Shown here: one piece after another, positions 1-24,524 of the stretch
Layout of the letters: each line of letters starts with the position of its first letter
Position numbering within the stretch: position 1 is the stretch's first letter
Origin: a virus
Virus record (IMG/VR): IMGVR_UViG_3300029787_000239
Coordinates: 4,182-28,705 of that record
DNA: 24,524 nucleotides
Strand: one strand, 5' to 3'
Position numbers and translations under genes: made by a program
Notes under the pieces: model-generated
Seen by the model: the letters and a program-made list of their open reading frames with translations, nothing else
What the model was told of the DNA's origin: nothing
Database searches by the model: none

Positions 1-874
1 TCTGTGCTACCCAAGCATAGTCAGATCCATTCCATGAAAGAACATAACCTGATGTTGGGTTTGATTGATTTAAATGTGTATCAACATCACTATTAGTGTA
101 AGAAGTACCACCACCAGCAATAGTTATTGTTTTAACTGCACCAGTTCCAGAAGCGGTAACACCAGAACCTACAAAATTTAATGTTGTAGCAGCAGTAGAA
201 AGAGCAGATCCTTCATCTTGTATTGAAAGACTACTACCACCTCCTCCTGTTTGGTCAGCAACCCAATCGTAATCAGAACCATTCCAACTAAGAATTTGAC
301 CAGACGTAGCACTTGAGATGTTTAAATGTGTATCAACATCACTATTAGTATAAGAACTACCACCTGTTGCATCAGCAGCATTTACCCATGCAGATCCGTT
401 ATATTTTAATACTTGACCATTACTTGCTCCACTAATAGTTACATCTCCTAGTTCTCCAATAGATGAACCAGTATCTATCAACTGTGTCCAAGCACCTGCA
501 TGTGCGAAGTATCCATGACCTTCAGCATGAACATGTGCAAACATTCCATGATATGTGGTAGTATTAACAGCATTTAAAGCAGTTAAATTAGCAAAATTAT
601 TTGAAAAATATAATTTATTCTGTACAAATACTTCGCTAGTACATGTGGCATTAGAATCAACAACTGATTGGAGTGTACTTGATATTGTTCCTGTAGAAAT
701 ACTAATTCCAGAACCTATTTTTACACCACCAAGAACTGTGGATGATGCAGTAGGTAAACTATAACTACCTGTTACACCATCTGCCTTCCATGTAGTACCA
801 TCCCATGTCCATGTAATACCACTAGCTGTATGTTGAGCACCATTACTAGGAGTGCCTGGAAAATCTATTGCCAT
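1..874 (-). CDS. Tail fibre protein, N-terminal part (runs off left edge)
   Basis: An open minus-strand frame begins at the ATG at 874 and continues without a stop to base 1, giving 291 codons of an incomplete gene. The N-terminus (MAIDFPGTPSNGAQHTASG) followed by a W-T-W-D-G-T-T-W segment resembles the start of many marine T4-like tail fibre proteins. Around residues 110-135 there is a His/Gly-rich stretch (MFAHVHAEGHGYFAHAGAW) that I recall from cyanophage fibre and neck proteins. It is followed by KYNGSAWV and two copies of a 34-35 residue repeat beginning SYTNSDVDTHLN, 84 residues apart. Composition is rich in Ser, Thr, Gly and Asn with few charges, as expected for trimeric beta-structured fibres. 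An AATAAATA late-promoter-like box lies 21 bases upstream of the start. The receptor-binding role is inferred from family resemblance; the C-terminal tip is outside the window. Confidence 0.8.
   Translation of the reverse strand, partial: MAIDFPGTPSNGAQHTASGITWTWDGTTWKADGVTGSYSLPTASSTVLGGVKIGSGISISTGTISSTLQSVVDSNATCTSEVFVQNKLYFSNNFANLTALNAVNTTTYHGMFAHVHAEGHGYFAHAGAWTQLIDTGSSIGELGDVTISGASNGQVLKYNGSAWVNAADATGGSSYTNSDVDTHLNISSATSGQILSWNGSDYDWVADQTGGGGSSLSIQDEGSALSTAATTLNFVGSGVTASGTGAVKTITIAGGGTSYTNSDVDTHLNQSNPTSGYVLSWNGSDYAWVAQ
2..103 (-). repeat. Tail fibre internal repeat, copy 2
   Basis: Encodes a 34-residue unit, SYTNSDVDTHLN followed by TSG, LSWNGSDY and WVAQ. It is nearly the same as the unit at 251-355 and in the same frame. 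The two copies start 252 bp (84 residues) apart. Confidence 0.85.
251..355 (-). repeat. Tail fibre internal repeat, copy 1
   Basis: Encodes a 35-residue unit, SYTNSDVDTHLN then TSG, LSWNGSDY and WVADQ. It shares its first 12 residues and its LSWNGSDY core exactly with the unit at 2-103. Confidence 0.85.
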
Positions 875-894
875 TTTTTAGTGTTCCGTATTTC

Positions 895-902
895 TATTTA
901 TT
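895..902 (-). promoter_or_regulatory. Late-promoter-like box AATAAATA upstream of left-edge fibre gene
   Basis: The minus strand reads AATAAATA, one base from the T4 late consensus TATAAATA. It sits 21 bases upstream of the ATG at 874 and just before the stop codon of the upstream fibre gene at 903. Activity is inferred. Confidence 0.5.
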
Positions 903-1760
903 TTACCAAGTTGTTAGTGCTGCCCTTTTCCAAGTGTCAGTTGCAACGCAAATATACACATATCCAGAATCATATCTAATATCACCTGCACTACCAGTAG
1001 AACTAGCAGTAGAAGGAGCGTTACCCAATACAACTGCTGCTAATGGTGGAGATGCATCAACCCACTGAATAGAATCACCATCACCATAGTAAACCTTAAG
1101 TCTACCTTCATCAGACTTCCACCATAGGTCTCCATCAGAAGGTGTAGATGGTGCAGAATCAGACGTAGTACAAGTAGCACCAGAAGAGGACAATGTAAAT
1201 CCATTTGCTGTTACACTACCAATACTAATATTAGTACCTGCGGTAATTAATATATCATCATCAGTACCACCAGATCCACTTAATCTTAACTTGACATTAC
1301 TTGAATCGGAAACCGATGATTGAGTATAAGTCGTATTTCCATCAGCACCACTTGCAGGATCTGCTACTACCCAATTAGTACCATTATATTGTAATATTTT
1401 ATTAGTTACTAAACCTGCTGTGTTAACATCGTTAAGACCATCAAGAGTAGTAACTAATGTAGGTAATCCACTCAAATCACTATAAGACCCACTCGTTGCA
1501 ACAGTAGAAAGAGTGGGTTTATTAAGTATCTGTGCTACACCACTAGTGGCATTCCAATTAGTATTTACCTGAGCAGATGGTATAGTGGGAAGAGTTGACC
1601 ACGCAATAGAAGAACCAGTGGAAGTTAAATACTGTCCACTGGCTCCAGCACCACCAGCAGCCTGCAACGGTTTACCAGTTGGTATATTCACACCATCTTT
1701 TACTTCAACAGGTCCATTATCATTATAATTTGATATTTGATTGGTAAGTAACTTTGACAT
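903..1760 (-). CDS. Tail fibre-like structural protein, 285 aa
   Basis: This is a Ser/Thr/Gly/Asn-rich protein lacking the features of an enzyme. The N-terminus (MSKLLTNQISNYNDNGPVEV) resembles fibre proteins of marine T4-like phages. Internal motifs include LQYNGTNWV near residue 123, a GDLWWKSDEGRLKVYYGDGD block near 210-229, and a C-terminal GDIRYDSGYVYICVATDTWK module ending in LTTW. Both of the last two modules recur at fibre ends in cyanophages. It has the same YNGxxWV signature as the neighbouring fibre gene at 1-874. A TATAAATA box lies 37 bases upstream, so it is probably the first gene of a late fibre unit. A virion adhesin or fibre segment is likely; which receptor it binds cannot be read from the sequence. 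Confidence 0.75.
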   Translation of the reverse strand: MSKLLTNQISNYNDNGPVEVKDGVNIPTGKPLQAAGGAGASGQYLTSTGSSIAWSTLPTIPSAQVNTNWNATSGVAQILNKPTLSTVATSGSYSDLSGLPTLVTTLDGLNDVNTAGLVTNKILQYNGTNWVVADPASGADGNTTYTQSSVSDSSNVKLRLSGSGGTDDDILITAGTNISIGSVTANGFTLSSSGATCTTSDSAPSTPSDGDLWWKSDEGRLKVYYGDGDSIQWVDASPPLAAVVLGNAPSTASSTGSAGDIRYDSGYVYICVATDTWKRAALTTW

Positions 1761-1797
1761 ATTTCTAGTCTTGAAGACACTTTTTCTAAGCTAGAAG

Positions 1798-1805
1798 TAT
1801 TTATA
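1798..1805 (-). promoter_or_regulatory. T4-type late promoter TATAAATA for tail fibre unit
   Basis: The minus strand carries an exact TATAAATA octamer immediately after the stop codon of the 101-aa gene and 37 bases before the fibre ATG at 1760. By T4 spacing the start of transcription would be near 1792. This falls in TTCTAG (1796-1791), which could pair with CTAGAA (1768-1763) just before the ATG. Confidence 0.75.
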
Positions 1806-1807
1806 AT

Positions 1808-2113
1808 TTATTCAGGACCATCAATAGAGTCAAGATCTTTGCCATGTTTAGTAGAGATATCAATGTCAGTATTTAATTTATACCCATAATCCTCATCAAC
1901 AACATCTAAATTAAAATCATGCTCTGCTTTATTCTTATAAAAACTAACAACATTATCAACACTTCTAATAGGAGTAGTAAGAATTAATTCTCTTACCTTA
2001 CCAAGAGCTTCAAACATTGTCTCAAGTTGTTCATCTCTTTTGTTTTCAATTGCTTCAATGATTGCCAAGCGAAGAGCATCATCTGCTGCTTCAATGTGTT
2101 TACGAATACTCAT
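1808..2113 (-). CDS. Conserved-looking hypothetical protein, 101 aa
   Basis: I do not assign a function. The N-terminal half (about residues 1-55) is predicted helical, with AADDALRLAIIEAIENKRDE followed by a second helix (LETMFEALGKVRELILTTP). The C-terminal half is acidic (FNLDVVDEDYGYKL through DSIDGPE). It starts two bases after the stop of the 50-aa Phd-like gene and is the last gene of the operon that begins with the GIY-YIG endonuclease. A late promoter follows it directly. It does not look like a RelE- or Doc-type toxin, so I do not treat it as a partner of the Phd-like gene. Confidence 0.7.
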   Translation of the reverse strand: MSIRKHIEAADDALRLAIIEAIENKRDEQLETMFEALGKVRELILTTPIRSVDNVVSFYKNKAEHDFNLDVVDEDYGYKLNTDIDISTKHGKDLDSIDGPE

Positions 2114-2115
2114 AG

Positions 2116-2268
2116 TTATATGTCACAAGGGTTTTGAAATTTAGTTATGTCAGTGGCAATATATTTTTCACCACTTGATTTTTTAATAAGGAAGTCCTCA
2201 CCATTTTCTATACGTGTAGTATATTTGTCTAAGTCTCCTTTAAATTCTTCTTCAGTTAGTTCAATCAT
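2116..2268 (-). CDS. Small Phd/YefM-like protein, 50 aa
   Basis: This short frame starts with ATG at 2268, overlapping the glutaredoxin stop as ATGA, and ends with TAA at 2116-2118. The product begins MIELTEEEFKGDLDKYTTRI and continues ENGEDFLIKKSSGEKYIAT. That layout (a short strand, a helix, a Gly-containing turn, then a strand pair) matches the N-terminal DNA-binding half of Phd/YefM antitoxins. Such antitoxins read roughly as helix, then E-x-G-E and a basic or polar strand, then a [VI]A strand. The toxin-binding C-terminal tail of Phd is almost absent here. The resemblance comes from pattern reading only. A stand-alone DNA-binding or anti-toxin protein is possible. Confidence 0.65.
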   Translation of the reverse strand: MIELTEEEFKGDLDKYTTRIENGEDFLIKKSSGEKYIATDITKFQNPCDI

Positions 2269-2513
2269 ACGTTACAGCATATATTTTGTTTTTGCATGTA
2301 TCTTATAGAATCTTGACAACCGCCAAGATTTTCACCGTTTAATACTACTTGAGGAAAGGTAGCACCAGATCCAAACTGTTCATAGAATGATTCATGATCA
2401 AAATGTTTATTAAGTTTGTATTCAACATAATTCAATTCTGATAAACCTAATACTTCTGTGATTTGTTCGCAATATGGACATCCATCCTTGGAGTATACGG
2501 TAAAATTTTTCAT
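2265..2513 (-). CDS. grx: Glutaredoxin, 82 aa
   Basis: A small thiol-disulfide oxidoreductase that could reduce ribonucleotide reductase using glutathione. The redox motif CPYC is at residues 12-15, after a beta strand (FTVYSKDG). The cis-proline motif TFPQVV and the GGCQD loop follow, the usual glutaredoxin order. The length fits a single glutaredoxin domain. Two extra Cys residues lie in the C-terminal NICCNV. The start overlaps the talC stop by 4 nt and the stop overlaps the next ATG by 4 nt. NrdA, encoded about 3-5 kb upstream on the same strand, ends in CDSCAI and is a natural electron acceptor; this link is inferred. T4 NrdC plays the comparable role. Confidence 0.92.
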   Translation of the reverse strand: MKNFTVYSKDGCPYCEQITEVLGLSELNYVEYKLNKHFDHESFYEQFGSGATFPQVVLNGENLGGCQDSIRYMQKQNICCNV

Positions 2514-3166
2514 GTTTCTTTAATAGCAGCTAAGTAATCGTTGTTAAAAAGTTCTAACCCTTTTTCGGTTAGTACATGATCATACATTTTATCAAAGACT
2601 TTAACTGGTATAGTGCATACGTTTGCACCATACTCAAAGGCTCTACCTACATCCCTGACGTTTCTAATAGAAGCAGCAAGAATTTGGGTCTCAACATCAT
2701 GTCTTTTATATGTATTAGCGATGTCTTTTACAAGGCATAAACCCCCAAAAGAATTATCATCTACTCTACCTACAAAAGGAGAAACATATGATGCACCTGC
2801 CTTAGCAGCAAGTATTGCCTGTGATACTGAGAACACAAGAGTTACATTAGTAAGTATACCATCATGACTCAGTTCATAGCAAGCTTTCAATCCCTCACGT
2901 GTGCATGGTACTTTGATTGTAACATTATCACTAAGATCAATAAAAGGTTGTGCTTGTTCTACCATCTCGTCAGCAGTATCTGCTACTACTTCAGCAGAGA
3001 TAGACTCTAGGTTAGGACATGCTTGATAGATCTCTTCAATAACTTCTTGTTGATCTCTACCTGATCTCAAGATTAGAGTAGGGTTAGTAGTAACACCATC
3101 AACCAATCCAGTTTTATATCCATCAATAATTTGTTCTACTTCAGCAGTGTCTAAAAAGATTTTCAT
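2510..3166 (-). CDS. talC: Transaldolase, small TalC/FSA-type
   Basis: A pentose-phosphate pathway enzyme and a well-known auxiliary metabolic gene of cyanophages. At 218 residues it is the usual length of the short transaldolase/fructose-6-phosphate aldolase subfamily. Landmarks are MKIFLD with Asp6, TTNPT with Asn28, SAE with Glu59, and the Schiff-base lysine in TIKVP at residue 85. SPFVGR and the IRNVRD segment further on fit the barrel strands. Glu59, rather than the Gln typical of bacterial FSA aldolase, favours transaldolase activity. In infected cells TalC is thought to push carbon through the pentose phosphate pathway, giving NADPH and ribose 5-phosphate for dNTPs. It overlaps its neighbours by 4 nt on both sides and so is co-translated in the operon behind the late box at 4112. 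Confidence 0.95.
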   Translation of the reverse strand: MKIFLDTAEVEQIIDGYKTGLVDGVTTNPTLILRSGRDQQEVIEEIYQACPNLESISAEVVADTADEMVEQAQPFIDLSDNVTIKVPCTREGLKACYELSHDGILTNVTLVFSVSQAILAAKAGASYVSPFVGRVDDNSFGGLCLVKDIANTYKRHDVETQILAASIRNVRDVGRAFEYGANVCTIPVKVFDKMYDHVLTEKGLELFNNDYLAAIKET

Positions 3167-3375
3167 TTTTCTGTGTTTAGAGGTTCCATTTTTAGGAATT
3201 GCTCATTCATATTATAGTGCAATTTATAGTTTGTGGTATTAACCCAGTATCCAATGATGTTAGTTCCATCACAAAGAAATCCATAACCTATGAGAGGTTC
3301 ATCAACTCCATCAATTCGGAAGCGTTTTGTTGCTGATCCAATGTAAGATTGAAACTTCTCATCTAGGTTAATCAT
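3163..3375 (-). CDS. Hypothetical protein, 70 aa
   Basis: I do not recognise a family. The protein begins MINLDEKFQSYIGSATKRFR and has alternating hydrophobic/polar segments (PLIGYGFLCDGTNIIGYWVN), suggesting a small beta-rich domain. It then ends in a helix (NEQFLKMEPL). The ATG overlaps the stop of the zinc-ribbon gene by 4 nt, and its own stop overlaps the talC start by 4 nt. These overlaps support it as a real, translationally coupled gene. Confidence 0.7.
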   Translation of the reverse strand: MINLDEKFQSYIGSATKRFRIDGVDEPLIGYGFLCDGTNIIGYWVNTTNYKLHYNMNEQFLKMEPLNTEK

Positions 3376-3623
3376 CTTTCCTCAAAGGTTAATTTTCTAA
3401 TTTTTCTTTTACGTCTCTTCTCTTGATATTTTAGATCTTCTTCTGAAAAAAGAGATTGTTTTTTTACTTTCTTATTGTTTTGTAACAATACAACAAGATC
3501 CATGTTGTTTGCAGATATAACATCCTCATTTATAGTTGTCATATTACTACAACCACAACAAATAATCTTACTTGATTGTCCTTGCAACTCCTTTCCACAA
3601 GCAGTGCATCTTACTGTAATCAT
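3372..3623 (-). CDS. Zinc-ribbon protein, 83 aa
   Basis: The N-terminal 30 residues hold four cysteines in two knuckles (CTAC at 6-9 and CCGC at 22-25), a likely single Zn2+ site. A hydrophobic helix (DLVVLLQNN) and a very basic C-terminal tail (KYQEKRRKRKIRKL) follow. Similar small Cys-knuckle proteins occur in many marine T4-like phages without an assigned role. Nucleic acid or protein binding is an inference from the zinc knuckles and the basic tail. The start overlaps the endonuclease stop by 4 nt. Confidence 0.75.
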   Translation of the reverse strand: MITVRCTACGKELQGQSSKIICCGCSNMTTINEDVISANNMDLVVLLQNNKKVKKQSLFSEEDLKYQEKRRKRKIRKLTFEER

Positions 3624-4087
3624 TGTTCTGTAAAATAATCTTTTCTATAGTAACGTCCTAAGATGTTACTGTTATAATATTTTGGAGTACCATCTTCTAG
3701 AGTCTCCTGTAATACATTATTTAAAAATAATTGTTTAGTCTCTTCGTAGTTTACTTTCCCTAGGGTTGCATGGAGGGAGAGGATTTCTCTCTTGAAGTTT
3801 TGTTTACCAAATTGTTTAACATCGGCTTTAAGCTCTGGAGAACTTCCGTAGTATTTTTTCCAGTCACTCTCAGACGTAACTCTCCGTTTACTTTTGCCAC
3901 TTCTAGGCTTTCGTTTTTGTACGAAGTATTTTCTGCCGATGTATTGCTTGCTAGTTTGAAGATTAGTAATCCTGTAGACGAAACCGAACTTACCGTCAAT
4001 GTCGTCAGAAGTAAAAGTTGAACCTTGATAGGTCCAGGGGTTCTCATAATCTCCTTCACCCACTGCGGTCTTTGCGGTGGTTTCCAT
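3620..4087 (-). CDS. GIY-YIG (SegE-like) endonuclease
   Basis: This appears to be a stand-alone GIY-YIG homing-type nuclease of the SegE-like family. The N-terminal catalytic strands are FVYRITN (residues 36-42) and QYIGRK (48-53), matching the GIY...YIG pair, with FVY in place of GIY. A basic loop (KRKPRSGKSKRR) follows, then the helix SDWKKYYGSSPELKADV. Next come KREILSL, the Glu-containing helix NYEETKQLFLN and the Asn-bearing YYNSNILGR, the usual order of catalytic Arg, Glu and Asn. The start at 4087 has a poor ribosome site. An exact TATAAATA box lies about 25 bases upstream, resembling T4 mobile endonuclease genes that carry their own late promoter. Whether it is mobile, or has become a repair or recombination enzyme, cannot be read here. 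Confidence 0.82.
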   Translation of the reverse strand: METTAKTAVGEGDYENPWTYQGSTFTSDDIDGKFGFVYRITNLQTSKQYIGRKYFVQKRKPRSGKSKRRVTSESDWKKYYGSSPELKADVKQFGKQNFKREILSLHATLGKVNYEETKQLFLNNVLQETLEDGTPKYYNSNILGRYYRKDYFTEQ

Positions 4088-4111
4088 CCTAAAATTTTCA
4101 TCATTCGTCTA

Positions 4112-4130
4112 TATTTATATCTTATTTAGA
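4112..4130 (-). promoter_or_regulatory. Tandem late promoter boxes upstream of endonuclease-talC operon
   Basis: The minus strand has TCTAAATA (4130-4123) followed, after AGA with a shared base context, by an exact TATAAATA (4119-4112). T4 spacing puts transcription start near 4106, between the 87-aa gene and the endonuclease ATG at 4087. It would drive the endonuclease, zinc ribbon, 70-aa, talC, grx, 50-aa and 101-aa genes. Confidence 0.7.
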
Positions 4131-4389
4131 TACCGCTATCCTTATACTTCTTTATACTCTCTTCCCATTCACTCATAGAAGATTGTAACTGTCCATTATT
4201 TTCATCTGGATAATCTACTACTATACCTTTGATCCTTCTCCATTCATTATGCATTGCACCCAGTATCCATGAGGATGAAAGTGAGTCGGGACCTTTTTCT
4301 AATAACTCAACCTGTCTCTTAGTTAATTGTCTGCCTTTAATATCAATGTATTCAGACCTCCAATTACTATCATCATAATCTTTTATCAT
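4126..4389 (-). CDS. Conserved marine-phage hypothetical protein, 87 aa
   Basis: No enzymatic motif is visible. The protein begins MIKDYDDSNWRSEYIDIKGR and has a central QVELLEKGPDSLSSSWILGA helix pair, a pattern I recall from proteins next to nrdB in T4-like marine phages. It is polar, with Trp and Glu/Lys-rich ends, probably cytoplasmic and helical. The start overlaps the nrdB stop as ATGA, so translational coupling to nrdB is likely. A role connected with ribonucleotide reduction is only suggested by position. Confidence 0.72.
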   Translation of the reverse strand: MIKDYDDSNWRSEYIDIKGRQLTKRQVELLEKGPDSLSSSWILGAMHNEWRRIKGIVVDYPDENNGQLQSSMSEWEESIKKYKDSGI

Positions 4390-5549
4390 AATTTAAATCC
4401 TGCAAATGTATCTTTCTTTACATCCTGTTTGATGCTACCCACCATATAAGATTCAACTTCTGTTTCCTGTGGTGCAACTTGCATACCTTTAGAGGATAAC
4501 CAATGTGCTGTCCAAGGTAATGGGTTATTCTTAAGAGGAACATCATATACTGGTTTCAATCCTATTGATTTTAATCTACGATTAGCAGTCCACTCAACAT
4601 AATTTTGTAGTAGTTTATCATTCAAACCAATAATAGATCCATCTTTAAATAGATAGTTCGCCCAATCTTTTTCTTCTTCTACACAATCAGTAAACATTTT
4701 ATATACATTTTCCTCTTCTTCTTTAATTATCTCTAACATATCAGGGTCATCACCCTTTCTCCAGTTGTTCAAAATGTTTTGAGTGATAGTCATGTGTTGT
4801 GACTCGTCTCTTGCAATAAGAGATATGATTTTAGCAGATCCTTCCAAGAGTTTAAGTTCACCAAAAGCGAAGGAACAAGCGAAGGATACGTAGAATCTAA
4901 TTCCTTCAAGGATGTAGACATTAGCAACTGCTCTATAAAGTTTACGTTTTAAATCTCTAAGTGTCCATTTAGATGTTGGAGACTCTCTCCAATCTGGTTT
5001 CCACATGTTACTTTGATCATACTCATGTGCATAATTAATGAACTCATCATATGCTTTGGTCACTGACTCAGCACGTTCAAGTATCTTTTCATCATCAAGT
5101 ATAGTATCAAAGACCTCTGATGGATCTGGATATACATTCTTAATGATGTGGGTGTATGACCTACTATGAATCATCTCCATAGTTTGCCAGATATTCATAC
5201 ATCCTTCCAGTTCTGGTAAAGAACAGTAAGGTGCAAATGCCATACCAGGTGCTCTACCTTGTACAGAATCTAATAGAATCTGATACTTCAAATTAGAAGT
5301 AAAGATATGCTTCTGAGCATTGTTTAACTGTGGATAGTCTCCCCTATCCTTTTGTAAGGATACTTCTTCTGGTCTCCAAAAGAAACCTAACTGTGTTTGT
5401 GTTAACTTATCAAAGATAGGATACTTAAACTTATCATATCTTTGTACTCCTAATGGAGGACCAAAGAACATCTGTCCTTTAGTAGTATCAACAGCTTTCG
5501 TATTGAATACTGTCATACCTTTCGGTTCATTAGATAGCACAACTGTCAC
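4386..5549 (-). CDS. nrdB: Ribonucleotide reductase class Ia, beta subunit
   Basis: Supplies the di-iron/tyrosyl-radical cofactor for reducing ribonucleoside diphosphates to dNDPs. The motif EMIHSRSYTH at residues 125-134 contains the iron ligands Glu125 and His128 and the radical tyrosine Tyr132, in the same arrangement as E. coli NrdB. A second ligand cluster, ARDESQHM, lies further on. The length of 387 is normal. I choose the GTG at 5549 because GGAGG lies about 6 bases upstream of it; the internal ATG at 5516 is an alternative. The start lies inside the end of nrdA (20-nt overlap), which favours coupled synthesis of the two subunits. The C-terminal tail KDTFAGFKL is the probable alpha-subunit docking peptide. 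Confidence 0.97.
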   Translation of the reverse strand: MTVVLSNEPKGMTVFNTKAVDTTKGQMFFGPPLGVQRYDKFKYPIFDKLTQTQLGFFWRPEEVSLQKDRGDYPQLNNAQKHIFTSNLKYQILLDSVQGRAPGMAFAPYCSLPELEGCMNIWQTMEMIHSRSYTHIIKNVYPDPSEVFDTILDDEKILERAESVTKAYDEFINYAHEYDQSNMWKPDWRESPTSKWTLRDLKRKLYRAVANVYILEGIRFYVSFACSFAFGELKLLEGSAKIISLIARDESQHMTITQNILNNWRKGDDPDMLEIIKEEEENVYKMFTDCVEEEKDWANYLFKDGSIIGLNDKLLQNYVEWTANRRLKSIGLKPVYDVPLKNNPLPWTAHWLSSKGMQVAPQETEVESYMVGSIKQDVKKDTFAGFKL

Positions 5550-7875
5550 AGGCTTCCTCCTCTGTTGAAAATATGTCGGTTAATAAGTTGGATATCGCTT
5601 TATTATTATCTTCTGGTTGATCATCCTTCCAACCAATAGGATGAGATGGTTCATCTATGTCAGTCTTCGTATCATATGTGTTCTGATAATACGATGTCTT
5701 CCATCCATATTTAAAAGTTGTTAACAAATCTTGTGCCATTACTGAAGTAGGAACCTCAGAGTTCTCATAATGAAGTGGGTTATAAGACCAGTTTCCAGAA
5801 ATTGCTTGATCAAAGAACTTTTGCATAACAGCAACAATATTAATATACCCAGTATTGCCAGGCATATCCCAAAGTAACGTGTAATTGTTCTTAAGTGTTG
5901 CGTACTGTGGAACAATTTGTTTAAGAGGACCCTTCTTAGATTTCTTAGTTGAGATAAGATCTCTTGGTGGTTCAATACCATTGGTGGCATTTGAAACAAC
6001 CGAAGAAGACTCTGATGGCATCTGTGCAGATAGTGTGCTATGCCTGAGTCCATGATTGTATATCTCTTCTCTAAGTCCTTCCCAATCATAGTTCAACTTG
6101 TTTGGTACAAGTTCATCTACATCCTTTTTATATGTGTCAATAGGTAAAATCCCATCAGCATATTTAGTTGAATCAAAATATCCACATGGTTCTTTTTCTT
6201 TCGCTAATGTGTTAGATGACTTGAGTAAGTAGTATTGAAATGCTTCTGCTAAATCATGTGTTAGTTGCCATGCTTTAGGATCTTCATACTTAACACCTTG
6301 CTTGGCAAGATAGTGTGCAAGACCAATAAATCCTACCCCTATAGAACGCCTTGAGAGGGTGCTTAAACGTGCTGCATCCACTGGATAACCTTGATAGTCT
6401 ATCAACTCATCTAAGGCACGTACAGCGAGGTCACAGAGTTCTTCTAGTTCATCAAGGTGTCGTAGTTTTCCTACATTAATAGCAGATAGAATACACAATG
6501 CAATCTCACCATCTCCATCTATATGTTGAATGGGATCTGTAGGTAGTGTAATCTCCTGACATAGGTTACTCATAGTAACTCTATCTTTAAAAGATGAGTG
6601 CTCATTACAATGATCTATATTCATGATATAGATACGTCCTGTCTCTGCTCTCTCCTTAAGAAGATCTAAGATAAGTTCCTGTGCTCCAATAGTTTTTCTT
6701 GGAACTGAACTATCTTGTTCATATGTAACATACAGGTCATCAAATTTATCAGTACCAAAAACATCATACAAACCTGGTACATCATGTGGAGAGAAGAGAC
6801 TTATCTCTGCATCTTCTATGAATCTCTCATAGAATAGTTTACTGATCTGTATACTATAGTCTAGTTTTCTTACTCTGTTGTCTTCAGTTCCTTTATTGTT
6901 CTTTAAAACAATGATGTCTTCTATTTCTTGATGCCAGATGGGGAAGTGGACAGTCGCTGATCCACCTCTAATGCCATTTTGAGTGCAGCATCTGACAGTG
7001 CTTTCAAACTTTTTGAGGAACGGTATGACACCTGTGTGTTGAACTTCTCCATCCCTGATTTTAGCGTTGATCCCACGGATTCTACCTGCGTTGATACCGA
7101 TACCAGCCCTTTGAGCAACGTAGTAACCAATAGCCATGTCACTACTGAAGATGCTATTGAGGGTGTCATCAACATCAACAAGAACACAGCTAGCAAATTG
7201 TCGTAGAGGGGTGCGAACTCCCGCCATGATCGGTGTTGGGATGTTGATTTTGTGTTTGCTGATTGCGTCATAGTACCTCTTGATGTAGTCCAACCTAATT
7301 TCTGGTTTGTATTCTTGAAATAATGTAGTAGCAATCAACATATACATGTACTGAGGAGTCTCAAAGACTTCATTACTACTCCTATCTTGTACTAGATACT
7401 TGTCAACTACCTGACGAAGACCTGCATAAGTAAAAAGATAATCACGATCATGATCAATCCAAGAATCAATCTTGTCCCACTCTTCGTCTGAATATTTATC
7501 TACAATAGTACTATCATAGACACCTGCTGCTATACAATCGTGTACGTGTTCCTTAACATGAGGATGTCCTTCAGTTAACCATCCAGATCCTAAGACCTGT
7601 TTCCTTACTGCATATAACAATAATCTTGCTGCTACAAACTGATAATTATAATGATCTAAATCTATCAAATCACTAGCAGATCTAATTAAAATTTCTTGAA
7701 TGTCCTTAGTCTCAATCAAATCATAGAACTGTAAACCTGAGTTCATTTCTACCTGAGAAGCACTTACACCGCTTCCTAACCCTTCACATGCTTCCTCTAC
7801 CATCTTATGAACTTTGTCTAAATTCAAGGGTTCTACAGTCCCATCTCGCTTCTGAACTTTAATTCCGTTACTCAT
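5530..7875 (-). CDS. nrdA: Ribonucleotide reductase class Ia, alpha subunit
   Basis: This is the catalytic subunit of class Ia ribonucleotide reductase, making dNDPs for phage DNA synthesis. An N-terminal ATP-cone (VQKRDGTVEPLNLDKV) is present, suggesting allosteric control. With the ATG at 7875 the protein is 781 residues, and the active-site motif NLCQE places Asn437, Cys439 and Glu441 at the E. coli numbers. The redox partner Cys is in FASCVLVD near 230, and the shuttle cysteines are in the C-terminal CDSCAI. The YYQNT segment near the end carries the radical-transfer tyrosines. A longer reading from a TTG at 7887 is possible, but the ATG forms a 4-nt overlap (ATGA) with the gp61 stop. It is transcribed with gp61 and nrdB. 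I see no intron or truncation. Confidence 0.97.
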   Translation of the reverse strand: MSNGIKVQKRDGTVEPLNLDKVHKMVEEACEGLGSGVSASQVEMNSGLQFYDLIETKDIQEILIRSASDLIDLDHYNYQFVAARLLLYAVRKQVLGSGWLTEGHPHVKEHVHDCIAAGVYDSTIVDKYSDEEWDKIDSWIDHDRDYLFTYAGLRQVVDKYLVQDRSSNEVFETPQYMYMLIATTLFQEYKPEIRLDYIKRYYDAISKHKINIPTPIMAGVRTPLRQFASCVLVDVDDTLNSIFSSDMAIGYYVAQRAGIGINAGRIRGINAKIRDGEVQHTGVIPFLKKFESTVRCCTQNGIRGGSATVHFPIWHQEIEDIIVLKNNKGTEDNRVRKLDYSIQISKLFYERFIEDAEISLFSPHDVPGLYDVFGTDKFDDLYVTYEQDSSVPRKTIGAQELILDLLKERAETGRIYIMNIDHCNEHSSFKDRVTMSNLCQEITLPTDPIQHIDGDGEIALCILSAINVGKLRHLDELEELCDLAVRALDELIDYQGYPVDAARLSTLSRRSIGVGFIGLAHYLAKQGVKYEDPKAWQLTHDLAEAFQYYLLKSSNTLAKEKEPCGYFDSTKYADGILPIDTYKKDVDELVPNKLNYDWEGLREEIYNHGLRHSTLSAQMPSESSSVVSNATNGIEPPRDLISTKKSKKGPLKQIVPQYATLKNNYTLLWDMPGNTGYINIVAVMQKFFDQAISGNWSYNPLHYENSEVPTSVMAQDLLTTFKYGWKTSYYQNTYDTKTDIDEPSHPIGWKDDQPEDNNKAISNLLTDIFSTEEEACDSCAI

Positions 7876-8861
7876 ATTTTTTTCCAATTGTTAAGTCTAA
7901 GGTTTGCTTCTAATCCTTGGTACACATTAGATTGTACCACATTTTGCACACTATGTCCATAAAGGTGCATGTCATTTATGTCCTTTTGGTGTATATTATT
8001 TGGCCATATTACGACCTTATCTCCTCTGTCAATTGACTTGGAGATTCTGTTGACGATTTCTCTATTGCGTGGCTCGTTATCATAAATCCAAATATAATCG
8101 CTCCAACCATACGTCCGACAGTCAATATCGGAACCAGCCATAGCAACTGAGTTTTTGATAAACGTGGAGTCAAACGGTCCTTCAACAATATAAACTGGTT
8201 CTTGATCATTTATTCTGTCTTGTCCAAAGATTTTGGGTTTATCCTCATCAAGCATTATCGTAATGTATCTCATCTGTGCCTTTGCGGCTAACGATCTGCC
8301 TTGATATCCGAAGACTTTACCATCTTTATCCCTGAACGGGATTATGATACGAGGACTATCTTGTCGGCAGTTATCAAAGGTTTTTTTCTGCTCATTAGTC
8401 CAAGACTTAAACTTAGGACAATAGTAGAAATAATCTAAGTCTTTGATACCTCGTTTTTCAAGATATTCTCGTGCTACGTGTGAGGTATTTAGCTCTGAGA
8501 TCTTCTCTAAATTGATATCACCCCTATGAAAATTTGGAGGGGAAAAATTAAATTTTGGATTCGGTGTGACAGTACCCTTACCAGTAGTGCCTTCTTTAAA
8601 TTTCTCCATCACATATTGGTCATGAAGAAGAGAATCTTGATCTTTTATAAAGTTTGATAATGTTCTACCAACACCACAATTGTGACATTTATATACAAAA
8701 TCATTTTTAATCTTGAACAAATATCCACGAGCTTTATTTTTCCTCTTCTGTGAATCACCACAGTAAGGACATCTGAAATTAAAAAGGTCTGCCTTCTTCT
8801 TTTTGAAGAGGGTCAGACGGGGTGAAACGAGTTGTATATATTTTACGTCAAGGTATGACAA
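7872..8861 (-). CDS. 61: DNA primase subunit gp61
   Basis: Makes RNA primers for lagging-strand synthesis together with helicase gp41. The N-terminal zinc-binding domain has Cys31/Cys34 (CPYCGD) and Cys59/Cys62 (CHNCG), with the typical KNKARGYLF between them. A Toprim-like centre follows: YIVEGPFDS with the catalytic Glu, then WIYDNE standing for the D-x-D/E metal motif. At 329 residues it matches T4 gp61 in length. No ATG or GTG is available in frame before the conserved N-terminus: the frame closes at 8894-8892 and the only usable initiator is TTG at 8861. A sigma-70-like promoter about 30 bases upstream fits that start. It is followed without a gap by nrdA. Confidence 0.93.
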   Translation of the reverse strand: MSYLDVKYIQLVSPRLTLFKKKKADLFNFRCPYCGDSQKRKNKARGYLFKIKNDFVYKCHNCGVGRTLSNFIKDQDSLLHDQYVMEKFKEGTTGKGTVTPNPKFNFSPPNFHRGDINLEKISELNTSHVAREYLEKRGIKDLDYFYYCPKFKSWTNEQKKTFDNCRQDSPRIIIPFRDKDGKVFGYQGRSLAAKAQMRYITIMLDEDKPKIFGQDRINDQEPVYIVEGPFDSTFIKNSVAMAGSDIDCRTYGWSDYIWIYDNEPRNREIVNRISKSIDRGDKVVIWPNNIHQKDINDMHLYGHSVQNVVQSNVYQGLEANLRLNNWKKI

Positions 8862-8868
8862 AGATGCA

Positions 8869-9282
8869 TCAAGATACTTGTGATGAATACATCATAGTGG
8901 TTTGTGGTAAATTTGTCAAGGGGTTTTGTTTTTCTGTAAAGATTCCTTTGAGGATTGCTTGTCCTGGTATGCTAACGATGAAAGATACAACAGCAAGAGC
9001 ACCAAAAATAGACCACATCTTCTTTTCCATTGTCCTAAGACGTTCATCAATTTTACGTATGTCCCTCTCACAACCTTTCTTTATCTCCTCTGCCTTGCGA
9101 TTTACCTCACGGTGTACACTGTCTACTTTTTCAAAGAGAACTGCGTCAATACGATCTTGTTTTTCTAACTTCTCATTATGCACAGCAAGAAGTTGTCCCA
9201 TCTTTACAGAGTTTTCCTGTAGGGATGAGACAACTTTTTCTAATCTTTCAAGTATGGCAGCGTTAACACCTTGGTTTTCCAT
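8869..9282 (-). CDS. Coiled-coil protein with one membrane segment (XhlA-like layout), 137 aa
   Basis: Residues 8-90 form a long heptad-rich coiled coil (ERLEKVVSSLQENSVKM through KIDERLRTMEKKM). One hydrophobic helix follows at about 89-111 (WSIFGALAVVSFIVSIPGQA), then a short polar tail. This layout resembles haemolysin XhlA-like phage proteins and similar small cyanophage proteins, some of which sit near lysis genes. No lysozyme or holin pair is visible next to it, so a lysis role is uncertain; membrane anchoring is the safer statement. Its ATG overlaps the TGA of the upstream gene by one base. The 3' end holds the -35 and -10 boxes proposed for gp61. Confidence 0.7.
   Translation of the reverse strand: MENQGVNAAILERLEKVVSSLQENSVKMGQLLAVHNEKLEKQDRIDAVLFEKVDSVHREVNRKAEEIKKGCERDIRKIDERLRTMEKKMWSIFGALAVVSFIVSIPGQAILKGIFTEKQNPLTNLPQTTMMYSSQVS
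8891..8919 (-). promoter_or_regulatory. Sigma-70-like early promoter for gp61-nrdA-nrdB
   Basis: The minus strand has an exact TTGACA (8919-8914), a 17-bp spacer and TATGAT (8896-8891), eleven of twelve consensus bases. Transcription would start near 8884, 23 bases before the gp61 TTG. It lies within the last codons of the membrane protein gene. Confidence 0.7.
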
Positions 9283-9974
9283 CAGACATTACGAACAGCA
9301 AAATCTAGGGCAGATTGATAAGATGCAGCATCTTTGTTTAACATGTACTGGAACTGTTGCTTGTACTCGTCCTTCTCTAGACTAGCATAGCATGCAGCGA
9401 TTCTCTTAGCAGAGAAGTTATCTAAGTTCTGTGATGAACCATCAGCAAAATCAATCTTAGCAAAATGTGTTTCCCCTTGTGGGTTTAGTTCTTGTGTTGC
9501 TACATCAAGTGCAACTTGTACTACGTCTTGTGCTTCTCTGATCATTTTATCACCTTCCAATTCTATAGAGTTATTAAGTTTACTAAGTTTCTTAGTTTGA
9601 GACGATGCCTTCTTTTTAAAATCTTGAAGACGTGCCTTCATAAGGACATCCATTTCCTTGGTCTTATCAACCATAGACTTTTTGGCAGTGTCCTTTCTAG
9701 ATTGAAGTTGCTTCTGACGCTTCAACTTCTTCATCTGACCGATTTGTTTTTGTGCTCGTTCAGTGTTTGAAGGAGCTGCTTCAGAAATTTGTTTTTCTTC
9801 TACTTGTTCTTTCTTCATTTTTCTTCTATTAATGCGAGACATCAATTCTTTAGCACCAGATGTACGACCATCAACTTGGTCTTTGTTGCCTTTTTTATAA
9901 CGTCGGTGTTGTCTTGGATTGACTACTACGAACGCTGGTGGTAGTGCTAATCCAGAACCATCTCCAGCTTTCAT
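9282..9974 (-). CDS. Basic coiled-coil protein, possible head-core or structural protein, 230 aa
   Basis: No enzyme motif is seen. After a short non-polar start (LALPPAFVVVNPRQHRR) the protein is very Lys/Gln/Glu-rich and predicted coiled coil from about residue 40 to 165. It ends in a small domain reading FADGSSQNLDNFSAKRIAAC and ending in SYQSALDFAVRNV. I recall similar C-terminal domains in proteins of marine T4-like phages, including ones suspected of being in the head core. At residues 63-66 QISEAA fits the T4 gp21 prohead protease rule I/L-x-E before A/G/S. It overlaps the upstream gene by 4 nt and is followed directly by the membrane protein. The role is not established. Confidence 0.65.
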   Translation of the reverse strand: MKAGDGSGLALPPAFVVVNPRQHRRYKKGNKDQVDGRTSGAKELMSRINRRKMKKEQVEEKQISEAAPSNTERAQKQIGQMKKLKRQKQLQSRKDTAKKSMVDKTKEMDVLMKARLQDFKKKASSQTKKLSKLNNSIELEGDKMIREAQDVVQVALDVATQELNPQGETHFAKIDFADGSSQNLDNFSAKRIAACYASLEKDEYKQQFQYMLNKDAASYQSALDFAVRNV

Positions 9975-10327
9975 ATCAGATTCAACTCCTTTAAACAGTC
10001 GTTATTTACATCATTATTTAGTGATGGAGGAAGTCTATCTAAAAATAATAGAAATGCCTTCATAACTGGCCAGTAATTATCTTCTATCTTAAAGAAGAGT
10101 AAAGGCGTTGCACCATCACCAAATACATTATACAATAATATAATATGATTAAGTATTAGATGTTTTTTAAGCTCTCCCGTGGTTTCAAACCTACGGAAGA
10201 GCCTCTTGATATACTTAAATTTTTTTATATCCTCTTCAAAGTCAGCGTATGTAACTGACTGAGGATTATTATAATTTTTAATAGCGAAGATAGTCCAGTT
10301 TTCCTGGGTCAATTCATCAAACTTCAT
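9971..10327 (-). CDS. Conserved T4-like marine-phage protein, 118 aa
   Basis: A small helical protein beginning MKFDELTQENWTIFAIKNYN. The middle KKFKYIKRLFRRFETTGELK and the hydrophobic ILNHIILLYNVFGDGATPLL are patterns I recall in an unassigned protein conserved across T4-like marine phages. I see no catalytic or metal-binding cluster. It starts 7 bases after the Ig-like gene stop and overlaps the following gene by 4 nt, so it belongs to the late unit headed by the virion protein. Confidence 0.75.
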   Translation of the reverse strand: MKFDELTQENWTIFAIKNYNNPQSVTYADFEEDIKKFKYIKRLFRRFETTGELKKHLILNHIILLYNVFGDGATPLLFFKIEDNYWPVMKAFLLFLDRLPPSLNNDVNNDCLKELNLI

Positions 10328-10334
10328 TTACATA

Positions 10335-11168
10335 TTAAGTAACGGTTAGGGTTGCAGCAGTAGATGTTGCAGGTGTTGCACCTTGTGAGGTTCCAACTAC
10401 GCATCTATACTTGTTACCACTGTCACCAGCTGCTGTTGCTGCTGTAGTGTATGTAGCAGTTGTTCCACCAGAACCTGTTGAAACATTAGTGAAGTTAGTA
10501 CCATCTGTACTGACTTGCCACTGATATGTTGCAGTAGCACCAACACCGTTAACAACGACAGTAACGTCAGTTGCACCAGCGTATGTACCAGTTTTACTTA
10601 GTGTCAATACATCATTGTCTGTGTATCCACCACCACCTGCTGTAAGTGTAGGTGTAGCAGCACCGTTAGCATCAACTACAACAGAGAACTTAGCACCTGA
10701 TCCTGTACCACCAGTAGCAGTAATTACGAAAGTACCAGCAGTTCTACCCGCTGTGTTTCCATTGTTTGCAGCACCATCAAATGCTGAAGCAGAACCTGTT
10801 GGTGTACCAGCAACTGTGAACTGAGCAGTAGCAGTTGCTGAAACAGATGCGTTGGATGGGTTAGTTGTTGTAACTGTAGAAACAAAATCACCAGCAAGAG
10901 TATCATCTGCCTGTGTCTCTCCAGAGTTTGCTTCACCGTTAGCGATGAAGATTAATTGTTCTGCTTTGTGACGTGGGTTACCTGCACTATCGTTATAAGT
11001 GAAGTATGACCACCAACCAGGAGCATTCAATCCACGTGCTTTATTCTGTGCAAGTGCTGCTTCTGTTTCGTCAATATAAACTATTGTTTTTGCTTGTGAA
11101 CTTGAAGCAACACCAATACCAGCTTTGGTTTTATTGGCATTGCTGTCGTCCTTACCATAAAGTGACAT
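10335..11168 (-). CDS. Virion structural protein with interrupted Ig-like domain, 277 aa
   Basis: Residues 1-79 form a conserved-looking N-terminal domain (MSLYGKDDSNANKTKAG through GWWSYFTYNDSAG) that I recall from marine myophage structural proteins. Two halves of an immunoglobulin-like fold follow. The first (about 97-122, ending ATAQFTVAGTPT) and the second (about 211-277, ATATYQWQVSTDGTNF, then a YRCVV strand and TLTVT end) are separated by about 90 residues. The separating segment has a GTGSGAKFSVVVDANGA and GGGYTDNDVLTL pattern. Ig-like domains on phage virions are usually surface-exposed and may bind host carbohydrates. The gene is visibly more GC-rich than its neighbours. A good ribosome site (GGAG, 7 bases before the ATG) and a late box at 11203 support the start. 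Confidence 0.78.
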   Translation of the reverse strand: MSLYGKDDSNANKTKAGIGVASSSQAKTIVYIDETEAALAQNKARGLNAPGWWSYFTYNDSAGNPRHKAEQLIFIANGEANSGETQADDTLAGDFVSTVTTTNPSNASVSATATAQFTVAGTPTGSASAFDGAANNGNTAGRTAGTFVITATGGTGSGAKFSVVVDANGAATPTLTAGGGGYTDNDVLTLSKTGTYAGATDVTVVVNGVGATATYQWQVSTDGTNFTNVSTGSGGTTATYTTAATAAGDSGNKYRCVVGTSQGATPATSTAATLTVT

Positions 11169-11202
11169 TGATATGCTCCGTTATTAAAAGTTGTCTATAT
11201 TA

Positions 11203-11210
11203 TATTTATT
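11203..11210 (-). promoter_or_regulatory. Late-promoter-like box AATAAATA for Ig-like gene
   Basis: AATAAATA on the minus strand, one base off the T4 late octamer, overlapping the stop of the 61-aa gene and 35 bases upstream of the ATG at 11168. Confidence 0.55.
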
Positions 11211-11391
11211 CAAGTAATGCTTTCTCTAAAGCAGCTACTAATTGATCATCCACTTTGTTGCCTGATTTCTCAGCAGCTTTTTTAAGGATACCGATAACAA
11301 ACTTCTTAAGTGTCTCTTCTAGATCCTCTGGGATTTTATCTACCGCTTTGTTAATTACATTGATTGCGATAGGGAGTAAAAATTTAGTCAT
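11206..11391 (-). CDS. Small helical hypothetical protein, 61 aa
   Basis: The product starts with a hydrophobic stretch (MTKFLLPIAINVINKAVDKI) and continues as two amphipathic helices (LEETLKKFVIGILKKAAEKS and DQLVAALEKALL). It has no cysteine and no catalytic residues. Its N-terminal helix is too charged to be a confident membrane span. It stands alone between two late boxes, with an exact TATAAATA about 34 bases upstream, so it may be a single-gene late transcript made in quantity. No clear ribosome site is present. Function unknown. Confidence 0.6.
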   Translation of the reverse strand: MTKFLLPIAINVINKAVDKIPEDLEETLKKFVIGILKKAAEKSGNKVDDQLVAALEKALLE

Positions 11392-11424
11392 AATTAAAAC
11401 AATTGTTATATTATATAGGTGTTA

Positions 11425-11432
11425 TATTTATA
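11425..11432 (-). promoter_or_regulatory. T4-type late promoter TATAAATA for 61-aa gene
   Basis: An exact TATAAATA on the minus strand, between the stop of the 125-aa gene at 11440 and the ATG at 11391. The leader is very AT-rich and lacks an obvious ribosome site. Confidence 0.7.
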
Positions 11433-11439
11433 ACAGTTC

Positions 11440-11817
11440 TTATGCTGGTACACAATTTGGTACAGATTTACCACCTTTCATCTTAGTTCCTTGAGCTCTG
11501 TAACCTGTCCAACAAGTTTTTTTCTTAGGATCTCTACCAATATTTCTTTTTGCTTGTGCTAATGAAGCTTCCTTAACTAGCATACCATCACTACCTACTT
11601 TTGTACCTTTTGGTATAGGTTTACACTTCTGATCATCATTGCAATAGTATTGACCTTCACTACAAGACTCCTTGCTTTCCTTGACACCCAATGCTTTATC
11701 AGGATTTGAAGGAACTTGTGGCATTATCTTTAATGTAGTACCCTTCTTCAATTTTATTTCTTTCTTAGCTTTAATTTTAGCAGCGTAGTCTTCTCTAAAT
11801 TGTTTAAGATTTTTCAT
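11440..11817 (-). CDS. Cysteine-motif protein with capsid-targeting-like N-terminus, 125 aa
   Basis: The N-terminus MKNLKQFRED resembles the T4 internal-protein capsid-targeting peptide. A basic region follows, then CSEGQYYCNDDQKCKPIPKG (Cys52, Cys59, Cys65). A C-terminal motif, CWTGYRAQGTKMKGGKSVPN then CVPA, holds Cys102 and Cys122. The last motif also occurs in the 273-aa protein encoded two genes upstream. I recall both Cys motifs in other marine-phage proteins of unknown role. The paired cysteines could bind metal or form disulfides after release; this is inference. It overlaps the 62-aa gene by 14 nt. Confidence 0.68.
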   Translation of the reverse strand: MKNLKQFREDYAAKIKAKKEIKLKKGTTLKIMPQVPSNPDKALGVKESKESCSEGQYYCNDDQKCKPIPKGTKVGSDGMLVKEASLAQAKRNIGRDPKKKTCWTGYRAQGTKMKGGKSVPNCVPA

Positions 11818-11992
11818 AATTGATTCTATCTCTCTTTCTTAAAGGAGTACCAATAGGGTTTCTTTTCAAGTCTTTTTTAATTTGTTTTAACTTTTTTAAA
11901 TGATCACGAATTTCATTTCTATCAATTGAATAAAATGCATTTGTTTCAAAATGTATTTCTTTTGCTATTGAATCAAGTTCACTTCTTTCCAT
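11804..11992 (-). CDS. Small basic helical protein, 62 aa
   Basis: Not recognised. The sequence is mostly charged helix (ERSELDSIAKEIHFETNAF then IRDHLKKLKQIKKDLKRNP) with a basic end (LRKRDRINYEKS), giving a net positive charge. Its ATG lies within the last codons of the 273-aa gene (14-nt overlap), and its stop lies in the first codons of the 125-aa gene (14-nt overlap). It is therefore a coupled middle gene of a three-gene late set. Nucleic acid binding is possible but not shown. Confidence 0.6.
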   Translation of the reverse strand: MERSELDSIAKEIHFETNAFYSIDRNEIRDHLKKLKQIKKDLKRNPIGTPLRKRDRINYEKS

Positions 11993-12800
11993 AGTATGAC
12001 ATAATTTTAGCAGCCTTCTTTTTAGCTGCTGATTTCCATTCTTCAGTTTTTACTTCCTCTTTATGAGGGATTTCATTACCATCCTTATCTTTTTCATGAT
12101 GCTCTTTCACAGACTTAGACTTCTTACCCATCGCTTTCTTAATAGCCTTGTCTCTAGATCCAAAGTACTCGTCCTTACCAGACTCTACCTTGCCATCTCC
12201 ATCATAATCTTTCTTTGCTTTCTTCTCTTCTAACTGCTCACCTTCTGGTTCAAAACCTGCTTTAACACAGTTGTCAACAGTCTTTCCACCTTTCTTTTTA
12301 GTACCAGCAAGCTTGTATCCTTTCCAACATGCCTTACCATCAAGACCTTTTGCTTTTTCAAGTACAATTGTTTCGCCATCAATCTCAATTTCTTCTTTAG
12401 AAATTAAAGTCATGTTTTTTATCTGAGCACCATGTGTTTGTGGAACACCACCTGACATAGATCCCTGTCCCATTGTCATAGAACCCTTGAGTGCAACACC
12501 AGGTTCACCGCCATTAGATGTTTCTTTAGGGTCTTTCTGACTATCATCGTCAGTATTAACAACCTTACCAGTAGGTATTGTAGTTGCTTTATCGTATTCT
12601 ATAGCAGGTAACTCACCAATAGCAGACTTAAACGCTGCACCAGTTCCACCACCTTGCTTCTGTCCAGTAGGAATCTCTTCCTCTTTGATGTTAGAACCTT
12701 GGAAGCAATCGCCACCCATCCAGTTCTCATACATCTTCATCAATTCTTTTGAATACTCGTCATTTGCGGTGACAGTATTAACGGCTCTCTGTTTATCCAT
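11979..12800 (-). CDS. Hypothetical phage protein with Cys motif and Asp-rich Ca-like loop, 273 aa
   Basis: The first 130 residues are low-complexity and Gly/Ser/Thr-rich. The region at 158-178 has CWKGYKLAGTKKKGGKTVDN then CV, the same motif as the C-terminus of the 125-aa protein. Residues 198-211 (DYDGDGKVESGKDE) look like an EF-hand or dockerin-type calcium loop, though position 12 is Lys instead of Glu. The next segment, YFGSRDKAIKKAMG, also recurs in marine phage proteins as I recall. The C-terminus is strongly basic. No catalytic site is seen; a virion or head-associated protein is my best guess. An exact TATAAATA lies about 30 bases upstream of the ATG. Confidence 0.65.
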   Translation of the reverse strand: MDKQRAVNTVTANDEYSKELMKMYENWMGGDCFQGSNIKEEEIPTGQKQGGGTGAAFKSAIGELPAIEYDKATTIPTGKVVNTDDDSQKDPKETSNGGEPGVALKGSMTMGQGSMSGGVPQTHGAQIKNMTLISKEEIEIDGETIVLEKAKGLDGKACWKGYKLAGTKKKGGKTVDNCVKAGFEPEGEQLEEKKAKKDYDGDGKVESGKDEYFGSRDKAIKKAMGKKSKSVKEHHEKDKDGNEIPHKEEVKTEEWKSAAKKKAAKIMSYYGKK

Positions 12801-12821
12801 TTTATACTTTTAGACAGTCCT

Positions 12822-13034
12822 CTAGGTTCTATTTATATCTCTAATATCCTTTACCCACGCACGGAACATTTCACCCTCCTCAGTAACACATATAACATAG
12901 TTAACACCTGCTCTGTGGATCTTACCTTTTTGTCCTGTGGTAGCATTCATTACGTAATCACCCTCAACAAATACTTCTTTCTTACGGTACTGTTGTCTGA
13001 GTGCTTGTTCACGTAGTTTTCTAAAGTTTTTCAT
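12822..13034 (-). CDS. KOW/SH3-like small protein with capsid-targeting-like N-terminus, 70 aa
   Basis: The N-terminal MKNFRKLREQALRQQYRKK is a basic helix that resembles the T4 capsid-targeting peptide, and L-R-E before Q fits the L-x-E cleavage rule. Residues 22-70 look like a small beta barrel of KOW/SH3 type: EGDYVMNATTGQKGKIHRAG, then VNYVICV, then GEMFRAWVKDI. Such barrels bind nucleic acid or protein. It abuts the DUF6321-like gene with no spacer, and its last codons contain the late box of the following gene. Family membership is inferred from the strand pattern only. Confidence 0.65.
   Translation of the reverse strand: MKNFRKLREQALRQQYRKKEVFVEGDYVMNATTGQKGKIHRAGVNYVICVTEEGEMFRAWVKDIRDINRT
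12830..12837 (-). promoter_or_regulatory. T4-type late promoter TATAAATA for 273-aa gene
   Basis: An exact TATAAATA on the minus strand, inside the last codons of the 70-aa gene and about 30 bases upstream of the ATG at 12800. Confidence 0.68.
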
Positions 13035-13292
13035 TTAGCATTTCCACTTCCGTAGTGCTAATGCCTTACGGGTTGGTCTTCCTTTCTCATCTTTCATAGG
13101 TCCCTTTACTCCACCCATTCTTGCACAGAATGATCTCTTTCTAGGTCCTCCACCAGGTTGTGGTGCTTTTAAATCACTACCAGGATTCTCACGTTCATAA
13201 GACTTGCGACCCTTTTCATTGAGTCCACCAGACTTATTCTTACCCTCTTTACGTTGCCAAGCAGATTCTTGGAAATCTTGAAATGTTTTCAT
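13035..13292 (-). CDS. DUF6321-like basic protein with capsid-targeting-like N-terminus, 85 aa
   Basis: The N-terminus MKTFQDFQESAW closely follows the T4 internal-protein targeting peptide MKTYQEFIAEA. The rest is Lys/Arg/Gly-rich, with a GGLNEKGRKSYERENPGS block, an RKRSFCARMGGVKGPMKDEK block and the ending RPTRKALALRKWKC. I recall this pattern as DUF6321, a domain widespread in marine phages without a known function. The conserved Cys residues (CAR and the terminal Cys) could be metal ligands. The start overlaps the nucleotidyltransferase stop by 4 nt. A small DNA-binding protein packaged in the head is a hypothesis. Confidence 0.75.
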   Translation of the reverse strand: MKTFQDFQESAWQRKEGKNKSGGLNEKGRKSYERENPGSDLKAPQPGGGPRKRSFCARMGGVKGPMKDEKGRPTRKALALRKWKC

Positions 13293-13858
13293 TTAAAATT
13301 TGCTGGTAAATTTGATGCAATTTCTACCATCATAGCATAACAGTCTTTATCACTTAATGTTTTTGGTATGCCTGCACGAAATGCTTTGAAGTCACCAGCA
13401 AATGCTGCTCTTCTCATCTTAGTACCAGATACTGCAAAGGTATCACCATCTGCATCTCTACTACCAGAAGATACTATTTGTAAAACACGAAATGAAAAAT
13501 CTTTATCATTGCCATTGTATTTATGTAAGAATTGCATCGCACCAACCCTATCAGAGCCTACAAGAAACACCGCTTCATCATATCCTCCCATCATTAAATC
13601 TTTCATAATAGCAACTGGTTCTCTAGGACCACTATAAAACTTACCTTTATGCTCTGGAAACATTTTAGTTATCCAAAACAATTTTCTATCTGGTGGTAAT
13701 GGATTTTTACCCTTAGTATCTACAGTTTGTGAGATGTATATACGATAATCATCAGCACCAGCTGCTCTCTTTACACCAGCAAAGTTGTCTTTGTGTCCAG
13801 AAGTAGGTGGTTGAAACCTACCAAATGTAAAGTAACATCTTTTACCCTTTAACGCCAT
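13289..13858 (-). CDS. NadM/cytidylyltransferase-like nucleotidyltransferase, 189 aa
   Basis: An alpha/beta-phosphodiesterase (HIGH-type) nucleotidyltransferase fold. The N-terminal strand and loop YFTFGRFQPPTSGH (residues 9-22) holds the nucleotide-binding T-x-G-H variant. LVGSDRV follows at 99-105, and the VSGTKMR (143-149) is the S-x-T-x-x-R triphosphate motif. The family includes NMN adenylyltransferase and cytidylyltransferases; marine phage copies are often annotated as cytidylyltransferase. The real substrate cannot be decided from sequence. The gene overlaps the ligase-like gene by 10 nt and the DUF6321-like gene by 4 nt. If it makes NAD from NMN, NAD could feed the neighbouring ligase-like enzyme, but no evidence here shows that. 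Confidence 0.85.
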   Translation of the reverse strand: MALKGKRCYFTFGRFQPPTSGHKDNFAGVKRAAGADDYRIYISQTVDTKGKNPLPPDRKLFWITKMFPEHKGKFYSGPREPVAIMKDLMMGGYDEAVFLVGSDRVGAMQFLHKYNGNDKDFSFRVLQIVSSGSRDADGDTFAVSGTKMRRAAFAGDFKAFRAGIPKTLSDKDCYAMMVEIASNLPANFK

Positions 13859-15054
13859 TGTTTTGCCAAAGTAAAGTTAATGTAAGAGAACTCTAAACGG
13901 TTAACAAACTTAATCATATCACCATTTCTATGTAGTACATACCCTTCAGGTCCTGTGATCTTATATCCGTTGTCAGTCTGAGCAAATGTTCTAAAAGTTT
14001 CTAGATGATCTAGTTTATTAATAACCATTTGCTTAACTGTCTGTAATTCTTTATAAAGATTCAGCATTGATTTGAATTTATACGAATTAAGTCTTAAATA
14101 GTTCTGACTATTGTGTACTAACTTACTCTTCTGTGCCTTGGTTGATGCTGTTTTAATCTTATCAAGCATTGCTGTGGTCTTATCATAGTAAAAATTATAA
14201 AGATTTTCAAATGATGTATCAGCATTAGTAATAGTCCTTGCTGCTTTTATCTCAGCATTAAAAAATGGTTTTAAATATGATGCTACATGCCACTTTTCAT
14301 CACCTGTTTTACCTGTATTGGTGACCAATTCATCAAGAAAATCACCACACTTCATACACATTGCTTCTATGTCTGATACATGTTTATCAAACTTGACTTC
14401 TTCTTGATGATTTAACCCTACCTTATGCATAGGAGTATCATTATTGATCACCGCTACTTCAGACATATTGTTAAATGATCTGATATCTGCTCCAGCCACG
14501 GCTTGTAAGCTAGAAAGTCTATCTCCAATGTAACTGGTGTGAAATACCACGCCAATCTCTGCTCCTTTAATTTTTTTACCTATCTCATGGTCTACAGGAA
14601 TACCATAGGTGATAGTATTAGGTCTGAATATGTACAACTTTTCACCATGAATGGTCTCTGTTTTGACATCTTTTTTTGTAAACATCAAATCTCCCTGTAT
14701 CACTCCTTCAATACCAAGACCTGCAAACATATTCAATGCTACATGTAATTTGTCTGCTAAATCACCTGAGTAAAAAGCATCAATAACTGTGTGATTTGTA
14801 CAAACTTTTGGATTTTCTTTATTGAAAACAGATTTAGTTCCAACAAAAAAATGACCTGTAAGAGGATGTTTACCACACACTATAGAAGGTGCTCCATCCC
14901 ATTTAGTTTGCATAAAACCTGTACTATTATCACATCCAAGCATCCTTCTTAATTCTTTTAAAAAATTAACAGCAGCTTTACACCCCTCAACACCATAGTT
15001 GAGCATCTCATCTTCTAAATGTTCTAAATGTTTTAGTTGTGTTACGTTAGCCAT
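13849..15054 (-). CDS. DUF6267-like protein with nucleic acid ligase-type motifs, 401 aa
   Basis: I recall this as the DUF6267 family of marine T4-like phages, with no assigned role. Residues 50-56 read TKWDGAP, matching motif I (K-x-D-G) of covalent nucleotidyltransferases, where Lys51 would carry the AMP. GDLMF at 121-125 and TITYGIP near 147-153 sit where motifs III and IIIa would be. PEGYVLH (369-375) and MIKFVNR (380-386) near the C-terminus look like motifs IV and V (E-G-x-V and K-x-V). Between them is a largely helical insertion of about 190 residues. The motif order is right, but the spacing is unlike classical ligases. A DNA or RNA ligase-like activity is inferred. Its start overlaps the stop of the 437-aa gene by one base. 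Confidence 0.8.
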   Translation of the reverse strand: MANVTQLKHLEHLEDEMLNYGVEGCKAAVNFLKELRRMLGCDNSTGFMQTKWDGAPSIVCGKHPLTGHFFVGTKSVFNKENPKVCTNHTVIDAFYSGDLADKLHVALNMFAGLGIEGVIQGDLMFTKKDVKTETIHGEKLYIFRPNTITYGIPVDHEIGKKIKGAEIGVVFHTSYIGDRLSSLQAVAGADIRSFNNMSEVAVINNDTPMHKVGLNHQEEVKFDKHVSDIEAMCMKCGDFLDELVTNTGKTGDEKWHVASYLKPFFNAEIKAARTITNADTSFENLYNFYYDKTTAMLDKIKTASTKAQKSKLVHNSQNYLRLNSYKFKSMLNLYKELQTVKQMVINKLDHLETFRTFAQTDNGYKITGPEGYVLHRNGDMIKFVNRLEFSYINFTLAKQWR

Positions 15055-16367
15055 TATAAAGTAGGGGGTTGTGTGTTAGTTTTATAGTCACCATTAGTAT
15101 GTGATGGCCAAACAGCACCTTGTTTATTTCTTATATTAAAAGTAAAATTATATTTTTGAGTTGCAAAGATCATATTAATTCTTTTACTTTTTCCATCACT
15201 TCCTCCATACTGTAGTTCTACTTTATTAGACTTAAGTGTTGAAGCTCTTTTACAATATGGTTCATCTATCTCATAAAATTCAAACTTTCCTTTGGTAAAA
15301 TGTGCCATCCAATAACCATATCCAACACCACTATAAATTAATTTTTCTAATGATGTTTTTTGAGTAGGAGTAAGAGTAGTATTAACTATATAAGGACTCA
15401 TTCCAGAACCGCCCTTATTAAATTTTTTAAAAATATCTATGAAAGGTTGTTGTTCTATGTTAAACATGTCTAATAATGTCTGGCCAGCTGGTGCTATCTC
15501 ATCATTATTCATATCTTCATGAACAAAGAAAGGAGTAGCATCTTTAGATCCTTTACCTTGTACACCACAATTAAAAAATGCTAAGGTTTCACCATATTTT
15601 ACTGAAATATAATATGTGTCAGCACTTGGATCTGGTTTATCTGTATATTTTGTCATGTCACCACCATACTGAACCATTACATCCTGTATAGTTTCACCTA
15701 TTTTTGCGTCTGTTTTACCATCAGATGATATAACAACACCTCCCGCTTTTTCAACGAGAGGTCTTGAAGTATTTTGTGGTCCTGCCCATTCAACATAAGA
15801 TAAACCAGCACCACTAATATTTTCAAAGTGCTGATTCATTTTTTCAACATGTACTGCCCAAGGTTTTCCATCTATATTATTACCCATAGACAAAGACTTA
15901 TAAGTAGATGCTAATTTCTGCTCGTATTCAAGACCAAAGTTAACTTTCTTTCCGCCTGGTCCTTGACCACCAAACTGCATCTTTGAAATATCATCTAGTT
16001 TTAAGTCAAATCTTTTATTATTTAACGATCTACCAGGTAAACTACAAACAAAATCTATATCGTTACCACCTCGCAATCCATCACATAATCTAGACATAAA
16101 AAAATTTTGAAACATTCTGATATCTTCTTCTAGATACCTCATGTTATGTACTTTTATGTGAAATTTTTGTACTTGTTTATCTTTTGATTTAGATCCTGGA
16201 TTAAGACGTTCGGATAAAATTACTTCATGTATCTGTAGTACACCATGTTTAGTAACAAATCTATTGTCTTTTCCATTTAGACGAAACAACATGTCAAAGA
16301 AGTCAGTTGACCTTCCTTGATAATCTAAATCTGCTTGAGTAGGTTTTGCAAGATCCGAAGCTTTCAT
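15054..16367 (-). CDS. Uncharacterised 437-aa protein, possible PD-(D/E)xK-like nuclease
   Basis: No family is recognised with certainty. The middle contains NFGLEYEQKL (residues 143-152), ETIQDVMVQYGG (225-236) and TYYISVKYGETLAFFN (251-266). The order Glu...Asp-x-x-Val...S-x-K inside beta strands resembles the PD-(D/E)xK nuclease core (Glu147, Asp229, Lys257). Many substitutions of that core exist, so the match is weak. The N-terminal 130 residues have alternating helices and strands with no known motif. It heads the cassette with the ligase-like and nucleotidyltransferase genes, behind a TCTAAATA box and a hairpin. A DNA end-processing enzyme working with the ligase-like neighbour is my hypothesis. 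Confidence 0.7.
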   Translation of the reverse strand: MKASDLAKPTQADLDYQGRSTDFFDMLFRLNGKDNRFVTKHGVLQIHEVILSERLNPGSKSKDKQVQKFHIKVHNMRYLEEDIRMFQNFFMSRLCDGLRGGNDIDFVCSLPGRSLNNKRFDLKLDDISKMQFGGQGPGGKKVNFGLEYEQKLASTYKSLSMGNNIDGKPWAVHVEKMNQHFENISGAGLSYVEWAGPQNTSRPLVEKAGGVVISSDGKTDAKIGETIQDVMVQYGGDMTKYTDKPDPSADTYYISVKYGETLAFFNCGVQGKGSKDATPFFVHEDMNNDEIAPAGQTLLDMFNIEQQPFIDIFKKFNKGGSGMSPYIVNTTLTPTQKTSLEKLIYSGVGYGYWMAHFTKGKFEFYEIDEPYCKRASTLKSNKVELQYGGSDGKSKRINMIFATQKYNFTFNIRNKQGAVWPSHTNGDYKTNTQPPTL

Positions 16368-16371
16368 CGTA

Positions 16372-16390
16372 GATGAGTACTATACTCATC
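16372..16390 (-). promoter_or_regulatory. Hairpin in leader of 437-aa gene
   Basis: Minus-strand GATGAGTA (16390-16383), a 3-nt loop and TACTCATC (16379-16372) form a perfect 8-bp stem, 4 bases before the ATG at 16367. Transcripts started at the adjacent late box (about 16385) would lack most of the 5' arm. Read-through transcripts would keep the whole stem. Confidence 0.6.
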
Positions 16391-16398
16391 TATTTAGA
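16391..16398 (-). promoter_or_regulatory. Late-promoter-like box TCTAAATA for 437-aa/ligase-like/NTase cassette
   Basis: TCTAAATA differs from the T4 late octamer at one base. It lies just inside the gap after the mazG stop (16400) and 24 bases before the ATG at 16367. The same variant occurs in the tandem pair at 4123-4130. Confidence 0.5.
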
Positions 16399-16399
16399 T

Positions 16400-16804
16400 C
16401 TAACGATCACCTTTTGCTCTGACTTCAGATTTTTCTACAGAAAAACTACCACCAGGATATCTTTTCTCTAGTTTTTTAACATTTCCTTTGATAACATCAT
16501 CAAAATCTACATCTAATGCTATACATGCTTGTGCTACGTACCAAAGAACATCACCCAACTCAATAATAAGATGCTCTCTATTATCAGTATTCCATGGCTT
16601 TCCTTGGAATACCATTTTCTTAATGATCTCCAAGAACTCTCCAGACTCAGCAGCAAGCCCAACGCCAGCAGTGGTAAGGCGTTCAATGCAGGCACCTTGT
16701 CTGTCAAGTTCACCCATGCGATCAGCAAGACTGACAAAATCTTTAGAACTATCGGATGTGACAGCATCTACAAAGTGTTCATATTTTTTAAAATCAATAG
16801 CCAT
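16400..16804 (-). CDS. mazG: MazG-like nucleotide pyrophosphohydrolase, 134 aa
   Basis: An all-alpha NTP pyrophosphohydrolase domain. The metal-binding signature is present as AAESGEFLE (Glu56 and Glu59 giving E-x-x-E) followed by IELGDVLWY (Glu82 and Asp85 giving E-x-x-D). The helix IKGNVKKLEKRYPGG after it is typical of the family. Cyanophages commonly carry MazG-type proteins, which hydrolyse (d)NTPs and have been discussed as modulators of ppGpp or as nucleotide recyclers; which applies here is open. It begins 3 bases after the gp41 stop. A possible own promoter lies about 110 bases upstream inside gp41. Confidence 0.88.
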   Translation of the reverse strand: MAIDFKKYEHFVDAVTSDSSKDFVSLADRMGELDRQGACIERLTTAGVGLAAESGEFLEIIKKMVFQGKPWNTDNREHLIIELGDVLWYVAQACIALDVDFDDVIKGNVKKLEKRYPGGSFSVEKSEVRAKGDR

Positions 16805-16807
16805 AAT

Positions 16808-18187
16808 TTATACATTCCATTCAGCAAATTTAGATAATCGGTTTTGTGTTTGTGAGAACTGTGGCATCCCTTCTTCCTCCTCTACATCCATAACAGATGT
16901 ACTATCAGCAACATCATACAGTCTCATCTTCGCTCTGTCAATGCCCACCATAAACTTTTTGTTACTGGTAGGATCATTGTATCTATTCTTTAATTGTTTA
17001 ACCATTATTCTACCTTGAGATTCTAACTCTTCGGTAGAAATAAGAGCAAACATAAGGTCAGCAGTTGCAGGGAGACCGAAAGACTCACTTGTGTCAGTAA
17101 GATCAGGATCACTATTCCCAAAACCTGCACGAGTAGTTTGAGTAGCGGATACGATTGGAACATTGTGTTCAACTGCGAGACCACGAAGTTCTTCTGCGAT
17201 TGCTTTAACATATGTGTATGAGTTTACGATAGCACCTTTATACCTAGCACTTGCACATATATTTAAGTAATCTATGAATATTATATCAGGTTTGAAATCT
17301 TTCTTCAAACTTAGATCAGATAAAAGTGCTTTAAAATGACCTGCATGTGCTGATGCAGTAGGATACTCTTTAATAATTAACTTACCTTGAGTCTTTCTAG
17401 ATATCTCTTGTACTTTAGAGTTGTAAAGAACCTCTGGAAGTTCGGGTATATCTCTTATGTTGCAGTTGAGAAGATTTGCGTCAATTCGTTCAGCAATTTT
17501 TTCTTCTGCCATTTCACATGTAATGTATAATACGTTCCGTCCTTGCAACAAGATGGAGCTAGCCACGTGGCACATGAATAAAGACTTCCCGACACCCGTA
17601 CCAGCGAGTGCGATATTAAGAGTCTTGTTAGGGATACCACCTTTCGTGATATAATTAAACTTTTCAAGATCAAAGGGAATCTTTTCCTCTGTCCTATGGT
17701 AGAACTCGTATCTATCTTTAGATTGTTCAATGTAATCATGTCCTATGTGTTCATCAAAAGAGACAGCTAAAGCTTCTTGAAGGATATTAGGTATAGCACC
17801 CTTGTCTAACTTACCATCTCCACCGTCAGCAATCTTGATTGATTGCATTAACGCAAGATATATAGCACGATCTTGACACCACTTTTCTGTAGCATCTACC
17901 ACCCAATCTTTATCTACCCATTCATCGTTATAATTTTTAATTTCAACAAGACATTGTTGGAATGTCTCATCTGTTAAATCACTACGATTCTGTAGATTTA
18001 TATTGAGTACTTCTTTGGTAGGAACTTTATCATATTTGGTAGAAAATTCTTGAATCTCTTCAAAAATTACTTTCTCATGAAGATCAATAAAATATTCTGC
18101 CTTGACAAATGGTACTACCTTACGATAATACTCCTCGTCATGTAATAAATTCCTAAGAATTGTTTCTTCAATTCTTTCAGTTGCCAT
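16808..18187 (-). CDS. 41: Replicative DNA helicase gp41 (DnaB-like)
   Basis: The hexameric 5'-3' helicase of the T4-type replisome, which with gp61 forms the primosome. An N-terminal helical domain (about 1-150) is followed by the RecA-like motor. Walker A is GTGVGKS at 196-202, Walker B is DIIFIDYLN at 301-309, and a later ATQTTR segment fits motif 3. The length of 459 is close to T4 gp41 (475). It starts inside the end of uvsX (11-nt overlap). A near-consensus promoter sequence inside its 3' part may serve mazG. Confidence 0.95.
16913..16941 (-). promoter_or_regulatory. Possible sigma-70 promoter inside gp41, upstream of mazG
   Basis: The minus strand has TTGACA (16941-16936), a 17-bp spacer and TATGAT (16918-16913), about 110 bases upstream of the mazG ATG. 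It is identical in both boxes and spacing to the promoter proposed for gp61. It lies inside coding sequence, so chance is not excluded. Confidence 0.45.
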
Positions 18188-19190
18188 AACTATATTCTTG
18201 TTGTGCTGCTTCTTCTAGTTTTGCCATTATTTCATCTGTGAAGTATTTCTCAGGATCACTGAGTATAGACTTAGGGTAAACATTACTACCACCAATGGCG
18301 ATACGGTTTCCCACCCTCTTAAATACGTTGTACTTCTCACCAAGTTCAATGAGTCCATAATATTTGTCCAATCCACGTTCGTCAAAATATAATCTGGTAG
18401 CAACTTTAGAACCCTCCTTAGATAATCTAGATTTTTTTGCTTCACACTTGATAATGTTACCCACCAAGTCCGTACCCTCCTTCTCTTTTGATTTAGTTAA
18501 GAATACTATGGTAGATGCTGCATATTTTAGACCTGCACCACCTCCCATTTCTTTCATTGGCACATAAGATCCAATCACATCATATGTGTGATTAGTAACA
18601 AGCATGGGAATACCTGCTTGACCTAACTTAAGAGTCAATACTCTAAAAGCACCCTTAATCAACTGTGATTTAGTCATGTCTCTGACCTGTTTATCATTGG
18701 TGATGTCTTCCATCTCCTTTGATGTACTCAGCATACCAAGAGAATCAAGAACAAACATCAATGGTTGACGCTCCTCCTTTGGTTCTTTCATATACTTGTC
18801 AACAATCCTAGTTGCTTGAGTTCTAAACTCTTCTATTGTTGCAACAGGAAAGATTACCATTCGTTTTGAATCAATTCCTCTAGTTTCAATTATATCCTTA
18901 CTGAGAGCAGATTCAGACTCAAAGTAAATAACCCCACCGTTGCTATTGTTATCAAGAAAGTTGCGTACAACACTAAGGGCAAAGAAAGTTTTTCCTGTTG
19001 AGGATTCTCCTGCCAATGCAGTGACTTTGTTGGATGGAATACCTCCAAATAAAGAACCACTAACGACAGCGTTGAAAATGTAAGAGCCAGTATCAACAAA
19101 AGAGGATGTATCTCCTGCAGCCACTCCATCACTAACCTTACTCGCAAATTCATTTCCACTATCCTTTATAACGCTATCTAGAAAACCCAT
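18177..19190 (-). CDS. uvsX: UvsX recombinase (RecA-like)
   Basis: Strand-exchange protein for recombination-dependent replication and repair. Walker A GESSTGKT is at residues 61-68, preceded by [10 protein letters not shown]. Walker B ([12 protein letters not shown]) has its Asp at 149, and a TNHTYD segment with a Gly-rich loop ([12 protein letters not shown]) fits the DNA-binding L2 region. The length of 337 is slightly below T4 UvsX (391). The ATG at 19190 lies inside the last codons of the 59-aa gene (17-nt overlap). It ends inside gp41. Confidence 0.96.
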
Positions 19191-19353
19191 CTGTTACCTC
19201 ACTTTCGTACATATTAATATAATCATATTTTCTTGCCATTTCAAGAGCATAAAACCTTGCAGCTTGACGATCTTCAAAGACTTTTATTTGTTCTGCTTCA
19301 AGTGCTTCCACTTGATTGTCCTGATACGTGACAGTCCATACAGTTTTACTCAT
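19174..19353 (-). CDS. Small protein between gp43 and uvsX, 59 aa
   Basis: A short frame starting at ATG 19353, which overlaps the gp43 stop as ATGA, and ending at TAG 19174-19176 inside uvsX. The product begins [20 protein letters not shown] and continues through [19 protein letters not shown] to VTDGFSR. It looks like a beta strand, a hairpin and a long helix. Overlaps on both sides, and the filling of an otherwise empty 160-base gap, argue that it is translated. Function unknown. Confidence 0.75.
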
Positions 19354-21839
19354 TCAAAAAACCTCCCTAGTGTTACTTTCTTTTCATGTGTCCATCCCAC
19401 GCATTGTAGCACGTTTTTGAGTGGTTCTAGAAAACTCTTCTCAAATTGTAACTGATAATCAACATATTTGTCAAGGTTCATCTCTGGTGGGATAGTGCTA
19501 AAAAAGGACACACAATTCTCATGTAATGGATTGGGTGTCTTTAAGTAGATGAACTTGATCTTTTCTCCCTCTTGAATGTACGGATACTTATGTTCTAATT
19601 TGTTTTTCTTAACAAAATTATTGTAGAGTAATGCACCCCTTACGTGGATGGGTGTTCCTTTGCAATAGATGTCAGTTCTGCTGCGGTATTTTTCAAGGTT
19701 GTTGACCCCTCTGGGGAAGGCAACTCCTTCTTGACCTTGCTCTCTTGTCTCTGTTCTGACTGCATTGACAAAAGAGATAAGCTCATCATTTGTTTTGCCG
19801 ATAATGATCTTAAAAGCTGCATATAACTTGTCCCTAAAATATTGAGGTGTTGAAGACCTCGCTGTTTCTAGACCCATGATTTTCATCTTGGGTTCTTTAT
19901 ATCTGACTCCTTCAGAGTCCCACACATTTAATATGTATCTCTTCTTGGCAGTCCATATTCCACGATCTGCAATATTTTCACGTTTCATGATCATTTTTTG
20001 ATCATATGCATTAACATACGTTGCCAGTTCTTCATACGATGCGTTAATGAACGGTTCCAATTTATCTTTACAGACCTTGTCAAGTAACTCAACAATTTTA
20101 TTCTTATCGTCAGACTTATTACTAAAAAATTTATCAACAACAGGTCCGAGATTAAGATATATTGAGTCGGTGTCGGATGCAATGACATAATCTACCTTGT
20201 CTGTCGTGAGCAGTTTATTTAGATAAGCATTCATCTTGTTTTCTATCCAACGTATAGAAACTTGTCCTGATAAAGTGATTGCTTCAGCATTTGCAAGACG
20301 ATAATATCTAAAATGTTCGTTACCAATAGCACCATAAGCACTGTTTAAAGAGATCTTCTTTGCCATCTGTATATTATTACATCTAGAAATCTCATTCATT
20401 AGTTCAACAGTAGGAGTTTTTTCATACTGTTGTTTTGCCTTGATCATTTTCTTTTTAAAGATGACTCTAGAATCATACATCTTCTGCATCATCAATGGTA
20501 AGAACCCATGCTTATCCTTTCTGTACTGTGCTCCATTAGCACATGTAGCAAACTCAGGGTCTAGTTCTATCTTTTTGTTTAAGATCCCTTCAACACTCGC
20601 ACTGGCATGTCTAGTCTCCTGTAAGGTTTCTGGACTGATATTGTACTGCATAATAAGATGAGGATACAGACTGTTGAGGTCAAAATTAACCACCCAATCA
20701 TAGCGTCCTGTTTTCGGTTCTTTAACATAAGCACCTGCATACTTTTCTTCTTTAGTTGCTGCTCTCTTAGGAGGAATAGCAATATTACGTTTGTTTAATT
20801 CGCAATAAATGTAGTTGTCCCACATTCTTACCTGTGAAAATACATCTTCATAATTAACCTTAGCATCATATGCCATAGTAAATGCTAGGTCAAGTAGTTT
20901 CATCTTATTATCAAGTTTATCTACCAACCTAACGTCATGGATGTTATACTCAATAAACTTTTGCCAATCTTTTTCATAGAACTCTTTGAATGTATCAAAC
21001 TCAGAGTGATCTAACTTTCTCTCTCCAAGTTCAACCATACAGATGTGATCAAGGCGATAGCTTTCTTGGTTTGTATAAGTAAATTTCCTGTATAATTCAA
21101 GGTAATCCAACGTAGAAATTCCTGGTAGATCGTAGGCGATTTGTCTACGTCCTTTGATAAAAATTTCTCTAGAAGATATAAGCTTCCACGGGCTAAGGGT
21201 CTTAGCAGCCTTCTCACCGAGTATCCTATCAATACGGCGAGCGATATAGGGAATATCAAAAAGCTGTACGTTCCAACCCGTAACAACATCAGGGTAATTC
21301 TCATTCCAAAATTCCAGAAATGCAGATAACATAGACTCTTCAGTTCTAAAGTGCATATAATCTACTTCAGAATCTTTATTGTCAAATGGTCTAGCACCAA
21401 AGACAATGATACGACCAGTATAAGAGTCTTTAATACTGATCGCTAGTATTTCTTGATCTGCTAATTCTATGTTGGGGAACCCATTCTCAGCAGCAGTTTC
21501 AATATCTATATTAAAGATACGAATTTTTGAAGTATCATATCTGATCTCATCCTCTGGATGTTGTTCCACAATATACTGATAAAGATACCTAGTATTACCA
21601 TAGATATCAAAGTCATCAACCTCTCTGTATTTCTTAATAAATTCTTTAGCATCGTTTATAGACCCTAATTTTAGGGGTTCAACACAATCACCTTCAAGAG
21701 TTTTCCAATCAGAATAATTTTTACTGGCAACATAAAGTGTAGGGTTAAAAGAAACCCTATAGGAAAAAGGAGAACCGCCTTCGTACCCTCGTACTAAAAG
21801 GCGGTTACCTGCCTGTTCAACATTAGTGTAAAACTTCAT
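19350..21839 (-). CDS. 43: DNA polymerase gp43 (family B)
   Basis: The replicative polymerase with 3'-5' exonuclease, complete in one frame of 829 residues. Exonuclease motifs are FNIDIETA (Asp112/Glu114, the same numbers as T4), FDIPYIARR (Asp195) and YNIHD (298-302). Polymerase motifs are DLNSLYP (387-393), KISLNSAYG (495-503) and ASDTDSIY (554-561), in the normal order. The C-terminal VTLGRFFE is a plausible sliding-clamp-binding tail. The start overlaps the preceding 94-aa gene by 4 nt. I see no intron, intein or split, which some T4-like phages show in this gene. Confidence 0.98.
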   Translation of the reverse strand: MKFYTNVEQAGNRLLVRGYEGGSPFSYRVSFNPTLYVASKNYSDWKTLEGDCVEPLKLGSINDAKEFIKKYREVDDFDIYGNTRYLYQYIVEQHPEDEIRYDTSKIRIFNIDIETAAENGFPNIELADQEILAISIKDSYTGRIIVFGARPFDNKDSEVDYMHFRTEESMLSAFLEFWNENYPDVVTGWNVQLFDIPYIARRIDRILGEKAAKTLSPWKLISSREIFIKGRRQIAYDLPGISTLDYLELYRKFTYTNQESYRLDHICMVELGERKLDHSEFDTFKEFYEKDWQKFIEYNIHDVRLVDKLDNKMKLLDLAFTMAYDAKVNYEDVFSQVRMWDNYIYCELNKRNIAIPPKRAATKEEKYAGAYVKEPKTGRYDWVVNFDLNSLYPHLIMQYNISPETLQETRHASASVEGILNKKIELDPEFATCANGAQYRKDKHGFLPLMMQKMYDSRVIFKKKMIKAKQQYEKTPTVELMNEISRCNNIQMAKKISLNSAYGAIGNEHFRYYRLANAEAITLSGQVSIRWIENKMNAYLNKLLTTDKVDYVIASDTDSIYLNLGPVVDKFFSNKSDDKNKIVELLDKVCKDKLEPFINASYEELATYVNAYDQKMIMKRENIADRGIWTAKKRYILNVWDSEGVRYKEPKMKIMGLETARSSTPQYFRDKLYAAFKIIIGKTNDELISFVNAVRTETREQGQEGVAFPRGVNNLEKYRSRTDIYCKGTPIHVRGALLYNNFVKKNKLEHKYPYIQEGEKIKFIYLKTPNPLHENCVSFFSTIPPEMNLDKYVDYQLQFEKSFLEPLKNVLQCVGWTHEKKVTLGRFFE

Positions 21840-22120
21840 TCTGTAAGTATTTCAGGCTCAATTGGTTTGTAACTATAATAACTGGCAAGTAAATCTTTGC
21901 CTGGTTCCATAAAGGTTAGTATATCAGAAGATCTGATAACTATCTCTTTTGTGTCAGCAAATGGTATCCAATCTGTAACAGTTGTTCCATTAATTGCCAA
22001 CGGTTCTATGAGGATACAATCTGGATCACCAAATTCTACTCCCTCAATTTCCTCAACCTTGGCTAGCAACCACTGGTCCTTCAGTAGCAGCACTTGTAGG
22101 TTCTTGGGTTGGTTCTCCAT
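21836..22120 (-). CDS. Conserved marine-phage protein upstream of gp43, 94 aa
   Basis: A small beta-rich protein of a pattern I recall from cyanophage genomes: a hydrophobic strand (LQVLLLKDQWLLAKVEEIEG), the motif GDPDCILIEPLAI, then DWIPF, EIVIRSSDILTFMEP and a C-terminal LLASYY. The layout of short strands with a DP-x-x-I/L turn resembles Sm-like or SH3-type barrels, but no sequence signature of Hfq is present. Its start lies inside the previous gene (68-nt overlap in another frame). Its stop overlaps gp43 by 4 nt, suggesting translational coupling to the polymerase. Function unknown. Confidence 0.72.
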   Translation of the reverse strand: MENQPKNLQVLLLKDQWLLAKVEEIEGVEFGDPDCILIEPLAINGTTVTDWIPFADTKEIVIRSSDILTFMEPGKDLLASYYSYKPIEPEILTE

Positions 22121-22505
22121 CTGTAGTTCCTAAAATATCTTTTCCGTTGTTTGGTAAGAAGGACAAATCAATATTTGCTTCTGCTAATTTGCCAACATAG
22201 TTCTGTAAAATGTCATCAGCAGGTGGCATTGCTGCGATAACAGAAGTAGGATTAATCCTATGATCTTCAAATGGAGTATAAGGATTCCATCTACGATAAG
22301 TTACATTGAATTGTCCCTCTTCTCCTTCTGTTAAGGACAATGATAATGGATATAAAAGTTGATATGCAACAAATTTTTGTTCTCCATCAACCTCTTCTCT
22401 TATTTGTCCAAAATTACATATAATATGTTCACCTGTAATAACATGAACTACACGAATGTTATGTTCAATCTGTGTAGGTGTTTCTTGTTGAGGTGTCTCA
22501 GTCAT
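22053..22505 (-). CDS. Conserved marine-phage protein, first gene of gp43 unit, 150 aa
   Basis: The start is taken at ATG 22505 (MTETPQQETP), because the promoter proposed just upstream starts RNA near 22520; a longer reading from 22565 would begin before the transcript. The core reads NIRVVHVITGEHIICNFGQI, then YQLLYPLSLSL, then FNVTYRRWNPYTPFEDHRIN and SVIAAMPPADDILQNYV. The strand pattern resembles that of the 94-aa protein downstream (first strand, G-x-x-I/L, a proline turn, a strand with I, then a helix ending in Y-V/Y). The C-terminal 30 residues are Thr/Glu/Pro-rich and probably disordered. Function unknown. Confidence 0.7.
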   Translation of the reverse strand: MTETPQQETPTQIEHNIRVVHVITGEHIICNFGQIREEVDGEQKFVAYQLLYPLSLSLTEGEEGQFNVTYRRWNPYTPFEDHRINPTSVIAAMPPADDILQNYVGKLAEANIDLSFLPNNGKDILGTTDGEPTQEPTSAATEGPVVASQG

Positions 22506-22526
22506 ATCTAAATTCTCTTTTCTAAA

Positions 22527-22555
22527 ATTATAGCAATAAAAAGGGAGGATGTCAA
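22527..22555 (-). promoter_or_regulatory. Consensus sigma-70 promoter for gp43 unit, nested in terminator
   Basis: The minus strand carries an exact TTGACA (22555-22550), a 17-bp spacer and an exact TATAAT (22532-22527). The -35 box lies in the loop and start of the 3' arm of the terminator hairpin, and the T-tract forms part of the spacer. Transcription would start near 22520, 15 bases before the ATG. Confidence 0.85.
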
Positions 22556-22563
22556 GTCCTCCC
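22535..22563 (-). terminator. Rho-independent terminator after hsp20
   Basis: Minus-strand GGGAGGA (22563-22557), a 7-nt loop CTTGACA, TCCTCCC (22549-22543) and then TTTTTATT. A perfect 7-bp GC-rich stem with a T-run, 8 bases after the hsp20 stop. Confidence 0.88.
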
Positions 22564-22570
22564 ATATATT

Positions 22571-23014
22571 TTATTTAGATCCTTCCAGAGATTCCTTTTT
22601 CTCTGAAAACCAGATCCTTTTCTTTTTCTCTTCTGGTACAAATTTTTCTAGTACCACTGTAAGTAATCCATCTTTATAATCTACAGACTCAACTTCAACA
22701 TCATCTCCTAATTGCCAATTCTTACTGAAAGATCTAGTAGCAATTCCTTTATGAGAATATACTTTATCTACTTCTGTATCTGGTGATGCTGATACTGTTA
22801 GTACTCCTTCTTCTGTTGAGACTTCAATATCTTTTCTTGAAAATCCAGCAAGAGCGACTTCCAGAATGGTTCTGTTATTAGATCCTGTAGCAATGTTGTA
22901 AGGTGGGTAATTTGTTCCACCTGCTGATAAAGCTTGTAGTCTGGTGAGTCTTTTGATATCATTTTCAAATCCTAACATGTATGGGGTATAGGTTTCCCAG
23001 TCAAATGTGACCAT
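22571..23014 (-). CDS. hsp20: Small heat shock protein Hsp20
   Basis: An alpha-crystallin-type chaperone; hsp20 is a hallmark gene of cyanophage T4-like genomes. Residues 48-135 form the alpha-crystallin domain, with NRTILEVALAGFSRKDIEVS, EEGVLTVSA, the SFSKNWQL strand and the signature YKDGLLTVVL. A short C-terminal tail contains KRIWF in the place of the I-x-I motif. The protein has 147 residues, the usual size. A strong ribosome site (AGGAGG, 9 bases before the ATG) and a TTTAAATA box upstream suggest abundant expression. Its transcript ends at the terminator directly after it, so it may be independently controlled. It probably protects phage or host proteins during infection; that is inferred. 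Confidence 0.95.
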   Translation of the reverse strand: MVTFDWETYTPYMLGFENDIKRLTRLQALSAGGTNYPPYNIATGSNNRTILEVALAGFSRKDIEVSTEEGVLTVSASPDTEVDKVYSHKGIATRSFSKNWQLGDDVEVESVDYKDGLLTVVLEKFVPEEKKKRIWFSEKKESLEGSK

Positions 23015-23072
23015 TTTTGTGTCCTCCTAAAAGCGACGTGTAGTTTATGTGACCCTAAAGGCATCACACTAC

Positions 23073-23080
23073 TATTTAAA
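23073..23080 (-). promoter_or_regulatory. Possible late-promoter-like box TTTAAATA for hsp20
   Basis: TTTAAATA on the minus strand, one base from TATAAATA, about 59 bases before the hsp20 ATG and overlapping the stop of the upstream gene. A weak match; the 61-base gap 23015-23075 contains no other clear signal. Confidence 0.35.
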
Positions 23081-23756
23081 CATGATCCATACGTTTTGCC
23101 AACGTAATAATTTTCTGGAGTACCGAAGAATCATTACGGTTATTGCTAATATAATCTATGGTATGTTCTGTAAACATATCAAATGCTAGTGAGAACCGTA
23201 CATGTCCTGTAGTATTAGGATCAACTTTATGTTCTAACCAAGAGGGAAACAAAGATATATTACCTAATTTATTTTTTACTTTCCAGTAATCAAAATACCA
23301 TCCTAAGTATGGAAAAAAATAATCAGTTGAAGTATTTAAATCGGACAAAGAAATGTTACCACTTAGATAAGTATTTTCATGAAACGCATGTGAATGATGA
23401 TCTATACCTTCATCGGCATTTAATGTTACACCCCACCCACGAATCCATAATTTATCTTTTGATAATGGTTCTTCTTTTAATTCTACCATGTAATCTGTAT
23501 ATACTTGATAGATTCTATCTGAAAGAAGACCAATTACAAAATCAGTCATAGAGAATATATTATATTCTATCCAATTATCTCTAGAAAATTTATATTGTTC
23601 ACATAATTTAATTAAATCTTTTGTAATTGAATTACCACAGTTATCAATATAAACTGGTACATCAAAAGATGGAGCGAAAGGTGTGTTAGCATCCCAACTC
23701 GTCCATCTATACATTTTTGGATTATCATAATGAACCCTAGTAGGGTGATTTTCCAT
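23076..23756 (-). CDS. 2OG-Fe(II) oxygenase-like protein, 226 aa
   Basis: A cupin-like dioxygenase of the family found widely in marine phages. The iron ligands are suggested by HHSHAFHENTYLSGN (His121 and His123 as the H-x-H/D pair), followed by FPSWLEHKV with the distal His176. Arg187 in HVRFSLAFD is placed to bind 2-oxoglutarate. The H-x-H rather than H-x-D form is seen in this phage subfamily. The substrate is unknown; protein or nucleic acid hydroxylation has been suggested for such genes. The start overlaps the regA stop by one base. Confidence 0.82.
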   Translation of the reverse strand: MENHPTRVHYDNPKMYRWTSWDANTPFAPSFDVPVYIDNCGNSITKDLIKLCEQYKFSRDNWIEYNIFSMTDFVIGLLSDRIYQVYTDYMVELKEEPLSKDKLWIRGWGVTLNADEGIDHHSHAFHENTYLSGNISLSDLNTSTDYFFPYLGWYFDYWKVKNKLGNISLFPSWLEHKVDPNTTGHVRFSLAFDMFTEHTIDYISNNRNDSSVLQKIITLAKRMDHV

Positions 23757-24178
23757 TAATCCTCTTGCTTTTTCCTACCAATATTATACTTGCTTTCTAG
23801 CGTCCAGTCACCTTTATCTTTAAAACTTAACACTTTGATTTGATTTAATGGAGCAAGATCTTCTACTTGACTCTCATTAACAATACCAATCAATCCCCAA
23901 TCAGATAACAATTTTGCTATCCTATTTCTTCTTTGAAGATCATTACTAGAAAAATTAGTATTCTTACCATCCAATGCAAATAATTCTTTGAAGTGTACGA
24001 TATAATACTTACCTTGCTTGTGAAGTATATGACAAGATTGATATATCTTTTTCTCTTTTCTAGAAGCAACTCCTATTCTAGTTAATGTCTCTCGTACTTT
24101 AAGAAAATCATCTGGTTCACTTAGAGTTACCTCTACCATGTCAGATTGTTTCCAAGAAACCTCAATCTCGCTTGCCAT
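23756..24178 (-). CDS. regA: RegA translational repressor
   Basis: An RNA-binding protein that represses translation of early phage mRNAs by binding near their start codons. The middle DDFLKVRETLTRIGVASRKE, IYQSCHILHKQGKYYIVHFK and NRIAKLLSDWGLI match T4 RegA closely in pattern. It has 140 residues, against 122 in T4, with a C-terminal basic extension (LESKYNIGRKKQED). I start at ATG 24178 because AAAGGTGG lies just before it; a GTG at 24187 is in frame but poorly placed. The start lies inside the end of gp62 (17-nt overlap). Likely targets in this window would be the early genes for gp43, gp61 and nrdA; this is not shown by sequence. Confidence 0.95.
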   Translation of the reverse strand: MASEIEVSWKQSDMVEVTLSEPDDFLKVRETLTRIGVASRKEKKIYQSCHILHKQGKYYIVHFKELFALDGKNTNFSSNDLQRRNRIAKLLSDWGLIGIVNESQVEDLAPLNQIKVLSFKDKGDWTLESKYNIGRKKQED

Positions 24179-24524
24179 TGTTACCACCTTTTCTCAATAG
24201 ATATGATATTTTATCTAGTTGATCCTTGGTGAGAATCCTGAGTGCTTGGAGAGCTTTATCATCATTATAACCATAATACTCTTTAACTATATCAAGATAA
24301 TCAATAGAATCTTTCCTAGCCCAAGGAGAAAATCTTTTCCTTGGTTTAACACTATTTAGAAAAAAGTCATATTGCATCTTGTTAGGTAGATGCGAGTTCT
24401 TATTCATTTCATTAGCATACAACACAGTGTCAGTGAAGGATGATAAACATCTATTCACTACATACGCAGGATACTTTCTAACAGCATTTGGATCATCATC
24501 TAATATATTCTTTTTGGATTGATT
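24162..24524 (-). CDS. 62: Clamp loader small subunit gp62 (partial, cut by right edge)
   Basis: The frame is open from the right edge of the window to a TGA at 24162. A GTG at 24458 is in frame, but the upstream codons (reading LDDDPNAVRKYPAYVVNR) continue the protein, so the true start is outside. The sequence YVVNRCLSSFTDTVLYANEM, then QYDFFLNSVKPRKRFSPW and a C-terminal EYYGYNDDKALQALRIL region match marine T4-like gp62. Gp62 works with gp44 to load the gp45 sliding clamp; those genes presumably lie to the right. It overlaps regA by 17 nt. Confidence 0.88.
   Translation of the reverse strand, partial: NQSKKNILDDDPNAVRKYPAYVVNRCLSSFTDTVLYANEMNKNSHLPNKMQYDFFLNSVKPRKRFSPWARKDSIDYLDIVKEYYGYNDDKALQALRILTKDQLDKISYLLRKGGNNGKRD

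Follow-up and report, generated by a model that had tools for sequence, protein, structure and literature searches.

What task do three overlapping genes perform for a marine T4-like phage when they stand behind a late-type promoter motif and encode proteins resembling a nuclease, a ligase and a nucleotidyltransferase? An earlier note on this DNA had read them as a set that cuts, adenylates and seals nucleic acid late in infection. The reading we favour, to which we give about an even chance, is that marine T4-like phages express them late, as a cassette within the region for head cargo (internal proteins), and that the nuclease, ligase-fold protein and NMNAT-like enzyme would be partly delivered from the phage head. 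The sea abounds in T4-like cyanophages and in their SAR11 and methylophile relatives. Almost all sequenced members have the cassette genes, which are annotated as hypothetical or, wrongly, as NrdB or RNR.

Layout, late promoter motif and spread of the cassette

In the window (the whole 24,524-nt stretch of viral DNA that was analysed), minus-strand open reading frames of 437, 401 and 189 aa follow one another in this order, with overlaps of 1 and 10 nt and a late-type octamer upstream, just as the earlier note had described. The features are:

16391..16398, minus strand: late-promoter-type octamer TCTAAATA, one mismatch to the S-PM2 late consensus (from sequence)
16370..16392, minus strand: perfect 10-bp inverted repeat with a 3-nt loop, between the late box and the start codon (from sequence)
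15054..16367, minus strand: 437-aa gene of slot X, nuclease-like, phrog_8438 (ORF call, AF2 model)
13849..15054, minus strand: 401-aa DUF6267 protein (PF19782), ligase-like nucleotidyltransferase (Pfam E 7e-118)
13289..13858, minus strand: 189-aa HUP-fold adenylyl/cytidylyltransferase, NMNAT-like, here called the NTase (phrog_3041 E 1e-62)
13035..13292, minus strand: 85-aa DUF6321 protein, overlapping the NTase by 4 nt (Pfam E 2e-25); start MKTFQDFQES, like a capsid-targeting sequence (CTS) by N-terminal pattern only
12822..13034, minus strand: 70-aa protein (phrog_395 and phrog_455 matches); start MKNFRKLREQ, CTS-like by pattern

The published late promoter of S-PM2 is NATAAATA (PMC2984593), from which the window's octamer differs at one base. 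In 172/181 loci the 100 nt upstream of the slot-X gene contain the motif N[AC]TAAATA, against 4.5% of random positions, a comparison not readable as a probability because the loci are related; the proposal of a late-type promoter thus held up. Repeats overlapping the late box were found in 68/153 distinct slot-X upstream regions, compared with 9.7% of the same octamers elsewhere. When the window's hairpin was folded, the read-through RNA gave a z of -3.3 and the RNA from the predicted late start a z of -0.06. In read-through RNA the hairpin would mask the start region, whereas transcripts beginning at the late promoter would leave that region open.

The cassette sits between gp41 and gp61/nrdAB. 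DUF6267 has the NTase gene within 2.6 kb in 206/212 testable loci, so the gene-neighbourhood survey that the earlier note had proposed found conserved co-occurrence. The 1-nt overlap between slot X and DUF6267 recurs in 79 loci, and the two genes are often translationally coupled. The three-gene set is not obligatory, since DUF6267 can sit apart from the other two: in S-SM2 a whole-genome search placed it next to a helicase, away from slot X and the NTase, and in P-SSM2 and Bellamy it is likely also separate. Among Melnitz-like loci, 22/60 have no slot X beside DUF6267. PADLOC returned no match to any defence system.

DUF6267 and the NTase are near-universal among cultured T4-like cyanophages. 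DUF6267 records number 371 for Synechococcus-named phages, 61 for Cyanophage and 24 for Prochlorococcus phage, and UvsX, taken for comparison, has 375 Synechococcus-named and 61 Cyanophage records. DUF6267 matches also occur in bacterial and archaeal genome bins, which we read as phage contigs rather than host genes because they span unrelated phyla. Virion NTases such as that of S-SM1 have a C-terminal domain to which the 70-aa protein is homologous.

Conserved residues and predicted folds

Each of the three proteins carries conserved motif residues, of which those of the two larger proteins lie at:

15921..15923, minus strand: E149, on helix 144-160, invariant in 31/31 homologues
15681..15683, minus strand: D229, putative metal ligand, at the start of predicted strand 230-234, invariant in 31/31
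15597..15605, minus strand: S255-x-K257, at the ExK position of PD-(D/E)xK nucleases, invariant in 31/31
14902..14904, minus strand: K51, putative nucleotidyl-accepting lysine of motif I (K-x-D-G), invariant
13942..13947, minus strand: E370-G371, motif IV, invariant
13909..13911, minus strand: K382, motif V (K-F-V-N-R), invariant

The E...D...S-x-K series ascribed to the 437-aa protein is thus present throughout its family: E149, D229, S255 and K257 are invariant in all 31 members, and relative to the canonical D...(D/E)-x-K, D229 and K257 are kept and Ser255 replaces the D/E. The AF2 model (pLDDT 83.9) comprises an N-terminal domain (about 1-130) and a HinP1I-like domain (about 135-436), for which a PD-(D/E)xK core fold is predicted. 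This family is one of about a dozen that replace one another in slot X, each bearing some D...S-x-K-like motif. D...S-x-K itself is kept in at least six of them, mostly with an invariant E upstream, and median pairwise identity is 34% in slot X, 71% in DUF6267 and 62% in the NTase. The nuclease slot is hypervariable and its neighbours conserved. Profile comparison of the window's family with the other slot-X families reached at most 7%, leaving a common origin unsupported; elsewhere in the slot, profiles link families 6 and 0 (98%) and 7 and 3 (97.6%). In a Foldseek search of viral models, only unnamed or uncharacterized relatives of the 437-aa protein scored above threshold.

In DUF6267, motifs I, IV and V of the covalent nucleotidyltransferase superfamily occur in order (KWDG, residues 51-54; EGYV, 370-373; KFVNR, 382-386). 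Alignment of 42 diverse homologues shows K51, D53, G54, E370, G371, V373, K382, V384 and R386 to be invariant, and the same nine residues are invariant in nine isolate proteins that had been left out of that alignment. The place of motif III is taken by an invariant Q120-x-D122 on a predicted strand, not by the usual glutamate. The AF2 model (pLDDT 88.6) contains an inserted helical region at about 216-349, and the protein lacks the C-terminal OB domain of DNA ligases, because the chain stops about 19 residues past motif V. Nearly all of the 50 best structural matches are RNA or DNA ligases, with RNA ligases first (Naegleria RNA ligase, T4 Rnl2, T4 Rnl1). We accordingly predict DUF6267 to be a putative ligase-fold member of the covalent nucleotidyltransferase (ligase/capping) superfamily.

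The structural scores are modest: the best Z for DUF6267 is 7.6, and VIA-align of the 437-aa model with HinP1I gave a Z of 8.4 over 207 residues (next match 4.8; SwaI 3.7), both close to values that unrelated models attain. Ligases and HinP1I were separated by a second look with VIA; Foldseek alone, run against the PDB, found no significant match for either model. PDB sequences searched with HMM profiles of the two proteins gave no relevant match, and the sole Pfam match of DUF6267 above cut-off was DUF6267 itself, with neither PF01068 nor RNA_ligase. Alignment of DUF6267 with T4 Rnl1 and Rnl2 by hhalign gave about 1%, which is uninformative, as the control pair Rnl1 and Rnl2 reached only 21%.

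The 189-aa protein carries TSGH (residues 19-22) and SGTKMR (144-149). G21, H22, S144 and R149 are invariant among 21 aligned sequences; the motifs GRFxPxTxGH and S-x-T/S-K-x-R are conserved. Its closest curated or solved relative is the NadR NMN adenylyltransferase, weakly so (TIGR01526, E 0.012; best PDB match NadR, E 0.014). A PDB sequence search with its profile returned NadR and NadM, again weakly, and both TIGR01526 and PF01467 (E 0.17) fall below curated cut-offs. We infer an NMNAT-like NTase, as had been suggested from the motifs. The nuclease-like and ligase-like readings of the other two proteins likewise gained support from the models, and neither absence of these folds nor lack of conserved co-occurrence, the computable outcomes named in the earlier note as counting against it, was found.

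Head targeting and the proposed role of the cassette

T4 internal proteins IPII and IPIII begin MKTYQEFIAE, and gp21 cleaves after L/I-x-E (PMC9026906). CTS-like N-termini of this T4 type are present on 137/141 NTases in two clades and on 64/80 DUF6267 proteins in one clade, plus that of DLP6, compared with 14/870 upstream ORFs. In the clade resembling the window, to which Syn1 and S-CAM1 belong, they occur on 0/82 NTases and 0/82 DUF6267 proteins, and none of the window's three proteins has one. The NTase of S-SM1 (T4-GC190), which begins MKKFSAFLNE, was found in purified virions (PMC3037559). The targeting peptides of relatives, together with the S-SM1 virion proteomics, suggest that the cassette is made late and acts, at least partly, as the next infection begins. 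The late promoter agrees with late expression, but relative to the earlier note the place and time of action would move, at least in part, to the following host. We favour a set that is made late and partly packed into heads; for the window's own proteins, which belong to an uncultured phage, packaging would follow by analogy.

No activity is on record for any member of the cassette families. The favoured scheme joins what the sequences show (genes, motifs, conservation, the late-promoter motif and the targeting-type peptides of relatives) to predicted folds and to a putative catalysis, target and delivery of the window's own proteins. The late promoter would transcribe the cassette, and the hairpin would block early translation of read-through RNA. 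The 437-aa protein would be a restriction-endonuclease-fold nuclease drawn from a hypervariable slot, DUF6267 would charge Lys51 with AMP and then join or adenylate nucleic-acid ends, and the 189-aa protein would act as an NMNAT-like adenylyltransferase. Heads would carry the NTase at the least, joined in some clades by DUF6267 and slot X, and release them together with the DNA into the next host. There the nuclease may attack host or competitor DNA while the ligase and NTase mend or prime ends and keep cofactor supplied. Of the T4 genes, gp30, denA, denB and ndd are reportedly absent from cyanomyoviruses (PMC2984593), and 12 Kyanoviridae-type genomes contain no recognisable DNA or RNA ligase, which makes the cassette a direct, testable candidate for two gaps, host-DNA breakdown and ligase. 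Such a fast-changing restriction-like slot coupled to a conserved ligase-like gene, together with the head-targeting peptides that relatives carry, would bring delivered phage enzymes of a new class and make DUF6267 a new family in the ligase superfamily. A bolder version, less likely than not in our view, casts the cassette as a weapon carried in the head. Its restriction-type nuclease would be swapped rapidly and injected along with ligase-like and NMNAT-like partners of its own; together they would take over from DenA/DenB and gp30, and an arms race against hosts or competing phages would drive the slot to diversify.

DUF6267 might instead be the missing replicative or recombination ligase of cyanomyoviruses, standing in for gp30 inside the infected cell, with slot X and the NTase as separate head cargo sharing the late transcript by chance. 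Its near-universality on a par with UvsX, the position of the cassette between gp41 and gp61/nrdAB, the S-SM2 copy adjoining a helicase, and the lack of any PF01068, PF01653 or PF09414 ligase in the 12 Kyanoviridae-type genomes all agree with this. We nevertheless consider it unlikely, given the missing OB domain, the lead of RNA ligases among structural neighbours, the CTS-like start in one clade and the ability of the host ligase to replace gp30 (PMC2984593); a replacement of gp30 everywhere is weakened by DLP6, which carries both a gp30-type ligase and DUF6267. RNA ligases as nearest folds suit a kit that would be delivered in the head and act at once, resealing tRNAs or other RNAs that host defence nucleases have cleaved; the NTase and an occasional P-loop kinase would be its accessories. 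Phages are known to counter tRNA cleavage by RNA repair (PMC9503650), and a P-loop kinase lies in the cassette region of HTVC008M and of locus L145, where its start is CTS-like. Such kinases are rare (three ORFs, one a fragment), the nuclease slot resembles a DNA restriction enzyme, and the C-terminal domain of T4-type Rnl is not seen in DUF6267, which makes this quite unlikely.

Replacement of families in one fixed slot, fast divergence and a restriction-like fold would also fit a nuclease that is selfish or directed at competitors (homing-like or for superinfection exclusion). Its turnover would track competing phages, and it would be unrelated to host-DNA breakdown or the ligase. Slot X is, however, late-transcribed and often coupled to DUF6267, unlike free-standing homing genes, and Pfam and PHROG scans revealed no resemblance to homing-endonuclease families; we regard this as very unlikely. 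Least probable of all to us are inert proteins, enzyme-derived folds kept as internal head proteins or packaging scaffolds. T4 offers a precedent in internal proteins that are non-essential and have no known enzyme activity (PMC9026906), and the serine of S-x-K would suit it, but every candidate catalytic residue is invariant even as identity over the remainder of slot X drops to about 25%, and loss of activity would not preserve such residues.

Comparison with known systems

Measured against HinP1I, a type II enzyme of the PD-(D/E)xK superfamily, residues 135-436 of the 437-aa model cover the whole enzyme (207/247 residues), with an invariant acidic residue standing for the superfamily's D and S-x-K for its (D/E)-x-K. 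The 437-aa protein differs in its 10% identity, the serine in place of the usual acidic residue, an extra N-terminal domain, in that no methyltransferase partner is seen beside the gene, and in its setting as a phage late gene. DUF6267 shares with Naegleria RNA ligase, T4 Rnl2 and T4 Rnl1 the ordered K-x-D-G, E-G and K-x-V and the lack of a C-terminal OB domain; it differs from them in its Q-x-D for the motif III glutamate, in having no sequence-profile match, in carrying an inserted stretch of some 130 helical residues ahead of motif IV (a short one in the S-RIM8 clade) and in an invariant HLEHxED-type N-terminus. Set beside T4 gp30, DUF6267 could supply the ligase that cyanomyoviruses are reported to lack, yet it has no PF01068 match or OB domain, and DLP6 encodes both. 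With NadR/NadM-type enzymes (HUP fold) the NTase shares GRFxPxTxGH and S-x-T/S-x-x-R and its best, though weak, profile matches; it falls below curated cut-offs, has no kinase or Nudix domain, and in relatives is fused to a CTS and a small C-terminal domain. The T4 internal head proteins (IPI-III, Alt) offer a parallel in delivery, with CTS-like N-termini on relatives' NTase and DUF6267, a late-type promoter, variable cargo and the NTase in S-SM1 virions, but T4 head cargo has no nuclease-ligase-NTase set, and the enzymes of the window's clade carry no CTS.

A coupled three-gene cassette behind a late-type promoter

The window derives from a 28.7-kb viral contig whose PHROG matches follow the gene order of T4-like cyanophages, from DNA polymerase through UvsX, gp41 helicase and MazG to the cassette, after which come small proteins, a homologue of a head protein, primase gp61 and NrdA/NrdB; the same order occurs in cultured Kyanoviridae relatives such as S-WAM2. 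Inspection of the sequence bore out the earlier note's description of three ORFs overlapping by 1 and 10 nt, their motifs and the TCTAAATA box. The 1-nt overlap between slot X (the gene position directly upstream of DUF6267) and DUF6267 was found again in 79 loci, and the 10-nt overlap between DUF6267 and the nucleotidyltransferase (NTase) gene in 74.

Cassette genes and adjoining small proteins in the window
15054..16367, minus strand: 437-aa nuclease-like protein (slot X)
13849..15054, minus strand: 401-aa ligase-like protein (DUF6267, PF19782)
13289..13858, minus strand: 189-aa NTase
13035-13292, downstream of the NTase: small protein with a start like a T4-type capsid-targeting sequence (CTS), by N-terminal pattern
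12822-13034, downstream of the NTase: small protein with a CTS-like start and homology to the virion NTases' C-terminal domain

A late-type octamer, N[AC]TAAATA, lies 5' of slot X in 172/181 loci, compared with 4.5% of random positions; because the loci counted are related, this and the other counts over loci are descriptive ratios and not significance tests. The published late promoter of S-PM2 reads NATAAATA (PMC2984593). The stretch from the late box to the 437-aa gene's start codon holds a perfect 10-bp inverted repeat, at which RNA reading through from upstream is predicted to fold (z -3.3) and RNA begun ~6 nt past the box is not (z -0.06). Of 153 distinct regions upstream of slot X, 68 have an inverted repeat overlapping the late box, versus 9.7% of the same octamers elsewhere. 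In T4, such hairpins restrain early translation of some late genes, and the hairpin at the window's late box may be their analogue.

The ligase-like protein and its nucleotidyltransferase partner

DUF6267 is named in Pfam without a function, and we found no mention of the name in the literature searched. Across 42 homologues (identity down to ~30%), the invariant residues include K51, D53, G54, K74, Q120, D122, E370, G371, V373, K382, V384 and R386, all retained in 9 further isolate proteins outside that alignment, and in order and spacing they match motifs I, IV and V of covalent nucleotidyltransferases and, less clearly, motif III, where Q120-x-D122 on a predicted strand stands in place of the usual glutamate. 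A helical insert, short in the S-RIM8 clade, precedes motif IV. AF2 gives a model of good quality (pLDDT 88.6). Foldseek alone returned no significant match for it, and a structural second look gave Naegleria RNA ligase (Z 7.6), T4 Rnl2 (6.8) and T4 Rnl1 (6.4). Orphan models often reach Z 7 to 8. What persuades us of the likeness is that nearly all of the 50 best structural rows are those RNA ligases and DNA ligases, a single superfamily whose motifs coincide with the invariant residues. Profile comparison with Rnl1/Rnl2 reached ~1% (the known pair Rnl1/Rnl2 itself scores only 21%), and we therefore call DUF6267 ligase-like, from its motifs and predicted fold, and do not place it in a named ligase family.

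The family occurs in 468 to 470 phage records, nearly all of cyanophages, and also in Pelagibacter, Methylophilales, Vibrio, Pseudoalteromonas and Stenotrophomonas phages. With UvsX as a T4-like marker, Synechococcus-named records number 375 for UvsX versus 371 for DUF6267, and Cyanophage records 61 versus 61; among 14 complete genomes tested, T4 alone lacks DUF6267. Some DUF6267 contigs sit in genome bins assigned to bacteria and archaea of unrelated phyla (L329-L364), and are probably phage contigs put into the wrong bins. In Stenotrophomonas phage DLP6, a DUF6267 protein with a CTS-like start (L084:8877-10178) coexists with a gp30-type ligase, and the gene after the NTase is annotated as an exodeoxyribonuclease VII large subunit.

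The NTase falls in phage 'cytidyltransferase' PHROGs. Its conserved motifs, GRFxPxTxGH and S-x-T/S-K-x-R, fit a HUP-fold adenylyltransferase. The earlier note had read its motifs as those of NMNAT-type enzymes: the motifs held up, and searches of curated families and solved structures point to a NadR-type NMN adenylyltransferase, with matches below the cut-offs. Local NAD supply by this enzyme is plausible. An NAD synthetase label on window 3620-4087 (via phrog_447) looks like an annotation error that lends NAD supply no support; several homing-endonuclease PHROGs match there too. DUF6267 and NTase form one chain in PHROG 455 and in a 728-aa ORF annotated NrdB (L365:2492-4678), which, coming from the metagenome assembly metaG-MbCM1, could be an assembly artefact. 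Small proteins adjoining the NTase (window 12822-13034; L001:7757-8011) likewise bear RNR/NrdB names in PHROG or GenBank; they contain no reductase domain and match the virion-NTase C-terminal domain.

A variable slot upstream of DUF6267

In the 437-aa family, E149, D229, S255 and K257 are invariant in 31/31 members at identities down to ~25%. Residues 135-436 of the AF2 model (pLDDT 83.9) match the whole of the restriction endonuclease HinP1I (Z 8.4 over 207 residues), followed by a designed protein (4.8) and SwaI, also a restriction enzyme (3.7). Different proteins occupy this position in other phages, forming 17 clusters, or about a dozen without the helicase group and stray genes. D...S-x-K is kept in at least 6 slot-X families, most of them also with an invariant E upstream; profile links join some groups, the window's group not among them. 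Slot X diverges fastest: its median identity is 34%, that of DUF6267 71% and that of the NTase 62%. We infer a putative nuclease slot under strong turnover.

The cassette region of Pelagibacter phage HTVC008M (L253:6742-7404) and of a second locus (L145:928-1611) encodes a P-loop kinase (Zeta_toxin/AAA_33/PSTK-like), in the latter with a CTS-like N-terminus (MKTFRELKEG). Such a kinase would round off a nuclease-kinase-ligase set.

Head-targeting signals and the role of the cassette

T4 IPII and IPIII begin MKTYQEFIAE, and gp21 cleaves after L/I-x-E (PMC9026906). In two clades of relatives, 137/141 NTase ORFs begin MKKFSAFLTEA or MKKFSEIxEA, and DUF6267 begins with MINFSSFLTEDK or the like in 64/80 Melnitz-like loci and with MMKFTQFLAES in DLP6; the same strict pattern occurs in 14/870 upstream ORFs, and a few relatives carry a CTS-like start on slot X proteins. 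The S-SM1 NTase (T4-GC190), which has such a start, was detected in purified virions by mass spectrometry (PMC3037559). In the window's clade no CTS-like peptide was found on NTase, DUF6267 or slot X, and in the window only the two small downstream proteins carry one, so that packaging of the window's own enzymes can only be surmised from relatives. Between DUF6267 and NTase, Methylophilales-type phages encode very basic, small proteins (120-130 aa) that begin with a CTS-like peptide (L085:6194-6586; L254:6254-6625), likely DNA-binding internal head proteins.

Cyanomyoviruses were described in a 2010 review as lacking gene 30, denA, ndd and denB (PMC2984593). In 12 Kyanoviridae-type genomes we recognised no ATP-dependent DNA ligase, NAD-dependent ligase or Rnl2-type ligase; gp30 was detected in T4 and DLP6. 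Given this ligase gap, a plain stand-in for gp30 is a conceivable role for the ligase-like protein, if an unlikely one. RNA repair, with RNA ligases heading the structural matches and DNA ligases beside them, seems less probable again. A nuclease directed at competitors only is doubtful, and we give very little credence to inert structural proteins.

The likeliest reading, to which we give an even chance, is a late-made nucleic-acid-processing set, carried partly as head cargo, in which the predicted nuclease would attack host or competitor DNA, and processing or protecting ends and cofactor would fall to the ligase-like protein and the adenylyltransferase. In the literature searched, we found no account of such a combination, of the hypervariable slot or of the delivery signals; taken individually, the parts of the cassette resemble known kinds.
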